From Sipunculus nudus (taxonomy: Eukaryota > Annelida > Sipuncula > Golfingiida > Sipunculidae), in NCBI GenBank assembly GCA_026874595.1, contig CM049317.1, forward strand, positions 52,593,618 through 52,657,617: a stretch of 64,000 bases of DNA, given 5' to 3'. This document shows, piece by piece, positions 1-64,000 of this stretch. Numbering within the stretch: position 1 is the stretch's first letter; each line of letters opens with the position of its first letter. The notes beneath the pieces are model-generated. The model was not told where the DNA came from. It did no database searches and saw nothing but the letters and a program-made list of their open reading frames with translations. The position numbers and the translations under genes are program-made.

Positions 1-1935
1 AACGGCGACGTGAGAAAAACCTGCGGCCTTGTTAAACTGAGATACGAGGCTGCGGTGAGCGACTTCTGTGAAAGTTCTGGTTACGGATATATCTGTCAAA
101 TAAATAGTAAGATTCTCCAAAGTTTTATATGCAAATATATAAGTATTTACATATTATATCCATTAAGCAGGAGACAGGAATGATCATGTTCCCTAATCAT
201 ATCAATGAGTACCAGCTGAAGCCAAAGCCTTATACTTTTTTCTCATTTCCATTCCCAGACTGCACCGCGTGCCCTCCAGACCTTTCTCCACATAACTGTC
301 TGATAATGGAAGAGAAATGTTACATCCTAGGCTGTGACGCGGGAAGTTGGTTCGAGGCTAGCAACAGGTGTGTCGCCATGGGAACAAAGCTCGCCACATT
401 GCGCTCAGAAGATGAGGTTGTCAGATTAGTAAGAAAGATCAAACGAAGACCAAACAACCCATGTCAACACTTCTGGGTGGGGATTCTTAAAGCCAAGTGG
501 AATTTCCAACATAGCCAAGGTAAAAGTTTCCCTGTCAATAGCTCGTATTGTTTTTTAAGATGTATATATCTGACTTTATGGAAATGTAAACCATAGTCTT
601 TATATAATAAAAAAGAGGTTTTGGACGGTAATGGTCTTCAATTAGAGCCCCGCGATCCCCAGTTCCTAAACATGACAGCCTTTGGGCATAATGGATGTCG
701 GTTTAAAATATATTGGCCCGAATATTCTAAGGGACCGATTTTTGAACAATTGCACCATTACCTGGCAGACATACTGGATTTAACGATAGTCTGAATTTGA
801 AAGCACAAATCCCCTAATTCCTGTCAATGTTCTGTCAAATAACTGATTTTACTCTGGAGGGAAATATTGGTATTTGGATGGGTCTGTAATTCGAAAGGTC
901 CTGAGTCGACGGACAAGGCGATCACTACAGGGCACCGCTTTTCCAGCGTGGCTCTACAATAAAGTTATCAACTAAAATATCCATCAAACCTGAAACAGAT
1001 CTGATTTCCGCAACTCATTTGTTCTTGGTCAATATCTATGGTTCTCTGATAAATACAAATAGATAAAACGCACACTAATCTCCAATACCGTTTCATACAA
1101 TATTATAAAAGTGGAAGGTTGTTCTGTTATTGTTTTGTATCAAGGAGAGGAACTCCCTACTCAGTATTACTGGTACACCGGTCACCTTGTCCCTGGCTTC
1201 AACTGTGCCACACTCAGAAAATTTGACGTCGGGTATTACTGGGCCTCCACCGAATGTCAGGCTAGGCACGAATTTGTCTGTATAAAAGGTAAATTTTGAC
1301 CCCAATATCAAACCTTATATGCGTGTTATGGATATAGATGTCTTGGAGTTGAAAGGGTTACAATAAAAATTGTGTTTGTACCAATTGGAAATTCAGTGAC
1401 CTATTTAATACACAAGTTATTTTAATCATTCATATATCAGTAAAGATGTTTAAATATTTATATAAACGTTATGTGATGTAAAATTGCACAGCTTACTACA
1501 GAACCATTTCCATGAACAATTTAACTTAACATTGTATATGCAGAGGTACTAATCATTGTTACTTCAATCCATCTGTTTTGCAATTTATAGTATTTAACTC
1601 GCTCTAATGCCTATATTAGTTCCCACCTTTTGGCTTACATCACCACTAATTTGAGTATAAACATGTAAACCAACAAATTGTTCTATTACAGAGACAAATG
1701 AGAGAAGCACGGAAATTCGAATGAACGTGCCCTCAGTATCAAAAGAAAATGTAAGTGGTAAGTAAAAAAAAATTACATCACGTATTTTTTAACTATTATG
1801 GAAACAATGTGTTCAAATGTAATATGCAACTGAACAATTATGTTAATAATATAGATAGCATATGTTGTCCAGCAAAGCTGAAGATTGGCTGAACACAATA
1901 AAAATAGTCTCTTTCTTTCTTTCCCGCCCCCCCCC

Positions 1936-2023
<88 letters not shown>

Positions 2024-2898
2024 TAGCGAGAGAGAGAGAGAGAATGCGAGAGACAGAAAAATGGATCAAACTAATTAATTTATTTTATATATGATGTCAT
2101 ATTAGAATGTTGATGTTATATTTCAGAAGTGAATTATTCTGGAACACAGCAGCAACACACAGATTGAATCGGTAAGTTCTGAAATTTTTTGAACAATTAA
2201 TAAAAACTGCACTTTCTGAAACACTTATACTTGAAGGTCAGTGTAAGACCATACATAAAAATGAAAATGTTTTATATCCCTAATGGCAGTTTATTTTCTT
2301 ACACGTGATCATCTGGGTATGAATAGTTGATGAACATTCCTGAATAGCAATACCATAATATAAAAAGAATTTTTTAAGTGTCGTCTACCTTAACAAAATA
2401 AATATTTGAATATCAATGTTTTGTTTTATTGTAATATGATGAACAACACTGTACTCTTCTGTACAGTACTTTGAGGCTTTGTAAAGCATTCACATTTTTA
2501 CTTTTTAGATGATTTTCCCATTCAGAGGAATCTGGATCTCCTTATTGTAATTCTCGTCGTGATGGTGGTCCTGCTGGTTGGAACAGGGGTGCACATTATT
2601 ATTCATATGAAAAGGGGCTATTTCAGGTTAGTGAATATGGGAGAGAGCTTAACAGTTTGTTATCAGTCATATAAGATCTTATATCAATTGTTAAGGTCTA
2701 AAACAGGTCTAAAACCAAGGCAATTTTATAAGATTGGCAAATTTATTTTTAGTTACCTTACTCTTTTATGAATTTTGGATTGTTATCATTGTTATAAAAT
2801 ACTCAAAAATGTAATTTTGTATTTTAATATTTGGCCCTTTTCGTTTCAGATCGCAAAAGTTACCAAGGGGGATTCAGCAGAAAACGGTGCACCTTTGA
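1..2898 (+). CDS. C-type lectin-like receptor, copy A (5'-partial, spliced)
   Basis: Exons seen from GT-AG sites and alignment to the two paralogues in this window: 1-106, 259-519, 1145-1288, 1692-1757, 2127-2171, 2509-2626, 2850-2898. The first exon is the C-terminal half of CTLD1 (ends with the SGYGYICQ type motif). Exons 259-519 and 1145-1288 form CTLD2, with CYILGCDAGSWFEASNRC, the WVG motif and a C-terminal GYYWAS...C...FVC pattern. The place where a sugar-binding EPN would sit reads VPG, so classical Ca2+-dependent sugar binding is doubtful. Then come two stalk exons, a transmembrane exon (hydrophobic VILVVMVVLLVGTGVHIII followed by HMKR) and a tail of about 16 residues ending at TGA 2896-2898. 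All junctions are phase 1 except the last (phase 2). The 45-bp stalk exon 2127-2171 carries an in-frame TGA just before the membrane exon. The gene may therefore encode a soluble form, or skip that symmetric exon to give the membrane form. Role in recognition or immunity is inferred from the family. Confidence 0.75.
1930..2043. repeat. Palindromic (CT)n(AT)n(AG)n microsatellite
   Basis: A C-run and (CT)n tract is followed by (AT)n broken once by TT, then (AG)n. The CT and AG arms are complementary and the AT core is self-complementary, so the block is an imperfect inverted repeat over about 110 bases inside the intron before copy A's last stalk exon. Confidence 0.9.
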
Positions 2899-2977
2899 TG
2901 AGTCAAGAACCGCTGTCCGTGGTATAGTACTGGACAGCTTCTTATTGGACATAAGGATAGTAAAAAAAAAAACGTAC

Positions 2978-3017
<40 letters not shown>

Positions 3018-3326
3018 CATATAAATGTAGATTGGGTACATCGTTTAAGGCAAGAACTTAGCTTGTCTTGGATGTCAGGTATTTGTTTAATTTAAATTTA
3101 TTTTACATTTCTTAAACGGTTCGCTTGTTTTTTAAAACCAATATTTTAAAGCGTGTTTTTTTTTTTGCGAAATTAGAGTTTATTGAATTGTTCTAGGTGT
3201 TAGGAATGAACATTTGCATTTACATATTTTACGTCATACTAAAAGAAAAGTATGAACTTGGTACGAGGTGCGATTTTATAAACTCAAAAAGCTGTGTAGT
3301 AGTCAATTTAATTACGTAGACTTTGT

Positions 3327-3459
3327 CAGGCGCGGATCCAGGATTTTTTGCAGGGAGGTGTCTACGGGTGTCATGCACAAAAATTGTTTAAAAAAAGGTC
3401 TTTGGTGAAGAGCAGGGGGGCTCCGGTTCGACCCCCCCCCCCCGAAAGATCCGCGCGTG
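3327..3459. mobile_element. hAT-like MITE, 133 bp
   Basis: The element starts CAGGCGCGGATCC and ends GATCCGCGCGTG, giving short imperfect terminal inverted repeats. It is flanked on both sides by the identical 8-bp GACTTTGT (3319-3326 and 3460-3467). An 8-bp duplication with CAGG...GGATCC ends is characteristic of hAT non-autonomous elements. It has no coding capacity and lies about 430 bp downstream of the copy A stop codon. Confidence 0.8.
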
Positions 3460-3467
3460 GACTTTGT

Positions 3468-5875
3468 GCAGTTAATGTAAATTGTAAAATTCACTTGGGG
3501 AGACAGTTTTTGTGTGTATTTTATCAATATACAATTAATACGGGTTTTGTAAGTTGTTTACTTTTTTGTTTCAGTATACTTTCCACGTGGTATGGGTTGT
3601 TTTCTTTACTATAATTAAATAAATAACTTTTATATGTTTGTTGTTTTGAATGAGAGAGCAGCAAACATTATATATTTAACCGAAAAACGTTATGCTTTAT
3701 TTTGTATACTTAATAGTAGTGTTGGCTATTTATTGCGTACATTTAGTATATGTCAACCCTTTTGGGACTCGATCGCCATGATAGTCGAGATTGAAATATA
3801 TTCATGAATATTCATGACCGGTAACTTAGTGTGTTGTTTCATCGAATGGTATCAAAGGTTTAAAAGGTGATTACCCAAACTTGATTCAGGTTTACGTTAC
3901 GACATATGGTCCATACACGAGGGTCGGACTTTTTGTGAAGAATATGTGGCCATGGTAATGGAAATATTAAAAAAAACTTATGGGTTTACATTAATTAAAG
4001 GGAGTTAAATCAAAGAATAAAATAATGGCTCTATCATATTGCATTTCACTCCGGAGGAAAATTGAAAATGGTCAGTACATGCAAAAAAACTTAAGCAAAA
4101 AAAAATGTCTTCACTTATTACTTATTATTGTATTAGTTATGTTTGTTAACTGTTACTGTTTCTGATTTTTCTGGTATCTTCAAAAATAAGTAAAGGCCTT
4201 TTTAGTATACTGAATATGGTTTATACTACTTTATCATATATTTATTTGACAAATTTCCCTACAAAATACCTGATGACCTTGATGTTCACATAAAAATTAG
4301 TCGGTAAAAGGGTAAATGCACTGTGTACTGTAAAATGAATCACATAAACAATACCATGGTTATATGAACAGTATCATATACAATCAATTTTTGCATTTCT
4401 GCATAGACCATGATGTTATATTATCTTTGATACATCTGTGAATGAGACAGTATTTTTGTATGTATGGTAATCGAGTTTACATGCATGCATAGCTATCCGT
4501 CACTTCAATCAGGCATTGGATGGTTGTGTACTTCTTATATACGCAGACGTGAAACATTGATGATATTTTTATATCATATTTCCGTTATTTAACTCTCTTT
4601 TGAACGCCAGTTTGTACGGGTAAAAGTCTTTTATCATTATTCCTGATGGTAGTCGTTACAATTAGTAATAAATCAGTCGCTCTGGCAAAAACCCCTTTAA
4701 AGTTATTCTACTTATTATTCAGTCTCTACTGTTTATTGATAAAAGGATTGTATTTATTTGTGTAATATCAGTCAATTTGTTATGTATTGAAATCATGTAC
4801 TCTAGAACAATGGAACATATTGAACTGTGTTGAACTCCTCACAACAGTGGCAAACCTACAGCCTGTCAAATGAATTCACATAAAATGAGAGGTTACCCGC
4901 AGGAAATTGATTAGCCCCCGGTGATTGGACGGGAGCTATATTTCGAGCTCTGTGTTGATAATAAATAGACCATGTAGCATATCTGTACGGTTATCGCGAG
5001 AATATTGACGCGTAAAACATACAATAAAGCCGTCTATCTTACATACCAACTGAAATAAACTGTTGTCGTATTTTCTCCCCTAATGTATGTATTAAACATT
5101 TACGTACAAGAGATCAATGTATATATACGGCAATACAGCTCGAGTATTAATGCTGAACACATGCCGTTGTATTTTTTCGGCCGATGGCCCATTTTCATAA
5201 TGTTATTATGTATCAAATGATACCAGACAGTATATCATGTGCACATGTGCCAGTGTAATATATTAACTCATAGGTAAGGTATAAGTTTATCACTAAACAC
5301 AGACGGCTCTGTTCACTAATAGAACCCTTTGACCAATGACATGAGCGAAGACAAATTACCAGCTAATATATTAATATAGCAGTGGCAAAGAGTTCGTGTG
5401 TCTGTTTAGACATTATTTACATGTCATTGATCTTAACTTTAATAAAATTCGATATTTGTAATTATTTTTTTGTAATCTCAAATACCAGTATATCCTCTTT
5501 TCATATTCCCAATTAAAATGTCTTACAATATTTATTCTTATGTCTGATGTACCACATACAGTATAATATATATTAAACTAAATGGAAATGTTCTAAATAC
5601 ATTTGCTAAGATTAAGGTAATATCGGGCAGTTATTTAAGGCCCTTAAAGAACACGATCATCACCCAGCCGGGAACATGTTACAAGTCAGTTTGGGTTTCT
5701 GTAATCCGAAAAAAAAATCCGATGTTTATATAATAAAAAATAACATATGGGTAACCTGCATTAGCTCGGCTATATATTTCAAAATGAAATCACGTTCATC
5801 AGTAATACTCGGTATAACAGTAAAGGATGCATGGTTGTACCTATCAAAATTTTTAAACCCAAGTCAGCAGACATA
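3468..5875. other. AT-rich intergenic stretch, no gene seen
   Basis: No convincing exon, RNA gene or long repeat was found. The short open frames here have no family resemblance. The first few hundred bases may be 3' untranslated sequence of copy A, since AATAAA-like hexamers occur near 3615-3625. Confidence 0.5.
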
Positions 5876-6345
5876 GCACAATCCTAGATGATTTATAACA
5901 AGTTTTGGCCTTTATATGTACTTGATGTGTTACATAATGTGTTGCCTGATTTTAATAAAAGGTTCAGTTTAATTTGCGTCGTGTGTGTGTCTGTGAACAT
6001 ATACAGTGGCAGTAATTCGTCATGTAGTCTTTCTTGCAATACTTGACGACTTATTTCATATGAACAATACGCATTTTCACACATTCGTTAATACACTGCA
6101 CAATCCTAAATGATTTATAACTATTTTTGGCATTTATATGTACTTGAACTTGCACCAGGTGTGTCGTAACCAACATCCTGATTTAGTCAGCAACTTCACG
6201 TCATGCACTGCGTAGTCGTCAATATATAGCCGTAACCACAAATGAGACCTATCACCAGGCGTGTCTTAACTATACCACTCTGAATTAGTCAGCAACCTTA
6301 ACTAACTGCGTGGTCGTACAAGTACGGCCGTAACCACAGATATGT
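5876..6345. repeat. Two short local duplications
   Basis: A segment starting GCACAATCCTAGATGATTTA at about 5876-5930 recurs at about 6098-6150. Right after it, a block of about 100 bp with the pattern ACCAGGTGTGTCGTAAC ... TTAGTCAGCAAC ... GCCGTAACCACA (about 6157-6242) is repeated at about 6252-6341. No gene was seen. These look like independent segmental duplications. Confidence 0.6.
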
Positions 6346-7020
6346 GAAGAACCATGGAGTCCCCTTTTTAGGGACTCGGAATTGGACATGAAGGTCCTAA
6401 TTTCGGACTTCTACTCCTACTGGAAGATATGGACTGGAGAAATCGGGTCGGATAAATCATATAAGATTGGGCGAAAATTGAAAGGCAAACTTGTCAAATG
6501 CCTTTCAAGAGGTTAAAGAAAAGAGCATTATATATTCATTGATAAAATGAACAGGTCAAAGTCCGTGGCCACACTCACAGTTTATCTTACAACGCCTGAT
6601 TCGTCATCCGTGTTATCAAATACGAAGGTGTTAGACCATGGAAATCTTACTCCCACAGATAAATTCCATCGGGACATAGACAAAAATTATACATTCTTGC
6701 ACCCGCCCATACAATTTAACATTGGGACAAAAATGCTTTCGGACACCCACATTAAATACTTTTAAAAAAAAAGAACATATCTCATGACTAACCATGACAC
6801 CGATGAAGGTAAAGCTGTAACAATGTCAGACTCGTTCAACTTTACACTTTGCATTCCTGATCTGTCTGTAACTTTTCTCGACAACTGAGAAGGAGCCATA
6901 ACATGTGCAAGAACGTTATTCGTACCGTTTCATTAAGTTTCATGTCTCCATGACCAGTACTAATTTACCCCCGGATGGAGAGGGCGCGTCCTTGCGATAA
7001 AGACATGGACCGAAGTATTA

Positions 7021-7097
7021 GCGTGGGAGGCGGGAATCGAACCCACTACCTTGCTTCCACGAATCAAGCGGTCTTACCATTACGCCACAGGGCTCGA
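7021..7097 (-). mobile_element. tRNA-derived SINE head
   Basis: On the minus strand the block reads as a tRNA-like unit. An A-box-like TGGCGTAATGGTAAGA (reverse complement of 7072-7087) is followed by a B box GGTTCGATTCC (reverse complement of 7033-7043). The pairing is too degenerate for a functional tRNA call, so I treat it as the 5' part of a SINE. Tail and ends are unclear. Confidence 0.6.
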
Positions 7098-7319
7098 CAG
7101 AGACAGTGTAAATCCTATATTTACATAAGCTCTACAATTTTATGGGTGTCGGGCGGACCATTACATATGTTTAATAATATATATCAGATATAATTTCACT
7201 ATATAATAGGGTATAATAATAGGGTATTAAAATCATGTTCTTAATCAAATTAGACGTTTCTAGGTTTAACTGTAACCATTCATGCAGTATTTGTTTTACT
7301 GAGTGCTCAAAATCATGTT

Positions 7320-8620
7320 CTTTCGCTTATCTTGCAGAATATAGGTCACGGTGACCTTATTTCAATTGTCAAAGGAGACTTAACAATGACCTTACTTTAC
7401 ATTTAGACATTTAAAAAACTATTTGTGCCCTGTCTGACTTTCTGGGTGAACAAAATTAGGTTTTTCGTTTGAACAGTCTATCCATATTGATTCGTGCCCA
7501 TTTGACCTTATCAATACTAAAATCATTTTGTTTTCTATAGTTCACAGAGTGATGGTCACAGTGACCTAATCTCAAGATGCCTAGAAGATTTGCCAAGAAC
7601 ATCCTTAAATGTCATATCACAGGTCCAACGGTTACGATTTGTGCCCTATTAACGGCCGGACTACTTCGTTTGAAGGTCTTAAAAAATAGAGAAATGCTTT
7701 TAAAAAATAGTATACTGACAGGTCAGGGGGACCCTGCAAAAAGCAAAAAGATATCAACTTGGGTATGAGAAATGCTTAAAAATATAATAAACTACCTGCT
7801 TACATTCAGAGACAGAGGGAACTGACCCAAATTAATATTAAAATAACTGAACATAGATGTTCAGGTTTTAATCAGTGATAGTCGTGTATAAAGATATAGG
7901 AGATGAGCATCCCAAGGAACAGAGGCATTAATACTTCTAGTGTAATAAGCTGTAACCCCAGTCAGCATTTAATTAAGAAGGAGGGTACTGTGACCTTGAC
8001 CTTTGTCAATGTAACCCCAAAGTCCGATAAGTTTCTCTTACTTTTGAAACCAATATATCAATTCAAACTCTAGTTATCATCCCGTGACAAATTTGTGGCC
8101 GGATGGCCCCTGTGACCTAGACCTTTGTCATTGAAACCCCAAAATCGGTAGAGTTCTTTAACTATTGGCAGGTGAGCAGTATATCCCTGATGAAAAGTTT
8201 GGGATGTTTGACTAAAAGGCATCAACAATCTTTTTCAAAGGTGTGGGTCCGGTTACCTTGACCTTTGTACTTGTGAACCAAAAATCGAAGGGGTTTTTGC
8301 TGTAGTGAAGGGCCATAGATAAGTCAGATTTAAAGTCAATATGCCAATATGCCGAAACTGCATTTATTTTCCGGAAACGAATTCGTTGACGGACAGACGG
8401 ACGGACAGGTTGATTTCTATAGGGCACCCGCTTTTTCACGTGAAGCCCTTAATATTAAAAAAGGTGACGCCAGCGGTCTTCGGGAACTGATCAAACACTC
8501 CATATCAATATGCATGCCTCAATGGATTTTCAGTTAAAAGTTTCTAGGACTTGTGGTTACGATTTGTGCCCCGTTAACGGACGACCGGAAGGAAGGAATA
8601 CGAGCAAAAAGAGTTTTGTA
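7320..8620. repeat. Interspersed repeat with recurring GTGACCTTGACCTTTG units
   Basis: Sub-units of about 120-140 bp each carry a variant of GTGACCTTGACCTTTGTCAAT followed by a CCCCAAAATCG-like stretch (about 7990, 8110, 8250). The block ends with GGACAGACGGACGGACAGG and a CTATAGGGC motif (about 8390-8430). The same family recurs at 53700-54310. No protein is encoded. A second similar fragment continues to about 8600 (GGTTACGATTTGTGCC). Confidence 0.7.
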
Positions 8621-8989
8621 TTATGTTGATCCCGATTAAGCCAAATTTACAGGACTATATAATAAGTGTTATCCTTACCTTTTACAAAATTTCATCAAAT
8701 CCCTTCCCTTTTATCAGCTATATTGTTCAAGTAGATGATTCAAATAGTCGTTTTAAAACCCATGGACCCGTCTTTGACATGTTCCACAATATCATGATCA
8801 TGGAAGGTTATGTAAATACCACATAGATTACATGTTCTCCCTCACTTCCCTGCATTCAAGAATTGTGCAAAGTATTGAGTCTGAATGATTACTAGGCCCG
8901 TATACCAAGAAAACGTGACAAAAGTACCAAACTATGCACCGCATATTTCACTACTACATATTTCACTACAGTGTTACGGGGTGACACAA

Positions 8990-9110
8990 AAGCGGACCGA
9001 ACTGTCTCGCTAGTGAAGCTTGCTTTGCTAGCGAAGCGGTTGGTACGCCGGACTTGTGCGCCACCGACCTGGGTTCGATTCCGGGATCGGCCCGGGATTT
9101 TCCCCTCATT
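8990..9110 (+). mobile_element. tRNA-derived SINE head
   Basis: An A-box-like AGCGAAGCGGTTGGTACGC (about 9029-9048) is followed by a B box GGGTTCGATTCC (about 9071-9082) and then a non-tRNA body. Spacing fits a tRNA-derived SINE. The sequence differs from the SINE heads at 7021-7097 and 63651-63850, so more than one SINE lineage is present. Confidence 0.6.
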
Positions 9111-9199
9111 TATTTGTCTTCGTAACAACAGAGAAACAAGCTATACAACACATATATCTGCTGACAAATGAACATGATCACATAGTATATAACATGTAG

Positions 9200-9670
9200 T
9201 GGGGAAATGCCTACACGCCACGGGGACAGCTTGAATGGGATAAGAGATATATAGTATGCCCATAAATTTATACAGGTTTATGTGGACTCATTTATGTGAA
9301 TACACTGGATGATGGGGATCCCATCGGAAATGTCACGGAAATATTTCACGCCACAGAGTCAATCGAATAAATCCCCAAATATCCACGAGTCTGTGTCTAC
9401 ATATGTCAATTTCCAAATAGAGCCTTAGATGGACAGGGGCAATTTAAGTCAAAAAGCGATTTGTACCTCTCATTTCCAACTTCTGATTGTATTTTTCCAA
9501 ACTAGATATCTGCATTCTAATATAAAGGAAGAAGGGGGGTTGCCTGCTGTTGTATGCTCCCACAACTGTGTTCGTATTTACCATCCGGTCCAAATTCTCA
9601 GGTTATTGTGAATATTCTTTGATGACGTTTCTGGATCCGGATCATGTGCTGGATCCACAGCAGAATCATT
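9200..9670 (-). repeat. Interspersed repeat, GGAACGTCATCAAGG family, copy 1
   Basis: On the minus strand the 9600-9665 portion reads GGATCCAGAAACGTCATC followed by AAAGAATATTCACAA. It matches the repeats at 47815-48060, 52700-52960 and 53430-53660. Boundaries are approximate and no coding capacity is apparent. Confidence 0.5.
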
Positions 9671-9878
9671 GTCCATCCCCGAAATGAACTGAATCCCCTC
9701 TGTGTTTGTTCACACTTTTATAGGAACAAGCAAAATGACGTCACGGTAGTGTCGTCAGACTACTACTTGTGTCGACACGGCGATTTTTCATGCAGCAGGA
9801 AGAACTGATGGCTTGATATTATGTGCGGCACATATTAAAAGAGATGAATGAATAGCCGTGCTGGTTCATTGTATATAG

Positions 9879-9964
9879 ATGGTAGTAGAATGCACAGAAA
9901 ATTCGGCTCACTGCCGATGGGAATCGAACCCATGATCTTCCGATTTCCGATCGGCTACTACCAA
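9879..9964 (-). mobile_element. 86-bp tRNA-like insertion with 6-bp target duplication
   Basis: The insert is bounded by ATATAG at 9873-9878 and 9965-9970. Minus strand shows a B box GGGTTCGATTCCCATCGG, and the ends (GGTAGTAG and CTACTACC) pair as an 8-bp terminal stem. The uninterrupted target is visible as the inverted sequence near 34974-35012, where GGTTCATTATATATA runs straight into CAGTGAAACC on the minus strand. Confidence 0.6.
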
Positions 9965-11239
9965 ATATAGTAAAACCTCGGTGTGTCGAAGTCGAAGGAA
10001 CTGGTGAATTTATTTCGACACAACCGGAGTTCGAGACAACCGATATTCATTACATTATTATCGATAAATACTGCACCAGTTGGCCAATATTATATAGTTC
10101 TAACAAATGTTTGCAGGAAAGAACAACATAAATGTTATATTAATGTTAATACATGTAATAAAAAAGCACTTAGGTACCACCAAAAATAGGATTAAGTAAA
10201 TAAAAAAGTGAAGCAGTAAAGCAGTATAACGTTCTTATGGTAAATACGTGTCAGTCTGCAAGGTGTCATCTTCCTCCCTATATATAGAGTCCTGTATGTT
10301 TATCCTAGACACATCGAAGGTAAAGATTTCACTATGTTTTGGTTTATCAATAACTTCTCATTTCGAATTAATGTCGGCGAGAGAAGAAAGGCATTATTAT
10401 GAGTGACTAATTGGCCAAACAGGTAAACAACGGACCAGGGCCCGGTATCTCGAAGCCATCGGTAGCATAACGAGAGCTTAACGAACTAGGAATCTGTTCG
10501 TTAATCTTAATTCCGGTATCTCGAAGCTTTCGTTAGTTGGGCCGGTATCTCGAAGCTATCGGAAAGGTAACGAGCGCTTAACGAACTCGGAATCTGTTCG
10601 TTAACTTTACCTACCGTATCTCGAAGCTTTCGTTAGTTTATTTTCTTCGTTACATGTTCGTTTTTTGTCTCGTTAATAGCGGACGGTCGGGGGCATCCGT
10701 TAGGGCTCCGAAAAGAAAAACCTGAGGGATCAGAGGTCACACACTTTATTTATAACACAAGTTTGGCGGCAACAAGCAAACTGTGACCAAGAAAAACAGT
10801 TGTGCTTCACTCACCCAAGGTCCTTGGAAATGAGTTGGTAAACATTTTGTTTAAAATTTAGAAATTAAATGTTAGTAATATTGCATGTTTATGATAAGTC
10901 ATGTCCAATAAACGTATACACTCTAAAAAGTGCCGTTTCGCAAGTGTTTTAAAATCCATGGTGGTGTTTCATATAGAAACACGTTTGAACAATAGACATG
11001 TTTCGAAACACCTGGAACTCAGCTCATGAAAATTTTCCGTGATCGAAACACCAGAAACGTGTTTACAAGAAGTACACACGTCTCAAACGTGTTTTACAAG
11101 CGTTTTCTGGTGCGACATAAGTCACAACGGGCGTTATATTTGTCCTTTTCAATAACGGGCGGGAGAAGTCTCGGAAGAAAAAAAATGTTCTGACGGAACG
11201 CTGCAACTGTTTTTTAATGTTCTGCTGCCTCACAAAGTC

Positions 11240-14200
11240 ATGGAAGAAACCGAAATTACGTCTGATTCAACCATCGATACTGTGTGTCAGTGGGCAAGAA
11301 CGAAATTTGCCGGAGCCGTGCAATCTGCGATTGAGAAGCGGTTGAAAGGTAGGCTCAGTATTTAATTATCGTGATTTATATTTAAATATGGTTCATATGA
11401 GTACTTGAAATGTGTTCACAACATGTGAGCACATTGTTTAAATATATATATATATATATTACATTACCTAATTTGCTACTTTATATGGTGCACAAGTATT
11501 TGTTTAAAAGTGGTGAACACATCAATAGATTTAGCACCACTCCCCCCCCCCCTCCCCCCGCACCAAGTTGTGGCTCTTGTGTATTCACTCGAAATTTGAT
11601 TTATCTAGCGGACAGCACATGAAGCTGATGCACAGTAGGCCTACTTTTGACAGTGTTCAGCATCTTGTCTACATTTTGGAACGTTAAAATTAAAGAAATT
11701 TGTTGTTTGTTTTCATGTATTTAAATCCCTTGTATATTACCAGACATCATGATTGCAATCATGCCATTTATACTAACATGAAATATCAATGAATACAAGA
11801 AGTCATCCTTAGTAGGATTCAAACCTGCAATCTCTAGATCAGAGACCAGTTAACATGTTAGTAACTGTACCATGGAGGACAAGATACCAGCTGGTAATAT
11901 AAAATAATATTTCAGTATTTGCAAGGAAATAACATTTAATAAAACACCTGTTTGCCATGTCTCATAAAAAGGACGGATTATGAACATACCTGTTTTGGTA
12001 ACCCTGCATGGCTGAATGCAAGGCTAGCAGTAAAAATGATATATACCTGCTGACTGTATGTACCTGCTGACTGAAACAACTGTAAGCTGTGGCCAGCTCA
12101 CTGGGACAGGTGACAGGCCTTGGTCAACAACAGGTACACTTACAATTAAGGTACCGTGCAGTACAAGTATCTCAGCTTAGTATTCGGACTAGTACTTGAT
12201 TTTTCCAGTACATTTTTGGCAAGGACAAATCCAAGTACTAGTACAGAATTTTTAGGTGTACTCAAGTACATGTACAGGAGTCTGTAATGAAGTACAAAAA
12301 CATATCATTTAATTCATTTGGATAAAGAAAATGCACAAATTGTTCTAATTGTTCTTTTATTGTGTATAATAAACATTGTTTATATCTGTATCATTCACTG
12401 GATATGGAACAGGTTGCATAATTTGGCTTCTGTGAGAAAATAGAAGTTTATGGTAAAAGGATATTAGTTTTTTTGTTTGTTTTTAAAATCTTGTTCTTGA
12501 CAAGTACTTGATTTTTCAAGTACATTTATTGCAAGTGCAAGTACAGTACAGGGACTGTATCAGTCCTTGTATTTGGTTAAAAGTGCCAGGTACAGGTACA
12601 GGACAAGAACTCAGATATTTGTACTGAAGTACCAGTACCAAGTACATGTACTCAACCAAAGTCTGTAGGATGTAGGCCCATTTTTTCACCAAGCCACAAC
12701 TAGGTATAGTGACATCACACACCTCAGTGGTCACCCTAAATATAATGATGAATCTTTGCCCATATACCTGTAGTATATGTATCTGTTTTTATCAAGCGAT
12801 GGGTGCACTTGGTTAAAATTGCCAAGTACAAGTACAGGACAGGTACTCAGATATTTGTACTTAAGTATGAGTACCAAGTACAAGTACATGTACATAACCA
12901 AAGTCTGTAGGATGTAGGCCCATTCATTCACAGAGCCACAACTGGGTCTTGTGACATCACACACCTCAGTTATCACCCAAAGTATAATGATGAATCTCTG
13001 CCCATATTCCCATAGTATATATATATCAGTTTTAATCAAGCGACGGCTGTACTTGGTTAAAATTGCCAAGAACAAGTACAGGACAAGTACTCAGATATTT
13101 GTTCTTAAGTACAAGTACCAAGATATTTGTTCTTAAGTACAAGTACCAAGATATTTGTTCTTAAGTACAAGTACCAAGTACAAGTATATGTACTTGACCA
13201 AAGCCTGCGGGATGTAGGCCCTTTTATTCACAGAGCCTCACTTGGGTCTTGTGACATCACACACCTCAGTTATCACCCACAGTACAAAGATTGGTCGGTA
13301 CTTGTATCCCCTTTGTATATATAACAGTATATATAAATTTTAATCAAGCCATATGTTGGTCTCTTAAACCCCCCAACCCCCCCCCCCCCCCCCGGAATTG
13401 GTCTGAACCAAGTGAGAATCGGTCTGACTTTGCATGTAATAAACATCTTTTTATTATTGTTAATTTATTTTTTTAAAAAAACCGATGAATATATCACCTT
13501 GCAAAAAAAAACCTTGTAAACAATAGCTCTTTTTCTGTCAGTATTTGCAACATGCCAAGATTTTATCAACTTTGGCATAATGCCAGAAACACATTGGGCC
13601 TGTAGGCCTTGTTACAAATACAATTAATACTTTTTCATGATAAACCACCATTTTAAAATATCTACAAATAAGTAAGATGGACAAGAAGATCCAAGATGAG
13701 AGATTTGCTCTGGTGAGACACTGTTGATGGTTTTCTGTGGTTATATTCTTGTTTCAATTGGTTTTATTTCCGGCCATCCAAACACCACACATGATCAAAA
13801 CAGCTTTATAAGTTATAATAGCGGTTTGCTCTTTTATTTGTAGTATTATAATATGTGATATACCTTCTGCATATATGTTCAAAAGATATCAGACATATAA
13901 ATATTGTCATGCAACATGCTTTGTACTATTATTTATGGTTGTGTAGTCAGTAATTACTTATTATAATGCAATTTAATGTTATATTCAACAGAAGGCATGT
14001 TGTTAATTTTATTTATTTTACAATATTAGTGGGTGTTGATACTTTTCACTGTTTCAAGTTTGAATTTGACACTTTGAGTAGTAGAATGCACCATTCAAAT
14101 GAATTTTTTTTTTAGAGAACTTCATTGATGGAGAAGCTTTCTTGAGCCTAAAATTCGAGGATGTGAAGACTATGTTTCCTGAAATTGGTTTACAGAAAGC

Positions 14201-17200
14201 ATTTCTCAGGATCCTACAGAATGAACTGGGCCAGGTAATTTAGTCTTATCATTTCAAGGTGAAATGGAGCCACTGTTCCAGTGCACATTGTGTCCTTGTC
14301 AATTTACTCTTAAACCATTGCTGTCGCATCACATAATTGAGAGACACAAAGCCCACCCTTATTTTAATGTGTCATGTGTAGAATGTGGAGCATCATATAA
14401 AAACTACAATTCCTTTAGGAAACATGTTAAAAGAAACCACAGTTCTGTCCAGGATCCAAACAGTAATATTGAACAAGTGGACAGTGATGTTTTAGAAAAT
14501 GTCAGATTGACAGATGATCAGCTTGCTGACCAGTTAGCAACTACATCACTGCTTGGACTCCTGCTGTTAAAGCTTAAAGCCCATTATAATTTGTGTCAAG
14601 CTGGACTTCAAGAAGTAGTGTCATCATGTTCTGATTTAGTACAACAAGTTGTAAAAGAGACTTGTGAAACTATCCAAGAAAGTGATGAGATAAGTGAGGC
14701 TCATATAAGTAACATTTGTTAAAAAATCTCAGGAGAGATGATAGCCCCTTTGAATTCTGAATGGCAACAGCAGAAATATTTCAGGGAGACACTTAATTTG
14801 CTGGAACCTATTGAACTAACAGTTGGAACAAGAATGAAGTGGAATAAAAAAACAGAAGGATGGTCAAGGTAAAAGCTCAAGGATATGTTGTGCCATTTTT
14901 GGACAACCTGAGGTCCTTGTTAAAGATCCCTGAAGTTAGGGAATGTATTAAACCAATAGAAAACTATAAAAGCAGGGATGATAAAATGAGAGACATTTAT
15001 GATGGTGACTCTTTCAGTGTTACAAGAGAGAAAGAGTGTCAGCTTTGGATTGGGGCTTATTATGATGACCTCGAAATTGCAAATCCTGTTGGGGTTCATA
15101 CAAAAAAACACAAAATTGGAGTCTTCTACTGGCAATTACTCAATATACCACAGCAATATAGGTCTAAGCTACACTGCATACAGCTTGTTGGTTTGGCTAA
15201 AACAAAAGACATTAAATCATTTGGGATGAATGATATCTTAAGTGATTTTACTGGAGGATTGAAAGAACTGTACAGCAATGGGATAAATGTGGATGGCCTT
15301 GGGGTTCTTTATGGCAAGCTGCTCACATTTAGTGGGGACAATCTGGCATTGCATACAATAGGAGGTTTCAAAGCAGGAGTGGGTCTTTCACACAGAATTT
15401 GCATGTCCTGCTATGCATCAAAGGATCAAATTACAAATCTAATTGTGCATGATGACTGTACATTGCGTCATCTAGAGAGGCATACCCAGGAGTGTGAAAT
15501 TTTATCAGAGGCTCTAACGCCACAAGCCAGACAATATTGGTCTAAAGAATATGGAGTAAACACAAGATCAGTTTTAATGGGGCTTCCAGAATTTGACATT
15601 ACCAAATGCCTACTTCATGACCCCATGCACATATTTTTTGAGGGTATATCCATGTACATTATTAAAGAACTTCTCAAAGATTGTATTCAGAAACATTTTT
15701 TCAGTCTAGCAGACTTAAATAATGCTCTTGAAAAGGTGAATGAATCTGGATCAGTGCCCATGAAGCCTAATCAGGTAGATCAAATGTCACTCAAATCAGC
15801 TAAACTTAGGCAGACTGCAAGCCAGATGCAGTACTTTTCTCATTTGCTTCCATTGTTCATAGGAAACTTTGTTCCCAAGGATTATACAAGATGGCAACAC
15901 TTCATTGTACTTCTGAAAATACAAACATTAGTAACATCACCAGTGGCAGATGTAATCACAGTAAATTTGCTGAAACAGCTTGTGGCAGAATTCATCTCAC
16001 AGGTTCCAGTTCTGTATCCAGATTATGCAACAATCCCCAAAATCCACTATATGGTTCATCTCCCTGAGCAGCTACAGAAGTTTGGTCCACTTCGAGCACA
16101 TTGGTGCATGAGATTCGAAGGAAAAAATCAAATTTTTAAACGCAAGAAATACAGAAACTTCAAAAACATTCCTAAGACATTGGCATATTGTCACCAGCAG
16201 TGGATGTGCTTACATCAGTTTGAGAACCCAAGTTTTCTGAATCCCTGCCCAGTAACAAGTATGGGGAAATATGTTCCTCTTCCAGATTATATCAGAAACA
16301 TACCTGATGCACAAGCTGAACAGTGGTTTCTCTCCAGCTGTGTGAGAACATCTGATGTAACATACAAAACTGGCTCTGTGGTTGTCATTTGGTCTGAAGG
16401 GGCAGATCACTGCATTTTTACTCAAATATCAGAAATATATGTTTCCAGTCTTACCAAAAAGGTGGTCATGTATGGGAAAAGGCACAAGTGTTCTACATAT
16501 ATTGAAAGTAAAAATGTTTATAACGTTTCTTTCAATGGAGGAGAGGGCATCACCATAGACCCAGGACAACTGGATGTTCCTTGGCCTGCTTTGTGCTTCC
16601 ATACAGATGAGGAATACCACACTGTTGTCATCATCTCTGCACCATATGTGGAGCCATGATTATAAATGTAAATATTGTAAATCAGATTATTTCAAATCTG
16701 CTTTTTTTGGCTCAGTTGACCATATGTGATCTGAGCTATAGCAATGACCCTTTGTCCATCTGTCTGTCCATCCAACCAGATATTGATTAACTGCGCACAA
16801 ACTAAACCAGTAAAGCTACCGCCTTGAACTTTTGCATACAAAAACTGTTTATTACCATACATGAAATTGGTAACTGGGACCTAATGCCGTCATGCAATCA
16901 AAAGAAATCTCCATTTTACATGAATATCTAATTGTTACTCTTCAAGACTGCCTGATATTAAAACCACATTTTTTTTCCATCAAGTTTCCGTGAAGGGTTT
17001 TCAGTATATTGTCCATGTTTGTGATGATAATTAAGTCAATATTGCATAGTTTGTAGAGGTTACTGACTGTAATATGATGTACTAGTCCAAAAAAAGTAGG
17101 AAAGATATGAAGTAAATTTAGATTGCACTAAGTTAATAATTTACATGTTAGAGTTATAAAAACTATTTGAGGACGTAATTAATTTTGCTCTAGATCTTAG

Positions 17201-20200
17201 TGTATACCAAAGATCAGATCTGACTTTTGTGAATTATAGAAGTCATTGCTTTTAATTTATTTCAAGCAAAAAAAGGTTTTCCAAATTTATCATTGGCAAA
17301 TTTCTCTGCCAACAGAGATACAATTTAATTCTTCCATGGTGCATTGTTTTCAGGAGGATCTACATGAGTTCCCTGAAATTTTTTAGAACATCATTTACTG
17401 TAAATGGAAATTTATGTAGACAAAAAGAGGTCCTGTCTAATGTCAGGCTCACTGCTCTTTCTTTCTTTATTTGTCAGTTCCAGTTATCATAGCATCATCT
17501 TCAGTGGTCACGTTATGACATTGTCATCATTTCATTTCTTATGATGTGATCTCATTCATAGCTTGATCTCTCACAAAAGAATGAGTGGTGCGAATTGTGT
17601 AATTACTTGTTTAGAAATACTGGTCATAAATTACCAACGACAGCATTATCCTTACTGCAGATAACTTTTTTCCCTTTGTTAACATGTGTTAAACTGATTA
17701 AAAATATAAATAAAAGTAAAGAGTACTATATGTTAATGAAATAAATTATACTTTATTTCCACATTGTATGGGTGTGTGTAGAAAAAATATACAATCTGTT
17801 TTTGACGGTGTTGCTCTTCTGAACTTTGCAGTCAGTATGTTTTATCTATAAATGTTAATGCTATGATGCTATGTATGCTGAAAGAATATTATTTTCACAA
17901 GGATTGTATTTTTGTCTACAGAAACTAGATAAAAGGGTATTCATCATTCATGATGCCAGCATAGGTGCAAGAGCAACATCACTTCATGTTACTGTTAAAT
18001 ATGACGTGCTGATCAGCAGACAACTGAGAGAAAGAACACATTTATGCTATGCAGACAATATTGCCAAGAAATTGCAGGATTTCCACACAAATTACTAAAA
18101 TGCTAGGCCAGGATTTTATTACCCTCCTAGATAATTTCAGCAGAGCACTGTGTCCTATGGATCCCATGTTAGCCAAAAGCATGTTCACTATCAATATATG
18201 TTATTAAATATAGTATTATCTTCAGGGTAAAACACATTGAAAAATGCATCTACTCCATTATATAACCAATGTCACTTGGTCTCATTCCAGGCATTTATAC
18301 TTTATATACAGGTAGTCTTCCAGTGTGTGTTGTTATTTTTAAAAAGGCTGTAGAATGTCCGATTGTCAGGTAAAAGTAGCAGATAAGGATTACTTATAAT
18401 TGGAATGGAATAACCTTATAAGAATAAAATTGATCATATCTGTTTCTCTCTGTCCATTCCCTGACTTTATATTGTCATTACCAACAACAAGACTTAAACT
18501 GTCATAATTATATTCAAATGATTTACTATTCTACAGGTGTTTGAAGATAACATGCTTCAATCTGAACCCAGTCACTTCCCCAAAGCAGGGCCAAGTCTTC
18601 CTGTGACAGCATCAACTGAGAAACTTGAAGATCTGCCTGTAGTTCCGTACCCAGCCCCGTTACCAAAGTTTTCTGGGCCTATTTCATCTGTGCTGAATGG
18701 GAATGACAAATCAAGGGTTCTTGCTGTTTACAACCAAATAATAGAGGAAGCTGCAGGTTTCTACATGCCTCTCTGTCCCACCAGTTCAGAAAGGGCTAAG
18801 CAGTCATATGAAAACATTGGTATGTTATTTTGTCCACAAATTTCACAAAAAAGATTTACTCTTGTTCTCTTTGATGTTTCTCTGTTACATTTTCACTTAA
18901 CATGTTTTATTTCCCCCATACCGCATTAATGGACTCCATCTATAGCTTTAAGTTCCTAAGGTTCTCAAGTTCTTATCTGTAGTTTCCTATTTTGAGGATA
19001 TAAACTATAGTCTACATGATTTAAAGTTATATTGAAAAGCTTTTAATAAATATGACATCTGTCACAGACCTTTGATAAAATTTCATTTCCACAGCAGCTA
19101 AGATCATAGGTATAGGTAACTGTGTGAACATAAATATGCCAAAAGGGTTTATTTTTCACTCATTGGTGCTATTTAGGTTATGCTATCATTCACATAAACT
19201 AAATGGCCTTTACTGTTAGAACTTGGCTTAGACTGAGCTTGGAGAACAAAGTTATTGTTCCATATGTTTATTTGATTCCAATTTTAAACTGTTGTTCAGT
19301 GTGATGTCTCTAAGTTTAAGGAGCCGAAGAATATTTCTTTACCTGTGGGGTATGGTATGAAAAAAAACCTGATTAAGGAGCATACTTAGTCCCCCCTAAC
19401 TCTAGGAAGGAGGATTATTAAAATGGCCTGTGTCCATCTGTCCGTCCGTCCACACATCCAGCCTCCTCCTTTTACCAATTATCTTTAAAACTCCTGCTGC
19501 TTTCTTCTTTTAAAATAATGTTTCCTGAATCCACAGGACTCTGAATTTTACTGATTAAGAAATGTTGTGACTTTTCATGTTTGCATATATTGTGCAAAAT
19601 CTGTTACCTTTTATCTCATGAACTGTTGCACAGGTTTAATATCACACAGAAATGATTCTTTAGTGGTTCTTATTCAAAGTTGTTCGAATGGTTCTGATTC
19701 ATTGAATTTTAGCTGAGTTATCAGAAGCTGAACTTAGTCATATGCATTTAGAACTCATTTCAGGACTTATTTGTTGGGTAAGACTGATACAAGTTTTCTT
19801 GACTTTTCTTTTCACAGGGAAAACGATGACAATAAAATACCCACTTTTGATAATGGAGGGAAAAAGCAGTTGGCAGTTCTTTAACACAAAATTATCTGCT
19901 AAAATAAGGAACACTAGAAATCGTCGAAAGGAAAAAATGAAGAAATTTAATACAGCTTGTGATGAATACCCAGCAAAAAAACCAAAGCTCTTGTCAACAG
20001 CAAGTTTGGAGGAAGAAGCTTCTCAAACAGAAGAAGAGGAGCTTGAGGTGGAAGATATTATTCAGAAATTAAAGGCAGAAAAAATGAAAGTTCAACCAGA
20101 CATGGAGAAGGTGAAAAAATGGCAAAGGGAAACATTTGAACATCGTAAAGATTGGATACATAGTAAGCCATCAACACAAATTACACTCAGCACAGTATTG

Positions 20201-23200
20201 ATTGAATATCCTTGGCTAGAGGACACTGTTTGTACAAAACTTGAAATGGAAATGCTTGGATACAAAGAAGAAAGTTTCAAAGAAAACTTTATGGAATTCA
20301 TGAGAAAAATGGAAAATTTCCAAAACACTGGCTGTGACCTTAAAAAAGAAGCAACCATGTTGGAGCTCCTTAAAATTGCAGAAGCACGTGTTTCCCACAG
20401 AGGAAGAAAAAGAAAGAAGGAAGTGATAAAAATCCTAAAATCTGTAAGTTGTATTATATGTTTTTTGCATTTACCTTGGCTTATTCTGATTACCCTATAT
20501 CTAGCTGTTTAACTCAGCTGACTATAAGTCAACTGAGTTTAAGCAATGGTCCAGCGTCAGTTGTCCGTCTGTCGTTCTGTCCGTCCATCTGTGTATGCTT
20601 CAGTTTTTTATTGTAATGGGGGGGGGGGGGGAGCTAGACTTTCATTGCCTTTTCAGTTAATAGCGATCTGTATTTGCATTATGTCATTTGAATTCTAGCA
20701 ATTCCATTTAACTTTACCGTTTAATACATTATAATTATAACTTAAAATCTTTGGGTCCATTGTTGTCTTCTTTCATATATTTATTGCAAACTTTCCATTG
20801 CTCTGTTGGGCCAGTATAATATATAAACATTCCTCCTTGACTAGCCCAATCATTTCTTCTACTTTGTCGTTAGTAAACCAGAGGCCTATCTTTTGTTGCT
20901 ATATCTGATCAAAATGCATGTGTGGAATGAACAAATCCAAAATTTATAGATTTTATGCTTGGCAGTTAATTGCCTAATTACAAAATTATCAACAGAAAAG
21001 ACTTGTGTGATTAATTCTTCTTTGCATAAACACATTAGGAGTTACACTAGATCATACACAATGCCCATGAGCCATGATACTAGGCTGCATTTGAAGAATC
21101 AAGAGACTCAAGGGGTGTAATGATCTTTTTAAATAGAACATAGTAATAAATAATGATGAAATAAAATTGTAAACTTGAAAATACCATTTCAGCTGTAGGC
21201 ATGCATAAGTGGCACTTCCACAAAGTGGTTTAAATCTGGGAGTGAAATATACCATTACAGATAACAGGAGGGTTAAATGGGTAGTAGTGGGTACTAATGT
21301 ACTCCAGTGGCTTTACCCCAAGTCTCAGTCGAGTACTCATGGTTCTGAACACAGTATGAAGTTCTAAACAGGTAGCTTTTCAAAAATGCAAATCATGTAT
21401 ATATTGGACTTGGTGATATCTCTATGAATCGTTAGTATACATGTAATATGTAATTTGTTCTTGTAATTTTTATTTCGTTAGCAAGTCTCTCATCATATTG
21501 GCCAAAACAAAGCCTGCTCTGGCTATAGAGCCCTACAGTAATAAATAATTAAAGACTGATCTCAGATTTGCTGTGATAAGCAGATATACTTTTAAATCTT
21601 GGATACTTGAGTCCTAATTTTGGAACAGAGTGATTGGTTACAGTTGTTCAGACTCTTAGAAGGGCCCCTTTCAGCCTCAGCTCACAGAAAGAAAGGCTTA
21701 CATAGGTGGCACTGTCTGTTGTTCAAATGATCAATATCCTGTAAAACTAGAATACAGGTTGTTGACAAGCGACTAAATGTGTCTGCCAAAATCAGAGTCT
21801 GACGGGTGAAGTGATGCATGGATTGAGTGGCAAGGGGAAATAGAGTGAGGTGTGTCGCATATTAGCATGGAAGTCTGCAGCTGAAATGTGTATGTAGGTT
21901 GCGCCACCTACCACAAAATCCAGAGAGCTGTCCAAGTTATACATATGCAAAATTTTAGGCAGATAAGTCAAACCACTACTTGTAAGTGATTTTATCACAC
22001 AGCAGACAAACAGAAGGACGCTGAGCAAAAGTAGTGGCAGGTGGAGCCACTAATTTTGTGTACGATTAAGAGCTATGTAGATCTAAACATATGTAAATTT
22101 TCAGGGAGATATGTCAAACCAGTCCTGAGATATTAGCATGGATGTCTGCAGCCAAAATGTGTTTGTAGGTTGCGCCACCTGCCAAAAAATCGAGAAATGT
22201 CATCATAGATGTATAAACATGCAACATTTTAGGCAGATATGTCAATCACTGCCGAGATATGAGTGATTTTATCCCAAGGCAGATGAACAGATGGACGCTG
22301 TGCAAAAATGGTTGCAGGTGGAGCCACCAGTTTTGACTATGATAAAGAGCTATGTGAGGTCTGTACACTTGCAAATTTTGGCCTAATAGGTCAAACAGTT
22401 CCCAAGATATGAGCTATGATGTCTGCAGCGTAAATATGAATATAGGCCGCGCCACCTGTCATAAAATCAAGAAAGCTGTCCAGGATGAATACACATGCAA
22501 AATTTCAGGTGGATAAGTCAAACCAATGCAGAGATATGAGTGATTTTATCCCAAGGCAGACAAACAGATCGATGCTGTGCAAAAATTGTTGCAGGTGGCA
22601 CCACCATTTTTAGTATATGTTGTAAAGATATCCAAGGGCTACATTTGTGCAAAATATTTAGCCTGATCGGTCAAACGGTTCCTGAGATATGTGGGTTTAT
22701 GTGTGGAAACAGATGCACAAATGGATGCTGGGCGGAGAGGAAAGGTCAAAGGTCAACCAAAAATGAGGGCGCAGCAGTTCACGTGACCCCATCATAATTC
22801 CCAATTTAAAAAAAATCTGCCCAGTGGTTACAGATGAGTTCTCCGGAAACCTAAGCGGCAGCGACATCTGACTGAAAACATGGTATCAGCAAAACTCTGT
22901 TTTGGCTGATACAATTAGGTGCTCATAACTGCAGCCATTCCTGAGATGTTGGTTTACAGACATCATATTATGTATGCAAACACTTTCTGAAAATTTGTGA
23001 TCAGCAAAATATAGAATTCTATTTCCAAGTTTGATTATGCTATGCCTAATATTGTAGTAATCAGGTGTATGCCCTTTTAACAGATGATTGACACAGAAAG
23101 GGCCAATAGTATTGCCCAGGTGACTCAGAAAGTGACTTCTGTTGCTTGTTGCATTCACAGTTTCTTTTTTTTCAGGAGGAAGTATCACAGAACTCTCTGA

Positions 23201-23484
23201 CATCAGATACCAGTGAGGAACCAAGTTCAGTTTTTATTGTTGATAAAGGAGAGGTCAGATCAAGCGTGATTTTGGGAGATGGAAAACAGATCAATCTGAT
23301 CAAGGAAGGATGTGTGTGGGAGACGTGCTTTCTTTTACTGGGATGGTATTACATCCTTCACCTCACATATCCACTACCCAACATGCAACTGTTGAATTTG
23401 CTTCAAGAAAACTGCCTTGAAGAAGAGGTTCCCATGAAGGACAAGTCTACAGGTTATAAGCAGTTTGTGGCTCTGCTCAAATGA
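11240..23484 (+). CDS. SAM-domain transposon-associated protein, five exons, about 481 aa
   Basis: Exons: 11240-11348 (ATG at 11240), 14116-14234, 18537-18819, 19818-20443, 23176-23484 (TGA). Junction phases 1, 0, 1, 0 agree at every splice, and the sites are GT-AG with good polypyrimidine tracts. Exons 1-2 together give a SAM domain (core ENFIDGEAFLSLKFEDVK). Exon 3 has a Pro-rich linker and a YNQIIEEAAGFYMP segment. Exon 4 has a short Trp-containing segment (KSSWQFFNTKL), a run of basic residues and a charged helix. Exon 5 ends in a hydrophobic EGCVWETCFLLLGWYYILHL stretch. I recall proteins with this SAM-plus-basic layout beside Tnp2-like transposases in animal genomes. The molecular role is unknown; protein-protein contact or terminus binding are guesses. 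The transposase frame lies in the 14235-18536 intron. Confidence 0.65.
11813..11880 (-). mobile_element. tRNA-like SINE fragment
   Basis: On the minus strand a B box GGTTTGAATCC (reverse complement of 11815-11825) lies downstream of an A-box-like CCATGGTACAGTTAC (11860-11874). A 6-of-7 acceptor-like pairing GTCCTCC/GGATGAC closes the unit. The anticodon loop lacks the invariant U33, so it is a tRNA-derived repeat rather than a tRNA gene. Confidence 0.4.
12180..13350. repeat. GTACAAGTAC-rich tandem repeat in intron 1
   Basis: A unit of about 240-300 bp recurs roughly three times. Landmarks are CCAAAGTCTGTAGGATGTAGG near 12655, 12898 and 13198, and GTGACATCACACACCTCAG near 12710, 12950 and 13250. 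Within it a minisatellite of about 27 bp (AAGTACAAGTACCAAGATAT) is present three times at 13100-13180. The upstream part (12180-12560) shares the AAGTACAAGTAC motif more loosely. Non-coding. Confidence 0.7.
14264..14722 (+). CDS. N-terminal C2H2 zinc-finger segment of the CMC-like transposase
   Basis: A 152-codon frame opens with two C2H2 fingers: CTLCPCQF...HH...RH (about residues 7-29) and CVECGASY...H..RNH (about residues 38-59). A helical segment follows (LLLLKLKAHYNLCQAGLQEV). A possible splice acceptor (TTTCAAG) ends at 14258, just before the ATG. The frame stops at TAA 14720-14722, but recognisable protein (NSEWQQQKYFRETLNLLEPI) continues in the same frame downstream. The stop therefore interrupts what was probably one protein with the frame at 14860. 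Confidence 0.6.
   Translation: MEPLFQCTLCPCQFTLKPLLSHHIIERHKAHPYFNVSCVECGASYKNYNSFRKHVKRNHSSVQDPNSNIEQVDSDVLENVRLTDDQLADQLATTSLLGLLLLKLKAHYNLCQAGLQEVVSSCSDLVQQVVKETCETIQESDEISEAHISNIC
14860..16659 (+). CDS. Tnp2-related (CMC superfamily) DDE transposase core, 599 codons
   Basis: Open frame in a different register from the zinc-finger part, so at least one frameshift near 14855 separates them. Visible conserved blocks: YYDDLEIANPVGVHTKKHKI (about residues 67-86), a DNLALHTIGGFK...CMSCYA region (about 160-187) that looks like a Cys-containing insertion, LHDPMHIFFEG (about 252-262), KIHYMVHLPEQL and MRFEGKNQIFKRKKYRNFKN (about 417-436). The Asp in the first block, the Asp of HDPMH and the Glu of MRFEG are my candidates for the catalytic D/D/E triad; that assignment is inference. 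The C-terminal 150 residues are unassigned. In nature it would cut at the CACTG termini. Confidence 0.65.
   Translation: MVKVKAQGYVVPFLDNLRSLLKIPEVRECIKPIENYKSRDDKMRDIYDGDSFSVTREKECQLWIGAYYDDLEIANPVGVHTKKHKIGVFYWQLLNIPQQYRSKLHCIQLVGLAKTKDIKSFGMNDILSDFTGGLKELYSNGINVDGLGVLYGKLLTFSGDNLALHTIGGFKAGVGLSHRICMSCYASKDQITNLIVHDDCTLRHLERHTQECEILSEALTPQARQYWSKEYGVNTRSVLMGLPEFDITKCLLHDPMHIFFEGISMYIIKELLKDCIQKHFFSLADLNNALEKVNESGSVPMKPNQVDQMSLKSAKLRQTASQMQYFSHLLPLFIGNFVPKDYTRWQHFIVLLKIQTLVTSPVADVITVNLLKQLVAEFISQVPVLYPDYATIPKIHYMVHLPEQLQKFGPLRAHWCMRFEGKNQIFKRKKYRNFKNIPKTLAYCHQQWMCLHQFENPSFLNPCPVTSMGKYVPLPDYIRNIPDAQAEQWFLSSCVRTSDVTYKTGSVVVIWSEGADHCIFTQISEIYVSSLTKKVVMYGKRHKCSTYIESKNVYNVSFNGGEGITIDPGQLDVPWPALCFHTDEEYHTVVIISAPYVEP
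16709..17000 (+). repeat. Hairpin-ended repeat, short copy
   Basis: Starts with a degenerate form of the GCTCAGCTGACT..AGTCAGCTGAGC hairpin (GGCTCAGTTGACCATATGTG at 16709), followed by a TCCATCTGTCTGTCCATCC tract and a body similar to 23915-24170. Part of the family with larger copies at 23879-25045 and 29768-31593. Confidence 0.6.
17001..18536. other. Intron sequence, nothing firm seen
   Basis: AT-rich intron of the SAM-domain gene, downstream of the transposase frame. A short open segment at 17924-18098 is preceded by an acceptor-like TGTCTACAG, but it has no recognised similarity and no matching donor, so it is not called as an exon. Confidence 0.4.
20511..20620 (+). repeat. Hairpin-ended repeat, fragment
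   Basis: AACTCAGCTGACTATAAGTC at 20511 starts a hairpin with a 12-bp stem. It is followed by a GTCCGTCTGTCGTTCTGTCC tract and a G-run. Same family as the copies at 16709 and 23879. It begins about 67 bp after the exon-4 donor of the SAM-domain gene. Confidence 0.6.
21830..22740. repeat. Tandem repeat of about 290 bp, about three units
   Basis: Alternating landmarks TGTAGGTTGCGCCACCT (about 21893, 22167, and 22443 as a variant) and GCAGGTGGAGCCAC (about 22035, 22314, with a variant near 22593) recur. Each is followed by a segment with AAATTTTAGGCAGATAAGTC, GATATGAGTGATTTTATC and CAGACAAACAGATGGACGC. Non-coding, in the last intron of the SAM-domain gene. Confidence 0.75.
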
Positions 23485-23878
23485 CTTCTCATTGACTCTA
23501 CCCTATAATACCTGATGCTTAGATTACAGTGTGATAAAAACCTGTGTTATAAGTAGTTTGCAGCAGTGCTGAAATTGCAATTTTATATTGATTAGGGCAT
23601 GATTTCTGGTATTTGAAAGTTATGAGGAGTAGTTCAGGATTTTTTATTGATGTTAAACACTTTACATTATTAAAGCATATTGAAACTTGTTTTTCATATT
23701 TTGTAAAGCTAGTCAGTTAGATCGATGTTTTATTTTGGTATGAGCATAGTGATTTATGGTAAATCAATGAAAAACTAACAGCTGCTGGTAAAAACGACCC
23801 TTGAAAAGTATCCAATTTTTATATTAATAAATCAGTAATGCTTCCTTTGAACAGAAAATTTAAGTTTTACACTTTTAT

Positions 23879-25045
23879 TAGCTCAGCTGACTATAAGTCA
23901 TCTGAGCTATAGTCATGGCCCCCGTCCATTGTCCATCCATCCATTAACAGGGCACATTTTGAAACTTGGAGCTACAAATCCAAAATTTTGCATACAGTTA
24001 GATGTCCCCAAAATCTCCTACCATGCCAAAAATTGGGTCATTAGGACTTTGTTCCTTTGAGATATTAAGGAAATACCTATGTTTTCCATTAAAAACCTAT
24101 TGTTACACTTCAAGACTGCCTAATATCAAAACCACTGATCTGTTTTACATCATATTTAATATGCATATTTTTAATTCCATACATTTCCTGTGTTCAAACC
24201 AAAAATTGGTTCAGTATTACTTAATTTATTGAAGTTATACGCCCAAACATAATGCACTTTTTAAAAAATCAGGAAATATATTTACTCACCTAACATAAGA
24301 ATTGCTGAAGCTAGATACTTTTTTTCAGGGATATAACTTTATTTAATCAGGATATAACTTTATTTAATCAAAGTCCAATTGTTTACCAAAAAGAAGATCG
24401 AAATTTTGCCATTTTTTAAAGTTATTAGCATAAATAAAAAATCAATACCTTAAATTTTGGCCACGGCACAATTTTCCCCTGTAAGCTCTGTTGATTTAAT
24501 TTTCACAGCATAAATACATAATTAAATTTATTAAAATCTGAAATTTCAAAGTAATGAATTGAAAAGAGTAGCTTTTATACACCATGTCAAGTGTTGTTTA
24601 CATCTAGCCCACCTAGTACAGCCTTCACCTGTGTTATGTAATCCACTCAAGGCAGCTTGCCTTGGCTCATCTTGGCCAGTTTCCCCTCTTTGCAGGCTTC
24701 TTCTCTGCCCTGAACCTCCCCCCCCCCCCACCAGATGGTGCATTAGCTAGATGAATGTTATAATTTTCTGTATTGTTTTCATTCGTATTCTAGGCTATGC
24801 TACATTTTAGATTTTGTATTGTACCACCCTGGTTACAATGATTAAAGTGTACATTAAATTGTGTCCACAAAGTGGTGTATTTCTATAAAAGTGTGGATGT
24901 TCATCAGATAAGAAATTCCTTACTTTAGAAGAGAAAAACTTCACCAGGTGTGAAATTGGATATTAATTCCAGTAATAATTAAATTATAGCTAGCACGGTA
25001 ATTAGCATGATATTGTTTGTCCCTCATTCAACCAACAGTGTGTAT
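23879..25045 (+). repeat. Hairpin-ended repeat, long copy (+)
   Basis: Begins with TTAGCTCAGCTGACTATAAG, a 12-bp stem with a 3-base loop, then GTCCATTGTCCATCCATCC. It continues through about 1.1 kb that matches 29768-31593 in inverse orientation, including TGTTTACATCTAGCCCACCT (24595) and GTCCCTCATTCAACCAACA (25019). The far end lies in the intergenic part downstream of the SAM gene stop. Confidence 0.75.
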
Positions 25046-26900
25046 ACTTCATTTAAAAAGATGTTTTTATTTAATCAACTTTACTGAACCTTTTATTTCA
25101 ATGAATAAAATTAAACTTGTACTGAAAACTCCTATGTACAAAACTTGTAAATTGTGATTCAAGGAATAATCTTGAAGGTGCCATGTTATTGCCTATTTTC
25201 TTTAAATTCAGTTTGAACATTTGTGATTTAAAATTAATAAAATATATGTGTGCATAATATGACCTGATGTGAGCTTAACTCTGGATAAATAATAATGCAA
25301 CTTACAATTCTGATATTTTAACTTATATTTTTAGATCCTTTTTATTACAAATTGAGAAACTTGTCAATTAAAAAAAATTAATCTGATAAAAACTATGAAT
25401 GGAAATAGTGAATATGCTGAAAAAATAGGGTTTATTATAAACTAAATTCTCGTGAAAGTGAAATAATGTTATCAGTCCGTTTTATCCAATCGCCTGTCCA
25501 TCTGTAAATTGTTTACTTATGCATCAAAGTATCCCAAAACTTTTACTGTTTTTCTTCATGACAGTCTTGCCAGAGTATTAGTTTTGCAATCATATATTTA
25601 GAACTTTACTATGACCAAGTAGGAGGGCCATTTTCTCTTAGCTATTCTTATGCTTATATATATGAAAAACATTACAATAGAAATCATCATGTTTTGCATT
25701 TGCTAAAATTTCAAACTTCAGCTGAGCGACCTGGCTCATAGGTCCCTTGATTCATTTTCTCCCTGGAAGTACTTTGCTGATGTTTTTTCATTTGCACCTT
25801 GAAAGCATGTGGATGCTGTTTACATCAGTTTATACATCAGTTAAAATACATCCCTTGTTGTATGCTGACTAGTGTTTTATCTTTTGCATCCTGAAAGTAC
25901 TGTGTTAAAGTGAATATATGGCCAACAGTTCAGATGCATTCAGATGTAAAAAGTACTTTAAGGTTACACAGAAGTGATTGATATGGAATAACTTTGTCCT
26001 GATGTGTAGTGTTATAGAAACTGGGGGCACAGTTTGGATTAATTATAGTATAAAAACAAGTCGATATTTTAATCTTTATACTGTTATAGTGATTTAACTA
26101 ACCACAATTAAGGCATGTCTTTAAAAAGATTCATGGAGTCTTTAAGATGAATGTATGGTGTACATCAGGCATTACATTCTGGTTTGATAAGTTTGTTTGT
26201 AGTGATGAAGCAAGTTTTTTTATGCAAAGGGTTTGTTTTTTCATGCTAATTTCAACTTCATAAAATCAAAGTAGTTCAGTTTCAAGATTTCTTTCATAGG
26301 ACGGTCTTTACAATAGATAAATTGATACACTTTATCTTAAAGTTATCTGTATATCTTTTTTTCATATGTTTATATTAATAGAGGTAGTCAAAGGTAGATA
26401 AATGTTTTACCATTTTTGTAACTGTTATGGACATTCAGTAAAAAGGGATGATTTTCCTTTGTAATGTGACTATTTATTAAGATTTTCATCCTTGCAAGAA
26501 GCAACTAAAACATATGTTTAATTTACATCCATATCACACTTTAAAAAAACATTATTTCCATGTAATACTTTGAGGTAAAATGTTTAATTCTTATGATGCA
26601 TCAGTAATCATTATATTTGCTTTATTGTGGGCTCAATAACTTACCAATATTATAGATTAGTTTTAAGAAAATCAGAAATGTTATTCTGAAGGAAATTCTG
26701 TTAGTTTGTTCATTGAGTTTATGTATCCATGCATGTACTTCTGTTAGGCATATACAAGCCACACAATGAATATAATGGCTTCTGCTTTTGTTCATATGAT
26801 GATTTACATAATAACGTATGATGGTACATGTATATTTATAGATGCTGCAAACACATTATCACGCAGCGTTAACTTGCATAAATAAACAATAATTTTATCA
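25046..26900. other. AT-rich non-coding part of the CMC-like element
   Basis: No exon, RNA gene or repeat with a second copy in this window was recognised. It lies between the SAM-domain gene and the right sub-terminal repeats. Confidence 0.4.
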
Positions 26901-26919
26901 TGAGTTTTAGCTTTTAAAA

Positions 26920-27388
26920 CGTGTTCTCGAGAGTGAGACAACTGCATGTTTCAAGCCACAGGTGTTTTAAAATCGAGACGTCTGAAACACGTCTTAAGAC
27001 ACGTCACCTTTTAAAACGTCTTTTTGGTGTTTCGAAAAACGAGACAATGACATGTTTCAAGTCCCTGGTGTTTTAAAACCGAGATGTCTGAAACGCGTCT
27101 CAAGACACGTTTAAAGATGACATGTTTGACTTTTAAAACATGTTACAAGAAACATGTCTCAATCTTTTGGTGTCTGAACCTGTTTCTCTTTGAGACATGT
27201 TTTGGTGAAACATGTTTTATATGGAAGTCATCTTTTTAAAACATGTTTTAAATCCGAACCATGTTTTACACATATTTGAAACGGCTAAATCAGTGTGAAA
27301 CGGCAAATCACGAAAGACATGTTTCGAAAAATGGGACAAGCTGGTGTTTCTCATTAAAACGCGAAACATGTCCTCAGCTTTTACAGTG
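26920..27388. repeat. Right sub-terminal repeats of the CMC-like element
   Basis: Dense direct and inverted copies of GACATGTTTCAAG, TTTTAAAACATGTT, CTGAAACACGTCT and GTTTCGAAA-like motifs, ending in TTTTACAGTG. The left counterpart is 10940-11110. In plant CACTA elements such sub-terminal motifs bind the accessory TnpA protein; here the binding partner is unknown. Confidence 0.65.
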
Positions 27389-28350
27389 TAGGGACTTTAT
27401 AAAAAATATATAACTTTTTGGATGGGGTTTATTTTACCAAGGTCGCAGCTGTCAATTAACCCGATACGCTTTACTTCTCTTTCTTTTAAACCCACTTTCT
27501 CTTTAAAATCTTAATAATTATGTGAAGGGGCTATTAAATGACACGTTTAAAGGTTTATATGTGTAAACATATATTCATAAATATATACAAATCGTATTCA
27601 TGGAGAGTGGACGACTAAAGACCGCACTGAATTATATTGCAAACATTGAATAAAAATATACCACTGCCCGATGAAATTTTCTTGTTGCAGTTATCGAGGC
27701 ATTAAAATATTTTTTTACACATGAAACTGAAACCATGTCGACCATACGTAGAATTTCGAGCAAAAGCATACAGTTCAAAGACAACACCACATCATTTTCC
27801 CTCTTTTCTTTATTGCAAAAAGAATGCAAAATTACAAATTGTTATATATTATAGGTGGCAATATAAACCCCCTCCATCTGACCAGCAGATTATCATAAAC
27901 TGAATTAAAATAATAATTAAAGAAAAAAGTTTTTCTCCTGTTTTCACTGAACAGTGCACAACTCCTAATCTTGCTTCTGAAAGAAAAGGCTCACCTATAC
28001 TCTCTTGAACCAGTAAATGTAGAGTAAAACATTTGTTACCCTTTTATGAAATATAAAAGGAACCTTTCTTAAAATGATTGTCTTAACCTTACATTTTGAT
28101 CAAAATCATTCTGAAACACATTTTGAAAACAAGCATATACCAGTATAACAAAAGGTTTTTTTTTCTCCAACACCTTATACAATTTAGCAACTTGATTAAA
28201 TTAACCATGGATGACTCTTATTGTTATCTTTCTTCTTACAGCTTAAACGTTTTAAGGCATATTCTAACAGCCCAAAAAATTTAAAATTAATAATCTCAAC
28301 TTAGTTCAACAATATACTAACAAAGATACTTGTCATGAAATACATCCATG

Positions 28351-28393
<43 letters not shown>

Positions 28394-28987
28394 CAATTTC
28401 TGCCAAATTAAAAAAAAAATTACAGGTTCTAATTATGCTTTATTTTTACTTGGTGAAGGGCATCAAGTACGCAACAAGGTATACACAATAGTAGCCACTG
28501 ACATGAGTGAATAAGATTCCTGCACGTTTGTCGCATCATAAACATTTTGTTGATAAATTAAGTTAAAAAAACAGCTTTCATAAATGTTTAATACAAGAAA
28601 CCTCTGTTTCAAATGAACTGATTAAAGTAGCCCAGGCATTACAGATGCATTTAACATTTTGATATTCATGATAAAGTTTATAAATCTTTATGAACAATTT
28701 TCTGTACCAAAAAAACTGACTGACATTCAACAGAAAGAATAAGAGTTTAGTCTCATATTACAGTACTATAAATTTGTGCCGTTTTCTTTCTACTGAGTGA
28801 ACATGCATGCCTTTGACACTGTGAAAATGCAGTTATCCATTTCTGCAGTATTATCAGCTACTCTCAAAAAGAGATATATGTAGGCCTAAATGTTTTATAA
28901 AAATACTTGAACCCCTATTTAAAAATTACCAAATTCAAGAAATAAATAACATTTCAAGTCTTCACTATAGTTACGTTTATCAAGTTC

Positions 28988-29674
28988 TCAAACATATCTA
29001 ATTGCACATTCTGGGTACAACTGGCCCAACCTCTTCAAATGACATTTGGTAGCTTGATTTTGGGAAATATCAATGCTTTTCACTTTGGGATGGCTTGCCA
29101 AGAAACACTCTAGTTCCTTGTGTGTGAACAAAATATCATGAGCTACCAGTGTTTCAAGTACTGGGCACACTGACACAAGAGTTTCTGCTTTCACTGCTGT
29201 AAATGAAACATCTAAATATTTAAGAGGAAGATTTAAAAGAACTTTGAAATCTTCATCTACAAGTGTACTGCAGTCAGCAATAATCAAATGAGTCAAAGCC
29301 TGCTGCTCGTACAAAAAAACAATGCTTGAGACCCATAAGCCTGAAATGTCCAAATATGTGAGTTTCTTAATATTGACAAAATATTTGAAAAATATAAGAT
29401 CTAAACATGGCGTGTTGATAACAGTTTCTAGGTAAGGCAGTGATAGTTTTTGCATGCTGGGTAGATGGCATAAGACATCTTCCAGTTCACTCTGAGTGAT
29501 GCATAAAGGGCCATCTACAGAATCTAATGACACAAGTTTCCACACCCGTGTTGTACTATGAACAGCTGTATGTAACTGACTTGAAACGGCTGCTACAGCA
29601 AGAATATCTGCTAAGTCCAAATAGCTGCAGATTTCCTCTATCACTTCAACTGGAAGGTTGCATAGTGACACCAT
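28988..29674 (-). CDS. F-box/LRR protein, 228 aa, single coding exon
   Basis: The start is chosen at ATG 29674 because the sequence upstream is a clean acceptor (CTTTTAG before GATATCC, exon start 29687). The longer upstream ATG lies in the presumed intron. Residues 5-45 are an F-box: LPVEVIEEICSYLDLADIL, then a VSSQLHTAV segment and Trp in VWKLVSL. The remainder shows about five irregular leucine-rich repeats (KLTYLDISG, ALTHLIIADC, LKYLDVSFT, KVKSIDIS). The family links substrates to SKP1-cullin-1 ubiquitin ligases. It lies inside the 10440-34521 pair and is transcribed inward from the right terminus. The frame is intact, which suggests use or recent arrival. It could be a host gene rather than cargo. 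Confidence 0.7.
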   Translation of the reverse strand: MVSLCNLPVEVIEEICSYLDLADILAVAAVSSQLHTAVHSTTRVWKLVSLDSVDGPLCITQSELEDVLCHLPSMQKLSLPYLETVINTPCLDLIFFKYFVNIKKLTYLDISGLWVSSIVFLYEQQALTHLIIADCSTLVDEDFKVLLNLPLKYLDVSFTAVKAETLVSVCPVLETLVAHDILFTHKELECFLASHPKVKSIDISQNQATKCHLKRLGQLYPECAIRYV

Positions 29675-29767
29675 ATTGGTGGATATCCTAAAAGTACACA
29701 TTTCAGATTATTATTTATCTAACATCATTATATTATTTTAATTTCTGGAGAACATTTCAAATAAGGT

Positions 29768-31593
29768 ATACACATTGTTGGTTGAATGAGGGACAAACAA
29801 TATCATTGTGCTAATTACTATCCCAGTTTTAATTAATTACTGGAATTAATAGTCAATTTTACACCTGGTGAAGTTTTTACTCTTCTGAAGTAAGGAATTA
29901 CTTATCTCATGAACATCCACACTTTCACAGCAATACACCACTTTGTGGATACAATTAAATGTACACTTTAATCATTGTAACCCTGGTGATTCAATACAAA
30001 ATCTAAAATGTAGCATGTCCAAGAATAAAATAAAATACAGAAAAATTATAAAATTCATCTAGTTTATGCACCAGCTGGGGCTGGCCTGCTAGTAGTGGCC
30101 AAGCTGGGCCAAGGTAAGCTGCCTGGGGTGGGTTACATAATGCAAGTGAAGGCTGTACTACTAGGTGGGCTAGATGTAAACAACACTTGACATGGTGTAT
30201 GAAAACATGAATAAAAGCTATTCATTCCAATCAATTTCTTTTGAAAGTTCAGATTTTAAAAGATCAAATCCTTATGCATATATGCTGGGAAAATTAAATC
30301 AACAGTGCCAAAGTTGGACAAAATTTAAGGTATTGATTTTTTATTTATGCTAATAACTTGAAAAATTTGCAAAATTCAGGTCTAATTTTGGGTAAACAAT
30401 TGAATCTTGATTAAATAAAGTTATATTCCTGAAAAAAAGTCTCTAGGTTCAGCAATTCTCATGTTAGGTGAGTAAATATATTTCCTGATTTTTAAAACAA
30501 TTGCATTGTGTTTTGGCCCATAACTTCAAAATAATACCCAATACTGACCTAATTTTTGGTATGTTCATGGAAAATGTATAAAAGAATGTGAATACTAAAT
30601 ACGATCAAAAACAGATCAGTGGTTTTGATATTAGGCAGCCTTGAAGTGTAATAATGGCTTTTTTTTATGGAAAACTGAGTTTTTTTCCCTTAATATCTCA
30701 AAGGAACAAAGTCCTAATGACCCAATTTTCGGTATGGTAGGAGATTTTGGGGACATCTAAAATTATGTCAACAGCCTGAGGAGCATAGAGATGTGCACTG
30801 AATGACCTACAGTCATCAAAGTGGACTGCTTGACAATGTAAGGGAATACAACAAGAGCCTCCAAAAAAATTCAATAACTAGCCTAATTTTACAGCTTTTA
30901 TTTTCAAATTTCAGATTCTAACAGATTAAATCCTTATGTAAAGATGGTGTGAAAATTAAATCCACAGTACTAACAGGAAAAAAACGTGCCATGGCCAAAG
31001 TTGGGCAAAATTTAAGGTACCAATTTTATATTTTTGCCAATATTCAAAAAAATTTAACAAATTTTGATATAATTTTTGGTATACAATTAAATTTTGATTA
31101 ATTAAAGTTGTATTACTGGAAAAAAGTCCCTACCTTTAACACTTTTGGTCTTGAGTGACCAAATATCTTCCTGATTTTTTTACAAAGTCCATTATGTTTG
31201 GGCCCATAACATTTTTAAATTATATAATACTGACTTAATATCTGGCATGTACATAGGAACTATATAGAGGAATATTTATGGTAAATATGAGGAAAACCAG
31301 ATGAGTGGTTTTGATATTAGGCAGTTCTGAAGTGTGAAAATAGATTTCTAATAAAAAATTGAGGTTTTTCCTTAATATCTCAAAGGAACGAAGTCCTATT
31401 GACCCAATTTTTGGCATGGTAGGAGATTATGGGGACATCTAACTGTATGCCGAAATTCAGATTCGTAGGTCCAACGGTGTCGAAACGTGCCAGTCTTACG
31501 GACGGACATCCAGACGGACAGACAGACAGACGGACGGACGACGGACAATGGACCATGACTATAGCTCAGATGACTTATAGTCAGCTGAGCTAA
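29768..31593 (-). repeat. Hairpin-ended repeat, long copy (-), with internal duplication
   Basis: Inverse of 23879-25045. The hairpin lies at 31562-31592 (CTCAGATGACTTATAGTCAG). A body segment of about 500 bp is present twice in the same orientation (about 30255-30762 and 30920-31440; landmarks GTTTTGATATTAGGCAG and AATATCTCAAAGGAACAAAG). That makes this copy longer than the + copy. It occupies the presumed F-box gene intron. Confidence 0.75.
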
Positions 31594-32024
31594 AAAATAC
31601 ATATAGAAATCACAACAAGGGACCCACTGGTCATGGTGCTCAGCTGGATTTGCCTATGACAGACATTTATCAAATCATAATTTAATCTGCAATCACAAAA
31701 AAATTTGCCAGTGTGACCCTAAGTGAAATCTGTGGCTTAGTATTTCTAAAGCTACTTGGTGTACTGGTAGTCAATTATATTAACTGACTTAATTTTTGGG
31801 CCACTGCTTTCAAATTTCAGAATTTAATATATACATATTTTGGAAAACTTACATGGAAAAGAATGTATGTGTTTCTATGACTTGAAAACTTGTTATGGTC
31901 TTTAAAGACAGAAAGGAGCTCACAATCCTATTCCAGGCTGTCATCTATTCATACAGAAACATAATAGGGGCATGGTTGTATTGTGTTTTGTTTGCAAGTG
32001 GCCACCAGTGTGCAAGAAATATAC

Positions 32025-32227
32025 CTGCAGTGATGTAATAACAAAGTAATCATTGTTTGGTGATTCACAGGATGGTTCACAGATCAAAGAGAAATTCAAA
32101 TTGTGCCACAGCCAGATTTTTAGGGTGACTGAAAGATACATCAAAGCTGTTTGATTAAGTACAAACTCAAGGTCTCTACAAACTCCACGCACAACTGGAC
32201 ATGCCTTGCACATCAAAAGCATTAAGG
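32025..32227 (-). other. Candidate orphan exon, 203 bp
   Basis: On the minus strand, TTACCTTGCAG precedes it and CTGCAG|GTATAT follows. One frame is open throughout and encodes hydrophobic helical text (MLLMCKACPVVRGVCRDLEF). Joining it to the F-box exon would put an early stop in its frame, so if used it is a 5' untranslated exon or part of another gene. Function not recognised. Confidence 0.35.
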
Positions 32228-33016
32228 CTGCAAGGTAATCCTTAGCTGAGCCTTTCTACAATTAGCGTTGCTACTAAATTGCACTCAAGATTCCACATGT
32301 ATGCCATCTTAAGTAAGTTACTGATGAAAAATATTTGAATTGCTGCCTTTTACTATTACCTCTTTAAAAGATATGAATGAAGTGTAGCAAGAATACATCA
32401 AATTCTGGAGTTTTATCTTCACATTTGATTTTTAATTGAAGAGTTTATCTATTATTCAAGGAATTCCTATTTATAAAAAAATAACTTGGAAGAGCATTGA
32501 GGAGATAAAAGATTCCATATGTTGAAAGTTCTTGCTCTTGTGGCTTAAACGAATGATATGTGAATTGATATTATAAAATACTGCTGAAAACTTAAATACA
32601 AATATGAGCCTCATTGCTATTAATCAAACGTTATCACATCATATTGAGCACTTGTCTGATTGGATCAAAATATTTTAAAAAATTAAATTTTGTTTTCAAT
32701 GTTTGCAATAATTATAAAATAGTAATATTAAACACTTTGAAAATACCTGAGAAATTAGGAAAATTTAGAACAAATGGTTTCATTTACAGCTCATATAATC
32801 CCTTATAATATAAAATAATTGTATTTCATAAAATTTTATAAATTATGAAATTTCACACTCTAATGAAAAATACCCACAGGTGACAACAAGATGTCATTAA
32901 AAATACATTTCGGGCCATCCACACAAGAAGTTTAAGACATCAGAAATTTCATGGTAATTTGTGTTACATTTAATCTTACCCCTTCCCTTTAAAGTTTTTA
33001 TTATAAACCTAGAACA

Positions 33017-33061
<45 letters not shown>

Positions 33062-33300
33062 TTTGACTATTGCCCGATTGCTGCTGGTTGTATTGCTGGT
33101 AGTATAGCTTAAGGCTTTGTAATGAATACCTGGCACTGAGCCTTACTGGCTACTGATCCCCTGGTGTATCTTGACCCTGCACTGAACCATGCATAATCAG
33201 CCCTACTGGGCAAGAGAGGTGGGGGGGGGGGGGATGCATCTGCATATGGTTACAAATACCATAAAAAAACGTAAAGAAGGCAATAAAAGCTACAGTTTAT
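32228..33300. other. Non-coding, with (AT)n tract
   Basis: AT-rich sequence. An (AT)n run at about 33018-33057 and a G-run near 33222 are the only notable features. Confidence 0.4.
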
Positions 33301-33339
33301 GACTAATTTGTTTCACATTTCAGAATTAAAAAGATTGAA

Positions 33340-33957
33340 TTCATATGTGTACATGATGTGGAAATTCATCCAGAGTGTTTACAAGTAAATTAAAGTAAAA
33401 AAAAATTGGGCAAAATTTACCATAAAAAATTTACATTTAATCTAATATTCATAAAAAATTCATAATTATAATCTAAATTTTGATACTCTTTGATCTAAAT
33501 TAAATCAAATGCAGTTATAATCTAAAAATAAGCTCTCTTGCTTCAACAGTTATCATATTAAGTAATAAATAACTCTCCTCTTGTTTTGATACATTATACT
33601 CCAGTCTATAATTTCTAAAAGTTATATAGATCTAAGACACAGCATGCACAAAAAAAATTATTTCAGAACATTCATGCCAAAATTGAAGCACCAGGGCCAG
33701 GGTTTTGATATTACGCAGCCTCGAAGTGTTAAAATATGTTTTCAATGCAAAACCAAACCTTTGTTTTATTTCTCATAGGAAGGAGGTCATCTTGACCTAG
33801 ATTCCGGTTTGGTAGGTAATGTACATCTAAATGTATGTCAAATTTCAAATCTATATGTCCAATGGTATCAAAATCTGATAGTTTTACAGATGAATGGATG
33901 GACTGATGGACAACAGGTCATCACTATAGCTCAGATGACTTATAGTCAGCCGAGCTA
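33340..33957 (-). repeat. Hairpin-ended repeat, truncated copy (-)
   Basis: The hairpin at about 33926-33957 (GCTCAGATGACTTATAGTCA) and body landmarks GTTTTGATATTACGCAGCC and GGTATCAAAATCTGATAG match the family of 29768-31593. It lacks the distal half. Confidence 0.65.
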
Positions 33958-34303
33958 AAAATAAAGACATTGTAAGTGGTGCTACCATTCAAGCCCTGTA
34001 GCAGAAGTGCAATCTCAGATCTGCAAGCACAAAAATCTTTCATGAAAGCCATCCAGCAGTCATTGACAAAATATGGCCATATGTATTCCATTTTATTTCT
34101 GGGGTGCTCAAACTTAGAGAATATGGGTCACAATGATCTCTTTTCAAATTTCCACAGAGATCTCCTAGGACCTCCTAGGTCCTGGCGCTTATGATTACCA
34201 TTTGTACCGGGGGGGGGGAGGGGCGGACGACGGACAATAAAGTTATCCCTATAGTTCAGCATAACTGAAAGTGAGAATAGAATAGAAGTAATAAACCTCT
34301 TAC

Positions 34304-34516
34304 CTGTATCCTGGAAAAACTGCCGGGCGAGCAGCTGAAGTGACGTTCGGAATCACTTGAAACGATAAGCTGAAGCCCAGTTAACTATTGTGTTCCGAGT
34401 GTTTTACTAGTGTCTTCCGAATGCTTCGAGATACCCTAGTTAGGCTCTCGTTTAGCAAATCGCTTTTGCATAGTTTGGCTCTCGTTAACCAATTTTAAGC
34501 GAACGCTTCGAGATAC
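34304..34516 (-). promoter_or_regulatory. Likely 5' non-coding exon and promoter region of the F-box gene
   Basis: Minus strand shows CCAGGATACAG|GTAAGAG, a strong donor at 34297-34303, and no open frame upstream. Its phase-free splice to the acceptor at 29688 would place a non-coding leader next to the GCTTCGAGATACCGGGC terminus. The region contains GGTATCTCGAAGC sub-terminal motifs. No TATA box was identified. Inferred from splice-site logic only. Confidence 0.4.
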
Positions 34517-34529
34517 CGGGCCCAGGTGT

Positions 34530-34815
34530 GTAAACCACCGCGCCTGATGGGTAAGATCCTTGTCGGTATTAATTTTATAACTCGCCATCACGGCCGTCGG
34601 TATGATTGATGTAACCAGTACAACTGTTATCTAAACATTAGCGCGGGTGACCTCGAGCCGAGAGACAAAGCCATCGCGCTTGATGAGTAGGAGTCTTGCC
34701 GGTATAAATTACGTATATAACCGGTCATCTCGGCCTAATTATGATTGACGAGCCGTAAAGAACTGTTATTCAAACATTTAAAGCGACATTACTTCGAGTT
34801 AAGCGATAGAAAAAG
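34530..34815. repeat. Two tandem units of about 140 bp
   Basis: Units share CGCGCCTGATGGGTAAG / CGCGCTTGATGAGTAGG, TTGTCGGTATTAATTT / TTGCCGGTATAAATTA and ATGATTGATG / ATGATTGACG, starting near 34541 and 34675. Located in the right arm of the pogo-like outer pair. Confidence 0.6.
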
Positions 34816-37617
34816 TAGCTGGGGACAACAAAACACTTCGACACATTTAGGTTTTTCGACACATCTGAGTTCGACACAAAAGGGGTTGAATTGGTAAGGT
34901 TTTAACCGTGTTTTGCAGGGACCCAACATTCGACTTCGCACATGCGGGAATTCAACTTATCTGAGTTCGACACAACGAGGTTTCACTGTATATATAATGA
35001 ACCAGCATGGCTGTTTTTTTTTTCATGTAATCCAAGGATGCAGGGTAGAAACCTGAGCTTCCATACTAATTATTTTAAATATTTAATGATTTCTTCAGTT
35101 TATGTCTTCAGTTTGAGGTGATTATAGGTCTGCCTTTATTTATTGTTATTGTCTTGAATGGCAGTGCTGACATGAAACATTTTACCGTGTGAAAAATGTA
35201 TAATTGTACAATAATTGGGTCAATAAGCAGGAGAGAATGTATCTTTTGTATATTGAATGTTGTCAAGTTATATAGTTATCTTATGTAATAATTATCACAC
35301 ATTATAATATAATTGTTTAGTATCATTATTTTTACTTTTATTTGTTGTTTATTTATTTATGATGAACAGTTCCATTCAGCCCTGTTGGATTCCACTCAGC
35401 TAGAATTCCACGCGGACCGTCTGCCGGCTACCATATCTAATATGGGCTCTGGCAGCGCTGGGTGGATCAGTGTTATCAATTTTATATACAATTGTGTATG
35501 ATAATTTTACACAACATTGTGAATCGTGCATGCCAATCAAGGTTCACTTCAAACTCTATATAACGAAAGATATGTATTTTTATGCATGTGTGCATATGCA
35601 TATGTATATATATATAAACAATTATACATAAATTTTAATTAGTACATATACGACCCATACAGTGTTCCCCGTTTATATTTTTGTCTCACTGAGCAAGGAT
35701 CGTTTTCTGTTTGACGTTATACACATATGTGTGTCAATCCGGGCAATTTTACGATTTCAGTAATATCAACTAGTTTCTCTTCCAGAACACGTACTAGGGT
35801 TTCAGATTATTCCTACGACTGGGACACACGATGAAGCCAAGACAACTTGCGAAAGTTTAAATCACGGACTATAGTCATTACCCCCATTACATCCGAATCC
35901 TTCATATTGGCACAACAAGGTGGTAGAAGTAATGTCAGAGAGCAGCCTCACGGAGGCGTGGCTCCCCCTGGTGAAGAAAATGGGTACTACGTGGCAGAAT
36001 ATATAGATAAAAGTCTGTATGGTGAGTTTTCATGTAATAATCAAACAACATAATATTATAAAAAAAATAAATAAAACGTCACCCATCATGAAGAATTAAC
36101 TACTAACAGTTACAAGTTTGATAGGTATGTGTATACGTTCGTTGTTTCTACGTCATCATTTTTATATTTGTTAGGCATATTAAATAACAGTTCTCATAAA
36201 CAGCCACTATCAACTAACATGTTGTGACAGTTTCGTCCGCTAACTTTAACGGCCCTGTCTATGCAATGGTTAAAACTTAATTCCTCCCGCTTACAGTTAT
36301 CAAACTAAATTGCGCAACGCTTACAACAGCTACTGCCACCTTGCGGCAAATAATAACTACTATATGGCAAGAGCTGACACTGTGTACTCTGTCGGTATAT
36401 GGAACCACGTTTATTTTATGCATTTTAACATCAAACATAAGTCTTGGGAGGGCTAGGACTTCCTCCGACTTTGGTAAATCAATGCCGCTGTTATTTAGTA
36501 TTTTACTTATTCAGCCTTATGCAACTATTTAGAGAAATGTTAGGCATATTGTTTCTTAATGCATAACAAAAATACAAAATATATTTTGTCAAGCTGGACG
36601 TGTACAGGAAAATGGTGACACCAGAAAGACGTGCGGGTTAATTAAGTTGAGGTACGAGGCAGCGGTCAGTGACTTCTGTCAGAGTTCTGGCTACGGCTTC
36701 ATATGCATGATAAAAGGTGAAATGTATCCTATAACAATATCACGACAATTTTATATGGAGGCAGCGTTCAGAAAATGGTAATATCAACTTCCGTCATGAG
36801 GTGCTCATGTTGCTTTTAACAAGAACACTTTGATTACATTTTAATATTGAAGAAAGCAAAATAGATCGGTTGCCCCAGATTTCCAATTTTCAATTAAGAC
36901 AAATTTGAAAATTAGTCTGCAGCAACGCGAATGTTTATCGTCCTTATTTGTCTTTCAGGCTGCTCCTCGTGCCTACCTAACATTTCTCCGCATAACTGTA
37001 TCATACTTGGACAGAACTGTTACATCTTAGGCTGTGATGCGGGAAGCTGGTTTGAGGCTAATAACAAGTGTGTTGCCATGAATACCACTCTGGCAACAAT
37101 GAGTACAGAAGATGGGGTAGTAAAATTAGTGAGGAAAATAAAGCGACGACCTAACAACCCGTGTCAACATTTCTGGGTGGGACTTCAAAAAGCTACGTGG
37201 CATTTTACAGCACAACAAGGTAACTGTACTGTAAATCTCCATCCCTATAGTTTTCTTCATTTATAAAAATTTCAGACACCTTAACGGGGTCTAGCCATTC
37301 ATGAAATATGTTCAAATAACACGAAAAAATAGCTTCTTCCCTGTCAAAATATTGCCCTCAAACTTTTGTCTTACTTCGTTTAATCGAGTATTAAAACAAG
37401 TGGACCGGGCGCGATCACAGGCGCCAACATAAACACAGCGGACCACATCACCTGTCCATCAAGAGATGCCTTGACTGACTTGGCCCAAAAAAGTATTGCT
37501 CCTGATTATGACCCTTTAATTGACTGGCAATAACGTCATTGTCGCAGTGTATTGCGCTCACGAAGTTGCTATTCACTTGGCTCTCAGTTCAGCTCTCAGT
37601 TCTTGTCCGTTTTGTGA

Positions 37618-37622
37618 TTATA

Positions 37623-37687
<65 letters not shown>
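37618..37687. repeat. (AT)n microsatellite
   Basis: About 70 bp of AT dinucleotides with one ACAT interruption, in the intron between the two CTLD2 exons of copy B. Confidence 0.95.
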
Positions 37688-37691
<4 letters not shown>

Positions 37692-38556
37692 CCTACTGCC
37701 AAACGGTATCCTGTATTTTTAATCTCTCCCTTAATTTCTTAAAAGAGAATTTTACAGATATGATTTTCTTTTGATTAAATTATTTTTTACAAAGAATAGA
37801 AGACCGAATATTTAATCTCAGGTTTAGTTTTGCACTTAATGGAAGGCATGTCTCCTCCAAAGGCAAAACTTAACAATCGTGGATGCGTTGGCGGATCCGC
37901 CAAATTAAAACATGGACGTCCATGTCTAAATCCGGGATAAAGTTTCCTTGAAATCGAAAGAGTACAAACCAACAAACTATCTAATCCATAAATAATCAAA
38001 CAATCAAACAATCAAACAACAAACGGCAGCGGCTAAAAACAAAATCTCCTTACCTGGCCGAGAAAATTAGGTGATCACACTCTATTATAACAATGACGTC
38101 CTTTATATATAAAAAACTCGGCGTGACATTTACTAACGAACACACATATATATCTCTATACATTTTTGTTTTTATTAAAACAATAAAAATAAAACGCTGC
38201 TATGGATTCAATGTTATATCACATTCCTTTTAATAATGTAAATAGAAATAAATAAAAAATATGTAAAGACTTAGAAGTTGTTTCACTGATGATATTATTA
38301 TAAAAACAAAACCTTAAAATGAACAGTTCTCATTTCCTTTCTTGCAGATGCAGGAAGCCCCAGTGAGTATTACTGGTACAACAATGAACCTAACCCTGCA
38401 CACAGCTGTGTGATTATAAAGAAATACGACTCCGGTTATTATTGGATGTCAGCAGATTGTAACGCCAGGCATACGTTTATATGTGTCACAGGTAAACATC
38501 CATACTATAATTAAAATGTCTGAGCTTTGGACCTTGGAGAGTTTGTATAATCAGTT

Positions 38557-38598
<42 letters not shown>

Positions 38599-38901
38599 GC
38601 TGGTCATAATTATGATATACAAGGTCTTCACAAAAGAAATTAAAAAAATAAAACAATGCAGAATAATAAAAATGTGGCTATGTTCAAAAATAATCTTTTC
38701 TTTTCTGAATACCTTAAATAGATTTATAGATTATTTATTTGCCACGAGATGGGACTGGTAATAATTATCCGTACGAGGTGCATTTTACAGACAAATCGTA
38801 TAACCCCTAACATTTATCTAACCTGATGTAGAAAGTGTATCCCCACGAATGTGCAATGCAGGTTTTTTTGTTGTAAATATTGTAACAGTTTGATTAGTTA
38901 A

Positions 38902-40346
38902 GGGGGAACATGACACTTTAAACTACCAATGGAATTTCTTAGATAGTTTGCACATGATATATACAAGACATACTTTGTAATATTATGAAATGAAATTTGG
39001 GGGTCTATGTGCTTATTTTAGCAGTATATGAAGTTGAAAATTGACACTTGTAGTGGGTTTTTATATGATATTATAACTAAGGGGTAAACAAAAGTTAAAT
39101 ATTTTAGAAAACTGACCTATGTATTTTTTCATAATATTCTAAATAAACATGCAGAATCAAATATCAATCATATTTATAGACAAAAATGTGTATGTCAATG
39201 GGTTAAATTTTAAAATATTAGGCCAAAATATGAAAATTTTGGACATTATTAGTTTAGAAAAACCCCCAAAGGTGGGGCTGGTGGTTGTGAGACAGAGACC
39301 AAGTCCACACATAAATGGCTTCTGGCGTAAACAATATATGATCAGCTTTTAAGACGCCCATATAAAAAGAAATATAAATATCAGAACTAAAAAACTATGG
39401 ATATATACTAATTATCTCTTCAGAATGACACCATCAGTGTCACTTGCAGTCATATGGTGATATTTATGCTCTTTTTTCATCTACTTGCAACTGTCAGTTG
39501 ACAACATAGCCGTTGGTATATTCCTGCACTTGAGCCTCTTTTGGTGATATTCTGGTGAAAATTTCTTTGTAAAAATTTGGTACAATTTAAAAATTATTTA
39601 AATAAAGCTGTTACACTGAGCATTCCTACAATTATTATTTATTCTAGTTACTTTTCTCAAATGACGCCCTGAAGCGATGACGTTTCCTAGACTGGTACCC
39701 CGCTCTATTATGGCACCGCTGCTCTAGGCCAATCATAGAGACGGGCGTACAACGCCATCTTCAGGACCCCCGGCAGACTGGTTCCAACTCAGGTATGATT
39801 CATATATCGTTTGCTCAGAGAAGTTGTTAAAAGTTGGCTGTACATTTCGTGTGACATTTATGATTAGATTAATAGATATTGATAATAAACCAATGCCACG
39901 TACAGTGGAATATCAAGTATTCAGTATATCGTATGATTCGTATCATCTATACATCCATCAGTCAATTTTTGTGCAAAAACTTATTTTTCAATATTTGGAA
40001 ACTTTAAAAACCTAAGGAAAGTAATTTTATAAGTAATCTTCACGGATAACCAGCCAGGATCGCGAGAACGTCCATGACAATTGGTGTGAGCGTACAGACT
40101 GGAGTTGGAACCAGTCTATAGGTAGGTCAGGAGTTGCAACTGGGAGTACTGAAGATGGCGTTGTACGCCTGTCTCTATGCTTGGCTCGAGGGCCTTAATA
40201 GAGCAGGGTACCAGTCTATGACGTTTCCATGACAACAAAAGTCACAAACCGCAAAATATGTAGCCTCATGACAATATAATTAAACCAGATATTTTTAGTT
40301 TGCAGTGTCATTAGTAGGGGGCGCCAGTAAAGTGTCAAGTTCCCCC
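38902..40346. mobile_element. TTAA-flanked non-autonomous DNA element, 1.4 kb
   Basis: Terminal inverted repeats GGGGGAACATGACACTTTA (38902-38920) and its near-exact inverse finishing at 40346 (18 of 19 bases) are flanked on both sides by TTAA (38898-38901, 40347-40350). TTAA target duplication is a trait of piggyBac and Kolobok elements. No transposase frame inside. It sits in the intron between CTLD2 and the stalk of copy B. Confidence 0.75.
39688..40218. mobile_element. MULE-like MITE nested in the TTAA element
   Basis: Inverted repeats of about 120 bp start TAGACTGGTACCCCGCTCTA and end with the inverse CCAGTCTA. They share CGTACAACGCCATCTTCAG and ACTGGTTCCAACTC internally. Flanks are identical 10-bp TGACGTTTCC (39678-39687, 40219-40228). 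Long TIRs with a 9-10 bp duplication suggest the Mutator superfamily. The middle of about 280 bp is AT-rich and non-coding. Confidence 0.75.
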
Positions 40347-41146
40347 TTAAGTCCCCTTGCTTTCATCCTTTGGTATCAGATATTCTAACCTCTTGTTAAT
40401 TAATATAAATTAATGTTTTGATATTGTTAAAGTGAACAAATCCAAAGATTTCAACCAGACTCAAAATACAGTTGATAAGAAGAACGAAACGTTTTCAAAG
40501 GCAGCAGGTAAGTGGGCAAACTGGACCAAAAGTGTGCAATTGGTGATAACCAAGTAAATGAAATACGGTCGAGCATTATCAGTGTACTATTGTATGTGTT
40601 TCTGAAATATTTGAAAACAGAACCTCTTCAATGTATCCGCTTTGTCTTTTTTAGGGAAAAGTAATTCTACTAAGCAAACATACTCTGCCTCAGGTAAATT
40701 GACACTATTTATGGGTTTTTTCCATGTAACATTTCTTTCTTACGGATATGAATAAACCATGATACTTTATATTTATCTACGAACATAAATTTATTACGAT
40801 GGGGTACTCATCTTTTCCGGGACGACACCCAAGAGTAAGATTAAATTATGCATTGCCGTTACCGGTAGTTCACTTTTACTGATAAAGGTAACATTGTAAA
40901 TCCATGGATTAAGGAACGGATCGACATAAATTACATATCTGGTCCTACTGGTCGAAAAGTTACAGTTTAGTTGCTCTAAAAATGTTACTTTGCGTCTGTG
41001 TGAAGGATTTAAAAAGGTATAGACGAAAACGGAGATACAAATTCAATTTCAGCAACTGTTATCAATAGCTAGCTCTCTGTATTGCTAAGATTTCAATCTC
41101 AAACATGATCCAGATAACAAATCCTTCATGTTATTTTCCCTTTAAG

Positions 41147-41148
<2 letters not shown>

Positions 41149-41208
<60 letters not shown>
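41149..41208. repeat. (AT)30 abutting a splice acceptor
   Basis: An uninterrupted AT run ends four bases before the transmembrane exon of copy B; the acceptor reads (AT)nGCAG. There is no pyrimidine tract, so the usual U2AF binding region is replaced by the microsatellite. Confidence 0.9.
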
Positions 41209-41211
<3 letters not shown>

Positions 41212-42095
41212 GACTGCTATTTGACTGCGCCGGATCATTTTCTCTGGTTACAAATAACTACTATTTTGATTCTGATACTAAACACTGGCTTCGCTGCAAC
41301 AGCACTACTGAAATCACGGACCGGAAAAATGAAGTAAGTTTATGTTTGGTTACCTGGTCAATTTAATACTACTTTCTCTGTAAGTAAATACTATTTACGG
41401 TGTAACATAATGGATACGAATCGAGAAAATCTTACCCGTATACAAGTATCAGTGATACATATAAAGAACTAAGCTTTCTATAAAAAAAAAGAAAGTTTGT
41501 CTCTTACACTTTCTTACAGACGTCAAGAAATGCAGCCTGAAGAAACATGTCTCAATGTGTAATCATCACCCTGGCTATTTAGAAGTCTCTTCTCTAGGTC
41601 TTTATATAAATAACGTCTGCAATATTATGCATCTAAAGCAAAGACCATTTCATATACATGTTTTTGTAATAAAAAAAAACAAAGTTTCCATTTGTTATTG
41701 TTTTTAAATACTTCAAGTTTATATTCAAGTTATCTATTTTAATTATCACTACAAAGACACTTATATATTCAAGCGAAATCAAGTTTTCATTTGATTTTAT
41801 TCTGGTGACTTTATCTTGTGGATTTATTATTATACCTCGACATTTAAATTTAAGCTGTGTGAACGCGGTGTCGCATATAATATTGCATTTCTACAAACGG
41901 AGTTGATTTTTTATCGCCTAAAATTAACCAACCATGTATTGTGATCCTGCTTGTAGTATTTCAGAAAAGATTTCGGCAACCCCACGTAAAATATCTTGTT
42001 AAACCAACAAATACTTTCATGAAATTACATCATAGGAGGCTGTTCGAATCCTACTTCGATTTGAGGATTTGGGCGTTGTCCTAAAAAATCATGAT

Positions 42096-42275
42096 TTTAA
42101 TATATCCAGACACACTTATACAGTCACTGCATTCTCTGGACAGTCTCACAGCTTTCACAAATAACAACTCTGGTTTCAGCGCCATAACTTCTCTACTTCC
42201 GATTCCAATACGTACAATTCCAAATCTAGGCATTCAATGCCAATCAGGCCATTACATGCATTTCGATACATGACA
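42096..42275 (-). repeat. 3' LTR of the Ty3/Gypsy element
   Basis: About 180 bp. On the minus strand it begins TGTCATGTATCGAAATGC and ends near GTGTGTCTGGATATA. It shares the block ACAGTCACTGCATTCTCTGG with the other LTR. Confidence 0.8.
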
Positions 42276-42869
42276 CCTGTCCCTTTTTAGAATGATAAAA
42301 TATAAGAACTTGAAAACTCTGGTCTTAATCTATAAATTGTACCAAGTCATTATATTACTGAATTACTGTACTGCCCATTTGGTATTTATGGTTGTATGTA
42401 AAATAACCACAAAAAAAGGATCCATTTAGCTGTCACTCCTTTTACAGATACACCAAAAATTACTGACTATTAGCTTATGTAACAGCAATCTTAGATATAT
42501 TGTAACATAGGTATCCTGTATACAGACTCAACAAGAACGGTTTTGTTTTTATTTGTACACTGATTTGTCTTGGTACCAGTTGTTTCTTTATACTAAAATA
42601 AATTATGAAAACATATACTAGTTTCTCTGTTGTCTGTTTTTGTGTTTACTTTCGTATATATGTGTGTGATACTCATTACTGTATACCTCTCATGTAAAAA
42701 CTTCGATCTTATCCGTTTTCCTTCCTTGAATAAAGAGAAGAAATAAATGGTTATCATCTTAAACTTACAGAACGTATTTGTCTGCCTGGTTACTATAGGC
42801 AAATATGAACAACAGGAAAAAACAGTAAACATGTAACATAGCAATAAATCTTAGAGTAAAAAAAAAAAC

Positions 42870-43136
42870 TTAAAGGTTCAGTTTCTCAGGCGCCTTTTTG
42901 ATTCGAGTAGAAACTCGACGCAACAGTGCTGGTATTTTACTGACTGACTTAGTCTCTTTAGTCGGTGCACTGTTAGTCACAGAACTTTGTTTTGGAGTTG
43001 TCCTGGGGTTGTCACTGCTGTGAAGTTGTTTTGGTGTCTCAGGCTTATGAGTATCATCTGGAGCTGGTAACATCAGGGGTTGTTCCTGGGCTGGTAGTTT
43101 GCCAGATGTTGTATCATCATCGCCACTAGGTGTCAC
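42870..43136 (-). pseudogene. C-terminal tail of the Gypsy polyprotein
   Basis: Pro/Thr/Ser/Lys-rich low-complexity text ending in a basic RRVSTRIKKAPEKLNL motif, the usual C-terminus downstream of the integrase in this group. It is separated from the integrase by stops. Confidence 0.55.
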
Positions 43137-43248
43137 CAGTGGTATGAATACTCTTGGAACATCAATTAAAGGTTAGTTTCCTACTCGGAAACATTAGATA
43201 TAGGTGCAGCACTCTAAGTGTTACGTAAATGTTCTATGTGGACGTGTC

Positions 43249-44487
43249 TCAGCTGACGTCCCACTCTGATAAAGTAATTAAGTTAGTGGTCCCAATTGTT
43301 TTCCCAACAGTTCCTAGAACCCATTTCTGAGGACCACCTCTGTGATTCCTCACGCTAACTTTATCATGATGCACCAATGAACGTTCTTTCACTCTACTAC
43401 GATCATGCTGACGTTTCTGCTTTAACCGCTGTTCTTTCATGTGTTCTTGTTAATTTGGCTGGAGTAGACTTAATCTAGTGGGAGGTGTGCGTCCAAGGAA
43501 TAACTCACGAGGAGTTAGCCCTGTAACTGAGTGTGGCGTGTTCCGATATTGAATTAGGAAGTTTGCTAGCTGGTGCTTTATCGATAGTTTGGTCTGACGT
43601 CTGACCCTCTCGGCTTGTTTCTTTTAAGCTTGCTTCAATATTTGCACTGAGCGTTCAGCTGCTCCATTTGTAGCTGGGTGGTATGGAGGAATGAGAGTAT
43701 GTTTCACAGCATTTTGCTACATAAATATCGCAAATTCCTCCGCAATGAACTGGGGTCCATTATCCGAACACAGCTACTCTGGAAGTCCGTATCTAGAAAA
43801 CCCCTCTCTCGACATAGTTATAGTATTAAAGGCGGTAATGGATTTCAAATATTCAACTTCCATCCACTTTGAACGGCTGTCTATCAAAATCAGAAAATAT
43901 CCGACATCACTCATTTCTGCAAAGTCACAAAGTACCCGTTGCCAAACACGAGTCGGCCACCTCCAAGGATGAAGCGGTGAAAGAGGAGGAGCATTTCTAA
44001 CAGACTGACAAATCTCACATCCTTGTACCATCAATTCTATTTCTGAATCCAGTCCTGGCCACCACATGTAGCTCCTTGCGATTGTCTTGCTCGAAACAAT
44101 CCCTAAGTGGCCCTCATGAATTTCATTCAAGAGACGCTTTCTGAGCACTGGTAGTACAACTACGCGCATGCCCCACAATACACAACCTTGCTCTACTGTG
44201 AGTTCACAACGACGCGTGAAATAAGGCTTGATTTCTTTTTCTGCTACATCAGCTGGCCATCCTACTTTGATAAAATTCAGTACCTTTGATAAAACAGGAT
44301 CCCTCCTGGTAGCTCGGCTAACATCTCTCGCTTTTAGTGGAAGTTCATCCAGCACAGAGAAGAAGAGCATTTTCTCCTCTTTTTCAAGAAGTTTATCCGC
44401 ACAAGGTATTCTTGACATTGCATTAGCATTGGCATGATGTTTTGACTGCCTGTACTCAGTGGTGTAATGGTAAGCTTGAGGTATCAC
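43249..44487 (-). pseudogene. Gypsy integrase, interrupted
   Basis: The N-terminal zinc-binding region is clear in 43774-44487: NEIHEGHLG, then WWPG and CEICQ, giving the HH-CC pattern. The start of the catalytic core follows (VLCDFAEM with the first Asp, then LILIDSRSKWMEVEYLKS). A TAG ends this frame at 43774, just before the second catalytic region, which can be traced further downstream in broken frames. The 43249-43440 piece is the C-terminal binding region (HDKVSVRNHRGGPQKWVLGT). Confidence 0.7.
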
Positions 44488-44652
44488 TGCTCATCGCTGC
44501 ATTCTCGCCGCGGCTAAACTAGAAATCCTCGTTTTCGGACCCAAAATTTTCACGAGTGGTTAATGGTCCGTCAGTAAGTGAAATGTCCTCTCATACAAGT
44601 ATTTATGGAATTTTCGGACTCCATACACAATTCCAAGCGCCTCCTTTTCAAT

Positions 44653-45159
44653 TTAGGAGTAATTCTTTTCACTCTTCGCCAAAATCCTTGAAGCGAATGC
44701 TATGGGTCTCTCCTCCCCAAAGTCCATGATATGCGATATAACTGCTCCCACACCGTATGGGGATGCATCAGTTGACAATACTCGTTTTCTAGTTGCACTG
44801 TATGACACTGACACTTGACTGGCTAACAATTCAGATTTACTCTGCTCGAATGCAGCCTGAAATTCATCTGTCCAGTTGAATTTATCACTGCTCTTAAGTA
44901 ACTCATGCAGCGGTTGCAAGTCAGTTGACAGGTTCTTGATAAAATTTCCATAATAATTCAGCAGACCTAAGTATGCACGCATCTCTTTGGAGTTTTGAGG
45001 TGATGGAGTATTAACGATTGCTGATACTTTCTCCTTCAAAGGATGCCGTCCGTCTTGGTCTAGTTTATAGCCGACATACTCTACACTAGGCTGTGCAAAA
45101 AACACATTTGGCTTGTTTAGCTTTGATACCATGTTTGTGCAACCTTTCAAGAACTTCAC
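44653..45159 (-). pseudogene. Gypsy RT C-terminus and RNase H
   Basis: Begins with the RT thumb/connection motif (YVGYKLDQDGRHPLKEKV, then YLGLLNYYGNF). It continues into RNase H with LSTDASPYGVGAVISH, which holds a catalytic Asp, then RPIAFASRIL. The frame is broken upstream by a shift near 45105 and ends with a stop at 44653 inside RNase H. Confidence 0.75.
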
Positions 45160-45572
45160 CCAATATTTTTACATGCTCCTCTGGTGTAGTCTTGATAAGA
45201 ATATCATCAATGCGACACTTTACATTGTCCATGCCTTGCAGAACTTGGTCCATCATGGACTGGAAGATACTGGATGCCATCGCGATTCCATATGTTAATC
45301 GTTGATACTGATATAGACCACGGGGAGTATTAACTGTTAAGTACTCTTTACTGGCTTCTGTCAGTTCCATTTCCTGGTACGCATTTGACAGGTCAATTTT
45401 ACTAAACACCGTACCTTCCCCTACGGTAGCTAACATATCCTCAACTTCAGGAAGTGGATAGGGGTTGTCCAGATGTACCTGATTAACTGATACTCTAAAA
45501 TCTCCACAGATTCTAATAGATCCGTCCTTTTGGGGAACACAAACTATAGGCGATGCCCAATCACTCTGTCAA
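45086..45572 (-). pseudogene. Gypsy reverse transcriptase core, altered catalytic box
   Basis: Palm motifs are present: FSKIDLSNAYQEMEL (motif A) and YGIAMASSIFQSMMDQVLQG (motif B). At motif C the sequence is RIDD where the family has Y-x-DD, so the conserved Tyr is replaced. The 45437-45572 portion (QKDGSIRICGDFRVSVNQ) joins the same frame, while a one-base deletion near 45573 separates it from the upstream part. Confidence 0.75.
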
Positions 45573-46125
45573 TCTGTTTAATCACGCCTGCTGCTTCCAA
45601 ACGATCTAGTTCTGTCACCACCTTAGGCCTAAGTGCATAAGACACAGGTCTGGCCTTACAAAAGATTGGTTGAGCACCTTCCCTTAACTTAACATCTGCT
45701 TTAAAATCATGTACTGTTCCCAGTTTTGTGTCAAAGACTGACTGAAACTTCTTAAGCAATGCCTGTAAATCCTTAGGTTCTTGCTGTACATGCATTATAC
45801 TGGGCCAGTCTAACTTTATTGTCTTTAACCAGTCACGACCCATTAATACTGGTCCAGTTGTGTTTACTATGACCAGTGGTAACACTGCCACTTGACCCTG
45901 ATAGTTCACTGATATGTGTATCAGTCCGCACACCTCAATATATTCATTTCTATATGCTTTAAGTTTCATATCAGTTTCTTCAATAGGGATGTGGGCATAA
46001 TGTATTGCATAGAAGTCCTTGGGCATAAACACTTGTTCATAAAACATTTCTTGTTCAATGTTATCCAATTTAACTTTAGCCACAATAGGTGCTTTCTTAC
46101 AATCGTCTATCAAATAAATTCTCAT
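45544..46125 (-). pseudogene. Gypsy protease remnant and RT N-terminus
   Basis: 193-codon frame. The first half corresponds to the retropepsin region and ends in VLMGRDWLKTIKLDW, a typical protease-RT linker. The D-T/S-G-A active-site motif is absent: the place between IEQEM and MPKDFYAIHY holds an unrelated short stretch. The second half (LKKFQSVFDTKLG, then a DRLEAAGVIKQIDR motif) enters the RT fingers and then runs off-frame. Confidence 0.7.
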
Positions 46126-47030
46126 GGCAGTATCAACCTCACCAGAATCATCACCAGTTTCATCAACTTCATTAAAGGACTCTACATATCTAGTATGATG
46201 TGTGCCTCTACCACGACCTCTGAGATAAGTGCCCCCTGTTGCCTGACTACTGGAACTAGAATTAATCTTAGTGTGACAAACTTTGGCAAAATGTCCAATT
46301 TTATGGCACTTATTACACTCAGAATTTTTAGCTGGGCAGCACTCGTCCTTTCCAAAGTGTCCCTGCTTATCACAACGGTAGCATCTCTGGCTTGACTTTC
46401 TTTGATTGTTATACCTAGGGCCAGGTTTACTTTTGAACTAAGCTTTGCTCACCTTGACCTTGTTCACTTCAGCTTCAGGCCTCTCCTGTCGAGCGCCATC
46501 CACAGCCATAGTTTGAACCTGAAAGTCAACCACTTCCATTTCCCTTGCCATTCCCAGTGCATTTTTGAGTGCCAAATCCCCTCTTTCTAACAATTTACGT
46601 CTGAGCTTAGACGAACGGCATTTATCAATCAGCTGATCCCGTATGTCAATGTCAGCGTCTGTGAAATTACAATTCTGAGCTTGTTTCCTCAATCGGACAA
46701 CAAATTGATCAACAATTTCACTTTCCCCCTGTTTTAACGAACGAAAAAATATGGCGTTCGTATGGTTCGTTTACATTTGAAACGAAATAACTATCAGCAG
46801 TTCGGCGGGCTTTCTCATACTCCGTGGCAGTATCCTCTGTTACCCTGGGACCGGGACCTTGTTTCAAAGAGTTCCTGGACATCTGGTCCAGCTAAATGCA
46901 ATAACAAAGCACGTTTCTGACCTCCATTTTGGACTCCTTTTGCCGTCAGAAAATATTTAAAACATTTAATCCAGCGATTCCAGTGCGGAGCGATCGTATA
47001 TCCACGTGTACTGAAATTGACGCCATGCTA
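46126..47030 (-). pseudogene. Gypsy gag with CCHC zinc knuckles
   Basis: The capsid-like N-terminal part (WNRWIKCFKYFLTAKGVQ, HLAGPDVQELFET) starts near 47025 right after the LTR. The middle, 46438-46692, is an open frame (DADIDIRDQLIDKCRSSKLR). A TAG near 46438 precedes two zinc knuckles: CYRCDKQGHFGKDEC and CNKCHKIGHFAKVC (46276-46318; C-x2-C-x4-H-x4-C). There is at least one more frame change near 46750-46830. Confidence 0.65.
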
Positions 47031-47063
47031 ATCTGCGAGGTCCGACTTATCGCCCGTCGCCAC

Positions 47064-47244
47064 TTTTATATATCAAGACACACTTATACAGTCACTGCAT
47101 TCTCTGGGCAGTCTCACAGTTTTCACGAATAACAACTGTGGTTTCAGTGCCATAACTTCTCTACTTCCGGTTCCAATACCGTACAAATCCCAATCTAGGC
47201 ATTCACTGCCAATCGGGCCTTCACATGCATTTCAATACATGACA
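47064..47244 (-). repeat. 5' LTR of the Ty3/Gypsy element
   Basis: Partner of 42096-42275, with the same termini and the ATGAT duplication at 47245-47249. The gag region begins within about 40 bp on its inner side. Confidence 0.8.
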
Positions 47245-47249
47245 ATGAT

Positions 47250-47814
47250 TCCGCTCTAACTTTGCCCCTTGTCACCAACATATCACTGCTTATAGATTCC
47301 CGCCTTGAAACTGCCAGTTAAGTGTCGCATCAACTCGCGTCCTTATCGAAGCCTGGCAGATTTATTTCTCCATGTTTCCCGGAGAAATTTTGGGTGCACT
47401 GTGGGATGTAAATTGGTTTAAATTACCTTGCTCGTCGTCAAGATCGTTTATAGCTTTAAGCTTGCAGAGCGAGCGCTTCACTGTGGGTGGAGTGACCTTG
47501 AAAAATCTAACCGCTTCGGCTGAGATTCCAGCTCAGGATCTCCCGGCGTTTAGCCTTGTGTTGTACCCCTAGACTGCTGAAGCTTGTGATACTTTGTTCA
47601 ATAGATGTATAATATTATACCAGTGATATTAAGTACAATCATCATACTGAAACAAACGAACAATACTCTACCTCGCGGAATCATTATAACCTGAGATTGG
47701 TTATCCATCGAGATAATTATGTACAATAACGAACAGTTTAACCAAGAAGTATTTTCTTAGATTCTCCTAGACTATTTGGTAGGCCTACTTCTTGCCTCCA
47801 CCAGTTGGGTATGT
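47250..47814. other. Non-coding, nothing firm seen
   Basis: No repeat partner or exon recognised. Short open frames lack similarity. Confidence 0.4.
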
Positions 47815-48060
47815 GTTGATCCCCCGTTCGTGTGTTTATATTTATTCACATGAAATTTTCAGAGTATTTCGGTAATGTGCCCATGAAGAATGGACTAGAT
47901 TTTGATGTGGATCCGGATCGTTGTCCGGATGCAGGAACGTCATCAAGGATTATTCACAAATGTGCAGTCACTTATGCACCTGGAAATATGGGCCAAATAT
48001 GTGAATGCAGGCACGCTTTGGAGAGCATCCCACGATAGGACCGACATATTATCGATATTG
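47815..48060 (+). repeat. Interspersed repeat, GGAACGTCATCAAGG family, copy 2
   Basis: Contains TGGATCCGGATCGTTGTCCG, GGAACGTCATCAAGGATTAT and TCACTTATGCACCTGGAAAT, then GAGCATCCCACGATAGG. The same order of landmarks occurs at 52700-52960. Confidence 0.6.
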
Positions 48061-48789
48061 CAGTACCATCCCGTTGTTAATATTTAACGGATATATAACC
48101 CTAATTTCATTGATACTTTATCGAAGAAACCAGCCTGTTCAGTGTTTAACGTACCTGTCAATGGATAAACCTTGCACAGAGGCATCTGCAGTTAATCAGT
48201 GACTAAAATTTTCGCAATCTTTTTGCTCATTCCTGACGGCACAGGACCTTTCAAATGATTATAATTCGTAGGTTTCCACCTGTTTAAATTGGTCTTCTTA
48301 AACGGATCGTTTTAGGAATACATATCAGAATTTATTCCTATTCTATCACATATTATAACCATACTAAAGTTGAATCATGGAAATATAAAACAGATAAGTT
48401 GCCCTACAACTATTCCAAAAGGTCAGTGATGCACACTGTCGAGTGATAGTTACCTTCTGTTCTACAAGCTAAGACAGCACAGGAGGTACGATATAACACA
48501 AGAATCATATCAACTGTAGAAGTATTTATAACAGTGCATTCCGCTAGGAGGACATCGTTGAGGTGGAGTATCCTGATGTCACACCTTCACTCAAAGACAA
48601 TGATATATTTATCTCTTTTTCAGGGAACAAAGGACTTTTTCATATTACATTGTTTAATATTGAATACTTTCAAATTAAACTTTAAAAAACGAAAGCCAAA
48701 GGGATGGACATACTGTTTTGTTTAATTCCCTCGGAATTTAATTCTTCGCAACTTTTTTACGGTCCCGCTGATGGTTGTAAACTGAGGTT

Positions 48790-48790
48790 T

Positions 48791-48862
<72 letters not shown>
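48790..48862. repeat. (AT)n(GT)n microsatellite, insertion site of the YR element
   Basis: About 34 bp of AT passes into about 38 bp of GT and directly into the A1 repeat of the tyrosine-recombinase element. The matching right flank after 50248 is again (AT)n. Confidence 0.9.
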
Positions 48863-48867
<5 letters not shown>

Positions 48868-50248
48868 ATTGACCTAGTTTAATATCGATGGGGAGTTGGG
48901 ACCAGTATCTATAGCTCCTTGACTGTATGACGTATCTATAGGTAATTTGGGCGCCACCTGGAGGATCCCGGAGTCATTGTGGTGGGGTACCGCGCTTTGT
49001 TAGCTCACTTTGTCTTGCGGCGGCCGAGCATGCAGCTGCATTTTTTTGTGGAAGTACCTGTTCCTCGTATTAAAGGGTCCCCCTTGTGTCCTGCACAAGC
49101 CTTGTTATTGCATTTCTCAGTTTCACCCACAAATGGTCTTTCTCCGGCATTCCAGTTTTCAGAGGGAAATGGTACAAAGTTGATGACCTATAGAAGGTTC
49201 ATGTCCAGACTGAGGACTGCACTAAATTCGTGTGGATTAGAAGGGAATAAATACGGGGGGCATAGTTTCCGCAGGGGTGGTGCAACTCTTGCATTCAAAT
49301 GCGATGTGAAGGCCGATCTCATTAAGAGACACGGAGATTGGCGCAGTAATGCATACGAAAAATACATAGAGCCTGATTTGTCAGAGAAAATAAAGGTCGC
49401 CCAAGTCTTGGGTAAAGGTATACAGTAATCTACTAGTTTGGTTTGGGTGATTTTTGGGAAGTTACACATTACTGTTGAATGTTAGCTGCACGTGTCATCG
49501 TAATATATGCGGCTTGGCGGTCACATATTTTATAATTACTGTGGATCATATATATATTAGTTTTTAATGATGCGATTACCAGTAATGCAAATAGTTGCGT
49601 ATTGTATTATGTGCATTATATATTCTTACTGCAATAAAGTCCTCTACACCCAAACCCAGTCTTTCTACTGATATTAATGTGAGATTGACCTGGTTAATCG
49701 TCTTTTAATATCGGTGGGGAGTTGGGACCAGTATCTATAGCTCTTTGACTGTATGACGTATCTATAGGTAATTTGGGCGCCACCTGGAGGATCCCGGAGT
49801 CATTGTGGTGGGGTACCGCGCTTTGTTAGCTCACTTTGTCTTGCGGCGGCGGAGCATGCAGCTGCATTTTTAAAACCCTCCCACCCACCTCCTTTTTATG
49901 CACGCGCTGCAATACATAGTTTAGTTTTAGTGTAGTTATGTAGTTTTAGAGTATTTTTTAGTATTTAGTGTTACATTGAGGACCGTTTCGGCTTTGTATG
50001 TTTGTAATTTTTGTATGGGGGGGGGGGGGGGAGTTACACATTACTGTTGGATGTTAGCTGCACGTGTCATCGTAATATATGCGGCTTGGCGGTCACATAT
50101 TTTATTATTACTGTGGATCATATATATTAGTTTTTAATGATACGATTACCAGTAATGCAAATAATTGCGTATTGTATTATGTGCATTATATATTCTTACG
50201 GCAATAAAGTCCTCTGCACCCAAACCCAGACTTTCTACTGATATTAAT
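48863..50248 (+). mobile_element. Tyrosine-recombinase retroelement with split direct repeats, internally deleted
   Basis: Order A1 (48863-49045), recombinase remnant, B1 (49460-49678), A2 (from 49679), B2 (50032-50248). A1 and A2 both start GTGAGATTGACC and share GTATCTATAGCTC and TTTGGGCGCCACCTGGAGG. B1 and B2 both start AGTTACACATTACTGTTG and end TTTCTACTGATATTAAT. B1 abuts A2 directly. This A1-ORF-B1-A2-B2 layout is the split direct repeat of PAT/Ngaro-type DIRS-order retrotransposons. RT and RNase H are missing, because A1 is fused directly to the last part of the recombinase gene. No target duplication is seen, as expected for recombinase-mediated insertion. Confidence 0.75.
49046..49428 (+). 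pseudogene. Tyrosine recombinase, C-terminal catalytic part
   Basis: Open to TAA at 49426-49428. Catalytic elements visible: HSFRRGGATLAF (H-x-x-R), LIKRHGDWRS (second His/Trp position) and YEKYI (nucleophilic Tyr). The first catalytic Arg and the whole N-terminal domain are absent, since the upstream in-frame codons (48979-49045) come from the non-coding A1 repeat. Such recombinases occur in DIRS-order retrotransposons and Cryptons; the flanking split repeats favour the former. Confidence 0.75.
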
Positions 50249-50258
50249 ATATATATAT

Positions 50259-50320
<62 letters not shown>
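50246..50320. repeat. (AT)n microsatellite
   Basis: About 75 bp of AT with one AAT slip, immediately right of the B2 repeat. Confidence 0.95.
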
Positions 50321-50325
<5 letters not shown>

Positions 50326-50399
50326 TTATATATACCCTTGGATGACGCAATCTAAAGTTAGGTGAAGGCATGCAGGTTCTAGGTATTCCCGGTGTACGC

Positions 50400-52690
50400 T
50401 AGCTAGTAGCCAACCGGTGTGTAACAATACACCAGTGGGGGTGGGATTTAATGTAATATGATTGGCAGCTGCTACATACTTTATGTTAGAATGCCGTACC
50501 GTAAGGCGACGAATAAATAAAAAGATACAGTTAATGAATAAAGATACAGTTTGTATATAATTTTGTTTTAATATTTGTCGATTTTATTTGTAAGTATTGA
50601 TTTATTCCTCGGTGATGCATATGCACAGAACGACACCGCAAGCTTCACATGCATATATTGCTCACTCTTCTGACTCATAACAGCACAACATGCGCTGAAC
50701 ATAGTACACAATAAAAACAAGAGCTCAGACGTGTGTCTAATTGTTGTTGTATTCTCACCATTACATCACATATACAGACTATACTTGACCGTTTCTGAGT
50801 CAGTTACATTAGCATCGTCATATGATTTCATCAGCCGAAGGTCATACGTGATGAGTCATAACTGTAGGTGCTAATTCTGTTTAAAAGTTTCTAGAACCAG
50901 GCAATTGTTTCATACATTTCAAATGTGTGTTTGTTTACATAATATAACTGCTCTTGACCAAACCTAACACAACTCGACAACCGATTACTGACAGATGGAG
51001 TTTAATGTGCAACTGCAGGAGTATCAGACAAGTTTTGCGTTTTTGGAAAAAAAAAAAAAACACTGAAGGGACGCCATCACAGGTGAAAAGTACGCTACTT
51101 AAGGTATTTCATACGCATGTGCATATATTATTTAGTCAACCTTTTTTGTTTCACATTGGAAACAAGTTTTTTTTACAGTTTTTAAGTATTCACAATGTAA
51201 ACAACAGCGTTCACGCTATTTCTAAAAACCATGATGAACAAATGAAACCATTTATTGTCCTGAATCCTGTCAAATCGGGGTTAAGTACCAACGTTTAGCC
51301 AAGTGCATATTAGTCAGTTGCCATGTAGCACGGTGTGCTCTTTAAGCCCACAATGCTCTATTCATATCATTGATATAATTGTTTTCTCGCAGACGTTGGG
51401 ATTTGTACAGAGTAACTGAATATATGGGTTTGCATGACTACTTCGTAAATATTCTGGCCTTGATGCAATGAAGCCAAATTACTCTCTCCACATAGTCTCA
51501 GCATTGCGAATTAAAAACTAATTTACCTTTACTGTTCCTTTCATAACAGAATGATCCTTAAATATTAAAGCCGAAAAATGTAGCTCTTTTACTGCATAAC
51601 CTGGGATTAATTTTAATAAGTGTAAATTCACCATCGTTGTACCTGCTTCCAACAACCAACGATATACATGTACATACAATTACCGGTACATATAGATTTG
51701 TTTTGATCACATGACCTTATGATTCGCAGCCACATGACACGGGAAATCCCTAACGTAAGCAAACAGAACAGGTGATACCACTAATTACTTGTCCCCTTCA
51801 AATCACACTGTATAGCTTATCACATATTCGTGCACCTAATATTGCTCATGTGCAACCAATATTGTGCGGGGGTTCTTTGAGCTTGAAACAGATAATATAT
51901 CCCTCATTATATTAAATGTAAACTAAAGCAAAAGTAAATACACGGGAAGCGAACGCTTGTTTCTTCAAAAAGGCGCACGGTGGCGCCAGGGTTTTCCCGA
52001 TCAATCAAGTATTATGGTACAGGAGCACGTGGTTCTGTCGCTTTAGTAATGTGAATAGAACGTGGCTTAATTTGCTTAATCATTGTTATTTTTGGATCAG
52101 TCAGCTTTTCTTAATAGATATCGTCAGCACATCGTATTTCTCAGTCAGTTTGTATGTTTTAAGGACAACGGGCTAGTGATTCTACTGATGCGCCACAACT
52201 ACATCATTTTCAGGAAGTTCAATTATAAAATATTTAGTTAAGGTAAGTGGCACGGTTTTTTACAGGGTTTTTAATTATTTTACCAAATGTGTGACCACAT
52301 CATGGTTTATTTGTCAGATGAGCAACGAATGGGACTTAAACATCATTCAAACAAGGTAATAAAATGAAAGCAAGAGCAAACCAATTTTAATTTACATTTT
52401 ACATGACACACTAGACATTTTTACCTAGCGCTCATGCATGAACAGTACCGATTAGCTTCCAACATGGAGAGGGCGCTACCTTGTGGACTTTGACTAGGAG
52501 TCTTAACGCAGATGGTTGCCCGGTCGGCTCTTAAATCCACAACCATGCGGACACAAGTTCAGGGCCCCAACTATTAGGCCATCAGGCTCCTCAAAGGCAT
52601 CATACAGGCAAATTTAATTATTACAACCCTTTTCGCTCTTTCGATAACAAGAGTAGAAAGACTTAGATATTTACCCGTGTGCTCTTATTG
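50400..52690. other. Intergenic, no gene seen
   Basis: Mixed-composition non-coding sequence. A possible degenerate tRNA-derived fragment on the minus strand around 52500-52600 (GATGGCCTAATAGTTGGGG as an A box) is too weak to call. The short open frame with poly-Lys at 50954-51298 comes from an A-run. Confidence 0.4.
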
Positions 52691-52699
52691 AGCTCCGTA

Positions 52700-52960
52700 T
52701 GCGTGTTACTTTCGATTTTCCTTTTTGCCTCCACAAGGAGGACATGCGTTCATCCCCGTTTACAGTGTGTATTTGTGTTTGTTCACATCATCGTTCACGC
52801 AAACTATGAACGGAATCTCAAGAAGCTTTGGATCGATCACATGATCTGGATTCAAGAACGTCATCAAGGAATATTCACAAATGTACTTATGCACGAATGA
52901 ACCTGGAAAGTGGATGCAAACACGGTTTTGGGAGCAACCCACAATAGGGACGAAAAAAAT
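52700..52960 (+). repeat. Interspersed repeat, GGAACGTCATCAAGG family, copy 3
   Basis: Landmarks TGTGTTTGTTCACATCATCG, GATCACATGATCTGGATTC, AGAACGTCATCAAGGAATAT and GAGCAACCCACAATAGG appear in the same order as in 47815-48060. Confidence 0.6.
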
Positions 52961-53340
52961 ATAATTTCCATAAGCATAAACAAATACTCTTCGGATCGCA
53001 GGGGGTCGTACATGCCGCCCCCCCCCCCCCGCCCAATTTCTAAATCAAGGGGGACGTACCACGTTTTATCCCCACACTTTGGGAATGTTAAAAATGATAT
53101 TTTGACATATAATACGAATCCATCTCTCCACATTGCAAGAGGAAATTTGAAATTCCCATTAATACAAAGATCAACAAAGATTATGTGAATATAGCTAAAC
53201 TATAGATTTCGCTTTATCCCTCCTATAAATATAAATTACGGAATAAGGATGAAACATTTAGATAAATACCAACAACTGAACACGACACGCTTTTGTTTAG
53301 ATTATTATAGTATGATAAATTGGTGTTTAATTTGTTACAG

Positions 53341-55760
53341 ATGTTTCTGCTAATCGCGAGTTTTATGTTCCTGTGTCCAAGTCTCTCAGTCTCAGCTTTT
53401 GATCAAGCTAAAGGCAGCAGTAAGAAACTTTCGCTTCTTTATTGAATCCTCCAGAATTATATGCGTTCATCTGCGTTCGTGTATGTTACTGTGTGTGTGT
53501 TTGTTTGTTCACGATTTGACCCACGCAATCATGAACGGAATCTCACGTAATTTTCAGGGCATTTCCATAATGAGTTCTGGAAATAGAGATTAGATTTTGG
53601 TATGAATCCAGCACATAATTCGGAATCAGAAACGTCATCAATGAACCAGGGGTCTCTACGCTCAGCTGAATTTGTCAATAAGGATTTTTTTTAAAGATTT
53701 TTCCCAGAATAACGGTCCTGTGACCTTAACCACTGACCCTGTGACCAAAAAATCTGAGAACTTATTGGAATGCATACACATTCCTTTTAGTGTAGGTCCT
53801 GTGACTTTGACCTTTGGACCCCAAAATCGACAGGGTTCTTACCTTAGTGGTGAGCCATATATAAGTCAAGTTTGAAACCAAAATGTCAAACTAAACTTCA
53901 GTTATGATCTGGAAATTAATTTGTGAACAGATAACCCCTGTGGCCTTGACCTTTGACATTGTGACCCAAAATTCATTTAGGCTCTCCCCATACTGGAAAG
54001 TAAGCTAAATGTGCAAGATGTACAAGAAGAAAGTTTTGGATGAAAAGCTTGGCTTAAAATGTAGCCATAATCTTATTAAATAAGTGAGTCGAGTGACCTT
54101 GACCTTTGACCTCATGAGCCAAAAATCATATAGGTTCTTTCTTTAGTGGTGGACCATGTGCAATTCACGTTTGAAAACCATGTGCCAATCCAACCTGGAG
54201 TTATCATCTGGAAACAAATTTATTTGGATGGACGGACACACAGACAGACAAACTGACAGACAGGCAGGGTGATAACTATAGGGCATCCACTTGTGATCAA
54301 TAAACACACCAGGTTTTGGGACCTTAGATGGAATCACAGATGAGAAACTGACATGATTGTTGTCATTTTAAAGTAAAAAAATTAGAAAAAAATATTCGTA
54401 AAAATAAGAAAAAAAAAAACAGGTGGCGCCACAAATTTACTGGAACTAACAAAACTAGTTATGGTCAATATTCAAGGCAAGATTTATGACAATTCATGCA
54501 TTAATTATCAAGACATTGGAGGTTTTGTATCAAATTTTTGATTATTCTGGGGGGTACTTACAAGTCCCATAGCTCAAGGGATATAGGTCCCAGTGATCTT
54601 ATTTAAGGTTTCCAATGAGATTTACTATGGACCTCCCTAGATTTTTTAGTTACATGCTGCTAGGGTCAGTGGTTACGATTTGTGCCCTGCAATCGGACGG
54701 CCAGACGGACGACGGACAAAGCACCATACGTAAACCTCAGGCGACTTACAGTCAGCTGAGCTAAAAATGATGAATAAAACAATCGTTTGTGCACGAATGA
54801 ACATGGAAATATGGTTATATATAATATATATAGTTTTAATTAAAATAACATGCGCAGAATCCAGACCAAGATACTAAGAAAGAAAATATGAACGCCGTAT
54901 GCATCACGGACGATCTTGAAACTCCTTATATGCTTCCGTTTTGCAGAACAAAACTCGGCTGTACAAATTATAAAGTCACCGGGCACATACAAGGAAGCTG
55001 AGGAAACATGTGGACACCTCAGTGACGGACCATGGCAGTTACCGTCACCAGATCAGTCTATGTCGGAACTAACCTGGCATGAGCATTTAATAGAAAATCT
55101 TAGGACGGAAAATTACGCTGCCATATGGTTAGCTTTAACAAAAGAAAGATTGCCTGGCTGGAAGAATATAGACAACAGTATATACGGTAGGGATACACAT
55201 CTTGAAATACAGAAAATATGTAAGAAAGGCTACTCATAGTTTACGTTGCTGGTATACAAGGGAATGTCTGTTCAGGGCAGTGAGTATAGCATATACATGT
55301 ACGTTCAGTTCTGTTTACTCGTTCTGCATTAACATAATGTCCATAAAGCTTTAGAGTCTTTCGTCTTTAGCTTTCAGTTTTTTTCAACTTAATCTAGCTT
55401 ATGTTTTCCTATCTTCTATACCCAGGTGTCAGAACCATATATAATGTGATAACAACCGTTTTATGCTTTAATTAAACAAAAGTATGGTGTGGTGTCGGGC
55501 TATGACACTTACCTGATAATTCTGTCATTTAAATTATGGTTAATAGTCTTTTGATATTCCCATTGATACTGCCTGACACATGGTTACCAAGATCTACTCT
55601 ATCTTTATTCAGCTGGTCGAGTACAAGAAAACGGTGACGTCAGAAAAACTTGCGGCCTAGTGAAACTGAGATACGAGGCAGCTGTGAGCGACTTCTGTGA
55701 AAGTTCCGGTTATGGATATATTTGTCAAATAAAAAGTAAGATTCTTTCACTCATATATTC

Positions 55761-55816
<56 letters not shown>

Positions 55817-58800
55817 GGTAGTGTTACCCTCCGATGTAAAGTGCTCTATGGCCTACAAGCTAGGCCAGAGCGGTATAACTCTGAAGAAAAACAACACTGT
55901 TAATTCACAACAGACTGTTTCACGGGATGCGACCCGATCATCAGGTGAATTTCACATTTCACAAGCCTACTTCGGAGAATGCGATGGAAGGCATTCCATT
56001 TCGAAAACCCTGGTCAAACTTCAGATAAACAAAACTATGGATTCAAAACCACATATTCACCCCCTCATAGCGAACACCTCAGGGCATTTGAAAGTGATAT
56101 CTACGAAATGGTCCGGAACATTGAATTTCAGCACTCACACAATGCATTCCAGAAACAAATGGCCAATGACATCAAAACAATCAGACAATCTGACAATCTC
56201 CTAGTACAGGCAGATAAGACAACCAACCTGTACAGTATGCCGAAAGAACACTACAATAAACTTCTTACAGAAAACATCACTAAGACATACAAAAAAGCAG
56301 ACAGAAATATCTGTAAAAATATCAATACAGAAGCCAAAGAAATAGCCGGTTCCCTTAACCTAGCAGACCGCATTGAAGTCATGGCCGAGCGCAATGCTTA
56401 CATTACTTTGAAAGACCACAAGGATAATTTTGAACAAAACCCCAAGTGCAGATTGATTAATCCAGCAAAATCTGAAATAGGTATCATTAGCAAAAAGCAC
56501 TTGGAAAAAATTAATAGCCAACTGAGACTGAAAACCAAACTCAACCAGTGGCAAAATACCGCACAGGTAATATCTTGGTTCAAGAAATTGAAGCTGAAAC
56601 AAAAATCTAAGTTCATAAAGTTTGATATTGTTAACTTTTACCCCTCGATCACAGAAGATCTTCTCATGAAAGCCCTCAAATTTGCCAAAACCATGGTCTC
56701 CATTCCAGAGGATGTTATCAAAACCATCCTGCACAGCAGGAAAAGCTTACTGTTTAGCAACGGTAACACCTGGGTGAAAAAAGATCACACTAGTTTTGAC
56801 GTCACCATGGGCAGTTTTGATGGCGCTGAAGTATGCGAAATTGTTGGTTTATACATCCTAGATATGTTGAAAAAGGAATTTGGTGTAAATGCTCTAGGCC
56901 TGTATCGTGATGACGGTTTAGGTTGTTTCCCCAACATGTCTGGACCCAAAGCAGACAGCACCCGTAAGAAAATGATCAAACTCTTTTCCAATGTTGGGTT
57001 AAAGATAACCATTGAAACTAACCTGACCTGCACAGATTTCTTAGACGTAACATTTGACCTCCAAAATGACATCTTCTACCCTTACAGAAAACCGAACAAT
57101 GACCCTCTCTATATCCACGCACAATCCAATCACCCCCCAGCTATCATTAGGCAGATACCTATGATGATCAGTAAACGTGTTTCTGACAACTCCTGCAATA
57201 AAGAGCTATTTATGAAAGCCAAACCCATGTATGATGAAGCTTTAGCGAAAAGCGGGTTCTCAGAAAGCTTAAAATATGTTGAACCAACAGTGAAAAGCAA
57301 GAGAAACAGGAAAAGGAAAATAATATGGTTTAATCCACCCTACAGCCGTCATGTAAAAACCAACATTGGCAGAAAATTCATGAAACTAGTTGAAAAACAC
57401 TTCCCTCAACATCACAGGTACCACAGGTTATTCAACAGGAACAATTTGAAAATTAGCTACAGCTGTCTACCCAACATGTCTAACCTGATCAGCAAACATA
57501 ATATGAAGGTTCTAAATTCTGACAATGCTGTGAATGCACCCCAAAAACAATGTAACTGCCGTAAAAAAGACGAATGTCCTATGAATGGTCAATGTCAGCT
57601 GAAATGCATTGTCTATAAAGCAACAGTTAGAACAGACAATGACGTGAAACACTACATAGGGTGTACTGAAGGTGATTTCAAGACAAGATATAATAACCAC
57701 AAGCAATCCTTTCGGAACAGATCCCACGCTAAAAACACTGAACTGTCTAAACACATTTGGTCACTAAAAGACAACAATATCAATTACAAGCTCTCCTGGG
57801 AAATATCTGCCAAGGCAGCACCTTACTTCTGTGGGACTAGGAAGTGTGATCTCTGCTTGTCTGAAAAGCTACTTATAGCTACTGCCCCCCCTGGATCATT
57901 GTTGAACTCAAGAGCTGAAATTCTCTCCAAGTGCCGCCATCAAAACAAATTCACCCTGAAATATTTTAAAACCTAGCATTCGTACTAATATTCAGCGTGC
58001 CCCCTTAACCCCCCCCCAACCAGGATCCGCTGGGCAGACTCATTTGTTCAGGTAGTTCTCTCACTGCTGGCTCGTGGAGTCCATTGGATGACAGGAAAGT
58101 TCTACTTTATCCTGGTCTAATGGGCTTTACGACCTTCAGCTAGGAGACTTGCACAACTTGGTATGGGTATAGTATATTTGCCTTTTATATTGTATATTGT
58201 ATATTGTATATTGTATATTTGCCTTGTATATTGTGTATTTTCACAGTATATGTGTATTTTTATCATATCATATGTATACTACTGATATGTTCACTGCTTC
58301 CAAGGCCCTATTAGAAATCATTTCAATATGCTGATTGAGCATCCTGGTTATATCTTTGTATTACATTTACTATTTACTACATTATATAACCTCTTTGCCC
58401 TGCCCTGTTATGTTCCAGTATCGCACGTGTACCCCGACCAATCCTATTGTGCACCCGAGAACAATAGGATCAGTGTCAGTCTTTCACATGCCCCCCCCCC
58501 CCCCGACCCGAATCGCACAAAGCATAATCTCGTAATCTCGTAAAGTCTCGGCTTTTCAAACCACGACGTTAGCTTCATTCTAACCACATTCACCTGATGA
58601 TCGGGTCGCATCCCGTGAAACAGTCTGTTGTGAATTAACAGTGTTGTTTTTCTTCAGAGTTATACCGCTCTGGCCTAGCTTGTAGGCCATAGAGCACTTT
58701 ACATCGGAGGGTAACACTACCTTCTACTCCAGCTCCAGCGACAGGTACGTTGTCGAGCACTTTTGTTAACCCACCCTGTCCAGAAATTCAACTTGTAACA

Positions 58801-61688
58801 TCTACAGAATGAACAAAGCTAACTTCAACTACTCTTTGAAAAACATTCCCATCCCTAGTAATCTGTCCTATACCAAATCCCTGATAAGTAAAGTTGAAAG
58901 CCTACTTCGGAGAATGCGATGGAAGGCATTCCATTTCGAAAACCCTGGTCAAACTTCAGATAAACAAAACTATGGAATCAAAACCACATATTCACCCCCT
59001 CATAGCGAACACCTCAGGGCATTTGAAAGTGATATCTACGAAATGGTCCGGAACATTGAATTTCAGCACTCACACAATGCATTCCAGAAACAAATGGCCA
59101 ATGGCATCAAAACAATCAGACAATCTGACAATCTCCTAGTACAGGCAGATAAGACAACCAACCTGTACAGTATGCCGAAAGAACACTACAATAAACTTCT
59201 TACAGAAAACATCACTAAGACATACAAAAAAGCAGACAGAAATATCTGTAAAAATATCAATACAGAAGCCAAAGAAATAGCCGGTTCCCTTAACCTAGCA
59301 GACCGCATTGAAGTCATGGCCGAGCGCAATGCTTACATTACTTTGAAAGACCACAAGGATAATTTTGAACAAAACCCCAAGTGCAGATTGATTAATCCAG
59401 CAAAATCTGAAATAGGTATCATTAGCAAAAAGCACTTGGAAAAAATTAATGGCCAACTGAGACTGAAAACCAAACTCAACCAGTGGCAAAATACCGCACA
59501 GGTAATATCTTGGTTCAAGAAATTGAAGCTGAAACAAAAATCTAAGTTCATAAAGTTTGATATTGTTGACTTTTACCCCTCGATCACAGAAGATCTTCTC
59601 ATGAAAGCCCTCAAATTTGCCAAAACCATGGTCTCCATTCCAGAGGATGTTATCAAAACCATCCTGCACAGCAGGAAAAGCTTACTGTTTAGCAACGGTA
59701 ACACCTGGGTGAAAAAAGATCACACTAGTTTTGACGTCACCATGGGCAGTTTTGATGGCGCTGAAGTATGCGAAATTGTTGGTTTATACATCCTAGATAT
59801 GTTGAAAAAGGAATTTGGTGTAAATGCTCTAGGCCTGTATCGTGATGACGGTTTAGGTTGTTTCCCCAACATGTCTGGACCCAAAGCAGACAGCACCCGT
59901 AAGAAAATGATCAAACTCTTTTCCAATGTTGGGTTAAAGATAACCATTGAAACTAACCTGACCTGCACAGATTTCTTAGACGTAACATTTGACCTCCAAA
60001 ATGACATCTTCTACCCTTACAGAAAACCGAACAATGACCCTCTCTATATCCACGCACAATCCAATCACCCCCCAGCTATCATTAGGCAGATACCTATGAT
60101 GATCAGTAAACGTGTTTCTGACAACTCCTGCAATAAAGAGCTATTTATGAAAGCCAAACCCATGTATGATGAAGCTTTAGCGAAAAGCGGGTTCTCAGAA
60201 AGCTTAAAATATGTTGAACCAACAGTGAAAAGCAAGAGAAACAGGAAAAGGAAAATAATATGGTTCAATCCACCCTACAGCCGTCATGTAAAAACCAACA
60301 TTGGCAGAAAATTCATGAAACTAGTTGAAAAACACTTCCCTCAACATCACAGGTACCACAGGTTATTCAACAGGAACAATTTGAAAATTAGCTACAGCTG
60401 TCTACCCAACATGTCTAACCTGATCAGCAAACATAATATGAAGGTTCTAAATTCTGACAATGCTGTGAATGCACCCCAAAAACAATGTAACTGCCGTAAA
60501 AAAGACGAATGTCCTATGAATGGTCAATGTCAGCTGAAATGCATTGTCTATAAAGCAACAGTTAGAACAGACAATGACGTGAAACACTACATAGGGTGTA
60601 CTGAAGGTGATTTCAAGACAAGATATAATAACCACAAGCAATCCTTTCGGAACAGATCCCACGCTAAAAACCCTGAACTGTCTAAACACATTTGGTCACT
60701 AAAAGACAACAATATCAATTACAAGCTCTCCTGGGAAATATCTGCCAAGGCAGCACCTTACTTCTGTGGGACTAGGAAGTGTGATCTCTGCTTGTCTGAA
60801 AAGCTACTTATAGCTACTGCCCCCCCTGGATCATTGTTGAACTCAAGAGCTGAAATTCTCTCCAAGTGCCGCCATCAAAACAAATTCACCCTGAAATATT
60901 TTAAAACCTAGCATTCGTACTAATATTCAGCGTGCCCCCTTAACCCCCCCCCCCCCCCAACCAGGATCCGCTGGGCAGACTCATTTGTTCAGGTAGTTCT
61001 CTCACTGCTGGCTCGTGGAGTCCATTGGATGACAGGAAAGTTCTACTTTATCCTGGTCTAATGGGCTTTACGACCTTCAGCTAGGAGACTTGCACAACTT
61101 GGTATGGGTATAGTATATTTGCCTTTTATATTGTATATTGTATATTTGCCTTGTATATTGTGTATTTTCACAGTATATGTGTATTTTTATCATATCATAT
61201 GTATACTACTGATATGTTCACTGCTTCCAAGGCCCTATTAGAAATCATTTCAATATGCTGATTGAGCATCCTGGTTATATCTTTGTATTACATTTACTAT
61301 TTACTACATTATATAACCTCTTTGCCCTGCCCTGTTATGTTCCAGTATCGCACGTGTACCCCGACCAATCCTATTGTGCACCCGAGAACAATAGGATCAG
61401 TGTCAGTCTTTCACATGCCCCCCCCCCCCCCGACCCGAATCGCACAAAGCATAATCTCGTAATCTCGTAAAGTCTCGGCTTTTCAAACCACGACGTTAGC
61501 TTCATTCTAACCACATTCACCTGATGATCGGGTCGCATCCCGTGAAACAGTCTGTTGTGAATTAACAGTGTTGTTTTTCTTCAGAGTTATATATATATAT
61601 ATATATATAAAAGAAACATATTACCTGTATTTAGTATTATTTAAAGCAATTGAAAATTAACTTAATAGATTAAGGAGCAGAACAAATG

Positions 61689-61728
<40 letters not shown>

Positions 61729-62590
61729 ATATTGATTCTTCATTTCTTCGATAGATTGTACCGTCTGTCATCCAGAAATCTCCCCTCACAACTGTTTAAT
61801 TATGGAGGAGAACTGTTACATCCTGGGCTGTGACGCGGGAAGCTGGTTCGAGGCTAGCAACAGATGTGTTTCCATGGGAACAACGCTCGCCACATTACGC
61901 TCTGAGGATGAAGTTGTCACATTAGTGAGGAAGATCAAACGAAGACCAAACAACCCATGTCAGCACTTCTGGGTAGGGAATCTTAAAGCCAAGTGGAGTT
62001 TCCGAAATAGCCAAGGTAAAAGTTTTTGTCAATGCCGCCAATGGGTCGGGTTTGTTAAGAATACACTCTCTTTACTTAAGGATACATTCTCTTTACTTAA
62101 GGTCTACTATATATACCTAATTTTCAGATTTAAATAACTCACGAATCATTGTATATTTTTTTTACTTTGCAAAGCAACGTTTAATAAATTTTTAGTAACT
62201 TGTTTATTAAAATGCAGCGTTCATGTATAGTCAGTAAATATGTTTAGTAAATATACAGTAATTAGTATCACTGCAGGTCTCCGGTACAGTCATGTACCTA
62301 GAGTATTTTAAAAGAGTCAAAGCTAATATTGTTAACGTATTTGTTTTTAGGAGGGAAACCTCCTGATATATATTACTGGTATATCGGTCACCCTGTTCCT
62401 GGCTTCAACTGTGCCACATTCAGGAAATTTGACGTCGGGTATTACTGGGCATCCACAGACTGCCAGGCTAGGCATGAGTTTGTCTGCATAAAAGGTAAAT
62501 ACCTAACTAGTGCATGGCAGTACATTTATATGTATATATTCAAATCTGTTCTAATGTCTTCATTAGTCTTTAGCTTTGGATCATGGAAGG

Positions 62591-62640
<50 letters not shown>

Positions 62641-63073
62641 GAAAACTTTTTTTGTTTTTAATTCAAGGATATAAAAAATGCCTCAATAATTCTGATATAG
62701 AATGCCTTTAAGGGGATATAAAATAAAAAAAACTGTTGCCTTTTTTTTACAGAAAACGGAAGTATGATAAATGACTCGGTGACTGTCACATCTCGATCAC
62801 AAGAAAATACAACTGGTATGTTAAGAAATAACCCGATTTATTTTCCAGATAAGATATATGTTCATTCTTTCAGTTAAAACTTCATTCTTTCAGTTAAAAC
62901 AAATAATTCACGTGATATGTATCATAGCACATCATGTTTAACATGGGCATTTTGTAGCTGAAAAAAATATGAACTATAGAATTTGAATAAACAACTCAGA
63001 CAATACTGATTCTAATGTAAGCTGTCGCAGCATTTAGCACAATAGTAAAATATGAAATGAAGTTTGCGAAGCT

Positions 63074-63119
<46 letters not shown>

Positions 63120-63555
63120 CTGGTGATTTCATATTTCAGAAGAGATCTTGTCCAAGAATAAACATGGGACACGTCCTTGTCATACAGCGGCGTCCAGTAA
63201 GTAATAAAGTTTCAATTGGGAATCGATTACAACTGTATATTCTAGGTCATATTTTAAGAACTTTGCGGATCATTATATGAAATATAAAAATTATTTTACC
63301 AATATAACAATATATACCGTATTGGCTTAATGTAATTTGAATTTCGTTTGATTGTTATGTTGAGAGTAGTATGACAATAAACAGTTCTGTGCCGTACCGT
63401 GAGGCATAAAATGCATATAAACATTTCTATATTTTAGGCGGTGTCCTTCTTCAAAGAAACTTCTATTTACTTATTGTTACTCTCGTCATGATGCTGATCC
63501 TGCTAATTTTAATAGGAGTGCAGACTATCCTTTTAATGAAAAGGTGCAATATCAG
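53341..63555 (+). CDS. C-type lectin-like receptor, copy C (signal peptide, two CTLDs, TM; 3'-partial)
   Basis: Exons: 53341-53419, 54947-55186, 55613-55735, 61755-62015, 62351-62494, 62753-62815, 63140-63196, 63438-63555, all open and joined in phase 1; the next junction is phase 2 and lies beyond the window. The first exon starts at an ATG directly after an acceptor (TTTGTTACAG) and encodes a signal peptide (MFLLIASFMFLCPSLSVSA), so a non-coding exon lies upstream. Exons 2-3 give a divergent CTLD1 (AAIWLALTKE, then GYGYICQ). Exons 4-5 give CTLD2 (CYILGCDAGSWFEASNRC, CQHFWVG, GYYWASTDC, FVC) with VPG in the EPN place. The stalk follows with an NTT glycosylation site, then transmembrane LLIVTLVMMLILLILIGV and MKR stop-transfer. 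About 361 residues are visible. Likely an extracellular recognition receptor. The intron 55736-61754 holds the Penelope-like dimer in the same orientation. Confidence 0.8.
53430..53660 (+). repeat. Interspersed repeat, GGAACGTCATCAAGG family, copy 4
   Basis: Diverged copy in the first intron of copy C. Landmarks are CGTTCGTGTATGTTACTGTG, CATGAACGGAATCTCACGTA and AGAAACGTCATCAATGAAC. It lacks the far end. Confidence 0.5.
53700..54310 (+). repeat. Interspersed repeat with TGACCTTTGACCT units, second block
   Basis: Four sub-units of about 140 bp carry GTGACCTTAACCACTGACC (53717), GTGACTTTGACCTTTGGAC (53799), TGGCCTTGACCTTTGACATT (53941) and GTGACCTTGACCTTTGACCT (54093). It ends with GGACGGACACACAGACAGAC and CTATAGGGCATCCAC. 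Same family as 7320-8620. It lies in the first intron of copy C. Confidence 0.7.
54420..54762 (-). repeat. Hairpin-ended repeat fragment
   Basis: Ends at 54733-54762 with a variant of the hairpin (CTCAGGCGACTTACAGTCAG). Upstream it has GACGGACGACGGACAA and GTTACGATTTGTGCCCTGC, the latter also seen near 8553. Boundaries approximate. Confidence 0.5.
55763..55811. repeat. (AT)n microsatellite, left flank of the Penelope-like array
   Basis: AT run that directly joins the inverted terminal fragment at 55812. The right end of the array (61590) joins another AT run at 61589-61608, so the array is embedded in AT repeats on both sides. Confidence 0.9.
55812..55950 (-). repeat. Inverted terminal fragment of the Penelope-like array
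   Basis: 139 bp, an exact reverse complement of 58588-58726 by eye. Its inner end coincides with the outer base of hammerhead stem I. Confidence 0.85.
55903..55950 (-). ncRNA. Hammerhead ribozyme, minus strand
   Basis: Exact reverse-complement copy of the 48-base motif described at 58588-58635. It would act only in transcripts from the minus strand. Confidence 0.6.
55979..57976 (+). CDS. Penelope-like RT/GIY-YIG protein, N-terminally truncated, 665 codons
   Basis: Same protein as the unit 2 ORF but starting at an internal Met (MRWKAFHFE); the first 34 codons are absent. It differs at only a few residues: Asn for the second Asp in motif A (FDIVNFYPS), Thr for Pro before ELSKHIW, Asp for Gly early, Ser for Gly in the INSQLRL segment. 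RT, Cys-rich and GIY-YIG regions are otherwise complete and open. Whether it is translated is unknown, since the natural start and leader are lost. Confidence 0.75.
   Translation: MRWKAFHFENPGQTSDKQNYGFKTTYSPPHSEHLRAFESDIYEMVRNIEFQHSHNAFQKQMANDIKTIRQSDNLLVQADKTTNLYSMPKEHYNKLLTENITKTYKKADRNICKNINTEAKEIAGSLNLADRIEVMAERNAYITLKDHKDNFEQNPKCRLINPAKSEIGIISKKHLEKINSQLRLKTKLNQWQNTAQVISWFKKLKLKQKSKFIKFDIVNFYPSITEDLLMKALKFAKTMVSIPEDVIKTILHSRKSLLFSNGNTWVKKDHTSFDVTMGSFDGAEVCEIVGLYILDMLKKEFGVNALGLYRDDGLGCFPNMSGPKADSTRKKMIKLFSNVGLKITIETNLTCTDFLDVTFDLQNDIFYPYRKPNNDPLYIHAQSNHPPAIIRQIPMMISKRVSDNSCNKELFMKAKPMYDEALAKSGFSESLKYVEPTVKSKRNRKRKIIWFNPPYSRHVKTNIGRKFMKLVEKHFPQHHRYHRLFNRNNLKISYSCLPNMSNLISKHNMKVLNSDNAVNAPQKQCNCRKKDECPMNGQCQLKCIVYKATVRTDNDVKHYIGCTEGDFKTRYNNHKQSFRNRSHAKNTELSKHIWSLKDNNINYKLSWEISAKAAPYFCGTRKCDLCLSEKLLIATAPPGSLLNSRAEILSKCRHQNKFTLKYFKT
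58588..58635 (+). ncRNA. Type I hammerhead ribozyme, unit junction copy
   Basis: Order of parts: stem I strand ATTCAC (58588-58593), core CTGATGA (58594-58600), stem II CGGG/CCCG with loop TCGCAT (58602-58615), core GAAA (58617-58620), short stem III ACA/TGT, cleavage triplet GTT with predicted cut after 58629, and the other stem I strand GTGAAT (58630-58635), which pairs perfectly with ATTCAC. The only irregularity is U opposite U at the base of stem II. Hammerheads in Penelope-like terminal repeats are established knowledge. Activity here is inferred. Confidence 0.75.
58809..60911 (+). CDS. Penelope-like reverse transcriptase with C-terminal GIY-YIG endonuclease, 700 aa
   Basis: Start: first ATG after the junction (MNKANFNYSLKNIPIP). 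RT palm: motif A FDIVDFYPSI at about residue 250, and motif C LYRDDGLGCF at about 343, with Arg in the place where many RTs have Val or Ala. A Cys-rich finger-like CNCRKKDECPMNGQCQLKC is at about 559-577. The GIY-YIG nuclease follows: VYKATV, HYIGC (about 591), FKTRYNNH with the catalytic Arg (about 602) and ELSKHIW with the catalytic Glu (about 620). Endonuclease C-terminal to RT is the canonical Penelope order, not the permuted Naiad/Chlamys order. Host-element role: RNA-templated DNA synthesis primed at a nicked target. Intact and probably recently active. Confidence 0.9.
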   Translation: MNKANFNYSLKNIPIPSNLSYTKSLISKVESLLRRMRWKAFHFENPGQTSDKQNYGIKTTYSPPHSEHLRAFESDIYEMVRNIEFQHSHNAFQKQMANGIKTIRQSDNLLVQADKTTNLYSMPKEHYNKLLTENITKTYKKADRNICKNINTEAKEIAGSLNLADRIEVMAERNAYITLKDHKDNFEQNPKCRLINPAKSEIGIISKKHLEKINGQLRLKTKLNQWQNTAQVISWFKKLKLKQKSKFIKFDIVDFYPSITEDLLMKALKFAKTMVSIPEDVIKTILHSRKSLLFSNGNTWVKKDHTSFDVTMGSFDGAEVCEIVGLYILDMLKKEFGVNALGLYRDDGLGCFPNMSGPKADSTRKKMIKLFSNVGLKITIETNLTCTDFLDVTFDLQNDIFYPYRKPNNDPLYIHAQSNHPPAIIRQIPMMISKRVSDNSCNKELFMKAKPMYDEALAKSGFSESLKYVEPTVKSKRNRKRKIIWFNPPYSRHVKTNIGRKFMKLVEKHFPQHHRYHRLFNRNNLKISYSCLPNMSNLISKHNMKVLNSDNAVNAPQKQCNCRKKDECPMNGQCQLKCIVYKATVRTDNDVKHYIGCTEGDFKTRYNNHKQSFRNRSHAKNPELSKHIWSLKDNNINYKLSWEISAKAAPYFCGTRKCDLCLSEKLLIATAPPGSLLNSRAEILSKCRHQNKFTLKYFKT
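61515..61562 (+). ncRNA. Type I hammerhead ribozyme, 3' terminal copy
   Basis: Identical to the copy at 58588-58635, with predicted cleavage after 61556. The two predicted cuts (58629 and 61556) are 2927 bases apart, which equals one element unit. Confidence 0.75.
62596..62636. repeat. (AT)n microsatellite
   Basis: AT run of about 40 bp in the intron after CTLD2 of copy C. Another lies at 63078-63116 just before the next stalk exon. Confidence 0.9.
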
Positions 63556-63650
63556 GTAGGTCAATATGACAAAGAGGGCCATACTTTATTAATTACGTTA
63601 TCATCATGGTAAATGATATATAATATGTTATGTTGAAGCTCTTTAAACAT

Positions 63651-63850
63651 GGGGTAGGACGTAGCCTTGTGGTTAAGGCGTTTGACATCGGAGCTGGAGG
63701 TCCCCGGGTCGAACCCCGCCGGTGCCTCGATGGCATAATGGGGAAATCTCGCTATAGAACCTCAGAGATTCGCTCTAATGTCTTAACAACAGGTTAAGAC
63801 TTCTGCATTATTCCTAACCTCGTGCACATAAAACCTGGTATCCAGAAGGT
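63651..63850 (+). mobile_element. tRNA-derived SINE
   Basis: A-box-like TAGCCTTGTGGTTAAGGCG (63662-63680) and B box GGGTCGAACCC (63706-63716) with tRNA-like spacing, then a body including ATAATGGGGAAATCTC. It lies in the intron after the transmembrane exon of copy C. The 3' end is approximate. Confidence 0.65.
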
Positions 63851-64000
63851 TTAATAATAACATATCATTCTTATCATACGGCTATCTTTATCCTCATTTA
63901 AAAGACAGTGCCACAAACAGGCCATGGACCTATATATCCTTAAAAAAGCTTAAAACAGACATAAGAGCCAATAGCAATTTCATTTGATTTAAAGACTAAT

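What the first reader, a model, noticed from the sequence alone, without database searches (positions are those of the whole stretch)
55812..61590. Hammerhead ribozymes bracketing a Penelope-like dimer
Three identical 48-base motifs have all parts of a type I hammerhead: CTGATGA, a GC stem II, GAAA, a GTT cleavage triplet and a perfect 6-bp stem I (ATTCAC/GTGAAT). The two + copies have predicted cuts at 58629 and 61556, exactly one element unit (2927 bases) apart, so a read-through RNA would be cut into a full monomer with the ORF. The family association is known; the copy is nearly identical between units and may be active. The stem II base has an unusual U-U apposition.
Basis: partly seen in the sequence, partly recalled or inferred. 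Interest (0 to 1): 0.75.

Follow-up and report, generated by a model that had tools for sequence, protein, structure and literature searches.

The report
Self-cutting RNA motif in Penelope retroelement
The window holds a Penelope-type jumping gene with copies of a tiny hammerhead-type RNA motif; such motifs are already known in these elements, but the junctions of many copies in this genome suggest that new insertions are copied from RNA that the motif has not cut.

Summary
In detail: three identical 48-mers (58588-58635 +, 61515-61562 +, 55903-55950 -) carry every part of a minimal type I hammerhead, predicted cuts 2927 nt apart. Rfam finds no hammerhead, even at E 10. Minimal hammerheads in Penelope-like elements and the U10.1-U11.1 mismatch are both published: a new member of a known kind. 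The host genome has 1593 exact copies of the 33-nt core; I read junctions in 160 loci. Copies mostly end 35 or 97 nt past the predicted cut, next to (TA)n, rarely at it. In 47 of 53 close head-to-head pairs one arm ends at +35, the other at +97. Of 171 unique arms, 34 start at the A of TCATTC, 53 nt before the first base after the cut; 3 start at the cut. An untemplated G often precedes that A. Best reading: a capped transcript starts 11 nt before the hammerhead; reverse transcription starts at +35 and +97 on the two sides of the target break and reads through an uncut hammerhead, also giving short hammerhead-only copies. Cleavage is untested; its role, perhaps making circles that seed tandem arrays, stays open.

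The parts
55812..61591 (+). Whole Penelope-like insertion: inverted left arm, 5'-truncated unit 1, full unit 2, terminal part of a pseudo-LTR; set in a (TA)n tract
   Evidence: Repeat analysis, mapping to the 2927-nt unit, flanks
55812..55950 (-). Inverted left arm: reverse complement of 58588-58726, outer end at +97 past the predicted cut
   Evidence: 139 nt, 100% complementary; unit coordinates
55903..55950 (-). Hammerhead motif, minus-strand copy
   Evidence: Exact 48-mer
55979..57976 (+). ORF of unit 1 (665 aa), lacks the first 35 codons of unit 2's ORF; RT motif YRDDG and YIG motif read by eye
58575..58580 (+). TCATTC, initiator-like; A at 58577 = inferred first base of the capped transcript (repeated with A at 61504)
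   Evidence: 34 of 171 unique arms start here; untemplated G before it; Inr consensus recalled
58588..58635 (+). Hammerhead motif, plus copy 1; predicted cut 58629|58630
   Evidence: Exact 48-mer
58604..58608 (+). GGTCG at +28 to +32 from the inferred start: matches the recalled DPE consensus RGWYV, inside hammerhead stem-loop II
   Evidence: Sequence; consensus recalled, function not tested
58620..58628 (+). ACAGTCTGT, near-palindrome forming stem III; would give an 8-bp stem between two hammerheads
   Evidence: Position; two-strand hammerhead fold -26.3 kcal/mol; T/A centre variant in the listing
58664..58664 (+). +35 end: commonest 3' end of the genomic copies read (GAGTTATA|TATATA); used at 61591 in this insertion
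   Evidence: 56 of 97 resolved ends; 812 exact ends genome-wide
58665..58726 (+). 'Tail' between the two ends (+36 to +97): predicted two-hairpin RNA structure
   Evidence: fold -26.2 kcal/mol; 469 exact +97 ends genome-wide
58809..60911 (+). ORF of unit 2 (700 aa): reverse transcriptase-like with C-terminal GIY-YIG-like part
   Evidence: weak RVT_1 match E 0.0033, below cut-off
61515..61562 (+). Hammerhead motif, plus copy 2; predicted cut 61556|61557
   Evidence: Exact 48-mer

Best explanation
This is a Penelope-like retroelement (PLE), inserted as a partial tandem in a (TA)n tract, with a minimal type I hammerhead close to the inferred 5' end of its transcript. Proposed cycle: (1) transcription starts at the A of TCATTC (58577 and 61504), 11 nt before hammerhead stem I, and the RNA is capped; (2) the element's protein breaks both strands of (TA)n DNA; (3) each 3' DNA end primes reverse transcription inside the RNA, one at +35 and the other at +97, on either side of a tail hairpin; (4) both cDNAs read upstream through a hammerhead that is intact in the template, until the RNA's 5' end or a drop-off; (5) their ends are joined head to head. 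This gives the inverted arm of the window and, when the start lies in the 5'-most unit, short hammerhead-only copies (88 or 150 nt). Steps 1, 3, 4 and 5 are inferred from junctions; step 2 rests on published biochemistry of a related PLE; cleavage by the hammerhead is neither shown nor needed for the insertions seen. Its role is inferred only: it would remove the 53-nt capped leader, or yield circles from tandem transcripts.
For: Exact motif copies. 1593 exact 33-nt cores in the host genome. 3' ends of 97 resolved copies from 80 loci: +35 56, +97 23, +33/34 5, the cut 1. Exact (TA)n-abutting ends genome-wide: 812 at +35, 469 at +97. 47 of 53 head-to-head pairs with less than 100 bp between arms are one +35 and one +97 arm; where loci were picked by one end type, the partner was the other in 11 of 12 and 20 of 20. 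Starts of 171 unique arms: 34 at -52, 62 at -54..-47, 3 at the cut; background about 0.45 per position. Base before the -52 A: G in 9 of 14 distinct single arms (T in the other 5), against 7 of 64 single arms with other starts (Fisher 8e-5). Genome-wide: C 933 (templated), G 160, T 81, A 46 of 1220 exact matches. Four pairs among the places listed carry the G on both arms. Short target duplications outside pure (TA)n, e.g. L061, L062, L088. [quoted passage not shown]
Against: No RNA data: the start site is inferred from DNA junctions, and the initiator, DPE and cap-G ideas are recalled. Six of 53 close pairs do not read as +35/+97 (L009, L030, L044, L064, L076, L105; L105 is cut by the locus edge, L030's partner ends at +90); of three wider pairs one is 97/97 (L019). 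L075 and L084 share their junction and may be one event. In the related PAc element the two RT starts showed no strand preference in vitro. Of +35 arms, 42 of 103 with a resolved start run past -54 and 21 more run off the fetched stretch, so templates reaching upstream of the start are about as common as those ending there. The 3 starts at the cut are a mild excess over neighbouring positions (0.53 expected, P 0.016); two of them (L016, L141) are clean, so cleaved templates may be used rarely. Protein evidence is weak: RVT_1 below cut-off, no GIY-YIG match. The hammerhead fold is not the minimum for one motif, nor for two strands (-26.3 against a plain duplex at -29.5).
Confidence: 0.72

Rival explanations
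1. One reading: read-through RNA is cut at both hammerheads into a linear monomer that carries the ORF and serves as the insertion template.
For: Cuts are exactly one unit apart; the motif is conserved better than flank in 19 copies not chosen for it: 9 of 893 against 79 of 1769 changes, loop III centre dropped (copies not independent); a mild excess of starts at the cut (3, P 0.016).
Against: A cut template would end at the cut; 3' ends sit mostly at +35/+97 and 3 of 171 arms start at the cut, one ambiguous.
Confidence: 0.07
2. Hammerhead cuts plus host ligation make one-unit RNA circles; reverse transcription round the circle gives the multi-unit arms, beside capped linear templates that give the short copies. 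(Overlaps the best explanation, which leaves the hammerhead's role open.)
For: Tandem arrays up to 10 units on - and 15 on + head to head on C12; units within an arm differ by 2.2 on average, between arrays by 7.9 per 655 sites, 0 of 2000 label shuffles as extreme; unit lengths differ among arrays. The review PMC7761336 (passages) proposes this for retrozymes.
Against: Homogeneous arrays also follow from a homogeneous source array or unequal crossing-over; the C15 array is not homogeneous (6.2 differences within) and C12 and C15 have no private fixed variant; no circRNA seen.
Confidence: 0.25
3. Head-to-head arms arise by self-priming on an antisense template, as suggested for rotifer PLEs in 2013.
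For: Inverted junctions are often short palindromes (seven exact AATT-centred ones); proposed in PMC3846280 (passages).
Against: Snap-back copies should end alike on both sides; 47 of 53 close pairs end at two different places, and some junctions carry untemplated G on both arms.
Confidence: 0.1
4. The -52 boundary is an RT pause or processing site, not a transcription start.
For: It lies next to a structured motif; starts scatter by a few nt.
Against: A pause at a structure is expected on its 3' side, not 11 nt beyond its 5' side; an untemplated G is not expected from a pause.
Confidence: 0.12

Closest known systems
Minimal type I hammerheads of Penelope-like elements (Cervera and de la Pena 2014; Lunse, Weinberg and Breaker 2017, whose title reports cleavage as dimers); both known here only from reference lists and from passages of PMC7761336 and PMC6155905
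   Same: Minimal type I core, very short stem III, place in tandem pseudo-LTRs, many dispersed copies
   Different: U10.1-U11.1 in place of the usual G-C; how common that is among PLE hammerheads I could not check, since neither paper is held
PAc, a Poseidon-type PLE of Anolis carolinensis (PMC11167929, section 3 read whole)
   Same: Hammerhead near the 5' end of the ORF RNA, two internal RT starts with the tail between, AT-rich targets, both strands used, hammerhead cut not needed for insertion in vitro
   Different: Here one start goes with each arm in 47 of 53 close head-to-head pairs, the targets are mostly (TA)n tracts, and the RNA 5' end can be placed from junctions
Penelope elements of the rotifer Adineta vaga (PMC3846280, passages)
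   Different: The word hammerhead does not occur in that text; junctions explained there by self-priming; a TATA box plus Inr-like TCACT proposed
Metazoan retrozymes (PMC7229834, passages)
   Same: Type I hammerheads in short non-coding repeats of animal genomes that also hold PLEs
   Different: Retrozymes are 150-450 bp tandem repeats with canonical hammerheads; the short copies here are single or paired 88/150-nt cDNA fragments of a PLE leader
Natural hammerheads with a U10.1-U11.1 mismatch (Perreault 2011, PMC3088659, passages)
   Same: The same variation at the base of stem II
   Different: Whether those examples belong to PLEs was not in the passages seen; the text says the mismatch supports more cleavage than any other mispair

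Membership tests
Hammerhead ribozyme, type I | Core CUGAUGA ... GAA with A15.1-U16.1 and H17 | tested here: met
   Read directly, three exact copies
Hammerhead ribozyme, type I | Three stems, stem I open to both sides | tested here: met
   Stem I 6 bp, stem II 4 bp, stem III 3 bp by complementarity; the fold is not the predicted minimum
Hammerhead ribozyme, type I | G10.1-C11.1 at the base of stem II (usual, not universal) | tested here: not met
   U.U; 0 genome matches with non-U at both places and the same stem III; natural U.U examples published
Hammerhead ribozyme, type I | Match to Rfam hammerhead models | tested here: not met
   None at gathering or E up to 10
Hammerhead ribozyme, type I | Self-cleavage at the predicted site | not testable with these tools
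   Needs RNA
PLE dimeric minimal hammerhead | Self-complementary stem III that can be shared by two motifs | tested here: met
   ACAG(T/A)CTGT; two-strand hammerhead fold -26.3 kcal/mol, though a plain duplex scores -29.5
Penelope-like element | Single ORF with PLE/telomerase-like reverse transcriptase | tested here: inconclusive
   YRDDG read by eye; RVT_1 E 0.0033, 17.6 bits against cut-off 29.6
Penelope-like element | C-terminal GIY-YIG endonuclease | tested here: inconclusive
Penelope-like element | Pseudo-LTRs, partial tandems, inverted 5' arm, tail at one end | tested here: met
Penelope-like element | Place within the PLE RT tree | not tested
   No PLE protein reference set on hand
Retrozyme | Non-coding short tandem repeats with canonical hammerheads | tested here: not met
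   The window copy codes for a 700-aa protein and its hammerhead is minimal

The most novel reading that the evidence does not exclude
Two kinds of template feed this element. Capped linear RNA, whose initiator lies just before and whose downstream promoter element may lie inside the hammerhead, gives short mobile leader copies with an uncut hammerhead. Hammerhead-made circles, read round and round by the reverse transcriptase, give long head-to-head tandem arrays (10 + 15 units on one chromosome). The hammerhead would then be a switch between translation or short copies and array formation, and one insertion would as a rule use the two RT starts on opposite sides of the break.
Probability: 0.22. 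Interest if true: 0.8.

Novelty: new member of a known kind. Interest (0 to 1): 0.52.

Why it matters
What hammerheads do for Penelope-like elements is called a mystery in the 2020 review that I read in passages (PMC7761336). The junction record of a genome with over a thousand copies bears directly on part of it: most templates of the copies read were not cut at the motif next to the RT start. It also offers a simple origin for dispersed hammerhead motifs (cDNA from the RNA 5' end to the internal RT starts), and makes two claims testable with RNA data: a capped start 53 nt before the first base after the cut, and a usual +35/+97 pairing of the two cDNA arms.

Tried and rejected
Rfam cmscan at gathering and at E 10: no hammerhead; the 15 sub-threshold matches are to other families. 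Search of viral contigs for the motif and for the protein: nothing. Pfam, NCBIfam and PDB sequence searches: only the weak RVT_1 match is of use. tRNA scan: 0. Relatives with non-U at both 10.1 and 11.1 and the same stem III: 0. Considered and rejected: that the loose core pattern alone is strong evidence; that G before the -52 A in paired arms proves a cap (the partner's complement can supply it), so only single arms were used for the test; that L165 is a clean cut-site start (microhomology). Dropped rows: 5 innermost array units (L175, L183, L194, L204, L208) that run into junction or host DNA; arms that run off the fetched stretch, 21 of +35 and 6 of +97 type; arms with the same flank and head as another in the 171; L067 in the 14 single arms; of the 80 clusters on C1, the last four were not fetched, nor were the C2 places of that list. 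The counts are not freed of duplicated loci (L066/L067 and L075/L084 share flanks or junctions) and include two internal tandem copies (L027) that reach the end of the reference. Papers not held: PMC4209133, PMC5785218, PMC5850863. Passages of PMC11371274 and PMC10018344 gave nothing on cap-derived G in insertions; that idea is recalled. Nine paper searches: in the listings (titles and starts of abstracts) and in the passages that I opened I saw no report of the +35/+97 pairing or of a cap-marked PLE start; most subscription papers are not in the library, so this is no proof of absence.
Full report
What is in the window. Three identical 48-base motifs lie at 58588-58635 (+), 61515-61562 (+) and 55903-55950 (-). 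Each has a 6-bp stem I, the CTGATGA box, a 4-bp stem II closed by a U.U apposition, GAAA, a 3-bp stem III and a GTT cleavage triplet. The two plus copies are 2927 bases apart. They sit in a Penelope-like retroelement made of a 5'-truncated unit (ORF 55979-57976, 665 aa) and a full unit (ORF 58809-60911, 700 aa), with an inverted 139-nt arm on the left. The whole insertion, 55812-61591, lies in a (TA)n tract. Rfam's hammerhead models do not match. The protein shows RT and GIY-YIG motifs to the eye, but the only library support is a sub-threshold RVT_1 match.

Where the copies end. The host genome (G000, 1.43 Gb) holds 1593 exact copies of the 33-nt core. I read three samples: 80 loci from 76 of the 80 core clusters on C1 (L009-L088), 40 loci chosen by a +35 end on C2 (L089-L128) and 40 chosen by a +97 end on C3 and C4 (L129-L168). 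Positions count from the predicted cut: +1 is the first base after it and 0 the last base before it, so the A of TCATTC is -52. In the first sample 97 of 99 motif copies had a 3' end inside the fetched stretch: 56 at +35, 23 at +97, 5 at +33 or +34, one at the cut (L021, a diverged copy), the other 12 elsewhere, two of these being internal copies of a tandem. The ends mostly abut (TA)n. Genome-wide there are 812 exact +35/(TA)n ends and 469 exact +97/(TA)n ends. So the RNA that was copied mostly spanned the cut site.

Pairs. Arms joined head to head with less than 100 bp between them number 53; 47 consist of one +35 arm and one +97 arm. By sample: 16 of 21, 11 of 12 and 20 of 20. The last two samples were picked by one end type, so only the partner counts there. 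The six others are L009, L030, L044, L064, L076 and L105; L105 is cut by the locus edge and the partner in L030 ends at +90. Three wider pairs are 35/97-continuing (L012), 97/97 (L019) and 97/35 (L023). L075 and L084 share a junction and may be one event. The window insertion itself has +97 on the left and +35 on the right. Flanks of 47 pairs were compared; most are pure (TA)n, where a target duplication cannot be told. Outside it, 8-bp repeats are seen in L061 and L062 and a 7-bp one in L088 (with two bases of slack); L025 and L143 gave none. The simplest reading is two cDNAs primed from the two ends of one break, each using its own RT start on either side of the tail hairpin, then joined. 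The PAc work (PMC11167929, section 3) shows cutting and extension of both strands and two internal RT starts, but reports no difference in start between strands in vitro.

The 5' start. Of 171 unique arms with a resolved start, 34 begin exactly at -52 and 62 between -54 and -47, against about 0.45 per position in the background; 3 begin at the cut. Those 3 are a mild excess (0.53 expected, P 0.016); L165 is ambiguous by microhomology, L016 and L141 are clean. The base at -52 is the A of TCATTC, 11 nt before stem I. Among 15 single arms that start there, the preceding base is G in 9 and T in 6 (two of these share a flank), while single arms with other starts have G in 7 of 64 (Fisher 8e-5 after removing the duplicate). 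Genome-wide the base before this A is C, the templated one, in 933, G in 160, T in 81 and A in 46 of 1220 exact matches; 14 of the 46 A cases belong to seven palindromic pairs. Four pairs in the listing have the G on both arms. An untemplated G at an A within an initiator-like hexamer is what reverse transcription of a capped RNA end would leave; the cap idea and both promoter consensus sequences are recalled. GGTCG at +28 to +32 from that A fits the recalled DPE and falls inside stem-loop II. Of +35 arms, 42 of 103 with a resolved start go past -54 and 21 more run off the fetched stretch, so templates that extend upstream of the start (multi-unit RNA or circles) are about as common as those that end there.

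Short copies. Of the 80 first-sample loci, 34 hold at least one arm that starts between -56 and -36, a hammerhead-only copy. These are explained as cDNA from the RNA's 5' end to the nearest RT starts.

Is the motif kept? In 19 arms of the second sample, not chosen for the motif, the 48 positions show 19 changes of 912; 10 of these are the T/A at the centre of loop III and 3 are at the cleavage-site base, where A is still allowed by the recalled NUH rule. The flank -150 to -53 shows 79 of 1769. Without the loop III centre the difference is 9 of 893 against 79 of 1769. These copies share ancestry, so the test is only suggestive. U10.1 and U11.1 did not vary in the 19, and no genome match has a non-U at both places with the same stem III. 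The stem III sequence ACAG(T/A)CTGT is nearly self-complementary; two motifs sharing it fold to -26.3 kcal/mol against -6.9 for one motif in the hammerhead fold. Against this, the two-strand minimum is a plain duplex at -29.5.

Arrays. A tag near the ORF start occurs 155 times and reveals tandem arrays, the largest with 10 tags on the minus and 15 on the plus strand, head to head, on C12. Across 35 of 40 fetched units (5 innermost dropped), units within an arm differ by 2.2 per 655 sites on average, the two C12 arms by 3.0, and different arrays by 7.9; 0 of 2000 label shuffles were as extreme. The C15 array is an exception (6.2 within), and C12 and C15 have no private fixed variant. Unit lengths also differ among arrays (Kruskal p 0.0015). 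For most arrays this fits one source unit per array, as rolling round a circle would give, but does not exclude a homogeneous source array or unequal crossing-over.

Verdict. The motif is real, is a new member of the PLE hammerhead group, and its U.U is a known natural variant (PMC3088659, passages). What is worth a second look is not the motif but the junction record around it: ends past the cut, the pairing of two different ends, and an RNA start marked by an extra G. Cleavage itself, the promoter and the circle route remain untested.

Noticed in passing
window 54990-63560: The insertion lies between exon-like stretches that read as a C-type lectin-like membrane protein (e.g. WFEASNRCVSMGTTLATLRSEDE near 61845, a hydrophobic stretch near 63450); read by eye, not searched.
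   Followed up: no
window 63650-63735: A tRNA-like stretch (TAGCCTTGTGGTTAAGG ... GGGTCGAACCCC) that looks like a tRNA-derived SINE head; ARAGORN reports no tRNA.
   Followed up: partly
G000:C12:49442327-49510653: A head-to-head array of 10 + 15 tandem units of this element, about 68 kb.
   Followed up: partly
G000, listing: Two main motif subfamilies differ at the centre of loop III (ACAGTCTGT against ACAGACTGT); two listed copies have a 3-base insertion next to the cut (C1:80559431, C1:98766824).
   Followed up: partly
L061, L062, L088: Insertions outside pure (TA)n with readable 7-8 bp target duplications, good for studying the target cut.
   Followed up: partly
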